From the NCBI RefSeq assembly GCF_900111835.1, contig NZ_FOJP01000018.1, forward strand, positions 62,001 through 126,000: 64,000 nucleotides of DNA, given 5' to 3'. This document shows positions 1-64,000 of this stretch, piece after piece (positions within the stretch are counted from its first letter, which is position 1; the number at the start of each line of letters is the position of its first letter). Both the position numbers and the translations under genes were made by a program. The notes below the pieces were generated by a model. That model did no database searches, was not told the origin of the DNA, and saw only the letters and a program-made list of their open reading frames with translations. This DNA is from Metapseudomonas otitidis (GTDB lineage Bacteria; Pseudomonadota; Gammaproteobacteria; Pseudomonadales; Pseudomonadaceae).

Positions 1-323
1 TGTTCCAGCAGTTCGCCGACTTCCGGGACGAACTGGTCGACGGACTGCACCAGCAGGGTCCAGTCGCGCTCGGGCAGGTTCTGGTAGGTGTCCTCGGCGA
101 AGGGGCCGCGACGCAGCTCCCAGGGGCGCTCGCCGTGTTCGAGGATGATGCGCGACTCGACTTCCTCTTCCAGGGACAGGCCGGCCAACTCATCGGGGGA
201 GATGGGGCTTTCGAAGCCTGGGATGGCCTGGCGGATCAGCAGCGGCTTCTTCTGCCAGTAGTCACGGAGGAATTCGCGGGCAGAGATGCCGCCGAGGATT
301 TGCAGGGGAAGATCGGAAGTCAT
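1..323 (-). CDS. roxA: Ribosomal oxygenase RoxA/YcfD-like cupin protein, N-terminal part
   Basis: Only about the first 107 residues are inside the window; the gene runs off the left edge. The start ATG is at 323-321 and gives MTSDLPLQILGGISAREFL. The following YWQKKPLLIRQAIPGF segment and the SPDELAGLSLEEEVESR stretch are typical of the JmjC-like cupin family YcfD/RoxA. These proteins are Fe(II)/2-oxoglutarate oxygenases that hydroxylate an arginine of ribosomal protein L16. The HxD iron ligands would lie beyond the edge, so activity cannot be judged. It is in the same direction as purB, 61 bases upstream of it, as expected in Pseudomonas. Family assignment rests on N-terminal resemblance only. 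Confidence 0.75.
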   Translation of the reverse strand, partial: MTSDLPLQILGGISAREFLRDYWQKKPLLIRQAIPGFESPISPDELAGLSLEEEVESRIILEHGERPWELRRGPFAEDTYQNLPERDWTLLVQSVDQFVPEVGELLE

Positions 324-384
324 GGCAGTGAACCTGTGAAATAAAAACGCCCGGCACGGCCGGGCGTATGGAGGCGGTTGCCCG

Positions 385-1797
<1,413 letters not shown>

Positions 1798-1863
1798 TCA
1801 TACATGAAAACCGACCCGGTCGCCGTGCCCGACCGGTCACCTTCCGGCGACCGGTCGCTGGGC

Positions 1864-2484
1864 TCACCCTCGTAGCAGGGGATAGAGTTCGGCGAGCAGC
1901 TTGCGACGGCTGAACAGCAACTGCCAGCGGTGGCCGCCGAGCTGGCGCCAGAGGCGGGCTGAGCGGATGCCGGCGAGCAGCAGGGCGCGGATCCTGGCGG
2001 CGTTGGTGGATTGCTGCAGGTAGCGCATGTCGCCATGCACCTGGATGCGCTGGCGGAAGGTGCTGAGTGTGTCCTGGTAGAGCGAGGCACAGGAGGCGAC
2101 GACGTTGTCGTGGGCCGGGCCGAAGTGCTGCACCTGCTGCTGGATCTGGTCGAGGCGGCTGCCGATCTGGTCGAGCATGTCGTCGCGCTTGGCCAGTTGG
2201 CGTTCGAGGGTGAGCAGCGACAGGGCGTAACGCAGGGGCTCGCGCTGGAGGCTGGCGGGCTCGCGTTCGAGTGCACTGACCAGGGCCTTGTAGCCGTCGC
2301 GCAGGTTGATGTCGTCGCCGCCGTACACGTCCAGGGTGCTCTTCGGGTCGCGCACCAGCAGGCTGCCGATCATGCAGGCGAGGGGGGCTTCGCTGATCTG
2401 CCCGGTCTTGGCGATGCGGTCGACCAGGGCGGCGGCTTCGAAGACGCCGCCGAGGGCAATGAGTTGTTCGTTCAGCGGGGCCAT
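1864..2484 (-). CDS. hflD: High frequency lysogenization protein HflD homologue
   Basis: The 206-residue product begins [21 protein letters not shown] and has the all-helical HflD pattern, including the segment [20 protein letters not shown] and the C-terminal [18 protein letters not shown]. In E. coli, HflD is a peripheral membrane protein that binds the lambda CII activator. Its general cellular role is unclear, but it is almost always found between mnmA and purB, as here. The ATG at 2484 shares one base with the mnmA stop codon (TGATG), so translation is probably coupled. A longer open frame continues into mnmA but is only the shadow of that gene. Confidence 0.93.
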
Positions 2485-3599
2485 CAGGTGCGTTCCTCGC
2501 TGTACCAGGGCTCGGCGCTCTCGATCACGCCGCCGCCGAGACACACCTCGCCGTCGTAGAAGACCACGGACTGGCCGGGGGTGACGGCGCGCTGGGGCTC
2601 GGCGAAGACGGCGCGGTAGCCGTCGGCGGTCTTCTCCAGGGTGCAGGCCTGGTCGGCCTGGCGGTAGCGCACCTTGGCGGTGAGTTGGCGCGGGGCGTCC
2701 AGTTCGATGGGGTTGACCCAGAAGATCTCGGATGCGAGCAGGGCCCGGGAGAACAGCCATGGGTGCTCGTTGCCCTGGCCGACCACGAGGACGTTGCGGG
2801 CGACGTCCTTGGCGAGGACGTACCAGGGCTCGTCGCTGGCGTCCTTCATGCCGCCAATGCCCAGGCCCTGGCGCTGGCCGATGGTGTGGTACATGAGGCC
2901 GTGGTGGCGGCCGATGACGTCGCCGTCAGTGGTCTCGATGTCACCCGGCTGGGCGGGGAGGTACTGCTTGAGGAAGTCGCTGAAGCGGCGTTCACCGATG
3001 AAGCAGATGCCGGTGGAGTCCTTCTTCTTGGCGGTGGCCAGGCCGTGTTTCTCGGCGATGGCGCGGACTTCCGGCTTCTCCAGTTCGCCGACGGGGAACA
3101 GGGTACGGGCGATTTCCTTGCCGCCGACGGCGTGGAGGAAGTAGCTCTGGTCCTTGTTCGGGTCCAGGCCCTTGAGCAGCTCGGTGCGACCGTCGATATC
3201 GCGGCGGCGCACGTAGTGGCCGGTGGCGATGAGGTCGGCGCCGAGCATCAGGGCGTAGTCGAGGAAGGCTTTGAACTTGATCTCGCGGTTACAGAGGATG
3301 TCCGGGTTCGGCGTGCGGCCGGCCTTGTATTCGGCGAGGAAGTGCTCGAACACGTTGTCCCAGTACTCGGCGGCGAAGTTGGCGGTGTGCAGTTTGATGC
3401 CGATGCGGTCGCAGACGGCCTGGGCGTCGGCCAGGTCTTCCTTGGCGGTGCAGTACTCGGTGCCGTCGTCCTCGTCCCAGTTCTTCATGAACAGGCCTTC
3501 CACCTGGTAGCCCTGTTCCATCAGCAGGAGAGCGGAAACCGAGGAGTCTACGCCGCCGGACATGCCGACGATGACGCGGGTGTTGGCTTTATCGGACAT
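2484..3599 (-). CDS. mnmA: tRNA-specific 2-thiouridylase
   Basis: MnmA makes 2-thiouridine at wobble U34 of tRNA-Lys, -Glu and -Gln, taking sulfur relayed by the Tus proteins, whose genes (tusDCBE) are also in this window at 23934-25319. The PP-loop motif [15 protein letters not shown] is at residues 12-26. The two active cysteines are expected in the segments [13 protein letters not shown] and [12 protein letters not shown], both present. The ATG at 3599 gives 371 residues, in line with the family. An in-frame TTG at 3620 is a less likely start. It overlaps hflD by one base, forming an mnmA-hflD pair. It is a cytoplasmic ATP-dependent enzyme. Confidence 0.96.
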
Positions 3600-3661
3600 A
3601 GGAATCTGTTGCTGCTGCAAAAAAAGAACGGGATTCTACCAGTTGCGGCGAATGGGGGCGA

Positions 3662-4108
3662 TCAGGCCGGGTCGCGGATCAGGGCCAGGGGAAAGCGCTC
3701 ACCCGCCAGGTAGTCGTCGACACAGCGCAGGACGAGGCGGCTGCGCCAGCGGTCCTGCTGGGCTGCCAGCTCGTCACGGGTGAGCCAGCGCGGGCCGATG
3801 ATGCCGTCGTCCAGTGCCAGGTCGGGGCGATGACGCAGGGGGCGGGCGGCGAAGCAGACGCGCTGGTAGGTCACGCCATTGCTGGGGGCGGTGTACAGGT
3901 AGATGCCGGTGACGGCGGTGAGTTCAACCTCCCAGCCGGTCTCTTCGAGGGTTTCCCGCAGGGCGGCCTGGGGCAGCGTCTCGTCGGCTTCGAGGTGGCC
4001 GGCGGGCTGGTTCAGGACGGCCCGGCCGTCGGCTTCTTCCTCGACCAGGAGAAAGCGGCCCTGGTCTTCGACCACGGTGGCGACGGTGATGTGGGGTTGC
4101 CAGGTCAT
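3662..4108 (-). CDS. nudJ: Nudix hydrolase, NudJ-type phosphatase
   Basis: The 148-residue protein carries a complete Nudix box, GX5EX7REUXEEXGU, read as [23 protein letters not shown] at about residues 37-59. NudJ in E. coli hydrolyses thiamine pyrophosphate and hydroxymethylpyrimidine pyrophosphate and other nucleoside di- and triphosphates. Position next to mnmA is the same in many gamma-proteobacteria. The exact substrate cannot be inferred from sequence alone. The gene stops 62 bases before the mnmA start and may be co-transcribed with mnmA-hflD-purB, since no terminator is visible between them. Confidence 0.88.
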
Positions 4109-4155
4109 GGTGTGGCTCCTTCTGAGGGGGCGACATGTTCGCAGGGCTGCGCCGG

Positions 4156-4187
4156 AAAAAGAAACCCCGGGACATGCCCGGGGTTTC
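4156..4187 (-). terminator. Rho-independent terminator of idh
   Basis: An 11-bp perfect stem (4161-4171 with 4177-4187, arm GAAACCCCGGG) encloses a 5-nt loop. On the minus strand it is followed by a T-rich run. It lies 17 bases after the idh stop codon and before nudJ, so it separates the two transcription units. Confidence 0.85.
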
Positions 4188-4203
4188 TGGTACTGCAGGT
4201 CGT

Positions 4204-6432
<2,229 letters not shown>

Positions 6433-6797
6433 TAACGTTTGACTCTCTTCTATGCTGGACGCGCACAGACTCTCGTAGCGCACCGGTAGATGCAGTCGCT
6501 CAAACGGATCCGATGTTGAGCAGTGCCGAGAATTGCCGCGGAGGGGTAATGGAGCGCCAGTAGAGCGTTGCTCGGCCCGATCATGATGGTGGTCTGGCCG
6601 CTTCAGGGTCAGTTGAGCCTGGTCCCAGACTGCTCGACCCAGGTGACCATGAGGTCACGGCGCGCAGTGTACCATTCCTTTCGGTTGGCTGGCTCTGGCA
6701 CGATGTTTCGACTAAGGAAGATATGGTCGATGACCGCCCGTTTGGAGTAGGCTCACGGGCCGCAAGAGCATTCTCAAACCACAATATGGAGCTCAGC
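6433..6797. promoter_or_regulatory. Divergent promoter region idh/icd
   Basis: This 365-bp stretch separates the start codons of the two divergent isocitrate dehydrogenase genes and must carry promoters for both. I see no open frame that looks like a gene and no promoter hexamer pair or palindrome strong enough to name. The icd ribosome-binding site GGAG lies at its right end, near 6788. Confidence 0.5.
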
Positions 6798-8054
6798 ATG
6801 GGATACCAAAAGATCCAGGTTCCGGCAGTCGGTGACAAAATCACCGTTAACGCGGATATGTCCCTGAACGTACCGAATACCCCCATCATTCCCTTCATCG
6901 AGGGCGATGGTATTGGTGTCGACATCAGCCCTGTAATGATCAAGGTCGTGGACGCTGCCGTGTCCAAGGCTTATGGCGGTGAGCGCAAGATCGCCTGGAT
7001 GGAGGTCTATGCCGGCGAGAAGGCCACCCAGGTCTACGATCAGGACACCTGGCTGCCCAAGGAAACCCTGGAGGCCGTGCGCGACTATGTCGTATCCATC
7101 AAGGGCCCGCTGACCACGCCGGTGGGCGGTGGCATCCGTTCCCTCAACGTGGCCCTGCGCCAGGAACTGGATCTTTACGTTTGCCTGCGCCCCGTGCGCT
7201 GGTTCGAAGGCGTGCCGAGCCCGGTCAAGAAGCCCGGCGACGTGGACATGGTGATCTTCCGCGAGAACTCCGAAGACATCTATGCGGGTGTCGAGTGGAA
7301 GGCGGGTAGCCCCGAGGCCGAGAAGGTCATCAAGTTCCTCACCGAGGAAATGGGCGTGAAGAAGATCCGCTTCACCGAGAACTGCGGTATCGGTATCAAG
7401 CCCGTTTCCGAGGAAGGCACCAAGCGCCTGGTTCGCAAGGCCCTGCAGTACGCGGTGGACAATGACCGCAGCTCCGTGACCCTTGTGCACAAGGGCAACA
7501 TCATGAAATTCACCGAAGGCGCCTTCAAAGAGTGGGGCTACGAGATTGCGCGCCAGGAGTTCGGTGCCGAACTGCTGGATGGTGGGCCGTGGATGCAGTT
7601 CAAGAATCCGCGCACCGGCAAGAACATCGTGGTGAAGGACGTCATCGCCGACGCCATGCTGCAGCAGATCCTGCTGCGCCCGGCCGAGTACGACGTGATC
7701 GCGACCCTCAACCTCAACGGCGACTACCTGTCCGATGCCTTGGCGGCTGAGGTGGGGGGTATCGGTATCGCTCCGGGCGCCAACCTGTCCGACTCGGTGG
7801 CGATGTTCGAGGCGACCCACGGCACTGCGCCTAAATACGCAGGCCTGGACAAGGTGAACCCGGGTTCGGTGATTCTTTCCGCCGAAATGATGCTCCGCCA
7901 CATGGGTTGGGGCGAGGCTGCGGATCTGATCATCAAGGGCGTGAACGGTGCCATTGCGGCGAAGACCGTCACCTACGACTTCGAGCGTCTGATGGACGGT
8001 GCCAAGCTGCAGTCCTGCTCCGAGTTCGGCGACGCCATCATCACGCACATGTGA
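6798..8054 (+). CDS. icd: NADP-dependent isocitrate dehydrogenase, dimeric type
   Basis: The 418-residue protein begins [20 protein letters not shown] and carries the catalytic segments [15 protein letters not shown], with the serine that is phosphorylated by AceK in enterics (RENSED), and [18 protein letters not shown]. It converts isocitrate to 2-oxoglutarate, producing NADPH. I chose the ATG at 6798 because GGAG lies 7-8 bases upstream and the N-terminus is the family's. The frame is open upstream to 6723 without support. Having both monomeric and dimeric enzymes side by side is known from Pseudomonas. Confidence 0.97.
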
Positions 8055-8075
8055 TCGATAGACGTGCAACAAAAA

Positions 8076-8107
8076 AAGGCCGGTCAACTTGACCGGCCTT
8101 TTCGTTT
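8076..8107. terminator. Bidirectional terminator between icd and cspD
   Basis: An 11-bp stem (8076-8086 with 8090-8100, core GGCCGGTCA) has a 3-nt loop. It has an A run on the left and a T-rich run on the right, so it can stop icd (plus) and cspD (minus). Confidence 0.85.
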
Positions 8108-8122
8108 CCCCAGCTTTCAGGG

Positions 8123-8392
8123 TCAGGCTTCGACGGCGCTACCTTTGGCAGTGGCAACTGCAGCGGTGCCATGGGTATCGCTGGCCGCCGTGACAGGGCT
8201 GATATTCACGGCATGCAGGCCCTTGGGGCCCTGGATAATGTCGAAGCTTACCGGCTGGCCAGCCTTGAGGGTCTTGTAGCCCTCCATCTGGATCGCCGAG
8301 TAATGGGCGAACAGGTCCTCATCTCGGCCTTCAGCGAGGATAAATCCATACCCCTTGGCGTTGTTGAACCACTTGACCTTACCGCTAACCAT
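8123..8392 (-). CDS. cspD: Cold-shock-domain protein CspD
   Basis: The 89-residue protein starts MVSGKVKWFNNAKGYGFI and has the two RNA/DNA-binding motifs RNP1 (KGYGFI) and RNP2-like DLFAHYS of the cold-shock domain. A low-complexity tail rich in Ala/Thr follows residue 68. CspD in E. coli binds single-stranded DNA, slows replication, and is induced in stationary phase rather than by cold. It is encoded next to clpS/clpA as in enterics, and divergent from clpS. The start at 8392 follows a GAGGGA ribosome-binding site. Confidence 0.93.
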   Translation of the reverse strand: MVSGKVKWFNNAKGYGFILAEGRDEDLFAHYSAIQMEGYKTLKAGQPVSFDIIQGPKGLHAVNISPVTAASDTHGTAAVATAKGSAVEA

Positions 8393-8619
8393 GCTGATAT
8401 CCCTCTGCAAAGGACTCCATCACTGGAGTATCATCCACTACGACCCCGCGCCAGGCCCGACCGGGCGGACGAAGGTGCGGAACCCTTGATACCCGTAGGT
8501 GGGTATCCCTTGTTTGTAACACCCTTTTGCCTTTAGTCAAGGCGATGCGGCGACCGGCTGAGAAGCGGGTCAAACTCCATGGGGCGTTCCTTTCCATCGG
8601 CCAAGAAGCTTTTTCCAGC

Positions 8620-8982
8620 ATGCATGCAAGCAGCCAGATTCGACTAACATTCAATCAGGATCACCCCGAGCACATCGGCGGTGATGATGCCGGTCTGGTG
8701 CTTCAGGAAGCCAAGCCTGCCCTGAAGGCACCATCCATGTACAAGGTGGTGATGTTCAATGATGACTACACGCCGATGGATTTCGTGGTCGAGGTGCTGG
8801 AAACCATCTTCAACCTGGACCGCGAAGTGGCGACGCGGGTCATGCTGACCGTCCATACCGAAGGGCGGGCCGTATGTGGTGTGTATACGCGCGATATTGC
8901 TGAAACCAAGGCTATGCAGGTGAATCAATACGCGAGAGAGAGCCAGCATCCGCTGCTCTGTGAGATCGAGAAGGACGGTTAA
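8620..8982 (+). CDS. clpS: ATP-dependent Clp protease adaptor ClpS
   Basis: The 120-residue protein contains the ClpS core [21 protein letters not shown] and [20 protein letters not shown]. ClpS binds N-terminal destabilising residues (Leu, Phe, Tyr, Trp) and hands those substrates to ClpAP. The ND and MD positions in the [11 protein letters not shown] motif form the substrate pocket. The ATG at 8620 gives [14 protein letters not shown], the usual Pseudomonas start; the longer open frame upstream is not conserved. It lies 28 bases ahead of clpA and is surely co-transcribed. Genes for the tagging enzymes bpt and aat are 3-4 kb away. Confidence 0.96.
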
Positions 8983-9010
8983 TCCGGCCACTTGGGTATG
9001 AGGTGAAGCT

Positions 9011-11281
9011 ATGTTGAACCGCGAGCTCGAAGTCACCCTCAATCTTGCCTTCAAGGAAGCACGCGCAAAACGTCATGAGTTCATGACGGTCGAGCACCTG
9101 CTGCTGGCCCTGTTGGACAATGATGCTGCTTCCGCCGTCCTCCGCGCCTGTGGCGCCAACCTGGATAAGCTCCGGCGTGACCTTCAGGAGTTCATCGACT
9201 CCACCACGCCGCTGATCCCTCAGCACGACGAGGATCGTGAAACCCAGCCGACGCTCGGCTTCCAGCGCGTTCTGCAGCGTGCAGTCTTCCACGTTCAGAG
9301 CTCCGGCAAGCGTGAAGTCACCGGGGCCAACGTACTGGTCGCCATCTTCAGCGAGCAGGAGAGCCAGGCCGTCTTCCTGCTCAAGCAGCAGAGTGTCGCC
9401 CGTATCGATGTGGTCAACTACATCGCCCATGGCATCTCCAAGGTTCCGGGTCATGGCGAGCAGCACGAAAGCGAGCAGGAAATGCAGGATGAGGAAGGCG
9501 GCGAGTCTTCTTCGGCAGGCCATCCGCTCGATGCCTATGCCAGCAACCTGAACGAGCTTGCCCGACAAGGGCGCATCGACCCGCTTGTGGGGCGCGAGAA
9601 TGAGGTTGAGCGTGTAGCGCAGATCCTGGCGCGTCGTCGCAAGAACAATCCGTTGCTGGTCGGTGAGGCTGGCGTCGGCAAGACCGCCATCGCCGAGGGG
9701 CTGGCCAAGCGCATCGTGGACAACCAGGTGCCGGAGTTGCTGGCCGACAGTGTCGTCTACTCCCTGGATCTCGGTGCGTTGCTGGCCGGGACGAAATATC
9801 GTGGCGACTTCGAGAAGCGTTTCAAGGCTCTGCTGAACGAGTTGCGCAAGCGCCCCCATGCCATCCTGTTCATCGATGAGATTCACACCATCATTGGTGC
9901 GGGTGCGGCATCCGGAGGGGTGATGGATGCATCCAACCTTCTCAAGCCGCTCCTGTCCTCGGGTGAAATCCGTTGCATTGGCTCGACGACTTTCCAGGAG
10001 TTCCGGGGCATTTTCGAGAAGGATCGGGCATTGGCGCGGCGCTTCCAGAAGGTGGATGTGGTCGAGCCCTCCGTCGAGGACACCATCGGCATCCTGAAAG
10101 GGCTCAAGCCGCGCTTCGAGCAGCACCACCACATCGAGTACAGCGATGAAGCGCTGCGTGCTGCAGCAGAGCTGGCGGCTCGCTACATCAACGATCGCCA
10201 CATGCCTGACAAGGCCATCGATGTGATCGATGAGGCGGGCGCCTATCAGCGCCTGCAGCCGGAAGAGAAGCGCGTGGCTCGGATCGAGGTGGCTCAGGTG
10301 GAAGATATCGTCGCGAAGATCGCGCGCATTCCGCCCAAGCACGTCACCAGTTCCGACAAGGAGCTGCTGCGCAATCTCGAACGTGACCTCAAGCTCACCG
10401 TCTTCGGCCAGGATGCTGCCATCGATTCGCTGTCGACGGCCATCAAGCTCTCCCGTGCTGGTCTGAAGTCCCCGGACAAGCCGGTCGGTTCCTTCCTGTT
10501 CGCCGGCCCTACCGGCGTGGGCAAGACCGAGGTTGCACGCCAGCTGGCGAAAGCGCTGGGGATCGAGCTCGTGCGCTTCGACATGTCCGAGTACATGGAG
10601 CGGCACACCGTCTCGCGTCTCATTGGTGCGCCTCCCGGCTACGTCGGGTTCGACCAGGGCGGATTGCTGACCGAGGCCATCACCAAGATGCCGCATTGCG
10701 TGCTCTTGCTGGATGAGATCGAGAAGGCGCATCCCGAGGTCTTCAACCTGCTGCTGCAGGTCATGGACCACGGCACCCTCACCGACAACAACGGGCGCAA
10801 GGCTGACTTCCGCAACGTGATCGTGATCATGACCACGAACGCCGGCGCCGAGACTGCTGCGCGAGCGTCCATCGGTTTCACCCAGCAGGACCACTCGTCC
10901 GATGCGATGGAAGTGATCAAGAAGAGCTTCACGCCCGAGTTCCGCAATCGCCTGGACACCATCATCCAGTTTGGTCGTCTGTCGATGGAGACCATCAAGA
11001 ACGTGGTCGACAAGTTCCTCACCGAATTGCAGGCCCAGCTGGAGGACAAGCGTGTCCAGTTGGTTGTCAGTGACGAGGCGCGGGAATGGCTCGGTGAGCG
11101 CGGATACGACGTACAGATGGGAGCTCGCCCCATGGCTCGCCTGATCCAGGACAAGATCAAGCGTCCGTTGGCGGAGGAAATCCTGTTTGGCGAGTTGGCC
11201 GATCACGGCGGCGTGGTGCACGTCGATGTGAAGGGGGATGAACTGGCCTTCGAGTTCGAGACGACGGCCGAAATGGCCTGA
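9011..11281 (+). CDS. clpA: ATP-dependent Clp protease ATP-binding subunit ClpA
   Basis: The 756-residue unfoldase has the double Clp-N repeat (residues 1-150), an acidic linker rich in Glu, and two AAA+ modules. Walker [10 protein letters not shown] is near residue 218 and Walker [10 protein letters not shown] near 500, with Walker [10 protein letters not shown] and [13 protein letters not shown]. It forms a hexamer on the ClpP protease and unfolds substrates, including N-degron proteins brought by ClpS. The length matches the family (758 in E. coli). It sits directly behind clpS and ends at a terminator shared with infA. Confidence 0.98.
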
Positions 11282-11298
11282 TAGTCAGGCAAACGAAA

Positions 11299-11325
11299 AA
11301 GCCCGGCGATTGCCGGGCTTTTTTC
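11299..11325. terminator. Bidirectional terminator between clpA and infA
   Basis: A 9-bp stem AAGCCCGGC/GCCGGGCTT (11299-11307 with 11312-11320) with a 4-nt loop is preceded by A residues and followed by a T run. It can terminate clpA rightward and infA leftward. Confidence 0.85.
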
Positions 11326-11334
11326 TGGATCCGA

Positions 11335-11553
11335 TCAGCGGGCGCGGTAGGTGATGCGGCCTTTGCTCAGATCATAGGGAGTCAGCTCGACGCGAACTTT
11401 GTCACCGGTCAGGATGCGGATGTAGTTCTTGCGCATCTTGCCGGAAATGTGCGCGGTGACGACGTGCCCGTTTTCCAACTCCACGCGGAACATGGTGTTG
11501 GGTAGGGTGTCGACGACAGTGCCTTCCATTTCGAAGCTGTCTTCTTTCGACAT
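11335..11553 (-). CDS. infA: Translation initiation factor IF-1
   Basis: The 72-residue S1/OB-fold protein starts [20 protein letters not shown] and ends GRITYRAR, the classic IF-1 sequence. IF-1 binds the 30S A site together with IF-2 and IF-3 during initiation. Size is exactly that of the family. The position between clpA and bpt/aat is conserved in gamma-proteobacteria. Confidence 0.98.
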
Positions 11554-11652
11554 GCAGTAGAGCCCTCGGTATCAAAGAATGGCCGGGTGCAATCGGCGCC
11601 TGGCAAAAACGGCGTGCATTGTGCCCGAAAATGCCACCGCTCGCCAAGGGCT

Positions 11653-12360
11653 TCAGGTCAGAGTGACCCAGCGCTGGTTCACGAAGAGCTCGATTGGACG
11701 GTACTGGGTCTTGTAATTCATCTTGCGGCAGTTCTTGATCCAGTACCCGAGGTAGACGGCTTCAAGGCCCAGGCGCAGGGTTTCGCCGATCTGCCAGAGA
11801 ATCGCAAAACGGCCCAGGCTGCGCCGTTCTTCCGAAGGGTCGTAGAAGGTGTAGACGGCGGAAAGACCGTTCGGCAGGACGTCGGTAACGGCTACTGCGA
11901 CCAGGCGTCCTTGCAGGCGGAACTCGAAGAAGCGGCAGAACGAAAGATCGCGGACCAGGAAGGTCGAGAACTGGTCGCGGCTCGGAGGGTACATGTCGCC
12001 GTCGGCATGGCGTTCCTCGATGTAGCGCACGTAGAGCGCGTAGTACTCCTCGGTGAAGGAGGGTTTCACTCCGCGTACTTCGATATCCGCGTTCCGCTTG
12101 AGGATGCGGCGCTGCTGGCGGTCGGGGCTGAACGGTGCGGCGGGGATTCGGGCAGGAACGCAGGCGGTGCAGCGTTGGCAGTGGGGGCGGTAGAGGTGGT
12201 CTCCGCTCCGGCGGAAACCCATTTCCGAGAGCTCGGCATAGACGTCCACGTCCATGGGCTGGCTGGGGTCGAGGAACAGCGTAGTGGCCTGCTCCCCGGG
12301 CAGATAGCTGCATGGGTGTGGCTGAGTGGCATAGAACTTCAAGCGGGCCAACTCGGTCAT
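11653..12360 (-). CDS. bpt: Aspartate/glutamate leucyltransferase (Bpt, arginyltransferase family)
   Basis: The 235-residue protein begins [22 protein letters not shown] and has the conserved cysteine cluster [13 protein letters not shown] near residue 67 and the C-terminal ...[20 protein letters not shown]. These mark the ATE1-type N-end-rule transferases. In bacteria (Bpt) this enzyme puts Leu onto N-terminal Asp/Glu, creating a degron for ClpS-ClpAP. I chose the ATG at 12360; the long frame upstream is the shadow of aat. It lies 53 bases after aat, so both tagging enzymes are probably made together. Confidence 0.94.
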
Positions 12361-12413
12361 GGCGGAACCTCGGAAAAGCCTTCCGCAAGTGTATGTCAGG
12401 GTTGGCGACTCGC

Positions 12414-13097
12414 CTAGGCGACGGTCCAGTCGGCGGTGTTCGGCTGGTCCAGATACAGCTGGAGGTAGCGGGCGTACTCGCTGCGGGGGATGGCGTAGGC
12501 GCCCAGGCTCTGGAGGTGCGAGGTGGGCATCTGGCAGTCGATCAATACGAATCCCCACTTGACGAGGTGGGTGGCCAGCGTGGCGAAGCCGACCTTCGAA
12601 GCATTGTCTGCCCGGCTGAACATGGATTCGCCAAAGAACAGCTTGCCGATGGCCAGGCCATAGAGGCCGCCCACCAGTTCGCCGTTCAGCCTGACTTCCA
12701 CCGAGTGGGCGAAGCCCCTCTGGTGCAGCTCGATATAGGCCTGCTGCATGGCGTCGGTGATCCAGGTTCCGTCTGCATAGCTGCGAGGGCCAGCGCAACC
12801 TCGGATCACGGCTGCGAAGTCCGTGTCGAAGCTCACCTCGAATCTGCCTTGGCGAAGGATTTTCGCCAGGCTGCGTGATACGTGGACTTCGTGGGGGGAT
12901 AGGACGGTGCGTGGGTCGGGTGACCACCAGAGTGGCGGCTGCCCCTCCTGGAACCAGGGGAAGCAACCGTGGCGATAGGCGGCGAGGAGGCGCTCCGCGC
13001 TCAGATCGCCACCTGCCGCGAGCAGGCCGTTGGGCTCACGCAGTGCGCGCTCCAGGGGAGGGAAGTCGTAGGTTTCGCGATTGAGCCAGGTCAGCAT
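12414..13097 (-). CDS. aat: Leucyl/phenylalanyl-tRNA-protein transferase
   Basis: The 227-residue protein starts [19 protein letters not shown] and includes the Aat signature [20 protein letters not shown]. Aat transfers Leu or Phe from tRNA to N-terminal Lys/Arg, making substrates for ClpS-ClpAP, which are encoded nearby. An ATG six codons upstream (13115) is also possible and has a GAGG about 11 bases before it; I prefer 13097 because the family normally begins MLTWL. It follows trxB by some 36 bases in the same direction. Confidence 0.94.
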
Positions 13098-13133
13098 GGA
13101 AGGGGAGGGCGGCATGGCCGCCCGACCTCATCG

Positions 13134-14096
<963 letters not shown>

Positions 14097-14287
14097 TCAT
14101 AAGTCTTTGTCACAAAAGAGAATGCGTGCTCCAATTGAGCACTGCGCAAGACGCTGCGGGCTATGCTACACCGAAGCAGGAAGCGTCAGCAAAACGCACC
14201 CGCAGCGCCGTGTGCGCTGTGGCGTCCGAGCGTTAAACCCGTACAATGGGCGTCTTTTTCGCCCCTGATCGAATCTTGGACGCGCCA

Positions 14288-16717
14288 ATGGCGCAGGAAA
14301 CCAGGCGTTTGAAGAATTCCACCCCCTCTGCCCAGATTCCAGTCTGGCGACAGCAATTGCACTCCCGCTTGAAAGAGGGAGCGCTGATTGCGCTGGGCGC
14401 CTTGTGCCTCTATCTCTGGATGGCGCTGCTCACCTACGACTCCACCGACCCGGGCTGGACCCACACCAGCAACGTCGAGCAGGTCCAGAATGCCGCTGGC
14501 CGCCTGGGCGCCTGGTCCGCCGACATCCTGTTCATGGCGCTGGGCTATTTCGCCTATGTCTTCCCGTTGTTGCTGGGAATCAAGACGTTGCAGGTCTTCC
14601 GCCACCGTCACCAGCCCATCGACTGGAGCGGCTGGTTGTTCTCCTGGCGATTGATTGGCCTGGTCTTTCTGGTACTGGCCGGTGCTGCGCTGGCCGATAT
14701 CCACTTCCAGGACAGCGTCGGCATGCCGGCTTCTGCCGGTGGCGCGTTGGGCGAGAGCCTCGCCCATCTCTCGGTCAATGCGTTGAACGTGCAGGGCAGT
14801 ACGCTTTTGTTCTTTGCCCTGTTTCTGTTTGGCCTCACCGTGTTCACCGACCTGTCCTGGTTCAAGGTGATGGACCTGACCGGCAAGATCACCCTTGATC
14901 TGGTGGAGCTGATCCAGAGCCTGATCACCCGTTGGTGGAACGCCCGCATGGAGCGCAAGCAGCTGGTTGCCAAGCTCCGCGAGGTCGATGACCGCGTCAC
15001 CGAGGTGGCAGCCCCGGTCGTCAAGGACACCCGCGAGCAGGCCAAGGTCAAGGAGCGCCTGATCGAGCGCGAGGAGTCCCTTGCCAAGCACATGACCGAG
15101 CGGGAAAGTCGCCCAGCGCCCACCATTGCGCCGCCGCCGCCACCCAAGCCTGCCGAGCCCAGCAAGCGCGTCCAGAAGGAGAAGCAGGTCCCGCTGTTTA
15201 TCGACAGTGCAGTGGAAGGAACCTTGCCGCCCATCTCCCTGCTGGACGCGGCCGAGAAGAAGCAGAAGAGCTTCTCGCCGGAGTCGCTCGAGGCCATGTC
15301 GCGCCTGCTGGAGATCAAGCTGAAGGAGTTCGGCGTCGAGGTCATGGTGGAGTCCGTCCACCCGGGCCCGGTGATCACCCGCTTCGAAATCCAGCCGGCG
15401 GCTGGCGTCAAGGTCAGCCGTATCTCCAACCTGGCGAAGGACCTGGCCCGTTCCCTGGCGGTGATCAGCGTACGCGTGGTCGAGGTCATTCCCGGCAAGA
15501 CCACCGTCGGTATCGAGATCCCCAACGAAGACCGGCAGATCGTGCGCTTCTCCGAAGTGCTGTCGTCCACCGAGTACGACGACGCCAAATCACCGGTCAC
15601 GCTGGCCCTGGGGCACGACATCGGCGGTCGGCCGGTCATCGCCGACCTCGCCAAGATGCCTCACCTGCTGGTGGCCGGTACCACCGGCTCCGGTAAGTCG
15701 GTGGGCGTGAACGCCATGATCCTGTCGATCCTCTTCAAGTCCACGCCGGAGCAAGCGCGGATGATCATGATCGACCCCAAGATGCTCGAACTCTCCATCT
15801 ATGAAGGCATCCCGCACCTGCTCTGTCCTGTGGTGACGGACATGAAGGAAGCGGCCAACGCCTTGCGCTGGAGCGTCGCCGAGATGGAGCGCCGCTACAA
15901 GCTGATGGCCGCGATGGGGGTGCGTAACCTGGCGGGCTTCAACCGCAAGGTGAAGGACGCCGAAGAGGCCGGCACACCGCTGCCCGACCCGCTGTATCGC
16001 CGCGAGAGCATGGAAGATGAAGCACCCCTGCTGAAGCAGTTGCCCACCATCGTCGTGGTTGTCGACGAATTCGCTGACATGATGATGATCGTCGGCAAGA
16101 AGGTCGAAGAACTCATCGCCCGTATCGCCCAGAAGGCGCGGGCAGCGGGCATCCACCTGATTCTCGCCACCCAGCGTCCGTCGGTGGATGTGATCACCGG
16201 CCTGATCAAGGCGAACATCCCCACCCGCATGGCGTTCCAGGTCTCCAGCAAGATCGACTCCCGCACCATCCTCGACCAGGGCGGCGCCGAGCAGCTGCTG
16301 GGCCACGGCGACATGCTCTACCTGCCGCCGGGCACCGGCCTGCCGATCCGTGTCCATGGCGCCTTCGTCTCCGACGACGAAGTGCACCGTGTGGTGGAAG
16401 CCTGGAAGCTGCGCGGCGCACCCGACTACATCGAAGACATCCTCGCCGGTGTGGAGGAGGGCGGTGGCGCCTCCGGGAGCTTCGAGGGTGGTGAGGGTGG
16501 TAGCGAGGGCAGCGAGGATGACCCGCTGTATGACGAAGCCGTACGTTTCGTTACCGAAAGTCGCCGTGCCTCCATCTCGGCAGTCCAGCGCAAGCTGAAG
16601 ATCGGCTACAACCGCGCTGCCCGGATGATCGAAGCCATGGAGATGGCCGGTGTGGTCACTCCGATGAACTCCAACGGCTCGCGCGACGTGGTCGCTCCCG
16701 CGCCGATCCGCGATTAA
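14288..16717 (+). CDS. ftsK: DNA translocase FtsK
   Basis: The 809-residue protein has about four N-terminal membrane helices (first near [17 protein letters not shown], last near [15 protein letters not shown]), and a charged, proline-rich linker at about residues 215-310. It then has a motor domain with Walker [13 protein letters not shown] and Walker [14 protein letters not shown], and the winged-helix gamma domain at the end ([20 protein letters not shown]...). It anchors at the septum and pumps chromosome ends to dif for XerCD resolution. The ATG at 14288 is chosen; the frame is open 14 codons further up without a family-like sequence. lolA follows. Confidence 0.97.
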
Positions 16718-16746
16718 CCCTGAACGGTTCACTCAAGAGGATTCCC

Positions 16747-17373
16747 ATGCGCCTGATCCGCATGCTGCTCGTCGCTGCCCTCGGCTTTGTCGCCTCCCAG
16801 GTGCAGGCAGACGACCAGGTGGCCATTTCCCGCCTGACCGAAATGCTCAACAAGGCCCAGACCATCACCGGCCGTTTTTCCCAGCTGACCCTGGACGGCT
16901 CCGGCACCCAGCTCCAGGAAACCTCCGGCGAACTGGCGCTCAAGCGACCCGGACTGTTCCGCTGGCACACCGACGAGCCCATGGAGCAGCTGCTCGTCTC
17001 CAATGGCGAGAAGGTCTGGCTGTATGACCCGGACCTGCAGCAGGTCACCATCCAGACCCTGGACCAGCGCCTGACCCACACCCCGGCCCTGCTGCTGTCC
17101 GGCGATGTTTCGAAGATCAGCGAAAACTTCGAGATCACCCACAAGGAAGGCGGTGACGTGGTCGACTTCATCCTCAAGCCCAAGGCCAAGGACACCCTGT
17201 TCGACACCCTGCGCCTGTCCTTCCGCAATGGCGTGATCAACGACATGCAACTGATCGACAGCGTCGGCCAGCGCACCAACATCCTGTTCCTCGGGGTGAA
17301 GATGAACCAGAAACTCGATGCCGCGCAGTTCGACTTCAAGATCCCCGAAGGCGCCGACGTCATCCAGGAATAA
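16747..17373 (+). CDS. lolA: Outer-membrane lipoprotein carrier protein
   Basis: The 208-residue protein has a signal peptide ([21 protein letters not shown], cleavage expected after QA) and the LolA fold sequence, including [20 protein letters not shown] and [21 protein letters not shown]. LolA shuttles lipoproteins through the periplasm from LolCDE to LolB. It lies 29 bases after ftsK and 18 bases before rarA, the standard gamma-proteobacterial order. Confidence 0.96.
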
Positions 17374-17391
17374 CGGAGCCCACCGCGTCCC

Positions 17392-18710
17392 ATGGACCTG
17401 TTCCGCAGCGAACCCCTCGCCCAGCCACTGGCCGCGCGTCTGCGCGCCACCACGCTGGACGAGTACGTCGGGCAGGAGCACCTCCTGGCGCCGGGCAAGC
17501 CCCTGCGGGAGGCCCTGGAGCAGGGCGCGCTTCACTCGATGATCTTCTGGGGGCCCCCTGGGGTGGGCAAGACCACCCTGGCCAAGCTCCTGGCCCAGGT
17601 CAGCGATGCGCATTTCGAGACCATCTCCGCCGTGCTCTCCGGCGTGAAGGAGATTCGCCAGTCCGTCGAGATGGCCCGCCAGCAGGCCGCCCAGTATGGT
17701 CGGCGCACCATCCTCTTCGTCGATGAAGTGCACCGCTTCAACAAGTCCCAGCAGGATGCGTTCCTCCCTTACGTGGAAGACGGCACGCTGATCTTCATCG
17801 GCGCCACCACCGAGAACCCCTCCTTCGAGCTGAACAATGCGCTGCTGTCCCGTGCTCGGGTCTACGTGCTCAAGAGCCTCGACGAGCCGGCGATGCGCCG
17901 TCTCGTCGGGCGGGCGCTCAATGAGGAGAAGGGGCTGGGCAAGCGCAAGCTGAGCCTCTCGGATGAAGCCTTTTCCATTCTCGTCGCAGCGGCGGATGGC
18001 GACGGTCGCCGGCTGCTCAACCTGCTGGAGAACGCTGCTGACCTCGCAGAAGATGGCAGCGAGATCGCCCCCGAATTGCTGCAGAACCTGCTGGGCGACA
18101 GCCGCCGACGGTTCGACAAGGGTGGCGAGGCCTTCTACGACCAGATTTCCGCCTTGCACAAGTCCGTGCGCGGCTCCAGTCCCGACGGCGCGCTCTATTG
18201 GTACGCGCGGATGATCGATGGCGGTTGCGATCCGCTCTACATCGCCCGTCGCGTGGTACGCATGGCCAGCGAAGACATTGGTAACGCCGACCCACGGGCG
18301 CTCAGCCTGTGCCTCGCCGCCTGGGATGTGCAGGAGCGCCTCGGCAGCCCCGAGGGCGAGCTGGCCGTGGCCCAGGCCATCGTCTACCTGGCCTGCGCGC
18401 CCAAGAGCAACGCGGTCTACACGGCTTTCAAGGCCGCCATGCGCGACGTGGCCGAGAACGGCTCCCGCGAGGTGCCGCTGCACCTGCGCAACGCGCCGAC
18501 CAAGCTGATGAAGCAGCTCGGCTACGGGGACGAATACCGCTACGCCCACGACGAGCCCGATGCCTATGCCGCCGGGGAGGACTACTTCCCCGAAGACCTC
18601 GAGCCGCGTCGTTACTACGAGCCGGTGCCCCGAGGCCTGGAACTCAAGATCCGCGACAAGCTCGAGCACCTCGCCACGCTCGATGCCCGTAGCCCGAGGA
18701 AGAGACGCCC

Positions 18711-18714
<4 letters not shown>
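17392..18714 (+). CDS. rarA: Replication-associated recombination protein A (AAA+ ATPase)
   Basis: The 440-residue AAA+ protein has Walker [15 protein letters not shown] near residue 56, Walker [15 protein letters not shown] near 105, sensor-1 [14 protein letters not shown], and a C-terminal clamp-loader-like domain. RarA (MgsA/Mgs1 family) acts at stalled replication forks and is related to the clamp-loader subunits and RuvB. The length is as expected. Its stop overlaps the crcB start (ATGA), so the two are translationally coupled. Confidence 0.95.
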
Positions 18715-20388
<1,674 letters not shown>

Positions 20389-20423
20389 TTGCCTGCGCCC
20401 GCACCGGCGTCTGCCAGCCTGTC

Positions 20424-20464
20424 CAGCCCGCGTCTCGGCCTCTGCCGACGCGGGCTGTTTCTTC
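20424..20464 (+). terminator. Putative terminator after serS
   Basis: An 11-bp perfect stem, CAGCCCGCGTC (20424-20434) with GACGCGGGCTG (20447-20457), is followed by TTTCTT. The loop is 12 nt. It lies between serS and cysG and may end the ftsK-serS transcript at least partly. Confidence 0.65.
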
Positions 20465-20486
20465 CCGATTCACCCAGGGCTTTTCC

Positions 20487-21878
20487 ATGGATTTCCTACC
20501 GCTGTTCCACAACCTCCAGGGTCGTCATGTGCTTGTCGTCGGGGGCGGAGAGATCGCCCTGCGCAAGGCGCGCCTGCTGACGGACGCCGGCGCCTGCCTG
20601 CGGGTTGTGGCGCCGGAGATCGACAGCCAGCTGGTGGCATTGGTCGAGCAGTCCCAGGGGTTGGTGCATCGCCGTGGGTATGCCTCGGGTGACCTGGAGG
20701 GCGCGGTGCTGGTCATTGCCGCCACCGATGACGAGCCGCTCAATGCGCAGATTTCCCGCGATGCCCAGGCGCGCGGCGTGCCGGTCAACGTGGTGGATGC
20801 GCCGGCCCTGTGCAGCGTGATCTTCCCCGCCATCGTCGACCGCTCGCCGTTGATCGTCGCGGTGTCCAGTGCGGGGGATGCGCCCGTCCTGGCCCGGCTG
20901 ATCCGCGCCAAGATCGAGACCTGGATCCCATCCGCCTATGGCCAGTTGGCCGGCCTGGCCAAGCGCTTCCGCCAGCAGGTCAAGCAGCTGTTCCCCGACG
21001 TGCAGCAGCGCCGGGTGTTCTGGGAGGACGTCTTCCAGGGGCCTATCGCCGAACGCGTGCTGTCTGGGCAGCCCGCCGAAGCCGAGCGAATGCTCGCCGA
21101 GCGAGTCGCGGGTGGTGCGCCCAAGCCTCTGGGTGAGGTGTACCTGGTGGGGGCTGGCCCGGGTGACCCGGACCTGCTCACCTTCCGCGCCCTGCGGCTG
21201 ATGCAGCAGGCGGATGTGGTGCTCTACGACCGCCTGGTGGCCGAGCCCATCATCGAGATGTGTCGGCGTGACGCCGAGCGGATCTACGTAGGCAAGCGCC
21301 GCGCGGACCATGCCGTCCCCCAGGAGCAGATCAATCGCCTGCTCATCGACCTGGCCAAGCAGGGCAAGCGGGTGCTGCGGTTGAAAGGTGGCGACCCGTT
21401 CATCTTCGGCCGGGGTGGCGAGGAGATCGGCGAACTGGCCGCCCATGGCATCCCCTTCCAGGTGGTGCCGGGCATCACCGCTGCCTCCGGTTGCGCCGCT
21501 TACGCCGGCATCCCGCTGACCCACCGCGACCATGCGCAGTCGGTGCGCTTCGTCACCGGGCACCTGAAGGACGGCAGCAGCGACCTGCCCTGGGCTGACC
21601 TGACTTCGCCCGGCCAGACGCTGGTGTTCTACATGGGCTTGGTGGGGCTGCCGATCATCTGCGAGCAGTTGGTGCGCCATGGCCGCTCAGCGGACACGCC
21701 GGCGGCGCTTGTGCAGCAAGGCACCACCCGCAACCAGCGGGTGTTCACCGGTACCCTGGGCAACCTGCCGCAATTGGTTGCCGAGCACGAAGTCCACGCG
21801 CCGACGCTGGTGATCGTCGGCGAGGTGGTCAAGCTGCGTGACCAGCTCGCCTGGTTCGAAGGCGCTCAGGCGGACTGA
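20487..21878 (+). CDS. cysG: Siroheme synthase (trifunctional CysG)
   Basis: The 463-residue fusion has an N-terminal dehydrogenase/ferrochelatase half with the NAD-binding [17 protein letters not shown] (residues 15-31). The C-terminal uroporphyrinogen-III methyltransferase half starts at about 215 ([19 protein letters not shown], and [15 protein letters not shown]). It makes siroheme, the cofactor of sulfite and nitrite reductases, from uroporphyrinogen III. Length matches the E. coli enzyme (457). Its last 13 bases overlap the convergent glutathione-transferase gene. Confidence 0.97.
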
Positions 21879-22867
21879 GCAATGCCGCGCCCCGGCAGGT
21901 GATCGCGAGCGTGGGCGCTCAGCAGGTCGAGTTCGGGCCCGAGGGGGATGATCCCGGTCGGGTTGATGGTCCGGTGGCTGGCGTAGTAGTGGCCCTTGAT
22001 ATGGGTGAAGTCCACTGTCTCCACAATCCCGGGCCATTGGTACAGCTCCCGCAACCAGCCTGAAAGATTGGGGTAGTCCGCCAGGCGCTTGAGGTTGCAC
22101 TTGAAGTGCCCGTGGTAGACCGCATCGAAGCGGATCAGGGTGGTGAACAGTCGCCAATCGGCCTCGGAGAGGTGCTGGCCCGCCAGGTAGCGGGACTCAC
22201 CCAGTCGCGCCTCCAGGGCATCCAGCTCCCCGAACAGCGTGGTCACCGCCTCTTCATAGGCTGTCTGGGTGGTGGCGAAGCCGGCCCGGTAGACACCGTT
22301 GTTCACCGCCGGGTAGATGCGTTCGTTCCAGGCGTCGATATCGGTCCGCAGCGGGGCAGGGTAGAGATCGAGCGTGTTGCCGGTCAGTTCATCGAAGGCG
22401 CTGTTGAACATCCGGATGATCTCGGATGACTCGTTGCTGACGATCCGCTGCTGCTGCGTGTCCCAGAGTACCGGCACGGTCACCCGGCCGCTGTAGGTCG
22501 GGTCTTCCCGGGTATAGAGCTGGTGCAGGAAATCCAGGCCATGGAGCGCGTCGCCGGTTGAGCCCTGTGCCCGGTCGAAGGTCCAGCCGTTTTCCCGCAT
22601 CAGCCAGCTCACCACTGAAACACCGATCAGCGATTCCAGCCCTTTCAGGCGACGCACGATCAGGGTGCGGTGAGCCCAGGGGCACGCCAGGGATACGTAG
22701 AGGTGATAGCGCCCGGCCTCTGCCTTGAAGCCGTCGACACCACTCGGACCTGGCTCGCCGTCACGGGTGATCCAGTTGCGGCGCCGGGCGTCCTCGCGCT
22801 TGAAGCGCCCATCCCCGGACGTGTCGTACCAGGTGTCGTGCCATGTGCCGTCGACCAGCAATCCCAT
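21866..22867 (-). CDS. yqjG: Glutathionyl-hydroquinone reductase (YqjG/ECM4-type GST)
   Basis: The 333-residue protein belongs to the Xi-class glutathione transferases. It has the catalytic cysteine in [12 protein letters not shown] (near residue 63) and the typical C-terminal [20 protein letters not shown]. Such enzymes reduce glutathionyl-hydroquinones and other GS-conjugates in the cytoplasm. The substrate here is unknown. It is convergent with cysG, overlapping it by 13 bases. Confidence 0.92.
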
Positions 22868-22941
22868 TGTCCTGACCTCGTTGAAATGCGAGGCGCCAGT
22901 CTAGAGGCGATGAGGCGGGCAGAGGGATGAAGAATCCGGGT

Positions 22942-23937
22942 TCAGGTTATCGACGGTATCGATGGATTGCGTTGCGCCCACAGCCGCTCGGCCTCGGCAA
23001 ATGCCGCGTCCCGGTCGTGGCCCAGGCCGCGCAGGGCGAGCGCCATGGTGGCCGTGACAGCCAGCTGGCCGTAGCTGTCGTCCCGGCTTCCGTGCCATAG
23101 GCCCAGCAGTTGGTCGACGGCCAGGCGCTCAGGCTTTACATGGCGCAGTGCGGAAAGCGCCGGCCATTCCTCGTCCCATACCTCGCCATCGCGGGTACCG
23201 AACAGGGTGCAGGCGCTGTCAGGGTTGACCTCGATCTCGCCGCCTTCGCCCTTGATCACCACCGAGGTGTCGCCCAGCAGGCGGCTCGCCTCGCGATGCA
23301 CGGCCTGGTAGCCCGGGTGGAAGATGCTCTGCAGGCCGCAGCGGGCCTGGAGCGGGTTCAGCACGCGTGCGAGTGAGTGGATGGGCGAGCGCAGCCCGAG
23401 CACGTTGCGCAGGTCGATCATCCGTTGCAGACGCGGCGCCCAGGCCCCCAGGGGAATGAAGGCGATGTTGTGACGGACCAGTGCGGCTTCGACAGCCGAC
23501 CAGTCTGCGCAGTCGGGAATGCCCAGGCACTCCAGGCACTGTTCCGTATAGACCCGTCCCGCCGTGTGCAAGCCGCCACCATGCAGCAGGATGCGGTACC
23601 CACCCTGGGCCAGGGCCTTGGCCGCCAGCAGGAACCAGGGGTGATGGCGTTTCTTGCCCGCATAGCTGGGCCAATCCAGGTCGATTGGCAGGCGAGGGGC
23701 GTCATTGCGTGCGCGGAAGGCTTCGGTGAAACCCGCCAGCTCTTCGGCGCTTTCCTCCTTGTGCCGCAGCAGCATCAGGAAGGCGCCGAGCTGGGCCTCT
23801 TCCACTTCGCCGTCCAGCAGCATGCCCATGGCATCGCGAGCTTCTTCCCGGGTCAGGCCACGGGCGCCGCGTTTGCCTTTGCCGAGGATACGGACGAACT
23901 GGGCGAACGGGTGTTCAGTCGGGGCTGCGGGCGTCAT
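22942..23937 (-). CDS. ybiB: YbiB/TrpD2-like glycosyltransferase-family protein
   Basis: The 331-residue protein resembles anthranilate phosphoribosyltransferase (TrpD) but belongs to the YbiB/TrpD2 branch. It has the N-terminal helical domain LTREEARDAMGMLLDGEVEEAQLGAFLMLLR, followed by the large domain with HSLARVLNPLQ and VVIKGEGGEIEVNPD. E. coli YbiB is reported to bind nucleic acids without phosphoribosyltransferase activity. The ATG at 23937 overlaps the tusE stop (ATGA), tying it to the tRNA-sulfur-relay operon. Function here is inferred only from context and family. Confidence 0.88.
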   Translation of the reverse strand: MTPAAPTEHPFAQFVRILGKGKRGARGLTREEARDAMGMLLDGEVEEAQLGAFLMLLRHKEESAEELAGFTEAFRARNDAPRLPIDLDWPSYAGKKRHHPWFLLAAKALAQGGYRILLHGGGLHTAGRVYTEQCLECLGIPDCADWSAVEAALVRHNIAFIPLGAWAPRLQRMIDLRNVLGLRSPIHSLARVLNPLQARCGLQSIFHPGYQAVHREASRLLGDTSVVIKGEGGEIEVNPDSACTLFGTRDGEVWDEEWPALSALRHVKPERLAVDQLLGLWHGSRDDSYGQLAVTATMALALRGLGHDRDAAFAEAERLWAQRNPSIPSIT

Positions 23938-24269
23938 AGGCAATTCGTCGGTCGGGGCAGGCCGGCGAGCTTGGCGGCAAGCTTGGCGGGAGCGCCCTTG
24001 AAGAGGTGATTGAGGTGCAGGCTGTTGCCCTTTTCCGGGCCCAGTTTCTGGGCGACGTACTTGATCAGCGGGCGATTGGCCGGTGACAGCTGGAACTCGT
24101 CGTAGAAGGCGCGCAACAGTTCGAGGATTTCCCAATGGGCTGGTGTCAGTACCAGTTCCTCCCTGCGGGCCAGCGCTTCGGCGACGGCCGGGCTCCAGTC
24201 GGAGAGGTTTTCCAGATAGCCGTCCTTGTCCAGTGCAAGGTTGCGGCCGTCATGCTCCAGGGTGTTCAT
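23934..24269 (-). CDS. tusE: Sulfur-relay protein TusE (DsrC family)
   Basis: The 111-residue DsrC-fold protein ends ...AGLPRPTNCL, placing the essential cysteine second from the C-terminus as in TusE. TusE takes persulfide from TusD in the TusBCD complex and passes it to MnmA, also encoded in this window, for 2-thiolation of U34. The start ATG at 24269 overlaps the tusB stop by four bases. The longer open frame upstream is the tusB shadow. A DsrC in sulfur oxidisers would carry a second cysteine about ten residues before the last one; the corresponding position does not hold one here, supporting TusE. Confidence 0.95.
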   Translation of the reverse strand: MNTLEHDGRNLALDKDGYLENLSDWSPAVAEALARREELVLTPAHWEILELLRAFYDEFQLSPANRPLIKYVAQKLGPEKGNSLHLNHLFKGAPAKLAAKLAGLPRPTNCL

Positions 24270-24568
24270 AGCCAGCTGTTCACCTTGTCGTAGTCCAGGC
24301 ACAGCGCCACGAAGCGCGGGTAGTCCAAGGTGGTGCAATGGCTGGGGAGGTCGGTCAGGGCGCGGGCCAAAATGTCCTCCTCCAGGGCGAACAGCGCCAC
24401 CTGGGCAGGGAGCTGGTCCAGCTTCAGCCTGGGGGCGGAGCCTTGGCGCAGGGCCTGGACTGCCTCACCCGTCAGCAGCAGGGCATCGCTCGGTCCGAGC
24501 ACGCGCAGGCAACTGGCAAAGCGGCTGTCACCGAACGGTGAGTGGGAAAGGATATGCAGCGTACTCAT
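24266..24568 (-). CDS. tusB: Sulfur-relay protein TusB (DsrH family)
   Basis: The 100-residue protein starts MSTLHILSHSPFGDSRFASC and contains the DsrH pattern DALLLTGEAVQAL. It forms the TusBCD heterohexamer with the products of the two genes upstream. The stop of tusC and start of tusB share one base at 24568, and tusB overlaps tusE by ATGA, so the whole tusDCBE-ybiB run is tightly coupled. Confidence 0.93.
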   Translation of the reverse strand: MSTLHILSHSPFGDSRFASCLRVLGPSDALLLTGEAVQALRQGSAPRLKLDQLPAQVALFALEEDILARALTDLPSHCTTLDYPRFVALCLDYDKVNSWL

Positions 24569-24927
24569 CAGAGGGTCACCACCAGGTCATGACGTGCGAT
24601 GAGGGCGCGCAGCGCCTCGTCATCCAGTGGCTGGGCAGGCAGGGCCAGGTGCGAAGCATCCAGCCCGCGTTCCTGCAGGCTGTAGGTGCAGGCGAACAGA
24701 TCCTCGATCCCGAACAGCGGCAAGGCCTGCAGATTGGCACTGAGGTCTTTCTGCTGAATATGGTGGGGAGCTTGGTCAGGCGTCAGCTGGTAGACACCGT
24801 CATCCATGAACAGCATGGCCAGCGGCAGATCGAAGGCACCACCGGCCAGCGCGATGTCCAGCGCCTCGCGGGCGCTGGGGCCAGAGCCTGGCGCGCGACG
24901 GCTGATGATGAGCATGGACTTGGCCAT
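24568..24927 (-). CDS. tusC: Sulfur-relay protein TusC (DsrF family)
   Basis: The 119-residue protein begins MAKSMLIISRRAPGSGPSARE and has the DsrE/F fold with LALAGGAF-type helix (DIALAGGAFDLPLAMLFMDDGVYQL). TusC is the structural, non-catalytic subunit of TusBCD. The ATG at 24927 forms a TGATG overlap with tusD. An upstream extension of the open frame is the tusD shadow. Confidence 0.93.
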   Translation of the reverse strand: MAKSMLIISRRAPGSGPSAREALDIALAGGAFDLPLAMLFMDDGVYQLTPDQAPHHIQQKDLSANLQALPLFGIEDLFACTYSLQERGLDASHLALPAQPLDDEALRALIARHDLVVTL

Positions 24928-25319
24928 CAGTCCCCCCCGAAGCAGACCAGCCGGTCTGCCAGTTGAGCGGCTTCGTGCAACTGCCCGAGGCCGGAAAGTG
25001 TCCATCCACCCGCCAGGTTGGCCGCCTCTCGGCCGTACCGCGCCGCCTCCTCGGCATTCAGCACGCCCCGACGCAACGCAGCGGCGATGCACACCACGCC
25101 GTCCAGTTGATGAGCTGCGACCAGTGCCTGCCATTCCCGCGCCGTATCGGTTTCATCCTGCGGTGCGACGATGTTGGCCGAGGCGCTGTGCACGCCGTCC
25201 TGGTAGAGGAACAGCCGCACAACCTCATGGCCGGCCGCGAGCACGGCTTCGGTGAAGCGCAGCGCCCGGCGAGAGGCTGGCGAGTGGGGCGGGGAGAAGA
25301 GGGCGATGGCGAATTTCAT
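24927..25319 (-). CDS. tusD: Sulfur-relay protein TusD (DsrE family)
   Basis: The 130-residue protein starts MKFAIALFSPPHSPASRRAL and has the DsrE-type phosphate-loop-like core FLYQDGVHSAS. The conserved sulfur-carrying cysteine lies in LDGVVCIAAALRRGV, near residue 78 as in E. coli TusD. It receives sulfur from TusA and passes it to TusE. It is the first gene of the tusDCBE-ybiB run; an upstream terminator separates it from yccA. Confidence 0.95.
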   Translation of the reverse strand: MKFAIALFSPPHSPASRRALRFTEAVLAAGHEVVRLFLYQDGVHSASANIVAPQDETDTAREWQALVAAHQLDGVVCIAAALRRGVLNAEEAARYGREAANLAGGWTLSGLGQLHEAAQLADRLVCFGGD

Positions 25320-25382
25320 GGAGCAGATCGTCTTGAATGCAGGGCGCCATGATAAGGCTTGGGCCGTCGTTTTGCAGGCAAG

Positions 25383-25406
25383 AAAAAGCCCGCCGAAGCG
25401 GGCTTT
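25383..25406 (-). terminator. Terminator of yccA
   Basis: A 9-bp stem AAAGCCCGC/GCGGGCTTT (25385-25393 with 25398-25406) has a CGAA loop and, on the minus strand, a T-rich tail. It lies 17 bases after the yccA stop. Confidence 0.85.
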
Positions 25407-25422
25407 CCTTGAGGCTGCGGGA

Positions 25423-26091
25423 TCAGTCGTCGCCGCTCATCACACCGAAGATCTGCAGCAGGCTGACGAACAGGTTGTAGATCGACACGTACAGGCTGAT
25501 GGTCGCCATGATGTAGTTGCGCTCGCCGCCGTGGATGATCGCACTGGTCTGGAACAGGATGCAGACCGAGGAGAACACCACGAAGCCAGCGCTGATCGCC
25601 AGTTGCAGGCCGCTGATGTCGAAGAAGAAGCTGGCCAGCATGGCGCCGATCAGGACGAAGAACCCAGCGGTGATGAAGCCGCCCAGGAAGCTCATGTCCT
25701 TGCGGGTGGTCAGCACATAGGCCGACAGGCCGAAGAACACCAGCGCCGTCATGGCGAACGCCGAGGCTACTACTTCACCGCCGTTGGGCATGCCCAGATA
25801 GCGGTTGAGGATGGGGCCGAGGGTGTAGCCCATGAAGCCGGTCAGGGCGAAGGTGGACAGCAGGCCCCAGGCGGAATTGCGCAGTTTCACGGTCAGGAAG
25901 AACAGACCGTAGAAGCCCAGCAGCACCACGAAGATGCTCGGGTAGCCGACGCGCATCTGCTGCGCGACGTAGGCGACCAGGCCGCTGAAGGCCAGGGTCA
26001 GCGCCAGAAGGCCATAGGTGTTGCGCAGCACCCGGCTGACTTCGAGGTCGCCGGCCTGCGCCTGGCTGATTGCGTAATCGTGATCGCTCAT
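25423..26091 (-). CDS. yccA: Bax-inhibitor-1/YccA family membrane protein
   Basis: The 222-residue protein has seven hydrophobic segments and the BI-1 signature stretches VLRNTYGLLALTLAFSG and the C-terminal ...SLYVSIYNLFVSLLQIFGVMSGDD. In E. coli, YccA is an inner-membrane substrate and modulator of the FtsH protease. I chose the ATG at 26091 because the AGGAG upstream is then 8 bases away; an in-frame ATG two codons earlier (26097) is too close to it. It lies immediately left of tRNA-Ser, divergent from it. Confidence 0.9.
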   Translation of the reverse strand: MSDHDYAISQAQAGDLEVSRVLRNTYGLLALTLAFSGLVAYVAQQMRVGYPSIFVVLLGFYGLFFLTVKLRNSAWGLLSTFALTGFMGYTLGPILNRYLGMPNGGEVVASAFAMTALVFFGLSAYVLTTRKDMSFLGGFITAGFFVLIGAMLASFFFDISGLQLAISAGFVVFSSVCILFQTSAIIHGGERNYIMATISLYVSIYNLFVSLLQIFGVMSGDD

Positions 26092-26222
26092 TTGCATGAC
26101 TCCTGCAAGTTTGTAAGGTCCGTGACCGCAGTCGGGCGAAATGATAACAGAGCGCACGAACGTCCCACGTGACAGAGTTTGACAGCGTGTTGCGTTCGGG
26201 TACTATTGCCGCCCGCAAATGC

Positions 26223-26310
26223 GGAAGTGTGGCCGAGTGGTTGAAGGCAGCGGTCTTGAAAACCGCCGATGGGAAACTATCCGTGAGTTCGAATCTCACC
26301 GCTTCCGCCA
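26223..26310 (+). tRNA. tRNA-Ser (anticodon UGA)
   Basis: The 88-nt sequence folds into a class II tRNA. The acceptor stem GGAAGTG pairs with CGCTTCC, the anticodon stem GCGGT/ACCGC encloses TGA, there is a long variable arm, the T-loop is GTTCGAATC, and CCA is encoded. It decodes UCA. A tyrosine integrase gene lies just downstream pointing toward it, so its 3' end is the likely attachment site of the following element. Confidence 0.97.
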
Positions 26311-26315
26311 TATTC

Positions 26316-26344
26316 AAAGCCCTGATTTATCAGGGCTTTTTCAT
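26316..26344 (+). terminator. Terminator after tRNA-Ser
   Basis: A 10-bp stem AAAGCCCTGA/TCAGGGCTTT (26316-26325 with 26330-26339) has a TTTA loop and is followed by a T run, directly behind the tRNA. Confidence 0.9.
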
Positions 26345-26374
26345 TTTCTGGCACCGGCTGACGGTTGCCGGCAG

Positions 26375-26432
26375 GCTGTGAGAATCGGGGCGAGTCCCAG
26401 AATAAATGGGGTGCAGTCCCAAAACTCACAGC
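26375..26432. repeat. Repeats between tRNA-Ser and integrase, possible integrase arm sites
   Basis: Two similar copies, GGGGCGAGTCCCA (26387-26399) and GGGGTGCAGTCCCA (26408-26421), lie between 8-bp perfect inverted repeats GCTGTGAG (26375-26382) and CTCACAGC (26425-26432). Their place beside the integrase gene and the presumed attachment site suggests arm-type integrase or excisionase binding sites. That role is inferred from position only. Confidence 0.4.
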
Positions 26433-27481
26433 TATTTCGCCGGCTTGGCGATCGCTCCTCGCCTGACGTAGACGGTCTTCGTGATCTCCTCTTCAGTGTG
26501 TCCCAGGAGACGGCTGGCCTCCTTCAGGTCGTTGATTTCGGTCGCAGCCTTCGGCCTGATGTCCTTGAACTGGAATTCACGGATCAGCGCCCCCAGCTCC
26601 GGGTCACCGGCCTCGATCGCGGCCTTCTGAGCTGCCTCCCGTGCTGCCTCCCACCGGTCCCGCAGCATGCTCGGGCTGACGTGCCGCCCTCTGTCGCTGA
26701 GGATCAGGTACGGGCTGCCGAAGCCTTCATTGCGCGCCAGGATGCGGGCCACCAGCACGCCCAGACTTGTCAGCACCCCGTCGATCTTCATCAATACGCG
26801 CACCTTGTGGCCCGTCTTCCCTTGCTTGACCTCGAAGTAGTCGCCGTCGATGTCGGTTTTCCGCATCATGATGACGTCTGCCGGGCGCTGTCCGGTGAGA
26901 TAGGCAAGGTCCATTGCGTCCCGAAGCTCGGGAACAGCCCTGGCATACACCGCATCCCACACCGTGTCCTTGGCGTAGTAGTCGCGAGGCTTCTCCCTGT
27001 TCTTACGCACCCCACGGCACGGGTTCTCCTTCGTCGTGAGCCCCCATTCCCGGGCGATGTTGAACACATGCGAAAGCGTCGCGATCTCCCTGTTGGCGCG
27101 GACTTTTGCTGACCGGCCGTCTCGGTACTGGGCGATCATCGCTGGGGTAAGCGCGTCGATCGGAGCCTCATCGAATACGATCCGGAGCTGCTTGATCTCC
27201 TTCTTGTTGTCCTCCTGGGTGCGGGGCGCCTTCTTCGGCACGATGTCCCGGAGGTAGCGATCGAAGATCGCGCCCATGATGCGTAGATCCTTGGGCTTCT
27301 CGGTGGCCTCGAACTCGGCCCACTTGATGCGGGCCATGTCCAGGTCGTTGCCGAGAAACACGTCTTTGCCGTCTGAGCCGCGGTAGTAGTAGGCGACCCA
27401 GACGTCTCCATTCTTCCGCTTGCGCCGCCGGACATAGAGGTTCGGCGGCAGCTTGCGGTTCTCTCTGTTGCGGGGGCGCAT
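26432..27481 (-). CDS. int: Phage-type tyrosine integrase
   Basis: The 349-residue protein has a lambda-type N-terminal arm-binding region (RRRKRKNGDVWVAYYYRGSDG), a core-binding SAM-like domain at about 65-150, and a C-terminal catalytic domain. The first catalytic Arg is in LTGQRPADVIMM, the second box reads FKDIRPKAATEI (the usual HxLR is modified to DIRPK), then LLGHTEEE and the nucleophile Tyr in KTVYVRRG. It should recombine attP with the tRNA-Ser gene 120 bases away. It starts one base after the stop of the DUF4224 gene. It looks intact; the changed second box deserves comparison with relatives. Confidence 0.92.
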   Translation of the reverse strand: MRPRNRENRKLPPNLYVRRRKRKNGDVWVAYYYRGSDGKDVFLGNDLDMARIKWAEFEATEKPKDLRIMGAIFDRYLRDIVPKKAPRTQEDNKKEIKQLRIVFDEAPIDALTPAMIAQYRDGRSAKVRANREIATLSHVFNIAREWGLTTKENPCRGVRKNREKPRDYYAKDTVWDAVYARAVPELRDAMDLAYLTGQRPADVIMMRKTDIDGDYFEVKQGKTGHKVRVLMKIDGVLTSLGVLVARILARNEGFGSPYLILSDRGRHVSPSMLRDRWEAAREAAQKAAIEAGDPELGALIREFQFKDIRPKAATEINDLKEASRLLGHTEEEITKTVYVRRGAIAKPAK

Positions 27482-27482
27482 T

Positions 27483-27725
27483 TCAATTCATCCGTGTGAA
27501 GTCGGGAGTCCAGGCGGGAGTCGGCAGGGGCGGCGGCTGCAGTCCATTGACGACCTGGACCAGACCGAGCTTCATGCGCGCGTACTGGCGCCCCACCAGG
27601 GGGCGTCCGCCACGGCTCTCGACGAAATGCCAGTGGCGTTCTCGAAGCCAGCGGCGCTGCCAGCCGCGGGCCTTGTAGCCGGTAATCTCGGCCAACTCTT
27701 CGTCGGACAGGATTTCGCTTTCCAT
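27483..27725 (-). CDS. DUF4224-domain protein next to integrase
   Basis: The 80-residue protein starts MESEILSDEELAEITGYKAR and continues GWQRRWLRERHWHFVESRGGRPLVGR, which matches the small DUF4224 family found directly upstream of phage integrases. A helix-turn-helix-like N-terminal half (LSDEELAEITGY) suggests DNA binding, and it may act as an excisionase or integrase partner; this is an inference from position. The ATG at 27725 is followed without gap by int. The open frame extends upstream to 27806, but the extra residues are not family-like. Confidence 0.75.
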   Translation of the reverse strand: MESEILSDEELAEITGYKARGWQRRWLRERHWHFVESRGGRPLVGRQYARMKLGLVQVVNGLQPPPLPTPAWTPDFTRMN

Positions 27726-27772
27726 GGGAGGTCCTCCCCGCCGGCATGGCCGGCAGGCTGTGGTGATGGGGG

Positions 27773-28081
27773 TCAGTAGGTCTTGTTGCGGTAGGCCCGT
27801 AACCACTGGCCGATCATGCAGGTGGCATTGCTTCGCTCGGCGCTGAAGTCGCGCACGCGCCTGGTGCGCAGTTGCAGTCTCTCCCTCAGCTCCTGGTTCT
27901 CCTTGGCCAGGGCCGCGGCCTGGTCGCGCAGCAGCACCGCGTCATCCAGGCGGCACAGCTCGGTGCCCAGCGGCAGCAATCCGCCGGCGTCGAACTCGCT
28001 GGAGTCGACCACCTCTAGGAAAGGGCCGTCCTGGTCTTTCGTCACGAGGGCGAGCCGTCGCGGCAAGGGAAGGGCGGTCAT
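27773..28081 (-). CDS. Hypothetical element protein with central coiled coil
   Basis: The 102-residue protein is not recognised. Residues 48-75 (DAVLLRDQAAALAKENQELRERL...) read as a short coiled coil. Its start overlaps the stop of the upstream ASCH-like gene by four bases (ATGA), so it belongs to the same transcript. Codon use resembles the GC-rich phage genes around it. No function can be proposed. Confidence 0.6.
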   Translation of the reverse strand: MTALPLPRRLALVTKDQDGPFLEVVDSSEFDAGGLLPLGTELCRLDDAVLLRDQAAALAKENQELRERLQLRTRRVRDFSAERSNATCMIGQWLRAYRNKTY

Positions 28082-28689
28082 GTCTCACTAGCCCCAGCCG
28101 GGCCCGGCTGCAGCCGTCGAAACTCGATCACCCACACGTAGTTGTTGGCGTCCCAGCTGTCAGTCCCGTGGATGCTCTCCCAGAGGCTGCGAAATGCTCC
28201 GATGGGGCTGGCGAACCATGGGCCGCCCTCGTAGCCCAGCCAGCCGGACCCGGCGCGCAGAATTCCCTCGGCAATCGCCTGGGCTTCGGTGATGTCCTGT
28301 AGTCGTTCCACTCGCACTGCGAGTACCTCCAGCACGATGCGAGAGGCCCAGCGCGGCATGAACATAGCCGGCCGGTACTTGCCTTTTCGCGGCTGACCGT
28401 CGGCAAGGTAGACGACGTACTGGTACACCAGGTCGCGTGGCGGCACCTTGTCCAGGCATGCATGCGTAGACCAGGCCTCGCGGACCCACAAGCGGTCGCC
28501 GGGCTGGCCGTAGGGGCAAAGGTCGTTAGCCTTACTGGCAACGAAGTCGGGGCTGAAGTCGATCAGCCATATTGCTGCCACGCCCTTCACGGGGCGGCGC
28601 GTTACCCACTTCAGATCGTTGAGGATGCCGAGAACCATCTGGGCCTTGAAAGGCATGGGGATGTCGCGGGGTTGCTGAACTTTGGGCAT
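28078..28689 (-). CDS. Phage ASCH-like domain protein
   Basis: The 203-residue protein has the pattern of phage-encoded ASCH/PUA-like proteins: an N-terminal MPFKAQMVLGILNDLKWVTRRPV, a central GDRLWVREAWSTHA, the segment VERLQDITEAQAIAEGI, and a C-terminal LWESIHG...NNYVWVIEFRRL. ASCH domains are thought to bind RNA or nucleotides; none of these phage versions has, to my knowledge, a settled role. It lies at the 5' side of the integrase-proximal genes and is separated from the AT-rich cargo operon by a terminator. Confidence 0.75.
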   Translation of the reverse strand: MPKVQQPRDIPMPFKAQMVLGILNDLKWVTRRPVKGVAAIWLIDFSPDFVASKANDLCPYGQPGDRLWVREAWSTHACLDKVPPRDLVYQYVVYLADGQPRKGKYRPAMFMPRWASRIVLEVLAVRVERLQDITEAQAIAEGILRAGSGWLGYEGGPWFASPIGAFRSLWESIHGTDSWDANNYVWVIEFRRLQPGPAGASET

Positions 28690-28754
28690 GGGGAAACCCT
28701 CCGGCGCGGTGCGCAGAGCAGAATTTGGGAGGAATGAAGAGAATCTTGCGGGTA

Positions 28755-28778
28755 GAAAAAACCCGGCCTTAGCCGGGT
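28755..28778 (-). terminator. Terminator of the AT-rich three-gene operon
   Basis: A 7-bp GC stem ACCCGGC/GCCGGGT (28761-28767 with 28772-28778) with a 4-nt loop is followed on the minus strand by TTTTTT. It lies just after the last gene of the cargo operon, isolating it from the phage genes downstream. Confidence 0.8.
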
Positions 28779-28799
28779 CTTGAATGCAATGGCAAACAG

Positions 28800-29312
28800 T
28801 TACTTACGCAATCCACGCAAGTCAACTATTGACCTATAGCGCTCTAAGATAAATGTTGAAATTACATCGTGTAACTGGAGTGTTGATTTGTTAAGAAGCA
28901 GAACTTTCTTCTGCCTGAGATGTGGATCAAGCTCTGAACTCCTTTCAGAATCAAGCGTAGCGAAACTCCTAATCTTGCCAATAAGTTCCACCGCTTCATT
29001 CTTGAAATTGTCTGCATTTGCGTCGAAGAAGACCCTGTTACTGCACTTTTCATGCAGCGCGGCAATTCGTATTTCAATCATGTTGCAACGGAAATTGATA
29101 AAGGCATGAAAGAGCTGGCATTTCATGACATGCTCTTCCGATTCGGAATCTGCATCGCGCCAGAATTTGTAATTCTCGTCTGAAATGTCCTGCAGAAGTT
29201 TATCAACAGCAGTCACGATGCCGTTCGCTTCTGATTGTCTAGCGAGAAGGCGCGAATTTAAATAGGTAAATGCCCACCCAGCCATTGCGAGCCAGAACGG
29301 TACTGACAACAT
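28800..29312 (-). CDS. Membrane-anchored hypothetical protein, third gene of cargo operon
   Basis: The 170-residue protein starts MLSVPFWLAMAGWAFTYLNS, a single hydrophobic N-terminal helix, followed by a mostly helical soluble part with RLLARQSEANGIVTAVDKLLQ and a basic end (YRSIVDLRGLRK). I do not recognise the family. It probably sits in the inner membrane with its body in the cytoplasm. It lies 17 bases after the DUF4325 gene and before the terminator at 28755. The DNA is visibly AT-rich compared with its surroundings, like the two genes before it, which indicates separate acquisition. By analogy with other small membrane proteins in phage-defence operons it could be an effector; this is conjecture. 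Confidence 0.65.
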   Translation of the reverse strand: MLSVPFWLAMAGWAFTYLNSRLLARQSEANGIVTAVDKLLQDISDENYKFWRDADSESEEHVMKCQLFHAFINFRCNMIEIRIAALHEKCSNRVFFDANADNFKNEAVELIGKIRSFATLDSERSSELDPHLRQKKVLLLNKSTLQLHDVISTFILERYRSIVDLRGLRK

Positions 29313-29329
29313 ATTCGTTCCCTGAATAT

Positions 29330-29659
29330 TTATTGTTCTACTGGTTTGGCGTCCAGGATATATTTCTTGATTGTGTTAACGACACTTTCATATTTATATA
29401 CAATTTCAATTCTATGTAAGACTTCCTCGGTGCTGAATCCTTCGTACATGATTAGTCCCGCAAATGCCTCGTCACCGAAGGATGATCCGCATCCCAGTGT
29501 TTTGTTTAAGTCGACTCTAACTTTGTCGTATTCCTTTAGATATTTAAGCAGAAGACTCTTTCTGAACGCTTCGCCGTTGAATTTTCCATCTTTGGAATTT
29601 CTACCATATGGCATGTCGGAGAATTCTTCTGCTACATCTAAGGTGTAAATGCTAGTCAT
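29330..29659 (-). CDS. STAS-like (DUF4325) protein, second gene of cargo operon
   Basis: The 109-residue protein begins MTSIYTLDVAEEFSDMPYGR and has the DUF4325 pattern: GKFNGEAFRKSLLLKYL, then a strand-turn DKVRVDLNKTLGCGSSFGDEAFAGLI, then a C-terminal helix. DUF4325 proteins resemble the STAS fold of anti-anti-sigma factors and often accompany GHKL ATPases. The ATG at 29659 overlaps the stop of the ATPase gene by four bases (ATGA), so the two proteins should be made in fixed ratio and may bind each other. AT-rich DNA. Confidence 0.75.
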   Translation of the reverse strand: MTSIYTLDVAEEFSDMPYGRNSKDGKFNGEAFRKSLLLKYLKEYDKVRVDLNKTLGCGSSFGDEAFAGLIMYEGFSTEEVLHRIEIVYKYESVVNTIKKYILDAKPVEQ

Positions 29660-30723
29660 GATGATGACCCGAGTTTTAAGTTCCACTGTATTAGCGTCCC
29701 CATCATCGGAGACGGCAGCAGCTCAAGCAGTTCTGGCTTGCCTGCCTTGAATTCGTAAGATCCAGACCCGCTATAGATCAGCATAGTTCCGTCGGGATTC
29801 GCTGCGACAAAATCTTTTGCTTCGGCTAGGCCCTTTCCTCTACCGCCTTTCTTGAATCTAGAGTTCCCGTATTCAACTGCAGCTCTGATAGCGAGTCCGT
29901 CATTTGCCCCAGACCAACCCAGTTTGGTAAGTAATTCAGCAATCAACTCACCATACCAAGGCTTTTTGGATAACGTTACCGGGATGCCCACTCCTGAGTC
30001 ATAGACTGCAATAAAGAGCTGGGTGCCAATTTTCTCAACGGCGACCCACCAGTTTTTATCGTCGTCAGATGGCGGGTCGCTGTAAAATGCATCGTCATAT
30101 GCATGCTGCCAAACGTTGCTGCAAGACTCAGTAATCGCTGCAAATGCTTTTACTCCCTCTTCGCCATTCATGCCGGACTCCAGGATAGAGTTCTGCACGT
30201 ATTCGATAACTCGGCGCAATTGACTTGTATCCCCAGCCTCTTTGTCTTTGTAAGAGGTTGAGCAAATTTCAAGGTTGCCGCTTATTTTGAAATTACGCCT
30301 TGATCTAGATTCTTGGGTTAGGCTCCAGAATCCAAATCGATAAAAGATTGCCGAAATAAACTGAGTCTTACAGTCGATTGTTTTGACATGACTCTTGCCG
30401 TAGCGAATCTGAAGTCGTTCTACTACCGCGTAGAAGATAAGCATCGCCGCAGCTTTGACTTCCGATACTTGCGAAAGATCAATTACGACTTTTGATTTGG
30501 CTGCTGCCATTTTCAAAGTCCTAATGAAATCAAAGAAGGCTTTGTAGTCTTTGTGTGCAAAAAAAGAAATAATTGGAGGCGCAATAATTTTCTGTCTACC
30601 CAGAACCCTGACTGCATGGGCAGGCTTGTTTGGGTTGAATTTTCGAGATGAGCGGCTTGCCGCTAACGCCCTTTTGCTGGCGATACGATAATAGATATCG
30701 TCTTTTAAAGTCCTGCGCCTCAT
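29656..30723 (-). CDS. STAS-HATPase (GHKL) fusion protein, first gene of cargo operon
   Basis: The 355-residue protein has three parts. Residues 1-50 are basic. Residues 55-150 look STAS-like (KVVIDLSQVSEVKAAAMLIF followed by helices). Residues 165-350 form a GHKL-type ATPase with an N box ITESCSNVWQHAY, G1 box VYDSGVGIP and G2 box GGRGKGLAEA, ending in GTLIQWNL. The ATP-binding residues are all present, so it should bind ATP. There is no histidine for phosphotransfer or sensor domain; the closest general analogy is an anti-sigma-factor kinase of the SpoIIAB/RsbW kind fused to its own STAS partner. It overlaps the DUF4325 gene. AT-rich, with its own promoter at 30758. Confidence 0.8.
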   Translation of the reverse strand: MRRRTLKDDIYYRIASKRALAASRSSRKFNPNKPAHAVRVLGRQKIIAPPIISFFAHKDYKAFFDFIRTLKMAAAKSKVVIDLSQVSEVKAAAMLIFYAVVERLQIRYGKSHVKTIDCKTQFISAIFYRFGFWSLTQESRSRRNFKISGNLEICSTSYKDKEAGDTSQLRRVIEYVQNSILESGMNGEEGVKAFAAITESCSNVWQHAYDDAFYSDPPSDDDKNWWVAVEKIGTQLFIAVYDSGVGIPVTLSKKPWYGELIAELLTKLGWSGANDGLAIRAAVEYGNSRFKKGGRGKGLAEAKDFVAANPDGTMLIYSGSGSYEFKAGKPELLELLPSPMMGTLIQWNLKLGSSS

Positions 30724-30757
30724 CGTATCCCTGAATCACTGCACGCAACGAAACTAA

Positions 30758-30766
30758 ATTATGCCA
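30758..30766 (-). promoter_or_regulatory. Extended -10 promoter of the cargo operon
   Basis: On the minus strand TGG-CATAAT (an extended -10 element, TGnCATAAT) ends about 35 bases upstream of the ATG at 30723. No good -35 hexamer is visible, which is common for extended -10 promoters. Transcription would start near 30751. Confidence 0.45.
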
Positions 30767-31139
30767 TCGAATACCACGCTGGGATATCGCTGGCGGCGCT
30801 CCCGGCTCTAGGGCGGCCGGTAGTGCTTTGGGGGCGCCTTAGTCGTTGGGGCAGTCCATGCAGTTCTGGTAGCGGGCGCGGTGCGGGAAATAGTGGATCG
30901 GACGGATCATGTCTCACTCCGAAAAGAGGTCCGGCCCCGGGCGTTTCGGCCCGGCGCAGCGGAAGGCCGTGGGTTGGGAAGAAGCTATGGCGCGCCGCCA
31001 GCCAGCCCTTGTAGGACCAGCCGGATCGCTTGACCCACGGGTAGCTGTCGTCGATGGCCTTGGCGATCGCCTGGGCGTCCAGTTCGTCTGCCAGGGCCTG
31101 CTGGTGCATGTGCTGCCAGGCTCTGTCGTACCAGCTCAC
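30759..31139 (-). CDS. Hypothetical phage protein, probably frameshifted at its end
   Basis: The open frame starts with GTG at 31139, overlapping the methyltransferase stop (GTGA), and reads MSWYDRAWQHMHQQALADEL, with a compact N-terminal domain up to ...SFFPTHGLPLRR. After about residue 65 it becomes Pro/Arg-rich and runs antisensically through the start of the next small gene into the promoter at 30758, which is unlikely for a real protein. In the neighbouring frame the DNA reads RPGPDLFSE and stops at 30914-30916, just before a ribosome-binding site. A one-base indel near 30960 would restore a protein of about 75 residues. Function unknown. Confidence 0.5.
   Translation of the reverse strand: MSWYDRAWQHMHQQALADELDAQAIAKAIDDSYPWVKRSGWSYKGWLAARHSFFPTHGLPLRRAETPGAGPLFGVRHDPSDPLFPAPRPLPELHGLPQRLRRPQSTTGRPRAGSAASDIPAWYSMA
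30839..30910 (-). CDS. Small 23-residue CxxC protein
   Basis: The ATG at 30910 is preceded by GGAGTG at good spacing (six bases). The 23-residue product, MIRPIHYFPHRARYQNCMDC plus PND, ends in a CxxC pair and is aromatic-rich. Its start lies four bases after the stop that would end the preceding gene in the corrected frame. Size is too small for firm support, but signals and composition favour a real phage small protein. Confidence 0.45.
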   Translation of the reverse strand: MIRPIHYFPHRARYQNCMDCPND

Positions 31140-33052
31140 AGCGACGAGTCCTGCGGCGCAACGCTCAGCCCCACGGCCACCGGCCGCACCCAGATCGGCA
31201 TGCTGCTGAGCATGAACGTCTCGCCCAGCTCGGCCAGCAGCAGGGTGGTGCCCATGACATGGGCGATTGCCTCGGCTGCCGCCGGCGGTACGGCGTTGCC
31301 GATGCGCTCGCGCCAGTCGCTGTCGCTGAGCCCGTCCAGCTCCAACTGCTCTTCAGGGTCCACCAGGCTCTGCAGGGCGGCCAGTTCCAGCGTTGTGAAA
31401 GGGCGGTGCCAGGTGCCGTCGAGCGACTGGATGATGCAGGTCAGGCGCTCGTCCGCCGCCGGCATGCGCGGGTCGGCGACGCTCCAGCGGCCGTTGTCGC
31501 AGCGCGCGCTGGCGGAGACAGCGCCGGCCGACTGGTCGAAGCCAACCACACCGTAGTGGCCACCTGTGAGGTAGGCATCCCCCTTGGTGCGATGCAGCGC
31601 ACGCGGGTCAGCAATTGACAGCGCGCCGCTGGCCACCTGCTGGGAGCCGGTGACGGTACCGGCGGTGCCAGTCCACGGCACCACGTTCAGCTTCCGGCTC
31701 GACGCGCCGGGGTGCCAGTTGTGGTACCGGGGGTCGGCCACTGCCTGACCGCCCGAGCTGGGGCCGTGTCCGCTGGTGACCGTGCCGGCGTGCTGGTCCA
31801 TGCTGACGACGCGGAAAACGTTGTTGTGTCGCACCCCGGTCGGGCGTGGATCTGCGACAGCGAACGCACCCTGACCGGTTGTGCTGGCCGCGATGACGGT
31901 GCCGGCGTGGTCGTTCCACTCGGTGACCGGGTACTTCCCGAAGCTCTGGCCGCGCGGGTCGGCCACCGCGAACTTCCCTTGCCCTGGCGACTTCTGCCCG
32001 GTGATGGTGCCGGAGGTCTCGCGCCAGTCCAGAACGCCGTACTGCTGGCCGTAGTTCCAGCGGGCCGACGCCTCGTAGCGCGGATCTGCAACGGAAAACG
32101 CCCCATTGGTAGGGCTGCTGCGGCCGGCGATGGTGCCCATGCTGTCATCCCAGCCGTGCACGCCCATGTAGCCACTGCGGTAGGCCGGCACGATCACCAG
32201 GTCGCGCAGGTAGCCATCCTCGATCGCTAGCTCGTTGAGGCTGCGCCAGTCGCTGCCGGCGCGCACCAGGGCGAGGCGCACCCAGGTCTTCCACTGGAGC
32301 GACGGAACCCGGTGCATCGGCCCGGCGGCCTCGATGTCCCCCGCCAGGGGCATGCGGCCGAGGATGTCGCCCACGGCGCGTAGGCTCTTCTTCTCCGGCT
32401 CGTAGAGGAAGGGCGGGACCTTCTCGACGTGGCGTGCCACCAGCAGGAACCTTTTCCGGGACTGCGCCAGGCCGCCCAGCTCGCCGCAGTCGTGGGTGGT
32501 CTCGGCCACGGCATAGCCGAAGCCGCCCAGCAGGCTGTTGATCTGGTCCAGCAGGTGCCGGCCACGGGTGGCCAGGCGCGGGACGTTCTCGAACACGATC
32601 AGCGGCACTGGGTCATCCGCCCAGGCCTCGCCCATCAGCCAGATGCAGCGCAGGGTCAGCTCGTTGAGAGCCTGGTACTTCGGCGTCAGGCTCATCTTCT
32701 CCGACAGCAGCCCGCTGGCACCCTTGCAGGGGCTGGAGATGAACACCGCGTCAGGCCGGCGGCCACGCGCTGCGCGGCGGATGTCGTCAGGCGTCGCTTC
32801 ACACCAGCCGGGCGGCGGCTCCTTCCCGTGGAACCGCACGTACTGGTCGCGGGTGAAGAGATCCATCAGAGTCCCCTGCACGCCAGCCAGGCGCTCGAAG
32901 TCGCGCAGGCCGGCGGGGTCAACGTCGATACCGCCCAGGCATTCCCAATTTGCCTGCAGGTTGCCCACGACGGGCTTGGCGCGGTTGAACCCTTTGGCGC
33001 CGCCGCCCAGGCCGCAGCAGAAGTGGAAGTGGTAGAGGGTGCGCTTGATCAT
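31136..33052 (-). CDS. Phage DNA (cytosine-5) methyltransferase with internal repeats
   Basis: The 638-residue protein has the C5-methyltransferase motifs: I (FHFCCGLGGGAKGF), IV with the catalytic Cys (VFISSPCKGASGLL), VI (IVFENVPRL), VIII-like QSRKRFLLVARHVE, IX (RPFTTLELAALQSL) and X (RIGNAVPPAAAEAIAHVM). Between VIII and IX it carries six copies of a ~36-45-residue unit ending in ADPR. Ordinary enzymes are 330-450 residues, so the repeat block explains the excess. It should methylate phage or host DNA to protect the element. Target is unknown. It overlaps the upstream PAPS-reductase-like gene (ATGA) and the downstream gene (GTGA). Confidence 0.88.
   Translation of the reverse strand: MIKRTLYHFHFCCGLGGGAKGFNRAKPVVGNLQANWECLGGIDVDPAGLRDFERLAGVQGTLMDLFTRDQYVRFHGKEPPPGWCEATPDDIRRAARGRRPDAVFISSPCKGASGLLSEKMSLTPKYQALNELTLRCIWLMGEAWADDPVPLIVFENVPRLATRGRHLLDQINSLLGGFGYAVAETTHDCGELGGLAQSRKRFLLVARHVEKVPPFLYEPEKKSLRAVGDILGRMPLAGDIEAAGPMHRVPSLQWKTWVRLALVRAGSDWRSLNELAIEDGYLRDLVIVPAYRSGYMGVHGWDDSMGTIAGRSSPTNGAFSVADPRYEASARWNYGQQYGVLDWRETSGTITGQKSPGQGKFAVADPRGQSFGKYPVTEWNDHAGTVIAASTTGQGAFAVADPRPTGVRHNNVFRVVSMDQHAGTVTSGHGPSSGGQAVADPRYHNWHPGASSRKLNVVPWTGTAGTVTGSQQVASGALSIADPRALHRTKGDAYLTGGHYGVVGFDQSAGAVSASARCDNGRWSVADPRMPAADERLTCIIQSLDGTWHRPFTTLELAALQSLVDPEEQLELDGLSDSDWRERIGNAVPPAAAEAIAHVMGTTLLLAELGETFMLSSMPIWVRPVAVGLSVAPQDSSL
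31466..32190 (-). repeat. Six protein-level repeats in the methyltransferase (ADPR units)
   Basis: The ADPR tetrapeptide codons lie at 32078, 31952, 31844, 31727, 31601 and 31466 (left ends), i.e. spacings of 42, 36, 39, 42 and 45 residues. Each unit contains a short [SA]GT[IV] segment about 17-20 residues before ADPR (five copies GTI/GTV or MGTI, the last GAV), then Gly/Ser-rich residues and [FWLQ]x[VI]ADPR. The DNA copies have diverged, so these are old duplications kept at protein level. Confidence 0.85.
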
Positions 33053-33891
33053 GCTGCGGGTTCCTGTTCGTCAGCGTCTAGCGAGCAGCCGTCGTAGCAG
33101 CCGCCGCACTGGGGAGGGTTGGGGAAGTCCTGCTGGCGCAGGAAGAATGCGCCGGGGTCGTTGGCTTCTGCCTCCTCCACCAGCTCCAGGTATTCAGCCC
33201 AGTTGAGGCGCCTGCCGAGGCCGTTGACGGTGTCGGCATTGCCTGCGCGCTTGGCTGTGGCCTCGATGTTCAGCGCGCGGATCAGCAGTTCCGGCTCTTC
33301 AGCACGCAACTGCAGGATCTCGGGCTTGGTCATGGCAGGGCAGAAGAAGCAGCTGCTCTTGCCGGGCTGGGGGAGGCCGGCGGCGGCGATCGCGCGCACG
33401 CACTCTTCACGGCCCCATCCCCATTCGAGGAGCGGATATCGGTTGACCGTCTTCTCGTCCTCGAAGGGCTGGCCGCGATGCGGCTCGTCCATGTCGTAGC
33501 CGATCAGCTTCACCACTCGTAGGCCCGCCCCCCAGGCTTCTCTGGCCACCGGCCAGTTGTTCAACCACTTCTCCTGTGGCTCCTGCTTGAAGCGCAGCGA
33601 GCAGGTCTTGCGGCCGTAGGCGAGGGCGGGAAGTGCACCGCGGCGAAGGCAGTCTTCTTCCAGAGTCTCCTGCCGGCCGCCTTTCTTCGCGATGGTGATG
33701 GCTGGGTAGCCATGGGCCACCAGCCAAGCGGAGAACATGTCGCGGTAGGCGTAGGTGCTGGGGCGCTCGCCGCCGGTGTCAGCACAGAGGATGGCGTCCA
33801 CCGGCTCACCGTGGCGCACCATCTCCACCAGGAGGGCGGTGCTGTTGGTTCCCATGCCGTAGGCGGCAACGATGGGGGCTCGCAAGGTCAT
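33049..33891 (-). CDS. PAPS-reductase-like phage protein
   Basis: The 280-residue protein belongs to the adenine-nucleotide alpha-hydrolase/PAPS-reductase family. The N-terminal APIVAAYGMGTNSTALLVEM occupies the PP-loop site, but the usual SGGxDS is changed to GMGTNST. Two cysteine groups, SSCFFCPAM (near 198) and QCGGCYDGC (near 262), could bind an iron-sulfur cluster or zinc. Relatives of this type occur in many phages with no settled role; DndC of the phosphorothioation system is a distant cousin. Adjacency to the methyltransferase, with ATGA overlap, suggests a DNA-related role. This is inference. Confidence 0.75.
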   Translation of the reverse strand: MTLRAPIVAAYGMGTNSTALLVEMVRHGEPVDAILCADTGGERPSTYAYRDMFSAWLVAHGYPAITIAKKGGRQETLEEDCLRRGALPALAYGRKTCSLRFKQEPQEKWLNNWPVAREAWGAGLRVVKLIGYDMDEPHRGQPFEDEKTVNRYPLLEWGWGREECVRAIAAAGLPQPGKSSCFFCPAMTKPEILQLRAEEPELLIRALNIEATAKRAGNADTVNGLGRRLNWAEYLELVEEAEANDPGAFFLRQQDFPNPPQCGGCYDGCSLDADEQEPAA

Positions 33892-34000
33892 GCGGCGGGT
33901 TCCTTATTTGAGGCACGGCAACGCCGCACCGTAGTGGCGCTTTGAAATGAAGTGGGGTAGGTTCGGTTCGCCCGGCCTGTTGCCGATTCAAGGAGTAGGA

Positions 34001-34696
34001 ATGAGTCGATTACTTTCGATGATAGGTATTGTTATTAGTTTGCTGTACTTGGGATTTGCCTATTGGCTGATAGGAGATCGGCTGCCTCAGCTTCAAACAA
34101 TGGAGTTAAATGCTCTTGGTGATTTTTTTGCCGGAATTTTTGGGCCGCTCGCAATTCTATGGTTGATTTTAGGATTTTTTCAGCAAGGTGTGGAATTGAA
34201 GCAGGGTACTAAGGCTCTTTTGTTGCAGGCAGAAGAACTGAGAAATTCAGTTGAACAGCAAGCGATCATGGCATCGGCAGCCACGCAGCAAATACAGGCG
34301 CAGATGCGTGCTGTAGAGATTCAGGAAGAAGCTCGGAAGAAAGCTATTTCGCCTTCTTTTTCGTTCGAGACTGGAAATCGATGGCAATCGACTGAAGGAA
34401 TTATTAATACACAAACAGTTCTTGCTAATCGTGGGCATGTGGTTTGGGATGTCCGTTTAAAGCTAAGTCCAAGCATTGGAGGGGTAAGCGAGATTTCTAG
34501 GCCTAAGCTAGATAAGGATGAGGGTATTGTTATGGATTTCGTATATCAAAGGCCTGATGTGGATATATTTGGTGAGTGTGAGGTTTCTTATGTTCGAAGA
34601 GATTCTGAGGCTTGCAATGAAAGATTCATTTTTGTGATTCAAGCAACTAACCAATCTGTTTTTTTCGAGAGGCCAGCCCCTACAGCTAACATCTAG
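34001..34696 (+). CDS. AT-rich orphan membrane/coiled-coil protein
   Basis: The 231-residue protein is the only plus-strand gene in the element. AAGGAG lies 5-9 bases before the ATG at 34001. Two membrane helices occupy about residues 6-25 and 40-60 (SMIGIVISLLYLGFAYWLIG; FFAGIFGPLAILWLILGFF). A coiled coil (residues 68-115, QGVELKQGTKALLLQAEEL...) and a beta-rich C-terminal domain follow. I do not recognise the family. DNA is visibly AT-rich against its neighbours, pointing to separate acquisition, as is common for superinfection-exclusion or defence genes. Such a role is not shown by any motif. Confidence 0.75.
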   Translation: MSRLLSMIGIVISLLYLGFAYWLIGDRLPQLQTMELNALGDFFAGIFGPLAILWLILGFFQQGVELKQGTKALLLQAEELRNSVEQQAIMASAATQQIQAQMRAVEIQEEARKKAISPSFSFETGNRWQSTEGIINTQTVLANRGHVVWDVRLKLSPSIGGVSEISRPKLDKDEGIVMDFVYQRPDVDIFGECEVSYVRRDSEACNERFIFVIQATNQSVFFERPAPTANI

Positions 34697-34698
34697 CT

Positions 34699-34735
34699 GA
34701 TAGGGCTGTCCCAAGCTCTATCTCGCTGTTTTTTT
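34699..34735 (+). terminator. Putative terminator of the orphan membrane gene
   Basis: A 9-bp stem with one G-T pair, GATAGGGCT (34699-34707) with AGCTCTATC (34714-34722), is followed after 6 bases by seven T residues. It overlaps the end of the small minus-strand gene. Confidence 0.55.
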
Positions 34736-34834
34736 CACCTGACCGATATTGAATAGATGCTCACCTCCGATCCGGTAGGGTTGCTGTTGTTCTTTTTTGA
34801 AGAATTTCCCAAGCCGCACTGGGCGGCCGGGCAT
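34718..34834 (-). CDS. Small basic hypothetical protein
   Basis: The 38-residue product MPGRPVRLGKFFKKEQQQPY...NIGQVKKTAR starts 17 bases after the end of the truncated ATPase gene and is translated in the same direction. It is basic and has no recognised domain. A longer open frame extends upstream but is only an antisense-like shadow of the ATPase. Evidence is its plausible composition and position only. Confidence 0.35.
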   Translation of the reverse strand: MPGRPVRLGKFFKKEQQQPYRIGGEHLFNIGQVKKTAR

Positions 34835-34851
34835 GGGGCGGGGGGAGGGTG

Positions 34852-36000
34852 TTACGCGGCCTGGCTGGCGTTGGGCGTGCCGATGACGCCGTTTTCGATC
34901 CAGTGGACGGCGATCGTCTGCGGCAGCTTGGGCGGTTCCTTCAACGTGCCGCAGACGATCACTGTGTCGATGGTCTCCAGCTTCGCCAGCTCCATCAGCA
35001 TGCGGATCAGCTGGGTACGTGACGGCAGATCCAGCACGTCGAACCGGTCCAGCATGACCAGGCGCAGTTCGGACAGCTGGGCGATGGCCAGGGCGACTAC
35101 GGCGTCGACGCGCCAGCGCTCCGACTCGGACAGCAGGCCGTAGGCCCGGCTGCCGTAGGTCAGCACCATGTCGTTTGTGATCGCCACGGGCTGCCAGCGT
35201 GCCAGGCGGGCGGCCACGGCCATGGAGTCGTTGAACGGTGCCAGCGCCTCGGCCAGCAGGGCGGCGGGGATGCCGCTGGGCGCCAGGGCCTCGCCGATCT
35301 GCAGCCATTGGGTGATGTCGGCATGGTGCGCGGCGGCCTTGGCGATTACCTCATCGCGTTCGGCCAGGGCGCGGGATACGTCCGCCAGGGCCTCCACCTT
35401 TGCGCGCAGGCCGTCACGCTGCTGGCGCAGCTCGTTGATCGTCTGTTCAGCCACGGCCAGGGCGTCCTGGCCAACCTCGTGGCCAAGGGCGGCCTTGAGT
35501 TCCTTGATCTGCAGGACCGCCTGCTGCGATTCGGTGAGGTCGCGGTGGCTGTTGTCGACGGCGCGCTGCGCGCTCTCCAGATAGCCGCGGTACTCCTCGA
35601 CGCGGGCAGCGGCGGCAGGATCTCCCGGGCGATGGCGCTGCAGCTTGCCGTCCACCAGGATCAGCGACTCGTCGCAGCACGGGCAGACCAGGGCGCTCAA
35701 TGCACCGGCGGCCGCTTCTGCATCGCGCAGCTTCTCGGACCACTCCTGCAGGCGCTTCCGATCCTCTGCCAGTTTCTGCTCGCGGCGGGCGGCCAGGCCG
35801 GCTACCGATACCAGCTCGGCGGCCCGGGCCTGGCGCTGCTCGTTGGCGGCGATGGTGGCGCGGTGGCCGCCCAGCGCTTCCTGGGCGTCGGCCAGGTCCT
35901 GCTCCACCTGGGCCAGCTCCGCGTCGTCGACTCGCTGCGCCGGCCACCGGGTCGCGGTGCCGGTCGCCGTCGGCGCGGGGGCCAGGTGAGGCTGACTTGG
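34852..36000 (-). pseudogene. Truncated SMC/Rad50-like phage ATPase (C-terminal half)
   Basis: The frame encodes long coiled-coil segments around a CPCC zinc-hook-like motif (LSALVCPCCDESLILVDGK), then the second ATPase lobe. The ABC-type signature region is LLSESERWRVDAVVALA and Walker B is LRLVMLDRFDVLDLPSR. The N-terminal lobe with Walker A is missing, so it cannot form a normal ATPase. It has no proper start: the frame is open from the TGA at 36001-36003, which is the stop codon of the small gene upstream, in the same frame. A 7-bp inverted repeat GGCTGAC/GTCAGCC (35990-36006) sits at the junction. A deletion that removed the N-terminal half is the simplest explanation. Confidence 0.75.
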
Positions 36001-36249
36001 TCAGCCTGTCGGGTGATTTTTCGCCTCGTTCTGAGCGGCCTCGTAGAGCCGGGCTGCATCTTCGGCGAGGTACTCCAGGCAGGCGAATGCGCCGCCCAGC
36101 AGTTCGGGGGATGGCGTGCCGTGGTCGGGAATGTTGGACAGGAAGCCGAGCATGCCGAGCAAGGCGCGTTGGCGCACATAGGCTGCTTCGTAGAGGGTCA
36201 GGTGATGGAGATCGTTTTTGTAGAGCGAACTGAGTTTTGCAGAAGTCAT
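36001..36249 (-). CDS. Small hypothetical protein downstream of structured leader
   Basis: The 82-residue protein starts MTSAKLSSLYKNDLHHLTLY and is helical, with no recognised motif. It follows a strong promoter and a structured 210-nt leader. A weak resemblance to small Pseudomonas DUF3077-type proteins may exist, but I cannot confirm it. Its stop codon is the only thing separating it from the truncated ATPase frame, so its own C-terminus may be native or altered by the deletion. Confidence 0.55.
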   Translation of the reverse strand: MTSAKLSSLYKNDLHHLTLYEAAYVRQRALLGMLGFLSNIPDHGTPSPELLGGAFACLEYLAEDAARLYEAAQNEAKNHPTG

Positions 36250-36465
36250 AGTTGTTCTCGATGGGTCGACTGACCGCCTCCTGACGCCAATCAGGGTGGA
36301 GCGGGCCATGCAGGTTGGCGTAACCGTCGAGAACGAACGGTGCATCCGAAGATGCCCTGCACGGCACGCCCCATAACGCGGGTGCAACCATGCAAGGTGC
36401 CTGAACAACGTTCATGCACCTGTCCTCGTTCGGGACGCCAATCCCGACTGCCCAGGTTGGGCAGC
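36250..36465 (-). ncRNA. Structured leader RNA, possibly C4-like antisense RNA
   Basis: The transcript starting near 36465 on the minus strand begins at once with hairpins: TGCCCA/TGGGCA (36449-36463), CGGGA/TCCCG (36431-36446), GGTGC-A-TGAAC/GTTCA-G-GCACC (36396-36420), and GCATC/GATGC with a TTCG loop (36342-36355). Four local stems in 125 nt is far more than a normal leader. In phages P1, P4 and relatives, small structured C4/CI RNAs lie ahead of immunity and cell-division-inhibitor genes; this arrangement is similar. The match to that family is my inference, not shown by sequence identity. The leader also has an open frame starting MNVVQAPCMVAPALWGVPC. Confidence 0.45.
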
Positions 36466-36471
36466 GCGGCA

Positions 36472-36500
36472 ACGTTAGGGCGTGGGGAAGGGGGTGTCAA
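36472..36500 (-). promoter_or_regulatory. Strong sigma-70 promoter of the leader RNA
   Basis: On the minus strand a perfect -35 TTGACA (36495-36500) is separated by 17 bases from TAACGT (36472-36477) as -10. The predicted start near 36465 falls at the first hairpin of the leader. Confidence 0.75.
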
Positions 36501-36517
36501 TCGGCAGTGGCTCGGGT

Positions 36518-36844
36518 CTATCGGGGCGTTGCGGGTTTTCTTTCATGCGTCGATGACGTAGTTCTCGATGTGCTTCCAGCCCTTTCAGTTACTGCGTCCT
36601 GGCTTTTCGGTGGCGTTCTCCAGGCTGCGGCTCCACCAGTACCGTGCGGCGCTGACGCTTGCCGGCTGGGCACTGCTGGCTCTTTTGTGGCTGCGCTTCC
36701 AGTGGCTTTGCTCTGCTTTTCGGCGGTCGTGATTTTGGGGGCGCCGTTGGTCTCTTTATTTCCTAAAGCGTGATGGCATTGCGATAGGCGATTTCTGTAC
36801 CTGGCGCTTCGGCAGTTTCCGGTCTGCCCGTAGCCGGTCGTCAA
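36518..36844 (-). CDS. Doubtful ORF, possible Ash/Icd-like remnant
   Basis: A 108-residue open frame, rich in Ala, Thr, Pro and Arg, lies upstream of the leader-RNA promoter. A stretch such as APHGTGGAAAWRTPPKSQDA is reminiscent of short proteins found beside phage immunity regions, but I cannot name it. No convincing ribosome-binding site. It may be non-coding. The rest of 36845-37104 holds no gene; a near-perfect palindrome CGCCCTGTCAGGGCG lies at 36856-36870. Confidence 0.25.
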   Translation of the reverse strand: MTTGYGQTGNCRSARYRNRLSQCHHALGNKETNGAPKITTAEKQSKATGSAATKEPAVPSRQASAPHGTGGAAAWRTPPKSQDAVTERAGSTSRTTSSTHERKPATPR

Positions 36845-37104
36845 GGCGCCTGACTCGCCCTGTCAGGGCGTCCTACGCTGAAGTTCCAGAGGCGATTTTC
36901 CCTTGGGTGAGGACGCCCGCTGCGGCGGACTCCTCCGGTGGTGATAGGCGGACTCGATTGTCAGTCCTTGCTGCTTATGTTTTCCTGGCGCTTGTGATTT
37001 GACGGTGGCGGTCGCGCTAGGTCTGAGCGCTCCGACTTGCTAATGTATCGGCCTTTCCATGTGACGCTCCCCAGTTTGGCGGGCGGTGCACTGCGAGGTG
37101 TCGC

Positions 37105-37749
37105 TTGATTAGGGTACTGGTGGTCGATGACCACGATCTGGTTAGAACAGGCATCAGCCGCATGCTCTCGGACATCGATGGGCTGCAGGTGGTGGGGCAG
37201 GCCGAGAGCGGCGAGGAAGCGCTGAAGAAGGCGCGCGAGCTCAAGCCCGACGTGGTGCTGATGGATGTGAAGATGCCCGGCATCGGCGGTCTCGAAGCGA
37301 CCCGCAAGCTGCTGCGCAGCTACCCCGATCTGAAGGTGGTGGCGGTGACGGTGTGCGAAGAGGATCCGTTTCCGACCCGGCTGCTGCAGGCCGGTGCGGC
37401 GGGCTACCTCACCAAGGGCGCTGCGCTTGAAGAGATGGTCCAGGCGATTCGCCAGGTCTTCGCCGGGCAGCGCTATATCTGTCCGCAGATCGCCCAGCAG
37501 TTGGCGCTGAAGTCCTTCCAGCCGCAGACGAGTGGTTCGCCGTTCGACCTGTTGTCGGAGCGGGAAATCCAGATCGCGCTGATGATCGCCAACTGCCAGA
37601 AGGTCCAGACCATTTCCGACAAGCTGTGCCTGTCGCCGAAGACGGTGAACACGTACCGCTACCGGATCTTCGACAAGCTCTCCATCTCCAGCGATGTCGA
37701 GCTGGCTCTGCTGGCGGTTCGCCACGGCATGGTGGACGCCGTCAGCTGA
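37105..37749 (+). CDS. gacA: Global response regulator GacA
   Basis: The 214-residue LuxR/FixJ-type regulator begins (TTG)[19 protein letters not shown]. The phospho-acceptor Asp is in [13 protein letters not shown] (residue 54) and a C-terminal HTH runs from [13 protein letters not shown] to [20 protein letters not shown]. GacA, phosphorylated by GacS, turns on the small RNAs RsmY/RsmZ that sequester CsrA/RsmA proteins; a CsrA gene lies at 43681. The start codon is TTG with GAGG eight bases before it; there is no ATG that keeps the conserved N-terminus. It overlaps uvrC by one base (TGATG), as usual. Confidence 0.96.
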
Positions 37750-39572
37750 TGCAACCCACATTCGATGCAAGTGATTTTCTTGCCGCCTGCAGTGGGCGTC
37801 CGGGGGTTTACCGGATGTTCGACGAGGGCGGCAAGCTGCTTTATGTCGGCAAGGCCAAGAACCTCAAGAAGCGCCTCGCCAGCTACTTCCGCAAGACCGG
37901 TCTGGCGCCCAAGACGGCTGCCCTGGTGGCCCGCATCGCGCAGGTCGAGACCACCATCACCGCCAACGAGACGGAAGCGCTGCTGCTGGAGCAGACGCTC
38001 ATCAAGGAATGGCGGCCGCCTTACAACATCCTGCTGCGGGACGATAAGTCCTATCCATATGTGCACCTCTCCGATGGCGAGTTCCCGCGGCTGAGCATCC
38101 ATCGCGGGGCGAAGAAGCAGAAGGGGCGCTACTTCGGGCCTTACCCCAGTGCGGGGGCCATCCGTGAAAGCCTGAACCTGCTGCAGAAGGCGTTCCTCGT
38201 GCGCCAGTGCGAGGACAGCTACTTCCGCAACCGCACCCGGCCATGCCTGCAATACCAGATCAAGCGCTGCAAGGGGCCGTGTGTCGGCCTGGTGGAGGCG
38301 AACGAGTACGCCGAGGACGTGCGCCACTCCGTGATGTTCCTGGAAGGGCGGAGCAATGCCCTGGCGGCCGAGCTGACCAGCAGCATGGAGCAGGCGGCGA
38401 TGAACCTGGAGTTCGAGCGGGCTGCCGAGTTGCGCGACCAGGTGTCGATGCTGCGGCGCGTGCAGGACCAGCAGAGCATCGAGGGGGGCACTGGCGACGT
38501 CGATGTGGTTGCCGCCATCGTCAACCCGGGTGGGGCCTGTGTGCACCTCATCAGTGTCCGGGGTGGGCGCGTGCTGGGCAGCAAGAATTTCTTCCCCCAG
38601 GTGGCGATCGAGGAAGAGGTGGGGGACGTGCTGGTGGCCTTCATTGCGCAGTACTACCTGGGCAGCCATGAACGCGATCTGCCGCAGGAGCTGATCGTCA
38701 ATACCGTCCACGAGGATTTCCCGACGCTGATCGAAGCCATTGCCGAGTCGCGTGGGCGTGAACTCAGCATCAGCCACCGGGTACGGACCAACCGCGCTCG
38801 CTGGCAGCAACTGGCAGTCACCAACGCCGAGCAGGCCCTTGCAGCGCGCTTGGCCAACCGCCAGCACATGGCGGACAAGTTCGAAGCGCTCGGCGAGGTG
38901 CTCGGCCTGGCCGAGCCGCCGCAGCGGCTGGAGTGCTACGACATCAGCCATTCCAGCGGTGAGGCGACCGTGGCGTCCTGCGTGGTGTTTGGCCCGGAAG
39001 GGGCGCTCAAGTCCGACTACCGCCGCTACAACATCGAGGGCGTGACCGCCGGCGACGACTATGCGGCGATGCACCAGGCGCTGACCCGACGCTTCAGCAA
39101 GTTGAAGGATGGAGAGGGCAAGTTGCCGGACGTGCTGCTGGTGGACGGCGGCAAAGGCCAGCTGGCCATGGCGCGGGAGGTGTTGCAGGAGCTGGCAGTG
39201 CCGGAACTCATCCTGCTCGGCGTGGCCAAGGGCGTGACCCGCAAGCCGGGCTTCGAGACGCTTTACCTCAATGGCCCGGAGAACGAGTTCACCCTGCCGG
39301 CCGACGCGCCTGCGCTGCACCTGATCCAGCAGATTCGCGACGAGGCACACCGCTTTGCCATCACCGGCCACCGTGCACGACGCGGCAAGGCCCGTCGGAC
39401 CTCCAGCCTGGAAGAGGTGGCGGGAGTAGGGCCGAAGCGTCGGCGCGAGCTGCTCAAGCATTTCGGTGGGTTGCAGGAATTGAGCCGCGCCAGTATCGAG
39501 GAGATCGCCAAGGCGCCTGGCATCAGCAAAAAGCTCGCCGAGTCGATTTATGCGGCCCTGCACAGCGAGTAG
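37749..39572 (+). CDS. uvrC: Excinuclease ABC subunit C
   Basis: The 607-residue protein has an N-terminal GIY-YIG nuclease domain ([20 protein letters not shown]), the UvrB-binding UVR motif near 200-235, the C-terminal RNase-H-like nuclease ([32 protein letters not shown]), and tandem helix-hairpin-helix motifs at the end ([21 protein letters not shown]). It makes both incisions in nucleotide-excision repair. The ATG at 37749 shares a base with the gacA stop. Confidence 0.97.
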
Positions 39573-39604
39573 AATGCCCCCTCTTTTTCGGTCTTGCTGT
39601 GACG

Positions 39605-40165
39605 ATGAATATTCCAAACCTGCTCACCGTTCTGCGTGTTCTGCTGATTCCCGTCTTCATCCTGCTGTTCTATCTTCCGTTTTCGGGGAGCCACATGGCC
39701 GCAAGCGCGGTGTTCGCCATCGCGGCGGTCACCGACTGGTTCGATGGCTACCTGGCGCGTCGCTGGGAGCAGAGCACCCCGTTCGGGGCCTTCCTCGACC
39801 CGGTGGCGGACAAGCTGATGGTGGCGGTGGCGCTGGTGCTGCTGGTCGAGGAACACCACACGCTGTGGCTGACCTTGCCGGCGGCCATCATCATCGGTCG
39901 CGAGATCGTGGTCTCGGCGCTGCGGGAATGGATGGCGGAGCTGGGCGCGCGTGCCCAGGTCGCGGTCTCCAACCTCGGCAAGTGGAAGACGGCGGCGCAG
40001 ATGCTGGCGCTGGTCATCCTGCTGGCCAATCCGCCGGTGGTGAGCTTCTGGGTGGTGCTCGGCTTCCTGCTGCTGATCATCGCCGCCGCGCTGACGCTGT
40101 GGTCGATGCTGCATTACCTGCTGGCCGCCTGGCCGCACCTGAGCACCGAGCCGAAAGATAAATAA
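39605..40165 (+). CDS. pgsA: CDP-diacylglycerol-glycerol-3-phosphate 3-phosphatidyltransferase
   Basis: The 186-residue inner-membrane enzyme has the CDP-alcohol phosphatidyltransferase motif D-G-x2-A-R-x8-G-x3-D-x3-D, read as [24 protein letters not shown] (D at about 47). It makes phosphatidylglycerophosphate for phosphatidylglycerol. Four to five membrane helices are visible. The ATG at 39605 is preferred over a GTG two codons earlier. It follows uvrC by 32 bases. Confidence 0.96.
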
Positions 40166-40233
40166 ACTTTTTTGAATCAAGGGGTTGACGGCTGCTAACG
40201 ATCCTATAGAATGGCGCCCGTCACCAAGACAAA

Positions 40234-40309
<76 letters not shown>

Positions 40310-40316
40310 GATTGTC

Positions 40317-40348
40317 ATGAAGACGCCGCCTCAAAGCGGCGTCTTCAT
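40317..40348 (+). terminator. Hairpin between tRNA-Gly and tRNA-Cys
   Basis: A 13-bp perfect stem ATGAAGACGCCGC/GCGGCGTCTTCAT with a 6-nt loop. It is followed by only TT, so it is a processing or weak termination structure. Confidence 0.55.
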
Positions 40349-40352
40349 TTAA

Positions 40353-40426
40353 GGCCGGATGGCAGAGTGGTCATGCAGCGGATTGCAAATCCGTGTACGC
40401 CGGTTCGATTCCGACTTCGGCCTCCA
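40353..40426 (+). tRNA. tRNA-Cys (anticodon GCA)
   Basis: The 74-nt sequence has an acceptor stem GGCCGGA/TTCGGCC, anticodon arm CGGATTGCAAATCCG, T-loop GTTCGATTC and encoded CCA. Confidence 0.97.
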
Positions 40427-40432
40427 TATGAG

Positions 40433-40465
40433 AAGCCCCGTAGATTCACGTCTACGGGGCTTTTT
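40433..40465 (+). terminator. Terminator after tRNA-Cys
   Basis: A 12-bp stem AAGCCCCGTAGA/TCTACGGGGCTT with a 6-nt loop ends in five T residues. Confidence 0.9.
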
Positions 40466-40617
40466 CATTTCCGCAGCGTGTTGGCGTTCTCATTGTGGCT
40501 GGGCTTTTTTGCTGTCCGGTCATGGACTTGCGAATGCTTGCGTGCGGGGGAGGGGGTGTATATATTCCTGCCCTCGCAAAAAACGGGGCTTGGCTCCGTA
40601 TTGCATTGAGCGCTACC

Positions 40618-40704
40618 GCCCGAATGGCGAAATCGGTAGACGCAAGGGACTTAAAATCCCTCGCTGGCAACAGCGTGCCGGTTCGACCCCGGCTTCGGGC
40701 ACCA
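40618..40704 (+). tRNA. tRNA-Leu (anticodon UAA)
   Basis: The 87-nt class II tRNA has an acceptor stem GCCCGAA/TTCGGGC, anticodon arm GGGACTTAAAATCCC, long variable arm CTCGCTGGCAACAGCG, T-loop GTTCGACCC and encoded CCA. The order Gly-Cys-Leu after pgsA is conserved in Pseudomonas. Confidence 0.97.
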
Positions 40705-40711
40705 TATAAAT

Positions 40712-40751
40712 CAAGGGCTTGCACGATTCTTTCGGGCAGGCCCTTGTTGTT
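40712..40751 (+). terminator. Putative terminator after tRNA-Leu
   Basis: CAAGGGC (40712-40718) pairs with GCCCTTG (40740-40746), extended by TGC/GCA inside, followed by TTGTTT. Confidence 0.55.
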
Positions 40752-40860
40752 TCTGGCTCCGCAATTTGGGGAGCGGTCCGCACTTCTTGATGCCCCTCTG
40801 ATGTGAAAAGGCCCTGTGCTTATACTCCCGGCCTTCCGATACACGACAGGGATGTGAGTC

Positions 40861-41298
40861 ATGCGGGATTTCATCAAGGCACGAAGTCTGGATATCGCCA
40901 TCGGCGTGATCTTTGTGGCCGTGTTCGCAGCGCTGATCGACATCAGGGGCGACGTACTGTTCATCGGCCTCTGGTATTACTTGGCGGTCATTGGGGGTGC
41001 GTTCGTCACGGCAGTGCTGGCCAATCCCAGGCCATTTTTCGCCGGCGGCGCCGTTCTGGCTGCAGGGCTCAGCCTTGCAGTCTATGTCTGGGTCAACTCG
41101 CATCCCGACGTCAGGAGTAGTGGCCTGTTGGGGATTGCTCACCTGCTGTCGCTGCCGGGTGCCGCCGCCGGAGTCGTGGCGCTCGGCGTCGTGAGTCGGC
41201 GGCGCAAGTGGCGTCGGGAGTCCAGGCTGTTCTCCGCCGGGTTCCTTGGCTTCTTTCTGGGGTTTGTCGTCAATCAGGTCGGCCTGTTCCTGGTTTGA
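40861..41298 (+). CDS. Hypothetical inner-membrane protein, four helices
   Basis: The 145-residue protein MRDFIKARSLDIAIGVIFVA... has about four membrane helices with a basic cytoplasmic loop SRRRKWRRESR before the last one. I do not recognise the family. It stands alone after the tRNA cluster and is convergent with the TetR gene, ending 17 bases from it. No link to neighbours is apparent. Confidence 0.75.
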   Translation: MRDFIKARSLDIAIGVIFVAVFAALIDIRGDVLFIGLWYYLAVIGGAFVTAVLANPRPFFAGGAVLAAGLSLAVYVWVNSHPDVRSSGLLGIAHLLSLPGAAAGVVALGVVSRRRKWRRESRLFSAGFLGFFLGFVVNQVGLFLV

Positions 41299-41314
41299 CG
41301 CGCAGCTCGCGCGC

Positions 41315-41923
41315 TCACTCCGCTTCACCCAGGCTCTTCACATAGGCCGCGAACATGTCGCTCAACGCCCCGATCAGTTCAGCGCGGGTGAGCGGTGGGT
41401 GAGGGTGGCTCATGAAGCGGATGATGGTCATCAGCGCGCTGTTGATGACCACGTACAAGGTGGGCAGCGGGTTCTCGATGGGGATTTCCCGCAGGTGGCG
41501 CAATAGGTAGAGGCGGCAGAAATCGAACAGGTGCTGTTCCATCTCGTCGACCACCCTCAGCGTGCGCAGGTCCTGCCAGTGCCGTGCGAGTTCCAAGTGC
41601 AGGCTGGCGTTGCGGTCGAGGAATGCGAATACCGCCTGCAGCAGCCGTTCCACCGCAGCGTGAACGTCGTCCGCCAGCAGGGCCGAGGCGTTGTCGCGGA
41701 TGACGCCCACCAGGTCCTGGCTCATCCGGTCGAGCAGCGCCTCGACCAGCGCCTCCTTGCAGTCGAAGTACTGATAGAGCGAACCGACGCTGACCCCGGC
41801 CTCGGCGGCGATGAGGTTGGTGCTCAGGCGTGGCAGGCCTTCGCGGGCGATGACTCGGGCGCAGGCTTCCACCAGGTCGGCGACCATCTGTTGCGAGCGT
41901 TGCTGACGGGGCTGCTTGCGCAT
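41315..41923 (-). CDS. TetR/AcrR family transcriptional regulator
   Basis: The 202-residue protein has the N-terminal TetR helix-turn-helix (ACARVIAREGLPRLSTNLIA...VSVGSLYQYFDCKEAL, residues 20-60) and a divergent ligand-binding C-terminal domain. It is divergently transcribed from the MpaB-family gene across 84 bases that contain an 8-bp-spaced palindrome, so it most likely represses itself and that gene. Ligand unknown. Confidence 0.93.
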   Translation of the reverse strand: MRKQPRQQRSQQMVADLVEACARVIAREGLPRLSTNLIAAEAGVSVGSLYQYFDCKEALVEALLDRMSQDLVGVIRDNASALLADDVHAAVERLLQAVFAFLDRNASLHLELARHWQDLRTLRVVDEMEQHLFDFCRLYLLRHLREIPIENPLPTLYVVINSALMTIIRFMSHPHPPLTRAELIGALSDMFAAYVKSLGEAE

Positions 41924-41945
41924 GGCGGGCTCCGGACGCGAATTG

Positions 41946-41967
41946 AATGCGAGCGGATAGTCGCATT
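41946..41967. promoter_or_regulatory. Palindromic operator between tetR and mpaB-like genes
   Basis: AATGCGA (41946-41952) and TCGCATT (41961-41967) form a perfect inverted repeat with an 8-nt spacer. It is the only palindrome in the 84-bp divergent region and fits a TetR-type site. Confidence 0.65.
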
Positions 41968-42007
41968 AGCGTGAAGGCGTTTCCAAGCACCTGCCGGAGC
42001 CGCCTCC

Positions 42008-42886
42008 ATGCACGCACCTGACTCCGTTCCACCCGCCCAGCCGAGCCCCTTGGGGCCGGATTCCCTGACCTGGCGCTACTTCGGGGATCTGCGGGGCCTG
42101 CTGCTGATCGGTCGCACCGGCATCCTGCAGAACATGCATCCGGGGCTGGCTGCCGGCGTGCTCCAGCATTCCGACCTGTTCGCCAACCCCTGGAACCGCT
42201 TGCTGCGCTCCATCCCGCCCATCCTCGGCGTGGTCTACGACGGTGAGCTGGCTGCCGGTACCGCGCGCCAGGTGCGCGCCTTCCACCGTGATATCAAGGG
42301 CCGGGACGGGCAGGGACGCCCCTATCACGCCCTCAGCCCCGAGCTGTTCTACTGGGCCCACGCCACCTTCTTCGAAGCGCAGATCGCCTTGCAGGAATGG
42401 CTCGGCACGCCCCTGGACGAACAGCAATGCGAGCGCCTCTACCAGGAGTCCGTCCACTGGTACGCCCTCTACGGCCTGCCGATGGGGGAGGTGCCGGCGA
42501 ACTACGCGGCATTCCGGGTGTACTGGCAGCAGATGCTCGAACAGCGCCTGCAGGCGACGGAGATCACCACCTGGTACTTCGGCTCGACCGGGCGCTTGCC
42601 CGCGCCCTATCCCTGGATGCGCGGCCCGTTGTGGTGGTGCCTGCAACCCCTGCTGGTGGGTGGCGTGCGCTGGGTGGCGCGGGGCACCTTGCCGCCTGTG
42701 CTGCGGGAACGCCTGGGGCTGCGGTGGACGGAATGGGACCAGCGCCGGTTGCGGTTGCTTGCCGGCGTCCTGCGGCTGGCCTGGCCCGTGCTGCCCCGGG
42801 AATGGGGGTATTTCCCCCGGGCGCGGCGTGCGATGCGGCGTGCCCGCCGGGCTGCCGCCGGAGGGCACCCGGCCCCCCGGACTTGA
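42008..42886 (+). CDS. MpaB-like oxygenase (DUF2236) family protein
   Basis: The 292-residue protein has the family signature RAFHRDIKGRDGQGRPYHAL and SPELFYWAHATFFEAQIALQE (near 90-130), with the conserved His and Asp/Glu residues thought to bind heme or metal in MpaB/latex-clearing-protein relatives. Substrate is unknown. It is divergent from the TetR regulator, which probably controls it. The C-terminus is Arg/Ala-rich and may be poorly ordered. Confidence 0.88.
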   Translation: MHAPDSVPPAQPSPLGPDSLTWRYFGDLRGLLLIGRTGILQNMHPGLAAGVLQHSDLFANPWNRLLRSIPPILGVVYDGELAAGTARQVRAFHRDIKGRDGQGRPYHALSPELFYWAHATFFEAQIALQEWLGTPLDEQQCERLYQESVHWYALYGLPMGEVPANYAAFRVYWQQMLEQRLQATEITTWYFGSTGRLPAPYPWMRGPLWWCLQPLLVGGVRWVARGTLPPVLRERLGLRWTEWDQRRLRLLAGVLRLAWPVLPREWGYFPRARRAMRRARRAAAGGHPAPRT

Positions 42887-42971
42887 CGGCCACGGCGGGC
42901 AGCGGACAATTCGACCTCCCGTTCCGCGGCCAGGCAGTCCCGGCCGTCGCACTGAGCAGTGAGGTGCCCCC

Positions 42972-43673
42972 ATGCTTCCATCCCCGATCCCCCGTGGCAG
43001 CGCGCGGCGCTTTCACTTGCGCAAGGTGCGTGGACGTGTCGGGCTGGGCCTGGTGGCCGGGCTTTCCGTACTGGCAGGGATGACCGACGCCATCGGCTTT
43101 CTCGCCACCGGCGACTTCGTCTCCTTCATGAGCGGCAACACCACGCGGATGGCCGTGTCCCTGAGCGAGGGGCACCTCGCCGCCTTCGGGCGCCTGGCCC
43201 TGGCGGTGCTCTGCTTCGTGCTGGGCAACGCGTTCGGGGTCGTGGTCGCGCGTTTTTCCGGTCGCCGCGCCGCGCCGCTGCTGGCGGTGATCGCCACGCT
43301 CCTGGCCATTGCCGCCCTCTGGCCCTTTGCCTGGCGAGTGCCGGCGGTGGTGCTGTCGATCCTGGCCATGGGCATGCTCAACGCCGTGGTCGAGCAGGTG
43401 AACGGCCTGCCCATCGGGCTCACCTACGTCACGGGCGCCTTGTCGCGTTTCGGTCGGGGGCTCGGCCGCTGGCTGCTGGGCGAGCGGCGGGAAGGGTGGC
43501 GGGTCCAGCTGGTGCCCTGGGGCGGGATGCTGGCGGGCGCTGTGCTGGGCGCATTCCTGGAGTTCCGCATGGGTCTGTTGGCGCTCACCTTCAGCGCCGG
43601 GCTCGCGGCACTGCTGGCCATTGCCTCGTTGTGGGTGCCGCGTCCCTGGCAGCGGGGCTACATGCCCCGCTGA
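42972..43673 (+). CDS. YoaK family (DUF1275) membrane protein
   Basis: The 233-residue protein has about six membrane helices and the DUF1275 signatures FLATGDFVSFMSGNTTRMAV and NGLPIGLTYVTGALSRFGRGL. Family members are proposed small-molecule transporters without a known substrate. The start ATG at 42972 is preceded by GAGGTG. It is convergent with csrA, ending 7 bases away. Confidence 0.9.
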   Translation: MLPSPIPRGSARRFHLRKVRGRVGLGLVAGLSVLAGMTDAIGFLATGDFVSFMSGNTTRMAVSLSEGHLAAFGRLALAVLCFVLGNAFGVVVARFSGRRAAPLLAVIATLLAIAALWPFAWRVPAVVLSILAMGMLNAVVEQVNGLPIGLTYVTGALSRFGRGLGRWLLGERREGWRVQLVPWGGMLAGAVLGAFLEFRMGLLALTFSAGLAALLAIASLWVPRPWQRGYMPR

Positions 43674-43680
43674 ACGGCGC

Positions 43681-43872
43681 TCAGGCCGTCATCTTGCGCG
43701 GATGGGGCACGCCGGCCTGGATGCGCTCATACACCTCCTTGCGGTGCACGGCGACATTCTTGGGCGCGACGATGCCGAACTTCACCTGGTGGCCGTGGAT
43801 GCTGATCACCTCCAGGGTGATGCCGCCTTCGATGACGAAACGTTCGCCGACGGAACGGATGAGGAGCTGCAT
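43681..43872 (-). CDS. csrA: Carbon storage regulator CsrA/RsmA family, divergent copy
   Basis: The 63-residue protein starts MQLLIRSVGERFVIEGGITL and contains the CsrA core VKFGIVAPKNVAVHRKEVYERI. The RNA-binding Arg of VHR is kept; Leu4 is kept. The usual LxRxxGE at the start is changed to LIRSVGE and the tail (QAGVPHPRKMTA) is its own. CsrA proteins bind GGA motifs in mRNA leaders and are titrated by RsmY/Z small RNAs made under GacA control. Pseudomonas species usually have a main RsmA near lysC plus one or more paralogues; this copy's position and divergence suggest a paralogue. Confidence 0.88.
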   Translation of the reverse strand: MQLLIRSVGERFVIEGGITLEVISIHGHQVKFGIVAPKNVAVHRKEVYERIQAGVPHPRKMTA

Positions 43873-44066
43873 ATCAGGCTCTCCTGACGGGAATCGGTTG
43901 CGAGGGTCGCTGCGGCAGTTCGCGGCGACAGCGGGCTTGAACACCTGACCTGCGCTGGCCCGATCAAGTTCCACCCGGTGAACCCCGCCAGGCGACGCAC
44001 GGTCGAACGGTGCACGGCAGCGGATGGTCTAGCCTGAGACTGCCTGAAGGAACCAGGAGACGTGGA

Positions 44067-44354
44067 ATGGACACCCGTGAACAGCATCTGATCCGCCTGC
44101 TCGGCCTCACCACCCGCAGCCTCACCCACCTGTCGGCCGCCATGACCGAAATGTCCTTCGAACTGATGCGCAGCGAGGATGACGCAGCGCGCCAGGCCGG
44201 ACGCCGCATGATCGACCACCTCGCCGCCATCAGCGCCGGCCTCGACGAGCACTGGCAAGCCTTGGGCGACTTCGGTGGCGGCCCACCGGAAGAGCCGGTG
44301 GAAGGCCTGGTCGAAGTCGAGCTGCAGCCCGTCGACGAGGGCGGCTCCGGATAA
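44067..44354 (+). CDS. Small conserved hypothetical protein
   Basis: The 95-residue protein begins MDTREQHLIRLLGLTTRSLT and is helical in its first 70 residues, with an acidic tail GLVEVELQPVDEGGSG. AGGAG lies 8 bases before the ATG at 44067. I do not recognise the family. It is upstream of ugd but separated by 77 bases with a palindrome. Confidence 0.65.
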   Translation: MDTREQHLIRLLGLTTRSLTHLSAAMTEMSFELMRSEDDAARQAGRRMIDHLAAISAGLDEHWQALGDFGGGPPEEPVEGLVEVELQPVDEGGSG

Positions 44355-44396
44355 CCTCGCCGTCACCTCGCTGTCACGCCCCTGCCACCGGAGTCC

Positions 44397-44413
44397 GTTG
44401 CAATCCCTGCAAC
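44397..44413. promoter_or_regulatory. Palindrome upstream of ugd
   Basis: GTTGCA-ATCCC-TGCAAC is a perfect 6-bp inverted repeat with a 5-nt spacer, 19 bases before the ugd start and just ahead of its GGAGGT ribosome-binding site. It could be an operator or a translation-control hairpin. Confidence 0.35.
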
Positions 44414-44431
44414 GACAGCGGAGGTGCAGCC

Positions 44432-45793
44432 ATGCGGATATGCGTGATCGGGGCGGGCTATGTGGGGCTGGTGACGGCGGCGTGCTTTGCTGAAATGGGC
44501 AACCGGGTGCGCTGTGTCGAGCGCGACCCGGCGCGCCTGGCGCAATTGCGTCGGGGCGAGTCACCGATCCATGAACCGGGCCTGGCGCCCCTGCTGGCGC
44601 AGCACCTGGAGAGCGGGCAGCTGGACTTCACCGCGCGCCTGGCCGAGGGGCTGGAGCAGGCAGACGTCGCCTTCATCGCCGTGGGCACCCCCAGCGGCGA
44701 GGACGGCTCCGCCGACCTGAGCCATGTGCTCGCGGTGGCGGACGAACTGGGGCGGGTGCTGCAGCGCCCGTGCCTGGTGGTGGACAAGTCCACCGTGCCC
44801 GTCGGCACCGCCGAGCGGGTCGCCGCGTGCATCAACGGGCGACTCGCCGCCCGGGGCAAGGCCTTTCGCATCCAGGTGGCGAGCAACCCCGAGTTCCTCA
44901 AGGAGGGGGCTGCCCTCGATGACTTCATGCGCCCCGATCGCATCGTCATCGGCACCGACGACCCGGCGGCCCGCGAACTGCTGCGGCGCCTCTACGCGCC
45001 GTTCTCGCGCAACCACGACCGCATCCTCTGCATGGGCACCCGCGCTGCCGAGTTCACCAAGTACGCCGCCAACGCCTTCCTCGCCACGCGCATCTCCTTC
45101 ATGAACGAGATGGCCGGGCTCTGTGCCCGCCTGGGCGTCGACATCGAGGAGGTGCGGCGCGGCGTGGGCAGTGACCGGCGCATCGGCACGCACTTCCTCT
45201 ATGCCGGTTGCGGCTACGGCGGCTCGTGTTTCCCCAAGGACGTGCGAGCGCTGATCCGCTGCGCCGAACAGGAGGGGATCGACCCCGGCATCCTGCGGGC
45301 CGTGGAGGCGCGCAATGCCGAGCAGAAGGCCCTGCTGTTCCAGGCGCTGGTGGCGCATTTCGAAGGGCGCCTGCACGGGCGGGTGGTGGCGGTGTGGGGG
45401 CTGTCCTTCAAGCCGGGCACCGATGACATCCGCGAAGCGCCCAGCCTGGTGCTGATAGACGCCCTGCTGGCCGCCGGCGCCCTCGTGCGCGGCTGCGACC
45501 CAGCGTCGCGGGAGGCCGTCGCAGCCCGCTACCCGGACGCCCTCGCCAGCGGCCGGCTGTGGCTGGGCGAGTCCCCCTACCAGGCGGTGGAACAGGCCGA
45601 AGCCCTGGTGCTGGTGACCGAATGGAAGCAGTTCCGCCAACCGAACTTCGAGCGGATTCGCGGTCTGATGAAGGTGCCGGTCATCTTCGATGGCAGGAAT
45701 CTCTACGACCCGTTGCAACTGGCCGACCTGGGATTCCTCTATCGCGGCGTCGGACGCCCACCTGCGGGGCATTGTAAGGCGACAGCGGCGTGA
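44432..45793 (+). CDS. ugd: UDP-glucose 6-dehydrogenase
   Basis: The 453-residue protein has an NAD-binding N-terminus (MRICVIGAGYVGLVTAACFA), the lysine segment EFTKYAANAFLATRISFMNE, and the catalytic cysteine in GYGGSCFPKDVRAL (about residue 265). It oxidises UDP-glucose to UDP-glucuronate, a precursor for exopolysaccharide and lipid-A L-Ara4N. galU follows 48 bases later, supplying its substrate. Confidence 0.97.
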   Translation: MRICVIGAGYVGLVTAACFAEMGNRVRCVERDPARLAQLRRGESPIHEPGLAPLLAQHLESGQLDFTARLAEGLEQADVAFIAVGTPSGEDGSADLSHVLAVADELGRVLQRPCLVVDKSTVPVGTAERVAACINGRLAARGKAFRIQVASNPEFLKEGAALDDFMRPDRIVIGTDDPAARELLRRLYAPFSRNHDRILCMGTRAAEFTKYAANAFLATRISFMNEMAGLCARLGVDIEEVRRGVGSDRRIGTHFLYAGCGYGGSCFPKDVRALIRCAEQEGIDPGILRAVEARNAEQKALLFQALVAHFEGRLHGRVVAVWGLSFKPGTDDIREAPSLVLIDALLAAGALVRGCDPASREAVAARYPDALASGRLWLGESPYQAVEQAEALVLVTEWKQFRQPNFERIRGLMKVPVIFDGRNLYDPLQLADLGFLYRGVGRPPAGHCKATAA

Positions 45794-45841
45794 TTAGACT
45801 TCGCCGCATTCAGCCCACACCCACCTTATTCAAGGTTCAAC

Positions 45842-46681
45842 ATGATCAAGAAATGCCTGTTCCCGGCCGCTGGTTACGGTACCCGTTTTCTGCCCGCCAC
45901 CAAGGCCATGCCCAAGGAAATGCTGCCGGTGGTGAACAAGCCGCTGATCCAGTACGGGGTTGAAGAGGCGCTGGACGCCGGTCTCAGCGAGATCTCCATC
46001 GTCACCGGCCGTGGCAAGCGCGCCCTGGAAGACCACTTCGACATCAGCTACGAGCTGGAACACCAGATCAAGGGCACCGACAAGGAGAAGTACCTGGTCG
46101 GCATCCGCCGCCTGATCGACCAGTGCAGCTTCTCCTACACCCGCCAGGTGGAAATGAAGGGCCTGGGCCACGCCATCCTCAGCGGCCGTCCGCTGATCGG
46201 CGACGAGCCTTTCGCCGTGGTGCTGGCGGACGACCTGTGCCTGAACCTCGACGGCGACGGCGTGCTGACCCAGATGGTCAAGCTATACAACCAGTTCCGC
46301 TGCTCCATCGTTGCCATCCAGGAAGTGCCGCCGGAGGAAACCTCCAAGTACGGCGTGATCGCCGGCGAGATGATCCGCGACGACATCTACCGCGTGAACA
46401 GCATGGTCGAGAAGCCCAAGCCGGAAGACGCTCCGTCCAACCTGGCGATCATCGGCCGCTACATCCTGACCCCGGACATCTTCAAGCTGATCGAAGAGAC
46501 CGAGCCGGGCAAAGGCGGCGAAATCCAGATCACCGACGCCCTGATGAAGCAGGCTCAGGACGGCTGCGTGCTGGCGTACAAGTTCAAGGGCAAGCGTTTC
46601 GACTGCGGTGGCGCCGAAGGCTACATCGACGCGACCAACTACTGCTTCGAGAACCTCTACAAGACCGGCAAGGCCTACTGA
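45842..46681 (+). CDS. galU: UTP-glucose-1-phosphate uridylyltransferase
   Basis: The 279-residue protein starts MIKKCLFPAAGYGTRFLPAT and has the nucleotide-binding GYGTRFLPATKAMPKEMLPV and the sugar-phosphate loop EKPKPEDAPSNLAIIGRYIL. It makes UDP-glucose from UTP and glucose-1-phosphate, feeding ugd and LPS/exopolysaccharide synthesis. Confidence 0.97.
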   Translation: MIKKCLFPAAGYGTRFLPATKAMPKEMLPVVNKPLIQYGVEEALDAGLSEISIVTGRGKRALEDHFDISYELEHQIKGTDKEKYLVGIRRLIDQCSFSYTRQVEMKGLGHAILSGRPLIGDEPFAVVLADDLCLNLDGDGVLTQMVKLYNQFRCSIVAIQEVPPEETSKYGVIAGEMIRDDIYRVNSMVEKPKPEDAPSNLAIIGRYILTPDIFKLIEETEPGKGGEIQITDALMKQAQDGCVLAYKFKGKRFDCGGAEGYIDATNYCFENLYKTGKAY

Positions 46682-46700
46682 TAGGCTCCACCGCGTCACC

Positions 46701-46724
46701 CAAGGCCGCCTCCGGGCGGCCTTG
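46701..46724 (+). terminator. Terminator of galU
   Basis: A 10-bp stem CAAGGCCGCC/GGCGGCCTTG with a TCCG loop lies 19 bases after the galU stop. There is no T run, so it may rely on other factors. Confidence 0.6.
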
Positions 46725-46745
46725 TCGTATCCGCTCTCCACGTAG

Positions 46746-46763
46746 CCCGGGCTTCAGCCCGGG
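46746..46763. repeat. Short palindromic REP-like element
   Basis: CCCGGGCT-TC-AGCCCGGG is a perfect 8-bp stem with a 2-nt loop in a GTAGCCCGGGCTTCAGCCCG context. Such sequences are repeated in Pseudomonas genomes. It lies between convergent galU and the VOC gene. Confidence 0.5.
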
Positions 46764-46772
46764 AAGCCTGTC

Positions 46773-47195
46773 TCAGGGAATCACCATCCCCTCCGAGCCC
46801 GGCCCCAGTGGCTGCCCGTAGCTGAACTCCACATAGTTGCCCGCCGGGTCCCGCAGGCCGCAGTAGTAGCCCACCGGAAATGGCTCGTCCCGGGGTGCCC
46901 ACACCAGGCAGCCTTCGGCCGCCGCGCGGGCGACCAGGGCATCCACCGCCTCGCGGCTTTCCAGGGCGAAGCCGAAGTGGCTGTAGTCGTCGGCGGCCAG
47001 GTCACGCGGGAGCCCGCCGGGCATGATCACGAAGATGAAACGGTGCTCCTGGCCCGGCTCCGCCATCCAGACGATACGCGAGCCCTTGCCGGCGCGCGAG
47101 TGGATCACCCGCATGCCGCAATAGCGTTCGTAGAAGGCGATGCACGGCTCCAGCTCGGGCACGTGCAGGGCAAGGTGGGTGAGGGTAGGGCGCAT
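46773..47195 (-). CDS. VOC (glyoxalase/dioxygenase) family protein
   Basis: The 140-residue protein starts MRPTLTHLALHVPELEPCIA and has one VOC beta-alpha-beta module pair, with candidate metal ligands His in THLALHV and Glu in NYVEFSYG. An excellent GGAGGAG lies before the ATG at 47195; the frame upstream is not needed. Relatives beside gor in Pseudomonas are annotated as ring-cleaving dioxygenases or lactoylglutathione-lyase-like; substrate unknown. It is divergent from gor. Confidence 0.85.
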   Translation of the reverse strand: MRPTLTHLALHVPELEPCIAFYERYCGMRVIHSRAGKGSRIVWMAEPGQEHRFIFVIMPGGLPRDLAADDYSHFGFALESREAVDALVARAAAEGCLVWAPRDEPFPVGYYCGLRDPAGNYVEFSYGQPLGPGSEGMVIP

Positions 47196-47297
47196 GGTGC
47201 TCCTCCTTCGGCGTACCAGGCTCAAGGATAGGCGCGGCAACTGGTCAGGGGCACGGGTTCAGGTATGCTGGCCGCCTGTTTCTGGAGACCCCCTGCC

Positions 47298-48656
47298 ATG
47301 GCCTACGATTTCGACCTCTTCGTCATAGGCGCCGGTTCCGCCGGCGTACGTGCCTCTCGCTTCGCCGCCGGTTTCGGTGCCCGCGTCGCGGTAGCGGAAA
47401 GCCGCTACCTGGGCGGCACCTGCGTCAACGTCGGCTGCGTGCCGAAGAAGATGCTGGTGTACGGCGCCCACTACGCCGAAGACTTCGAGCAGGCGCGCGG
47501 CTACGGCTGGTCCGTCGGCGAGCCCGGGTTCGACTGGGCGACCCTGATCGCCAACAAGGACAAGGAAATCCACCGCCTCAACGGCATCTACCGCAACCTC
47601 CTGGTCAACGCCGGCGTCACCCTGCTGGAAGGCCATGCGCGCATCCTCGACGCCCACACCGTGGCGGTCGGTGAGCAGCGCTTCACGGCCCAGCACCTGC
47701 TCATCGCCACCGGTGGCTGGCCCCAGGTGCCGGACATTCCCGGCCGCGAGCATGCCGTCACCTCCAACGAAGCCTTCCACCTGCGCGAACTGCCCAAGCG
47801 CGTGCTGGTGGTGGGCGGCGGCTACATCGCCGTCGAATTCGCCTCGATCTTCCACGGCCTGGGCGCCAAGACCTCGCTGCTCTATCGCCAGGACCTGTTC
47901 CTGCGTGGCTTCGACGGCGCCGTGCGCACCCACCTGCGTGACGAGCTGACCCGCAAGGGCCTCGACCTGCAGTTCAACGCCGACATCACCCGCATCGAGA
48001 AGCAGGCCGATGGCAGCCTGCTCGCCACCCTCAAGGATGGCCGCAGCCTGGAGACCGACTGCGTGTTCTATGCCACCGGTCGGCGACCGATGCTGGACAA
48101 CCTCGGCCTGGAGAACACCGGCGTCGAGCTGGACGAGCGCGGCTTCATCAAGGTGGACGACGAGTACCGCACCACCGAACCCTCGATCCTCGCCCTGGGC
48201 GACGTCATCGGTCGCGTGCAGCTCACCCCGGTGGCCCTGGCCGAAGGCATGGCCGTTGCCCGCCGCCTGTTCCGCCCGGCCGAGTACCAGCCGGTGGACT
48301 ACGACAACATCCCCACCGCCGTCTTCAGCCTGCCCAACATCGGCACCGTCGGCCTGACCGAAGAGCAGGCACGTGGCCGTGGGCACAAGGTCAAGGTGTT
48401 CGAGAGCCGCTTCCGCGCCATGAAACTGACCCTCACCGACAACCAGGAGCGCACCCTGATGAAGCTGGTGGTGGACGCCGAGAGCGACCGCGTGCTCGGC
48501 TGCCACATGGTCGGCCCCGAGGCGGGCGAGATCATCCAGGGCCTGGCCGTGGCGCTCAAGGCCGGCGCCACCAAGCGCATCTTCGACGAGACCATCGGCG
48601 TGCACCCGACCGCCGCCGAGGAATTCGTCACCATGCGCACCCCGGTGGGGAACTGA
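47298..48656 (+). CDS. gor: Glutathione reductase
   Basis: The 452-residue flavoprotein has an FAD-binding [16 protein letters not shown], the redox disulfide [17 protein letters not shown] (Cys near 43 and 48), an NADPH-binding [15 protein letters not shown], and the C-terminal active-site histidine in [13 protein letters not shown]. It reduces GSSG with NADPH. The ATG at 47298 is taken because it begins the Rossmann fold; a GGAG lies 10 bases upstream. The TRIC-family gene follows 7 bases later. Confidence 0.96.
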
Positions 48657-48663
48657 TCGGTCC

Positions 48664-49287
48664 ATGGAGCAGCTCTTCTACCTGTCCGACCTCTTCGGCG
48701 TCGCCGTCTTCGCCATCACCGGCGCGCTCATGGCCGGGCGCAAGTCCATGGACCTGTTCGGCGTGCTGGTGATCGCCATCATCACCGCCCTGGGCGGCGG
48801 CACCCTGCGCGACGTCATTCTCGGCAACCACCCGGTCAGCTGGATCCGTGACGACACCTACATCCTCGTCGCCTCCCTGGCCGCCGTGGGCACCGTGCTC
48901 TGGGTCCGCCTCACCCGGCCCATCCACGAGACCGGGTTGCTGGTGGCCGATGCCTTCGGCCTGGCCGTGTTCACCGTCTACGGCACCGAGGTCGCCCTGC
49001 AGCACCAGGTGCCCCTGAGCACGGCGGTGATCATGGGCGTCATCACCGGCGTCGCCGGCGGCGTGATGCGCGACGTGATCTGCAACGAGATCCCGCTGAT
49101 CTTCCAGAAGGAGATCTACGCCATCGCCTGCATCGCCGGCTCCCTGGTGTTCATCGGGCTGCTGGCCGTCGGGCTGCCGCGCTGGCTCGACACCGGCATC
49201 GCCATGGCCGTGGTGCTCGGCACCCGCCTGGCCGCCATCCGCTGGGGGCTCTCGCTACCCCGTTTCCACCTCCTCGACAGGCACTGA
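48664..49287 (+). CDS. TRIC cation channel family (UPF0126/YicG) protein
   Basis: The 207-residue protein has seven hydrophobic segments and the two-fold UPF0126 repeat with GALMAGRKSMDLFGVLVIA...GGGTLRDVILG and a second copy VTAVIMGVITGVAGGVMRDV-like (VIMGVITGVAGGVMRDVICNE). Bacterial TRIC proteins form trimeric potassium/cation channels. It starts 7 bases after gor and precedes a VOC gene by 3 bases, forming a gor-tric-voc run. Confidence 0.9.
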   Translation: MEQLFYLSDLFGVAVFAITGALMAGRKSMDLFGVLVIAIITALGGGTLRDVILGNHPVSWIRDDTYILVASLAAVGTVLWVRLTRPIHETGLLVADAFGLAVFTVYGTEVALQHQVPLSTAVIMGVITGVAGGVMRDVICNEIPLIFQKEIYAIACIAGSLVFIGLLAVGLPRWLDTGIAMAVVLGTRLAAIRWGLSLPRFHLLDRH

Positions 49288-49290
49288 GCC

Positions 49291-49671
49291 ATGCTGGAAC
49301 GCATCGATCACCTGGTCCTCACCGTCGCCGACATCCCCCGCACCGTGGATTTCTACCAGCGCGTGCTGGGCATGCGTCACGAGGTGTTCGGCGAGGGCCG
49401 CAGCGCCCTGGCCTTCGGCCAGCAGAAGCTCAACCTGCACCAGGCCGGACGGGAGTTCGAGCCCAAGGCCGCGCACCCGCTGCCGGGGGCCATCGACCTG
49501 TGCCTGGTCACCACCTGGCCCCTGGATCGCCTGCGGGCCCACCTGGCCGCCGAAGGCGTGGCGGTGGAGGAGGGGCCGGTGCGCCGCACCGGCGCCCTCG
49601 GGCCCATCGAGTCGGTGTACGTTCGCGACCCGGACGACAACCTGATCGAGATCGGCCGCTACCTCGCCTGA
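49291..49671 (+). CDS. VOC family protein (glyoxalase-like)
   Basis: The 126-residue single VOC module starts MLERIDHLVLTVADIPRTVD and has the metal-ligand pattern His in IDHLVLTV, His in KLNLHQAG and Glu in NLIEIGRYL. Similar to YwbC-type proteins. Substrate unknown; probably co-transcribed with gor and the TRIC gene. Confidence 0.88.
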   Translation: MLERIDHLVLTVADIPRTVDFYQRVLGMRHEVFGEGRSALAFGQQKLNLHQAGREFEPKAAHPLPGAIDLCLVTTWPLDRLRAHLAAEGVAVEEGPVRRTGALGPIESVYVRDPDDNLIEIGRYLA

Positions 49672-49675
49672 GCCG

Positions 49676-50104
49676 TCACTGCGCCGTCGCCTCCACGCGC
49701 ACCTCGCCGGCCTTCTCGAAGCGCAGGACGAGCGGGATGCGCTGGCCGGGCGTCACCGGCTGGCGCAGCCCCACCAGTGTCAGGTGGCTGCCGTCCGGCT
49801 TGAGCGCCAGCGTGCCCCCGGCGGGGATGCCGAACGACACCAGGGTCATCACCCGGCGGGCCTCGCCGATGCGCACCGTGGTCTGCAGGTCCACCCGCCA
49901 GGCCAGGGGCGAGCTGGCACCGCTCAGCCGGTCGCCATCGCCGCCCCGGTCGTGGATGTCCAGGTAGACCTCCCGCGCCGTGGCGTCCCAGGTCGAGGCC
50001 CGGCTCCAGGCTGGTCCCAGTTCCAGGCTCCCCGCCCGTGGCCCATCGGCCAGGGCCCAGGGGCAGGCGAGGGCGAACAGCAGAAGGACCGACGAACGAC
50101 GCAT
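49676..50104 (-). CDS. PCuAC-like periplasmic protein with degenerate copper site
   Basis: The 142-residue protein has a signal peptide (MRRSSVLLLFALACPWALA, cut before DG) and the DUF461/PCuAC fold, clearest at ALKPDGSHLTLVGLRQPVTP and IPLVLRFEKAGEVRVEATAQ. Copper-binding PCuAC proteins use H(M)x10Mx21HxM. Here the last pair reads HLT rather than HxM, and the first His-Met pair is hard to find, so copper binding is doubtful. It is convergent with the VOC gene and divergent from the hydrolase. Confidence 0.75.
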   Translation of the reverse strand: MRRSSVLLLFALACPWALADGPRAGSLELGPAWSRASTWDATAREVYLDIHDRGGDGDRLSGASSPLAWRVDLQTTVRIGEARRVMTLVSFGIPAGGTLALKPDGSHLTLVGLRQPVTPGQRIPLVLRFEKAGEVRVEATAQ

Positions 50105-50225
50105 GGCAACCTCGGCAAGGCATGGGGGAGCGCTATTTCACCTGGCAATGGCGGTTGGCGAAAGCCCGGAAAAACCGCGACACTTGCACGCTGCCCAGCT
50201 TCGCTGAACCCGGAGAGGAATCGAA

Positions 50226-51032
<807 letters not shown>

Positions 51033-51173
51033 AACGCCGCGCCGGGGCTGACCCCTGGCGCCGCTCCATCCGCTCTGCAGGGGCGCGCGGCCCGGATCGC
51101 GCGTCCGTCGCCAGACCGGCACCTCGGCCGGGGTGTGCGGTCAGACCAGAACGACAGACTGAAGCTGAAAATG

Positions 51174-51188
51174 TTGTTCGAATAACAA
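51174..51188. promoter_or_regulatory. HexR-type operator upstream of edd
   Basis: TTGTTCGAATAACAA is a perfect palindrome fitting TTGT-N7-ACAA, the known HexR site in Pseudomonas. HexR represses edd-glk and related Entner-Doudoroff genes until KDPG accumulates. It lies 85 bases before the edd start. Here hexR is not in the window. Confidence 0.75.
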
Positions 51189-51272
51189 AATACCCATGCG
51201 CATGTGGTGATATTTTGTTTCTCTGCGTTATCTTGATGCAATTAAAACAAGATATCCCCTGGAGCCCCTGAC

Positions 51273-53099
51273 ATGCATCCTCGCATCCTGGAAGTCACCG
51301 AGCGGGTCATCGCCCGCAGCCGACCGACCCGCGAACGCTACCTGGCGATGATCCAGGAAGCGGCCAGCAAGGGCCCGCAGCGGGGCAGCCTGCAGTGCGC
51401 CAACTTCGCCCACGGCGTGGCGGGCTGCGGCGGCATCGACAAGCAGCGCCTGCGGCTGATGGACTCGGCCAACGTCGCCATCGTCACCGCCTACAACGAC
51501 ATGCTCTCCGCCCACCAGCCCTACGAGACCTACCCCGAGGTGCTGCGCCAGGCTCTGCGCGAGATCGGCTCCGTCGGCCAGGTGGCCGGCGGCGTACCGG
51601 CCATGTGCGATGGCGTCACCCAGGGCGAGCCGGGCATGGAGCTGGGCATCGCCAGCCGCGAAGTGATCGCGATGTCCACCGCCATCGCCCTGTCCCACAA
51701 CATGTTCGACGCCGCGCTGTTCCTCGGCGTGTGCGACAAGATCGTCCCCGGGCTGATGATGGGCGCCCTTCGCTTCGGTCACCTGCCGTCGTTGTTCGTA
51801 CCCGCCGGCCCCATGCCCTCGGGCCTCTCCAACAAGGAGAAGGCCGAGGTCCGCCAGCGCTACGCCGAAGGCAAGGCCACCCGCGACGAGCTGCTGGAGG
51901 CGGAGATGCAGGCCTACCACAGCCCCGGCACCTGCACCTTCTACGGCACCGCCAACACCAACCAGATGCTCGTGGAGATCATGGGCCTGCACCTGCCGGG
52001 CGCCTCCTTCGTCAACCCCGGCACGCCCCTGCGCGAGGCCCTGACCGCCGAAGCCGCGCGCCAGGTGACCCGCCTGACCCGCCAGGCCGGCCAGTTCGTG
52101 CCGCTGGGGCACATCGTCGACGAGCGCGTGCTGATCAACGCCGTGGTCGCCCTGCACGCCACCGGCGGCTCCACCAACCACACCCTGCACCTGCCGGCCA
52201 TCGCCCGCGCTGCCGGTGTCCAGCTGGACTGGCAGGACATGGCCGAGCTGTCCGAAGTGGTGCCGACCCTGGCCCACGTCTATCCGAACGGCAAGGCCGA
52301 CATCAATCACTTCCAGGCCGCCGGCGGCGTCGCCTTCCTGGTGCGCGAACTGCTGGATGCCGGCCTGCTCCATGAAGATGTCGAGACCGTCGCCGGCCGT
52401 GGCCTGCGGCGCTACACCCAGGAGCCCTTCCTGGAGGACGGCCGCCTGGTCTGGCGCGAAGGCGCCGCCGCGAGCCTGGACGAGAACATCCTGCGGCCCG
52501 CTGCGCGGCCGTTCTCCCCGGAGGGCGGCCTGCGGGTGATGACGGGCAACCTCGGCCGCGGGGTGATGAAGGTCTCTGCCGTCGCCCCCGAACACCGTGT
52601 GGTGGAGGCCCCGGCGCGGGTCTTCCACGACCAGCAGGCCCTGGCCGATGCCTTCAAGGCCGGCGAGCTGGACCGCGACCTGGTGGCGGTCATGCGCTTC
52701 CAGGGGCCGCGCTGCAACGGCATGCCCGAGCTGCACAAGATGACCCCCTTCCTCGGCGTCCTGCAGGACCGTGGCTTCAAGGTCGCACTGGTCACCGACG
52801 GGCGCATGTCCGGTGCCTCCGGCAAGATCCCCGCCGCCATCCACGTCACCCCCGAAGCCTATGACGGCGGCCCCCTGGCCCGTGTGCGCGACGGCGACAT
52901 CGTTCGCGTCGATGGCGTGGCCGGCACCCTGGAACTGAAGGTGGACGCCGCCGAGTTCGCCGCCCGCGAGCCCGCGCCGCCCATGCACCAGGCCGAAGTC
53001 GGCTGTGGCCGTGAGCTGTTCGCCTTCATGCGGGCCGCCTTCAGCTCCGCCGAAGAGGGCGCCAGTGCCTTCACCCGCAGCCTGGAGGGCCTCAAGTGA
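51273..53099 (+). CDS. edd: Phosphogluconate dehydratase
   Basis: The 608-residue protein of the IlvD/Edd family contains [18 protein letters not shown] and [19 protein letters not shown] with iron-sulfur ligand cysteines, and [20 protein letters not shown]. It turns 6-phosphogluconate into KDPG, the first step of the Entner-Doudoroff route, which pseudomonads need for glucose use. It overlaps glk (GTGA) and is preceded by a HexR-type operator. Confidence 0.97.
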
Positions 53100-54055
53100 G
53101 CCTGGCGCTGGTCGGTGACATCGGCGGGACCAACGCCCGCTTCGCCCTGTGGCGGGAACAGCGCCTCGACGCCGTGAAGGTGCTGGCCACCGCTGATTTC
53201 CCGGACCCCGAGTCGGCCATCCAGCACTACCTGGCCGGGCTCGACCTGCCCCTCGCCGAGCTGGAGGCCGTCTGCCTGGCCTGTGCCGGCCCCGTGGGCG
53301 GGGAAGACTTCCGCTTCACCAACAACCACTGGCGGCTCAACCGGACCGCCTTCTGCCAGCGCCTGGGCATCCAGCGCCTGCTGCTGGTCAACGACTTCAC
53401 CGCCATGGCCCTGGGCATGACCCGCCTGCGCCCCGAGGAGCGCCAGGAGGTGTGCCCCGGCACCCCCGAAGCGGATCGCCCCGCCGTGGTGATCGGGCCC
53501 GGCACCGGGCTTGGCGTCGGCACCCTGCTGCCCCTGGGCGAGGGCCGCTGGACGGCCTTGCCGGGGGAGGGCGGGCACGTCGACCTGCCGGTGGGCAGCC
53601 TCCGCGAGGCCGCCCTGTGGCAGCACCTGCACCAGCGCCTCGGCCATGTCAGCGCCGAGAACGTCCTCAGCGGCAACGGCCTGCTGCAGCTCTACCGCGC
53701 CAGCTGCGCCCTGGATGGCAGCGCGCCGCACCTGGACAGCCCGGCGGCCATCACCTCGGCGGCCCTGGCCGGCGACCCCGAGGCGAGGGCGGTGCTGGAG
53801 CAGTTCTGCACCTGGCTCGGCCGCGTCGCGGGCAACAACGTCCTCGCCCTCGGCGCCCGGGGCGGGGTCTATGTGGTGGGCGGCGTGGTGCCGCGCTTCG
53901 CCGAGTTCTTCAAGGCCAGCGGCTTCGCCCGCGCCTTCGCCAGCAAGGGCTGCATGAGCGGTTATCTGGAGGGCATCCCCGTGTGGCTGGTGACGGCCGA
54001 GTACCCGGGCCTGGAAGGTGCCGGCGTGGCGCTGCAGCAGGCGATGCGGGCGTGA
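53096..54055 (+). CDS. glk: Glucokinase
   Basis: The 319-residue protein begins (GTG)[18 protein letters not shown] with the ATP-binding phosphate-1 loop [23 protein letters not shown] follows, as does the catalytic-region motif [17 protein letters not shown] with [11 protein letters not shown]. It phosphorylates glucose entering by the ABC transporter. GTG start overlaps the edd stop. Confidence 0.96.
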
Positions 54056-54235
54056 GGCGCAATCACGGGAAGCGGACGCGAGGCACGTTCCCGGCAGGCG
54101 ACCTGTTGTAGGGTGGACCGCGCTTCATCGGTCCGCCGATGGCGATGCGCCGACGCCGACAGCGGGATGAAAGATTGCGGCCTCAACGCCTCGCATCCAA
54201 ACGGACATGACCGATAACAACAAAGGACGGCCGAC

Positions 54236-54961
54236 ATGAGCCCTTCCGGAAAGCACATCCTCCTGGTGGATGACGACCAGGAAATTCGCGAACTGCTGCA
54301 AGCCTTCCTCAGCCGCGCCGGCTTTCAGGTGCGCACCGTGGCCGATGGCGCGGGCTTTCGTGCCGCCATGGACGAGGCCGGTGCCGACCTGGCGATCCTC
54401 GACGTGATGCTGCCCGACGAGGACGGCTTCAGCCTCTGCCGCTGGGTGCGCGAGCACCCGCGCCTGGCCCAGGTTCCGATCATCATGCTCACCGCCAGCT
54501 CCGACGAGGCCGACCGGGTCATCGGCCTGGAGCTGGGCGCCGACGACTACATCGGCAAGCCCTTCAGCCCCCGCGAGCTGCAGGCCCGGGTCAAGGCCCT
54601 GCTGCGCCGCGTCGGCTTCGGCCAGGAGCGCGAGGCCCAGGTGGTCAGCTTCGACGCCTGGCGCCTGGACATGGTCAGCCACCGCCTGTTCCACCGCGAC
54701 GGCGAGGAGGTGATCCTCTCCGGCGCCGACTTCGCCCTGCTCAAGCTGTTCCTCGACCACCCGCAGCAGATTCTCGACCGCGACACCATCGCCAACGCCA
54801 CCCGTGGCCGCGAGGTGATGCCCCTGGAGCGCATCGTCGACATGGCCGTGAGCCGGTTGCGCCAACGCCTGCGCGACACCGGCAAGGCGCCCCGGCTGAT
54901 CCGCACCGTGCGGGGTGCCGGTTACCTGCTCGCCGCCCAGGTTTCCTCCCGCCGTGCTTAG
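54236..54961 (+). CDS. gltR: OmpR-type response regulator GltR
   Basis: The 241-residue protein has a receiver domain with Asp in LAILDVMLPDEDGF (about residue 57) and Lys in GKPFSPRELQARVKA. A C-terminal winged helix ends LIRTVRGAGYLLAAQV. In Pseudomonas, GltR controls glucose transport genes and, with GtrS, responds to 2-ketogluconate or 6-phosphogluconate. It follows glk by 180 bases and overlaps gtrS. Confidence 0.94.
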   Translation: MSPSGKHILLVDDDQEIRELLQAFLSRAGFQVRTVADGAGFRAAMDEAGADLAILDVMLPDEDGFSLCRWVREHPRLAQVPIIMLTASSDEADRVIGLELGADDYIGKPFSPRELQARVKALLRRVGFGQEREAQVVSFDAWRLDMVSHRLFHRDGEEVILSGADFALLKLFLDHPQQILDRDTIANATRGREVMPLERIVDMAVSRLRQRLRDTGKAPRLIRTVRGAGYLLAAQVSSRRA

Positions 54962-56393
54962 GGCCGTGCCGCGCTCGCTGCTGGCCCGCATGCTGCTGCT
55001 CACCCTGCTGGTGGTGGTGCTGGCCCAGGCCCTGTCGAGCCTGATCTGGGTCTCCCAACTGCGCGCCAGCCAGCTGGAGGGCCTGCTGATCAGTGCCCGC
55101 AGCCTCGGCCAGTCCATGGCCGCCAGCGTCAGCTACATCCGCTCGCTGCCCCTGGGCTACCGGCCCATGGTGCTGGACCAGTTGCGCAGCATGGGCGGCA
55201 CGCGCTTCTTCGTCTCCCTCAACGACAAGCCGCTGGCCATGCGTGTGCTGCCGGAAACCCCGCGCAAGCAGGCGGTGCTCGCCGAGGTGGAGGCGGTGCT
55301 GCGCGAGCGCCTGGGCAAGCCGGTGGAGATGTCGCTGCACTTCGTCGACCCGGAGGACCTGCGGCTCTTCAACAGCGGCCTCAAGCTGGACGAGTTGCCG
55401 CGCTCCTGGGCCCACTACGCCCTGACCCTGGAGCCCCTCGACCCGCCGGTGCTGGTGACGCAGATCCGCATCAGCCCCAACGAGTGGCTGTACCTCGCCT
55501 CGCTGCTGCCCGAGCCCTACGCCGGGCTGGAAGACCAGGGTCTGCCAGCCCAGCAATGGGGTTTCATCCTCATCACCAGCGCCTTCCTGCTGCTGTTCAT
55601 CGGCCTGCTGGTGCGCTGGCAGAGTCGCCCCCTCAAGCGCCTGGCCGCCGCCGCGCGGGAAATGAACCTGGGCGCCGAGGTGCGCCCGCTGCCCGAGGCC
55701 GGTGGCAGCGAAGTGGTGGAGGTGAGCCGCGCCTTCAACGCCATGCGCGAGCGCATCAGCCGTTACCTGAGCGAGCGCAGCCAGCTGTTCAGTGCCATCT
55801 CCCACGACCTGCGCACCCCCATCACCCGCCTGCGCCTGCGGGTCGAGCTGCTGGAGGACGAGGCCCAGCAGGCCAAGTTCAACCGCGACCTGGACGAGCT
55901 GGAGCTGCTGGTGAAGGGCGCGCTGCAGTGCGTGAAGGACACCGACATCCACGAGAACATCGAGCAGGTGGACCTCAACCACCTGCTTCACGGCCTGGTG
56001 GAGCCCTACCTGGCCAACGGTCGCGTCACCCTCGACGGCGCCGCCCTCGAGCGCTACCCCGGCAAGCCGCTGGCGCTGCGGCGCTGCATCGGCAACCTGC
56101 TGGACAACGCCCTGAAGTACGGCGAGCGCGCCCACCTGCGGGTGGAGGACGGCCCCGAGGCCTTCGTCCTGCACGTGGACGACGAGGGCCCGGGGGTGCC
56201 GGAGCAGAAGCTGGAGCAGGTGTTCGAACCGCATTTCCGCCTGGCCGGCCAGCAGCAGGGCTACGGCCTGGGCCTCGGCATCGCCCGCAGCCTGGCCCAT
56301 AGCCACGGCGGCGAGCTGAGCCTGCGCAACCTGCGCGAGGGTGGCTTGCGGGTCACCCTGCGTCTGCCCCGGACAGGCGCTGACGCGCCCTAG
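54954..56393 (+). CDS. gtrS: Sensor histidine kinase GtrS
   Basis: The 479-residue protein has two membrane helices (near 12-32 and 202-222) flanking a periplasmic sensor region, a HAMP segment, the H box AISHDLRTPITRLRLRVELL, N box RCIGNLLDNALKYGE, and G boxes DDEGPGVPEQK and GYGLGLGIARSL. It phosphorylates GltR and senses sugar-acid signals of glucose oxidation. I take GTG at 54954, which overlaps gltR by 8 bases; a second GTG at 54966 is also possible. Its stop overlaps the GNAT gene by four bases. Confidence 0.93.
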   Translation: MLRAVPRSLLARMLLLTLLVVVLAQALSSLIWVSQLRASQLEGLLISARSLGQSMAASVSYIRSLPLGYRPMVLDQLRSMGGTRFFVSLNDKPLAMRVLPETPRKQAVLAEVEAVLRERLGKPVEMSLHFVDPEDLRLFNSGLKLDELPRSWAHYALTLEPLDPPVLVTQIRISPNEWLYLASLLPEPYAGLEDQGLPAQQWGFILITSAFLLLFIGLLVRWQSRPLKRLAAAAREMNLGAEVRPLPEAGGSEVVEVSRAFNAMRERISRYLSERSQLFSAISHDLRTPITRLRLRVELLEDEAQQAKFNRDLDELELLVKGALQCVKDTDIHENIEQVDLNHLLHGLVEPYLANGRVTLDGAALERYPGKPLALRRCIGNLLDNALKYGERAHLRVEDGPEAFVLHVDDEGPGVPEQKLEQVFEPHFRLAGQQQGYGLGLGIARSLAHSHGGELSLRNLREGGLRVTLRLPRTGADAP

Positions 56394-56872
56394 ACGCCGG
56401 CGGCGAAGCCGCTGAGCGCCTCGCCATCCAGGCGGTAGCGCACCCACTCGTCCTGGGGCTTGGCGCCGATGGCCTGGTAGAAGTCGATGGCCGGCTGGTT
56501 CCAGTCCAGCACGCTCCACTCCAGGCGACCGCAGCCATTGGCCACCGCCTCCCGGGCCAGGGCGCGCAGCAGGTCGCGGCCGGCACCCACGCCGCGCTTG
56601 GCCGGGGTGATGTAGAGGTCTTCCAGGTAGATGCCGTTGCGCCCCAGCCAGGTGGAGTAGCTGTAGAAGTACACCGCGTAGCCGATGGGTTGGCCGTCGC
56701 ACAGGCACATCAGCGCCTTGGCCGGCGCGTCCTCGCTGAACAGCGTGCGCTGGATGTCCTCGACGCTGGCGATCACCTCGTGGCGGGCGCGCTCGTAGTC
56801 GGCCAGTTCGATGATGAAATCCAGGATCTGCTGGGCGTCGCCGGGTTGGGCGGGGCGAATCTCGATGTTCAT
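56390..56872 (-). CDS. GNAT family N-acetyltransferase
   Basis: The 160-residue protein starts MNIEIRPAQPGDAQQILDFI and has GNAT motifs LEDLYITPAKRGVGAGRDLLRALA (acetyl-CoA pyrophosphate loop, Gly-rich) and LDWNQPAIDFYQAIGAKP. It resembles diamine/spermidine acetyltransferase-like proteins (FYQAIGA region), but the substrate cannot be stated. GGAG precedes the ATG at 56872. It is divergent from the LysR gene. Confidence 0.88.
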   Translation of the reverse strand: MNIEIRPAQPGDAQQILDFIIELADYERARHEVIASVEDIQRTLFSEDAPAKALMCLCDGQPIGYAVYFYSYSTWLGRNGIYLEDLYITPAKRGVGAGRDLLRALAREAVANGCGRLEWSVLDWNQPAIDFYQAIGAKPQDEWVRYRLDGEALSGFAAGV

Positions 56873-56956
56873 GGGGCTCTCCAGTAAAGGGGCGCCCATG
56901 CTAGCGGCGCTGGTAAGCTGCATGAAGTGCATTTATGTCATCAGGAGTTGAATGCT

Positions 56957-57889
56957 GTGCATCACTTGCTGCGCCGCCTCGACCTCAACCTGCTGCTGGC
57001 CTTCGACGCCCTGCATCGTCACCGCAACGTCAGCACCGCCGCCAGCGAACTGGCCATCAGCGCCTCGGCCTTCAGTCATGCCCTGGCCCGCTTGCGCCAG
57101 GCCCTGGACGACGAACTCTTCCTGCGCCAGGGCAACCGCATGCAGCCGACCCAGCGGGCCGAGCAACTCGCCGGCCCGGTGGCGGCCGCGTTGCGCACCC
57201 TCGGCGAGGGGCTGGAACAGTGGGACCCGTTCGACCCCGCGCGCAGCCAGCGCACCTTCGTCTTCGCCGTTACCGACTACACCGCCTTCGCCCTCATGCC
57301 GGCCCTGGTGGAGCGCCTGCAGCGCCTCGCCCCGGGCATCCAGCTGCGCCTGGTGCACGCCGAGCGCAAGGTCTCCATCGACGACCTGGCCAGCGGCCGT
57401 ATCGACTTCGCCCTGGGCTACGGCGAAGAGCAGGACCAGTTGCCGGCCGGCATCCAGGCGCTGGACTGGTTCAGCGACGCCTACCAGGTCATCGCCCGGC
57501 GCGACCACCCCCGCGTGCAGGGCGCGCCCGACCTGGACGCCTACCTGGCCGAACGCCACGCGGTGGTGACGCCGTGGAACGAACCGAGCGGGGTGATCGA
57601 CCAGGTGCTGGCCCGCATGGGGCTGCGCCGCGACGTGGCGCTGTGGCTGCCGTCGGTACTTGCCGCGCCCTTCATCATCGGCGCCAGCGACCTGCTGATG
57701 ACCGCCCCCGGCCACGCCGCCGAGACCCTGCGGGACGTGGCCGGCATCGCCCTCTACCCGGCGCCCTTCGCCATCCCGCGCTACACCCTGCGGCTCTACA
57801 GCCACGCCCGCTACGCCGGCCGCGACGCCCATGCGTGGATGCTGGAGCAGCTCCAGGCGCTGCCGATCCGCTCGCGTTCGCCGGACTGA
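56957..57889 (+). CDS. LysR family transcriptional regulator
   Basis: The 310-residue protein begins (GTG)HHLLRRLDLNLLLAFDALH and has the LysR helix-turn-helix VSTAASELAISASAFSHALARLRQALDDELFLRQG, with a periplasmic-binding-like C-terminal domain. GTG at 56957 is chosen because GGAG lies nine bases before it; an upstream GTG at 56927 lacks one. It is divergent from the GNAT gene and may regulate it. Inducer unknown. Confidence 0.9.
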   Translation: MHHLLRRLDLNLLLAFDALHRHRNVSTAASELAISASAFSHALARLRQALDDELFLRQGNRMQPTQRAEQLAGPVAAALRTLGEGLEQWDPFDPARSQRTFVFAVTDYTAFALMPALVERLQRLAPGIQLRLVHAERKVSIDDLASGRIDFALGYGEEQDQLPAGIQALDWFSDAYQVIARRDHPRVQGAPDLDAYLAERHAVVTPWNEPSGVIDQVLARMGLRRDVALWLPSVLAAPFIIGASDLLMTAPGHAAETLRDVAGIALYPAPFAIPRYTLRLYSHARYAGRDAHAWMLEQLQALPIRSRSPD

Positions 57890-58003
57890 AACGCGACTGT
57901 CATCAGCCCGTCATCGCGGGGCGCGATCATGCCCCTGCACCCAACGGGCAGTGGGTGCGTGCATATCGTGGTTTCCACATCGATCGTGCCCTTGCTGGGC
58001 AGG

Positions 58004-58028
58004 AACCGACCTTCAAGGGTCGGTTTTT
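58004..58028 (+). terminator. Strong terminator after the LysR region
   Basis: An 8-bp stem AACCGACC/GGTCGGTT (58004-58011 with 58018-58025) is followed by a T run (58024-58031). It lies about 115 bases after the LysR stop. Confidence 0.85.
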
Positions 58029-58099
58029 TTTCGCCTGCGCGCCCTGCTGAGGTTTCCCGACCTGAAAGCGCACTGTGAAGTTCTGTGTGGCTGAGAGGG

Positions 58100-58345
58100 T
58101 GGGGCAGCGAAACTGCCCCTTCAGGAGGCCGAGCGGAGTTGTTGCGCAGGGGGACGAGCGGCATGGATGCCGCGAGAGGCGCGCCAGGCCATGGATAGCC
58201 CATCGCGCCGGCCCCCGAAGCAACGATGGAGCGAGGGGAGTCCCGCGAAGCGGGACCCGGATGCAGGGGCGAGCCCTTTTGGTTACTTTTCTGTGGGCGG
58301 CATTCCGACGATTGAGAAAAGTGACTCGCCTGGGAAGGCGAAACA
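58100..58345. repeat. Dispersed Pseudomonas intergenic repeat with inverted arms
   Basis: The 626-bp gap 57890-58516 has no convincing gene. Its right part carries GAGCCCTTTTGGTTACTTTT (58271-58290) and, 22 bases after the first arm, AGAAAAGTGACTCGCC, an 11-bp inverted pair GTTACTTTTCT/AGAAAAGTGAC (58282-58292 with 58315-58325, one G-T pair). The sequence pattern with CTTTTGGTTAC...GTGACTCGCC recurs in many Pseudomonas genomes as far as I recall. Its role is unknown. Confidence 0.45.
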
Positions 58346-58516
58346 GGTGACCTCAGCCGCGCTCGATAATCAGCTTGGCTTCTATACCCTTCAGAGAAAG
58401 TCGCGACCCTAGGCCGTGCGTTTGAGGCATGCATCCTGGTGCGAGAGGCATGGTCTGACGCCTCGCTACCCCCTCAGGCCGCTCCTGACATCAGATCGCA
58501 ACATCCCTCCGGCAGG

Positions 58517-58750
58517 ATGCGCGCAGTTTCCCCTCGGACCCCCGCCGTGACCCGTGCCGTACGTGATTGCCGCAAGCTCCTGGACACCATCGCCATGAAC
58601 AACGAAGACGCCGCCATCGCCGTGATGAAGGCCGCCGAACGCATCGGTGATGCCCACCTCAAACAGCAACTGCTGGAGATCATCCAGCGCATGCACCAGG
58701 ACGCCGCCGACCTACGCACCCTGCGCGAGCGCATCGACCAGCGCGCCTGA
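58517..58750 (+). CDS. Small helical hypothetical protein
   Basis: The 77-residue frame from ATG at 58517 reads MRAVSPRTPAVTRAVRDCRK and a helical hairpin ...AAIAVMKAAERIGDAHLKQQ... A shorter start at 58595 (51 residues, MNNEDAAIAVM) is possible. Neither has a good ribosome-binding site; I prefer the longer because the whole stretch looks helical and continuous. It is convergent with treS, ending one base from it. Function unknown. Confidence 0.5.
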   Translation: MRAVSPRTPAVTRAVRDCRKLLDTIAMNNEDAAIAVMKAAERIGDAHLKQQLLEIIQRMHQDAADLRTLRERIDQRA

Positions 58751-58751
58751 G

Positions 58752-60812
58752 CTAGAGCATCGGCGCGTTGGTGGCGATGCGCAGGGCGCGCCCCTCGTAG
58801 GCCTCCAGCTCGATCAGCAGCTCCCCCCGTTCCGACAGGTCGCCCTCCAGGCGCTCATCCAGGATGTTCACCACCGGCCCCGGCGGCACGTCCGCCAGGG
58901 TCAGCACTTCGCTGAGCGGCTCGCCGCTGAAGTTCAGTGCGGTGATCTGGGTGCCGCGCCCGGCCGGCAGGTCATGGACCATCACCAGCAGCCCCGGATG
59001 GCGGGTTTCCGGCAACGGGCGCTGGTGGCTGGAGGCGATGCCGTAGGCGCGGCGTACGGCAAGCAGCCGGCGGGCCTGGGCGGCGAAGGAGTCCGGGTCG
59101 CGCAGCTGCGTCACCAGGCTGCCGTAGAGGCTGCGCGCCCGGGGCAGGCCTTCGGTCGAGCGGTCCACGTCCGGCGCCAGGTCGGCCAGGTCGTAGGCAC
59201 CGCGATGGATCCAGCGGGTGTCGCCATCGGCCATCAGCGGCGCGACCTGTTCGGCCGCCAGGGGCAGGGCGCCCACCAGGTCCCAGCCGGACAGCGCGAC
59301 GATCCCGGGCTGCAGCGCGTTGAACATCAACAGCAGCAGGTGCAGCCGGCGGATGCGGGCGATGTCGTCCGCCGTCAGCGCCTCCAGGTCACGCAGGCCC
59401 AGGGCGGCGGTGATCAGGCTGACGGTGGTGCAGGCCACGCCGTTGGTGACGAACTTGAGGTTGTAGGGGGCCTCCGGCCCCGCCAGACGCTCGTACATCT
59501 CGCCGCGTACCTGCTCGCGCAGCAGCGCCCCGGAAAGGCTCTGGCCCTTGTACTGGTAGGTGTCGGTGGCGTGCAGGGTCCAGAAGTGCACCAGCTCCAG
59601 GGTCAGCTCGTCGTGGTTCTGCAGGGCGTGGATCAGCGAGGCCGGGTCGATCTGGTAGGCGTGCATCTGCTGCAGCATCAGCCGCAGGAACTCGGTGTCG
59701 CCGGTCAGCAGCGCGTGCTGGGCCGCCGGGCGGGTGATGAAGTCGTAGGAGAGGTCGGCGCCGCCGCGGGACATGGCGGCGATGTCGTCCAGGGTCAGGT
59801 TCAGCTCCTGGAAGCTGAAGGCCCCGGCCTTGCGGATCATCCCGCCGAGCAGCTGGTTGGCGGTGATCGACAGCGGGTGGCTCTCCGACCAGGCGGTGCC
59901 CTGGGCGCGGCGCTCCACGCCGAGGAAGCCGTTGGCGTCTAGGCGCAGCACCCGCGCGCCGAGCACGTCGATGGAGTGCAGGGCGTCGCCGATGATCAGC
60001 TGCTGGGCCGCGAAGCTCGGGTCCAGCCAGTTCAGCGAGGGCTGGCCGGCCTTGAAGTAGTGCAGGTAGACCCAGCGCCGACGCTTGCCGTCCGCGCCCT
60101 CCACCGGTGGCGTGGCGCTCCAGTCGGTTTCCTTGACCCCGGGTTCGAAGAAGATCACCCGCTGCAGCTGGCCGACGATGTAGTTGCGCTCGCGCAGGGC
60201 GTCCACCGCGTCCGGTGGGAGGTTGACCGCGTCACGGCCTTCCGGCACGTCCGGCAGCAGGGTCCAGTCCTGCTCGGGGATCTCCACCATGTGATAGAGG
60301 CCGGGGTAGTCGCCCACGGCGCGTTCTGCCAGGCGGAAGTCGGCGCCCTTGCCGGTGTGGGCGGGGATGCAGTCGTCGATGGTCACGGCGTTGTGCGCGG
60401 CGGCCACCCGGCTGAGGTGCACCTGCAGCTCGTCGTTGCCGTAGCGCGGGTCGATGTCCAGGCCGATGCGGTCGAAGTTGCCGTCCACCGTCGGGGTGTA
60501 GTCGCGGCCCGAGAGGCCGCCGGCACGCTTCAACGGGCCGGTGTGGATGCCCTGCACCCCCAGTTCCGAGAGGGCGCTCCACAGGCGTTCGTCTGCCAGG
60601 GCCTGGAGCACGCTCATGCCATCGGGGGCGATGATCGAGGCGGGGTAGGCGGTGAACCACACCGAAGCCACGGCGGTGACGCTGCGGGGGCGGGTGAGGG
60701 CGTAGGGCTGCTGCCACAGGCGTGGCTGGCCGGCGTAGAGACGGGCTCGCTGGCGCGCGCTTTCCAGCATCGAGCGCTGGCTCAGCCAGTCGAGGTACTC
60801 GGGGTCGTGCAT
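58752..60812 (-). CDS. treS: Trehalose synthase-like GH13 enzyme (TreS family)
   Basis: The 686-residue protein is close in pattern and size to the Pseudomonas trehalose synthase of P. stutzeri (about 689 residues). GH13 catalytic residues are visible: nucleophile Asp in [13 protein letters not shown] (near 282), acid Glu in [11 protein letters not shown] (near 325), and the third acidic residue in [11 protein letters not shown] (near 396). It would interconvert maltose and trehalose, an osmoprotection route. It stands alone, without the otsA/treY/glgE partners commonly seen in such clusters. A GGAGGAG lies before the ATG at 60812. Confidence 0.85.
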
Positions 60813-60901
60813 GGCGCTCCTCCGGACCGGTGCGCCGCGCCGATCGCGGCGTCCTCCAGTTCAGAGCGCAGGGAGTGGAGCTTCGTTCACCTTGCGACGC
60901 G

Positions 60902-61582
60902 TCAGCCGGCTCCGCCCAGCACGCCTTCGCGGCGCAGCAGGTCGAGCACCGCGTGCAGGTCGGGCAGCACGGCCAGGCAACGGCGCCGGGTGTCTTCGGG
61001 GGGCTGGGTCATGTCCGGCACCATCAGCGTCGGTACGCCGGCAGCATGGGCGGCGGCCACGCCGGGGATGGAGTCCTCCACCGCCAGGCAGTCCGCCGGG
61101 GCCAGGCCCACGCGCTGGGCCGCCAGCAGGTACAGCGCCGGGTCGGGCTTGCCCAGGTCGACGTCGTCGCGGGTCACCACCACGTCGAAGAAGCCGTCGA
61201 TGCCGCCCAGGGCCAGGTGCTCGTGGGCCGAGCGGCGGTGGGAGGAGGTGGCGATGGCCATCGGCCGGCCGCTTTCGCGCATGGCACTGAGCAGGGGGAC
61301 GACGCCGGGCTTGAGCGGCAGGCCGTCCTGCAGCATGAGGGTCTTGTGGCGCAGGTAGGCGGCGCCGAAATCGTTCAGCGGGAAGTCTTCGCCGTAGTGG
61401 TCGAACAGGCGCTGGCGGTAGGCCGGCCAGTCGATGCCCACCAGGCCTTCGCACAGCTGTGCGGCGTCCGGCAGGCCCAGGGATTCGAGGGCATGCAGGG
61501 AGCAGGCGAGGTTGAGGGTCTCGGTGTCCACCAGGGTGCCGTCGAGGTCCAGCAGGAAGCCGGCGATGCGGGTCGGGTCCAT
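60902..61582 (-). CDS. HAD-superfamily phosphatase (beta-phosphoglucomutase-like)
   Basis: The 226-residue protein has HAD motif I GFLLDLDGTLVDTE (Asp near 14 and 16), motif II MAIATSSHR, motif III region GKPDPALYLLAAQ, and motif IV AVEDSIPGVAAA. A helical cap follows residue 20. This subgroup includes beta-phosphoglucomutases and 2-deoxyglucose-6-phosphatases; the substrate is unknown. It lies just downstream of the GAF/GGDEF gene and upstream of treS, all in one direction, and may process a treS-linked sugar phosphate (inference). Confidence 0.85.
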   Translation of the reverse strand: MDPTRIAGFLLDLDGTLVDTETLNLACSLHALESLGLPDAAQLCEGLVGIDWPAYRQRLFDHYGEDFPLNDFGAAYLRHKTLMLQDGLPLKPGVVPLLSAMRESGRPMAIATSSHRRSAHEHLALGGIDGFFDVVVTRDDVDLGKPDPALYLLAAQRVGLAPADCLAVEDSIPGVAAAHAAGVPTLMVPDMTQPPEDTRRRCLAVLPDLHAVLDLLRREGVLGGAG

Positions 61583-61664
61583 CGGCGAGTCTCCTGTGTC
61601 GGTGCCGTGGAGGGAGCCCGCATGCTGAACGATCCGCGTGGTGCTGTCGCCTGGTTTCGCGCGG

Positions 61665-63521
61665 CTAGGTGCTGCTGGCCCAGGCCAGGTCGGCCTTGGC
61701 GATGCGGTAGCGGTCGCGCCCCTCTTGCTTGGCCTGGTACATCGCCGCGTCGGCGTCCTTGATCAGCTGGGCGTGGCTGCGCCCGTCACCGGGGCGGAAC
61801 AGCGCCACGCCGATGCTCACCTGCACCTCGGCGCTCCGGCCCTCCAGCTGGTAGGGCGTACGGATGGCGGCCAGCACCTTCTCCGCCACGGCATGCACCG
61901 CCGGGCGGTCGCCCAGGGGGTGGACCAGCAGGGTGAACTCGTCGCCCGCCAGGCGGTAGACCTGGTCGGCGCTGCGCAGGCTGGCGCGCAGGCGGCGGGC
62001 CACTTCGCGCAGCAGCGCATCGCCGGCGTCGTGGCCGAGGGCATCGTTGACCTGCTTGAAGCCGTCCAGGTCGAGGAACATCAGGGCGAAGGCCTCGCCG
62101 TGGCGATCGGCACGCGCCATCAGCGCCGGCAGGTGGTCGTACAGCGCGCGGCGGTTGGGCAGGCCGGTGAGCGGGTCCTGCAGGGCTTCGCGGCGCAGAC
62201 GGGCTTCGCGCTGCTTGCGCTGGCTGATCTCGTGGAGGAAGGCGTTGAACAGCACCTTGCCGCCGGCCCGCAGGGCGTCGATGTGCACCTCCAGGGGCAT
62301 CAGGCGGCCGTCCTTGTGCAGGGCGTCCAGTTCGATGCGCCGGCCCAGCACCTGGTGCTCACCGGTTCGCAGGTAGTGCTGCAGGCCGTCGAGGTGCGCC
62401 TGGCGCATGGGTTCGGGTATGAGCAGGTCGTGCATGGCCTGGCCGATGGCTTCGTCCCGGGTCCAGCCGAACAGCGCCTCGGCGGCACGGTTCCAGGCGC
62501 TGATGCGGCCCTCGCTGTCCATCGCCACGTAGGCGTCCTGGGTGTGCTCCAGCACCGCGCGCAGCTCCATCTCGCGCTCCGCCAGGGCCTGGGTGCGTTC
62601 GTGGACGCGCTGTTCCAGGGTGCGTTGCAGCTCCGCCAGGTGGGCTTCGGTGTGCTTGCGTGCATCGATGTCGTTGATCACCGCGAGGAAGTGCGCCAGG
62701 GCGCCACGGCGGTCGAGCTGCTTGGTCACGGTGATGCTCGCCCAGATGGGGCGGCCATCCTTGCGCACGTAGCGCTTCTCCAGCTCGTAGCGATCGATCT
62801 CGCCACGGATCAACCGCTCCACCTGGACCAGGTCGGCATCCAGGTCCTCGGGCACGGTGACATCCGCGAAGCTCATGCCGGCCAGCTCCTCGCGGCTGTA
62901 GCCGAGCACGTCGACCAGCGCCTGGTTGACCCGCAGCCAGCGGCCTTCGGGGCTGACCACGGCGAGCCCGGAGCCGACGCGCTCGAAGAGCATCTCGAAG
63001 CGGCCTTCGGCCTCCCGGGCCAGGCGCCGCGAGTCGAGGGCCGCCTCGCGCAGGTGGAATTCGCGGGCGACCAGAGCCCCCAGGTCTTCCAGCACCCGGC
63101 GCTGTTCGTCGGTGAGCTGCCGGGGGCGGTCGTCGATGGCACACAGGGTGCCCAGGGCGAAGCCGTCGCGGGTGCGGATCGGCGTGCCGGCGTAGAAGCG
63201 GATGTGAGGGGCGCCGACAACCATGGGGTTGTCGCGGAAGCGGGCGTCGGTGCGGGCGTCCTCCACCACCAGGGTGCCGCTGCCGCCGATGGCGTGGACG
63301 CAGAAGGCGGCGTCGCGCGGCGTCTCCTGCACGTCCAGCCCCACCCGGGACTTGAACCACTGGCGGTGCTCGTCCACCAGGGACACCAGGGCGATGGGCA
63401 CCTCGAGGGCGCTGGCCAGCACGCGGGTGATGCGGTCGAACACCTGCTCCGGCGGTGTGTCGAGGATTTCCAGGCTGCGCAGCAGCTGGAGGCGTTCGGA
63501 TTCGTGTTGAACGTTGCTCAT
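61665..63521 (-). CDS. GAF-PAS-PAS-GGDEF diguanylate cyclase
   Basis: The 618-residue protein has a GAF domain (about residues 10-155, DTPPEQVFDRITRVLASALEVP), two PAS modules (about 185-300 and 330-450, each followed by PAC), and a C-terminal GGDEF domain. The active motif reads AGDEF in VYRLAGDEFTLLV, a functional variant, with an inhibitory I-site RSAD five residues before it. It makes c-di-GMP and is probably feedback-inhibited. No membrane helix, so it is cytosolic. The ATG at 63521 gives MSNVQHESERLQLLR, the usual start for this group. Confidence 0.93.
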   Translation of the reverse strand: MSNVQHESERLQLLRSLEILDTPPEQVFDRITRVLASALEVPIALVSLVDEHRQWFKSRVGLDVQETPRDAAFCVHAIGGSGTLVVEDARTDARFRDNPMVVGAPHIRFYAGTPIRTRDGFALGTLCAIDDRPRQLTDEQRRVLEDLGALVAREFHLREAALDSRRLAREAEGRFEMLFERVGSGLAVVSPEGRWLRVNQALVDVLGYSREELAGMSFADVTVPEDLDADLVQVERLIRGEIDRYELEKRYVRKDGRPIWASITVTKQLDRRGALAHFLAVINDIDARKHTEAHLAELQRTLEQRVHERTQALAEREMELRAVLEHTQDAYVAMDSEGRISAWNRAAEALFGWTRDEAIGQAMHDLLIPEPMRQAHLDGLQHYLRTGEHQVLGRRIELDALHKDGRLMPLEVHIDALRAGGKVLFNAFLHEISQRKQREARLRREALQDPLTGLPNRRALYDHLPALMARADRHGEAFALMFLDLDGFKQVNDALGHDAGDALLREVARRLRASLRSADQVYRLAGDEFTLLVHPLGDRPAVHAVAEKVLAAIRTPYQLEGRSAEVQVSIGVALFRPGDGRSHAQLIKDADAAMYQAKQEGRDRYRIAKADLAWASST

Positions 63522-63635
63522 GGGTGTCCGGGGTCGCTTGGCCTTGCTACAGCCTAGTAGAGCGTCACCCGGCAACTGTTCATGAAGCCCGGGCCGCGCC
63601 CTGGAGGAAGAACTGCTCGGCTTCTGCGCAGCGGG

Positions 63636-64000
63636 TCAGGCCGCCGGCCACCTCACCTCCGGCAACTGCTCGAACGCTGGTCGGGCGAACAGGAAGCCCT
63701 GGTAGAGGTGAACACCCAACGCCCGGAGCTTGGCCAGCTCCTCGTCGGTCTCCACCCCCTCGGCGATGACCTCGATGGACAGTGCCTGGCAGACGCCGAG
63801 AATGCCCCGGACGATGGCCTCGCGTACCGGGTCCTGGTCGATGTTGCGGATCAGCGCCATGTCCAGCTTGATGATGTCCGGCTGGAACTCGGCCAGCAGG
63901 TTGAGGCCGGAATAGCCGGCGCCGAAGTCGTCGATGGCGGTCTTGAAGCCCTGCTTGCGGTACTCGGCGATGATGCTTTTCAGGTGGGCCTTGTCCACCA
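63636..64000 (-). CDS. EAL-domain c-di-GMP phosphodiesterase, C-terminal part
   Basis: Only the last ~120 residues are present; the gene continues beyond the right edge. Visible EAL-family motifs are the loop-6 DDFGAGYSGLN, IIKLDMALI (catalytic Lys) and EVIAEGVETDEEL (Glu), ending in LYQGFLFARPAFEQLPEV. The EAL motif itself would lie outside. If intact, it hydrolyses c-di-GMP. It lies 114 bases from the GGDEF gene in the same direction. Confidence 0.88.
   Translation of the reverse strand, partial: VDKAHLKSIIAEYRKQGFKTAIDDFGAGYSGLNLLAEFQPDIIKLDMALIRNIDQDPVREAIVRGILGVCQALSIEVIAEGVETDEELAKLRALGVHLYQGFLFARPAFEQLPEVRWPAA

Follow-up and report, generated by a model that had tools for sequence, protein, structure and literature searches.

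The closest described system to the locus presented in this study is vapKSC, an operon encoding the STAS-GHKL kinase VapK, the STAS antitoxin VapS and the PIN nuclease VapC (Chambers et al., EMBO J, June 2026; PMC13373217). The operon protects against one phage by about 2 logs, and the S48E substitution in VapS causes loss of both VapC binding and VapC neutralisation. VapK resembles the kinase CapK, which responds to DNA damage; activity was shown for CapK, VapK being insoluble, and the aromatic residue contacting ssDNA is F54 in VapK and W68 in CapK (PMC13373217).

Here, we describe a related three-gene set (the trio) in a 64,000-nucleotide stretch of Metapseudomonas otitidis DNA, referred to as the window. 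Positions 28800-30766 hold three intact, co-oriented minus-strand ORFs, an ATPase gene followed by a DUF4325 gene and a third gene (Table 1). The start of the DUF4325 gene lies within the stop of the ATPase gene (ATGA), and AGGGA precedes the ATG of the third gene. The GC content of the block is 0.441, compared to 0.660 in the flanking prophage genes. The operon ends in a terminator with a 10-bp stem and a U-run (-18.2 kcal/mol, z -2.8), which is absent from the list of a consensus scanner. The preliminary description had read the block as three minus-strand genes, AT-rich, with a terminator of its own and in the cargo position of a phage remnant, and all of this agrees with what we found. Its promoter held up in part: the extended -10 TGGCATAAT is where it had been placed (30766-30758, minus strand). 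However, no -35 is visible ahead of the element, and the region has about as many promoter-like sites as chance predicts (3 against 2.9 expected), the extended -10 not being one of them, so the trio promoter must be regarded as unproven.

The surroundings include an integrase and a DUF4224 gene next to a tRNA-Ser gene, and a phage methyltransferase gene upstream of the trio. Two other neighbouring genes resemble those for PAPS reductase and SbcC. The trio is near an integrase, with no adjoining repressor. No phage structural gene was recognised among nine neighbours scanned with Pfam (seven also with PHROGs), and therefore the element is taken for a prophage remnant. No direct repeat of at least 14 identical bases was found between 26221-26430 and 34001-40000. 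A P. otitidis phage has a methyltransferase 94% identical to the one in the window. The genome contains a second copy of the latter (86% identical), with no trio in the surrounding 18.5 kb.

Table 1. Features of the trio and its surroundings, in window coordinates.
Feature	Position	Strand	Basis or remark
Gene 1, degenerate STAS domain plus GHKL kinase-type ATPase, VapK-like	29656..30723	-	355 aa, basic N-terminal helix
Gene 2, DUF4325 STAS-like, VapS-like, proposed antitoxin/kinase substrate	29330..29659	-	109 aa
Gene 3, predicted N-terminally membrane-anchored helical bundle, proposed effector	28800..29312	-	170 aa
N box E199...N203...H207 of gene 1	30103..30129	-	56-sequence alignment
G1 box DSGVG (D242-G246) of gene 1	29986..30000	-	D242, G244 invariant
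G2 box GKG (G296-G298) of gene 1	29830..29838	-	G296, G298 invariant
Ser59-Ser60 codons of gene 2, candidate phospho-acceptors	29480..29485	-	conservation in 105 DUF4325 sequences
Rho-independent terminator of the trio operon	28755..28781	-	folding energy
Putative promoter, extended -10 like TGGCATAAT	30758..30766	-	sequence; not above chance
Tyrosine integrase of the prophage remnant	26432..27481	-	PF00589 E 4.6e-11
tRNA-Ser(tga), likely integration site	26223..26310	+	adjoins integrase
Phage C5 cytosine methyltransferase, upstream of the trio	31136..33052	-	

The protein encoded by gene 1 matches phrog_3364 (E 2.8e-58), and its STAS half (E 0.073) and HATPase half (E 0.011 and 0.024) both fall under the Pfam cut-offs. 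The predicted structure (pLDDT 89.1, pTM 0.85) supports a GHKL fold in the second half, and profile comparison with a VapK-like protein supports the assignment of both halves. The GHKL fold carries the N, G1 and G2 motifs of anti-sigma-type serine kinases: residues E199/N203 (N box), D242-x-G244 (G1) and G296-x-G298 (G2) are invariant in 56 of 56 aligned ATPases, namely that of the window and 55 of the 76 viral ones described below. A WW pair preceding G1 (residues 225-226) is equally invariant in this alignment. An STAS-GHKL fusion with intact N, G1 and G2 boxes, as originally described, is thus consistent with motifs, predicted structure and profile comparison alike.

Gene 2 encodes a DUF4325 protein (PF14213, "STAS-like" in Pfam), the identity first given to it; this is the sole Pfam match, with E 6.4e-9 and 35.8 bits against a gathering cut-off of 23. 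In a set of 105 distinct DUF4325 sequences, including that of the window and one VapS-like protein, 103 carry Ser60 and 84 have Ser or Thr at position 59; no sequence lacks Ser or Thr at both positions. The exceptions at position 60 are the VapS-like protein and the protein of genome G599, where a DUF4325 gene and a membrane gene have no kinase gene in the upstream kilobase and the ATPase profile has no match in the genome. An orphan DUF4325 protein of a viral locus (L169), with neither ATPase nor third gene, retains Ser60.

Gene 3 belongs to no Pfam family; residues 6-59 of its product match PHROG 30059 (E 2.7e-5). A model built with 61 sequences (pLDDT 91.2, pTM 0.84) predicts a helix of 50 residues (3-52) followed by further helices in a bundle. 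Fold comparisons returned generic helical bundles and matched no other solved fold, and no PIN domain appears among the 8 families listed in a Pfam scan of 61 third proteins. Among 84 third proteins, all of them members found by profile, the N-terminal hydrophobic segment reaches at least 1.3 in 76 and 1.6 in 61 (17-residue Kyte-Doolittle mean); the segment of the window protein, at 1.29, is moderately hydrophobic and one of the 8 below 1.3. Net charge is higher after the segment than before it in 81 of the 84, which suggests a cytoplasmic C-terminal domain. The earlier reading of a membrane-anchored helical protein is therefore retained as a predicted N-terminal anchor, moderately hydrophobic in the window copy, plus a helical bundle.

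How closely does the trio resemble vapKSC? A stretch of VapS led us to a Deinococcus plasmid operon, behind an HTH gene, annotated as kinase, STAS-like and PIN genes; its first protein matches STAS (E 5.5e-5), its second DUF4325 (E 1.5e-14) and its third PIN (E 1.6e-8). The trio ATPase profile aligned with this VapK-like kinase by hhalign over 251 columns (97-381) covering both domains (probability 96.3, E 1.8e-9), and a smaller ATPase alignment gave a probability of 96.6. Since a histidine kinase used as control scored nearly as high (probability 94.3, E 1e-7) over 130 columns (156-319) that leave the STAS core uncovered, the distinction lies in the extra STAS coverage and not in the score alone. 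The trio DUF4325 protein aligned with the VapS-like protein with probability 84.8 and E 6.6e-6. In a profile search of the PDB with DUF4325, VapS (E 0.15) and an STAS protein (E 0.23) were non-significant, and two unrelated aminotransferase chains ranked higher (0.13). In these weak profile matches the VapS phosphosite aligns with Ser59, and the near-invariant Ser60 follows one residue later.

The likeness extends to the order of co-oriented genes (kinase, STAS protein, putative effector), to the STAS and GHKL domains of the first protein, to a DUF4325/STAS second protein with a conserved, possibly equivalent hydroxyl residue, and to mobile carriage, one vapKSC-like operon being located on a plasmid. 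The differences concern the third protein, a predicted membrane-anchored all-helical bundle and not a PIN nuclease; the invariant WW pair, which the Deinococcus kinase lacks at the aligned position; the one-residue displacement of the near-invariant serine from the aligned phosphosite; and the putative ssDNA-contacting aromatic. The column aligned to W53 of the Deinococcus kinase, which we infer to be the equivalent of VapK F54, is aromatic in only 4 of 56 trio ATPases, and because it is not conserved the trigger of the trio may differ from the ssDNA contact of CapK and VapK. From these sequence comparisons we conclude that the first two genes of the trio are homologous to the vapKSC pair and that the third is not VapC.

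Other kinase/STAS systems are more distant. CapK/CapS shares with the trio an STAS-GHKL kinase with an STAS partner gene directly behind it (PMC13373217). In contrast to that pair, the trio kinase has no HTH and its 109-aa partner no wHTH above any cut-off, so that by domain content the partner is not a transcriptional repressor. The trio operon differs from SpoIIAB/SpoIIAA and RsbW/RsbV in having no sigma factor gene, an extra STAS domain on the kinase and a membrane protein as third member. Single-chain wHTH-GHKL-DUF4325 proteins, apparently of Gammaproteobacteria, combine a GHKL ATPase and DUF4325 in one product. They differ in carrying a winged HTH, in having no separate partner and in showing, by eye, Ala at the Ser60 position in five sequences (GQAFADE); their GHKL alignment to the trio ATPase is weak (probability 11.5, E 0.0026). 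The likeness to partner-switching modules proposed in the preliminary description is thus borne out for the first two proteins by their VapK-like and VapS-like homology. Its statement that no described system has exactly this set stands for the third gene within the literature searched and no longer holds for the kinase/STAS pair, given vapKSC. No paper naming or describing the trio was found by title or opening lines of the abstract in a search that most subscription journals lie outside, and the retrieved passages that mention DUF4325 describe no function for it.

The trio is a real, conserved and mobile unit found in phages, prophages and plasmids. In the Pseudomonadaceae, the ATPase was present in 13 of 298 genomes (one copy being broken), and in 13 of 13 it was followed by DUF4325 and then by a third gene. 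In a sample of the class, the ATPase profile matched in 17 of 369 genomes. Apart from the genome of the window, six strong matches have all three genes, the third with E 3.6e-20 to 8.6e-4 against a profile trained without those six. Four deeper matches consist of ATPase and DUF4325, two of them with a membrane-type third ORF by position, one without and one decayed, and the remaining six look like ordinary GHKL proteins. When the same 369 genomes were scanned with the third protein only, 7 of 8 matches, including that of the window, adjoined a DUF4325 gene, the exception being G396. A sample of the phylum yielded 9 of 398 genomes passing E 1e-8; among six previously unseen loci, DUF4325 was present in six and the third gene, by profile, in four.

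The largest set came from viral sequences. A single DUF4325 motif was used to scan 2.9 million contigs, and the best 80 of 177 relatives were analysed. The ATPase was found in 76 of these 80 and the third gene, by profile, in 67, in the same order: 64 loci have all three genes, 12 are without a third-gene match, 3 are without the ATPase only (there the trio lies at a contig end) and 1 has DUF4325 alone. Eleven of the 12 loci without a third-gene match were read for ORFs (all but L124); in ten, an ORF of 101-179 aa whose N-terminus is hydrophobic occupies the right place, and one is at a contig edge. Three loci in the set of 80 duplicate ones used to train the profiles, and the remaining 77 contain 73 ATPases, 64 third genes and 61 complete trios. 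At 90% identity the 80 loci form 72 clusters, 58 of them with all three genes.

Searches with tblastn matched 5 of 72,556 plasmid records and 1 of 50,697 phage records. DUF4325 lies behind the ATPase in all six, and in one of them an insertion sequence interrupts the ATPase; the third gene is annotated in five and is an unannotated ORF in the sixth. Genes of the MazE/MazF type are annotated beside one copy. Two more phage searches with other members returned the same single phage record, and the trio is therefore broad but sparse, with matches both inside and outside the class of the host. The gene table of Francisella phage KIRK lists in a row CI, a protein 23% identical to one of Marinobacter phage AS1, a DUF4325 protein and a TM protein, without comment on the set in the accessible part of that paper (PMC7924643). 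Correlated divergence of the trio genes could partly reflect joint inheritance. That the three genes might not co-occur in other genomes had been raised beforehand, and the family, class, viral and phylum scans all showed that they do.

Placement of the trio was studied in 50 of the 53 viral records over 20 kb. A Peptidase_S24 match was present in 37 and absent from 13. In 10 of the 37 the distance from this match to the trio is at most 500 bp, always on the same strand, compared to 3.05 expected, a count reached in 1 of 5000 random placements; within 1.5 kb the figure is 14 of 37, again all on the same strand. Clustering at 90% identity reduces the 37 records to 35 and the 10 close ones to 9. 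Of 65 loci, 10 have a Peptidase_S24 gene as the first gene upstream. Proximity to integrases was not significant: 5 of 36 records place the trio within 500 bp of one, against 2.22 expected, and 331 of 5000 random placements gave at least that count. Among immediate neighbours, the 65 upstream genes matched 20 PADLOC models and the 67 downstream genes 7 (E<=1e-6), each model being matched by one gene, and by name they represent about five kinds upstream and four downstream. In PADLOC 2.0.0 itself, no family matched any of the three trio proteins at E<=1. Phages, prophages and plasmids carry the trio, and its immediate neighbours are seldom PADLOC genes.

We consider it probable that the trio is a mobile kinase/antitoxin/effector operon resembling vapKSC, with a membrane-anchored effector in the place of VapC, that serves prophage-borne defence. 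For the proposal of the preliminary description that the kinase/STAS pair gates the third protein, vapKSC, which was not cited there, is a close precedent (PMC13373217). In the resting state, the DUF4325 protein would bind the third protein and keep it inactive. Infection or another stress would activate the STAS-GHKL kinase, which would phosphorylate Ser60, or perhaps Ser59, of the DUF4325 protein, close to where its second STAS helix begins. Phosphorylation would release the membrane protein, which would then damage or arrest the cell, or block the invader at the membrane, so that a superinfecting phage fails.

The repressor-adjoining copies bear on two other explanations. Exclusion genes of the lambda type are expressed from a lysogenic promoter. 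The trio could similarly act in superinfection exclusion without killing, its membrane protein blocking related phages at DNA entry or receptor function and its kinase/STAS pair only tuning that protein. The same-strand CI-like repressor adjoining the trio in some relatives (the 10 of 37 above) fits this proposal, as do the copies beside repressors in a Pasteurella prophage (L003), in Marinobacter phage AS1 and, by its gene table, in Francisella phage KIRK (PMC7924643), and the small size and predicted N-terminal anchor of the third protein. We nevertheless judge it unlikely: a kinase switch of three genes is more machinery than a constitutive exclusion protein would seem to need, vapKSC acts by toxin release, and plasmids carry the trio too. 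Adjoining repressors, together with the response of CapK to DNA damage (PMC13373217), could equally point to a regulatory module of the phage itself, in which the pair senses host damage and sets the timing of induction or lysis through the membrane protein. This fits poorly with a distribution over diverse phages, plasmids and a remnant without recognised structural genes, with rarity in the phage collection (the single record in 50,697), and with the absence of any above-cut-off DNA-binding domain from the three proteins, where a stray sub-threshold LysR match in protein 1 (E 0.008) was all that appeared; we give it little credence. Just as improbable, in our view, is an addiction (toxin-antitoxin) module that stabilises its own element and affects phages incidentally. 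Its three-part logic would be that of vapKSC, and plasmid occurrence, with the MazE/MazF-type genes beside one copy, would suit it, but kinase-regulated antitoxins require a signal to act.

Beyond the kinase-gated defence operon that we favour, a wider proposal can be put forward tentatively, as somewhat less than an even bet. The trio may represent a broad, unnamed class of prophage and plasmid immune systems whose membrane-acting helical effector is kept under control by a GHKL kinase together with a DUF4325 antitoxin. In such a class the phospho-serine would be shifted by one residue and the trigger would be other than the ssDNA contact of CapK and VapK, perhaps sensed by the basic helix at the N-terminus together with the invariant WW pair. 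In some phages it would be expressed with the repressor to exclude competitors.

If these readings are correct, the kinase/STAS-antitoxin switch reported in 2026 is a modular chassis, so far known with a nuclease effector, of which mobile elements carry a second, membrane-acting version. A role would also be suggested for DUF4325 proteins that stand alone and for PHROG families 3364 and 30059, neither of which has a listed function. The trio may thus be a previously unrecognised way in which a prophage protects its host cell, and it would offer a test of host protection by prophages through kinase-gated membrane effectors.

DUF4325 is present in 54 of the 369 sampled genomes of the host's class and, among the matches listed, many lie in frames of about 340–360 aa. 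Single chains of about 350 aa that join a wHTH, a GHKL and a DUF4325 domain are frequent in this class (for example at loci L078, L080, L081 and L106), their domain make-up having been checked with Pfam for two. On the Deinococcus plasmid (L188), a gene for a helix-turn-helix regulator stands directly in front of the vapKSC-like operon.

Coordinates of the trio-related and prophage features
Feature	Location	Strand	Remark
AT-rich gene	window 33947-34696	+	249-aa protein, PHROG 9267 match
SbcC-like ATPase gene	window 34852-35907	-	partial PHROG profile match
Kinase/DUF4325/PIN operon	L188 2476-4828		Deinococcus plasmid
Complete trio	L185 1595-3324	-	viral contig
Second set, distinct from that trio: DUF4325 gene and third gene	L185 501-1345	+	viral contig
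DUF4325 and membrane gene without kinase gene	L073 1318-2415		genome G599

Besides the trio, the prophage remnant of the window holds a second AT-rich gene, a candidate for further cargo. Its product has hydrophobic stretches at the N-terminus, belongs to a PHROG family without known function and gave no match in a Pfam scan. The SbcC-like gene, which covers only part of its profile, lies close to the right end of the remnant. On viral contig L185, the two genes of the second set are convergent with the complete trio, and the ATPase of that set would lie beyond the contig start.

In genome G599, no kinase gene was found within the kilobase upstream of the DUF4325 and membrane genes, and a search of the genome with the ATPase profile gave no match. 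Its DUF4325 protein carries alanine at the position of Ser60, the near-invariant serine and candidate phospho-acceptor of the trio protein. This single natural case hints that the serine matters only together with the kinase.
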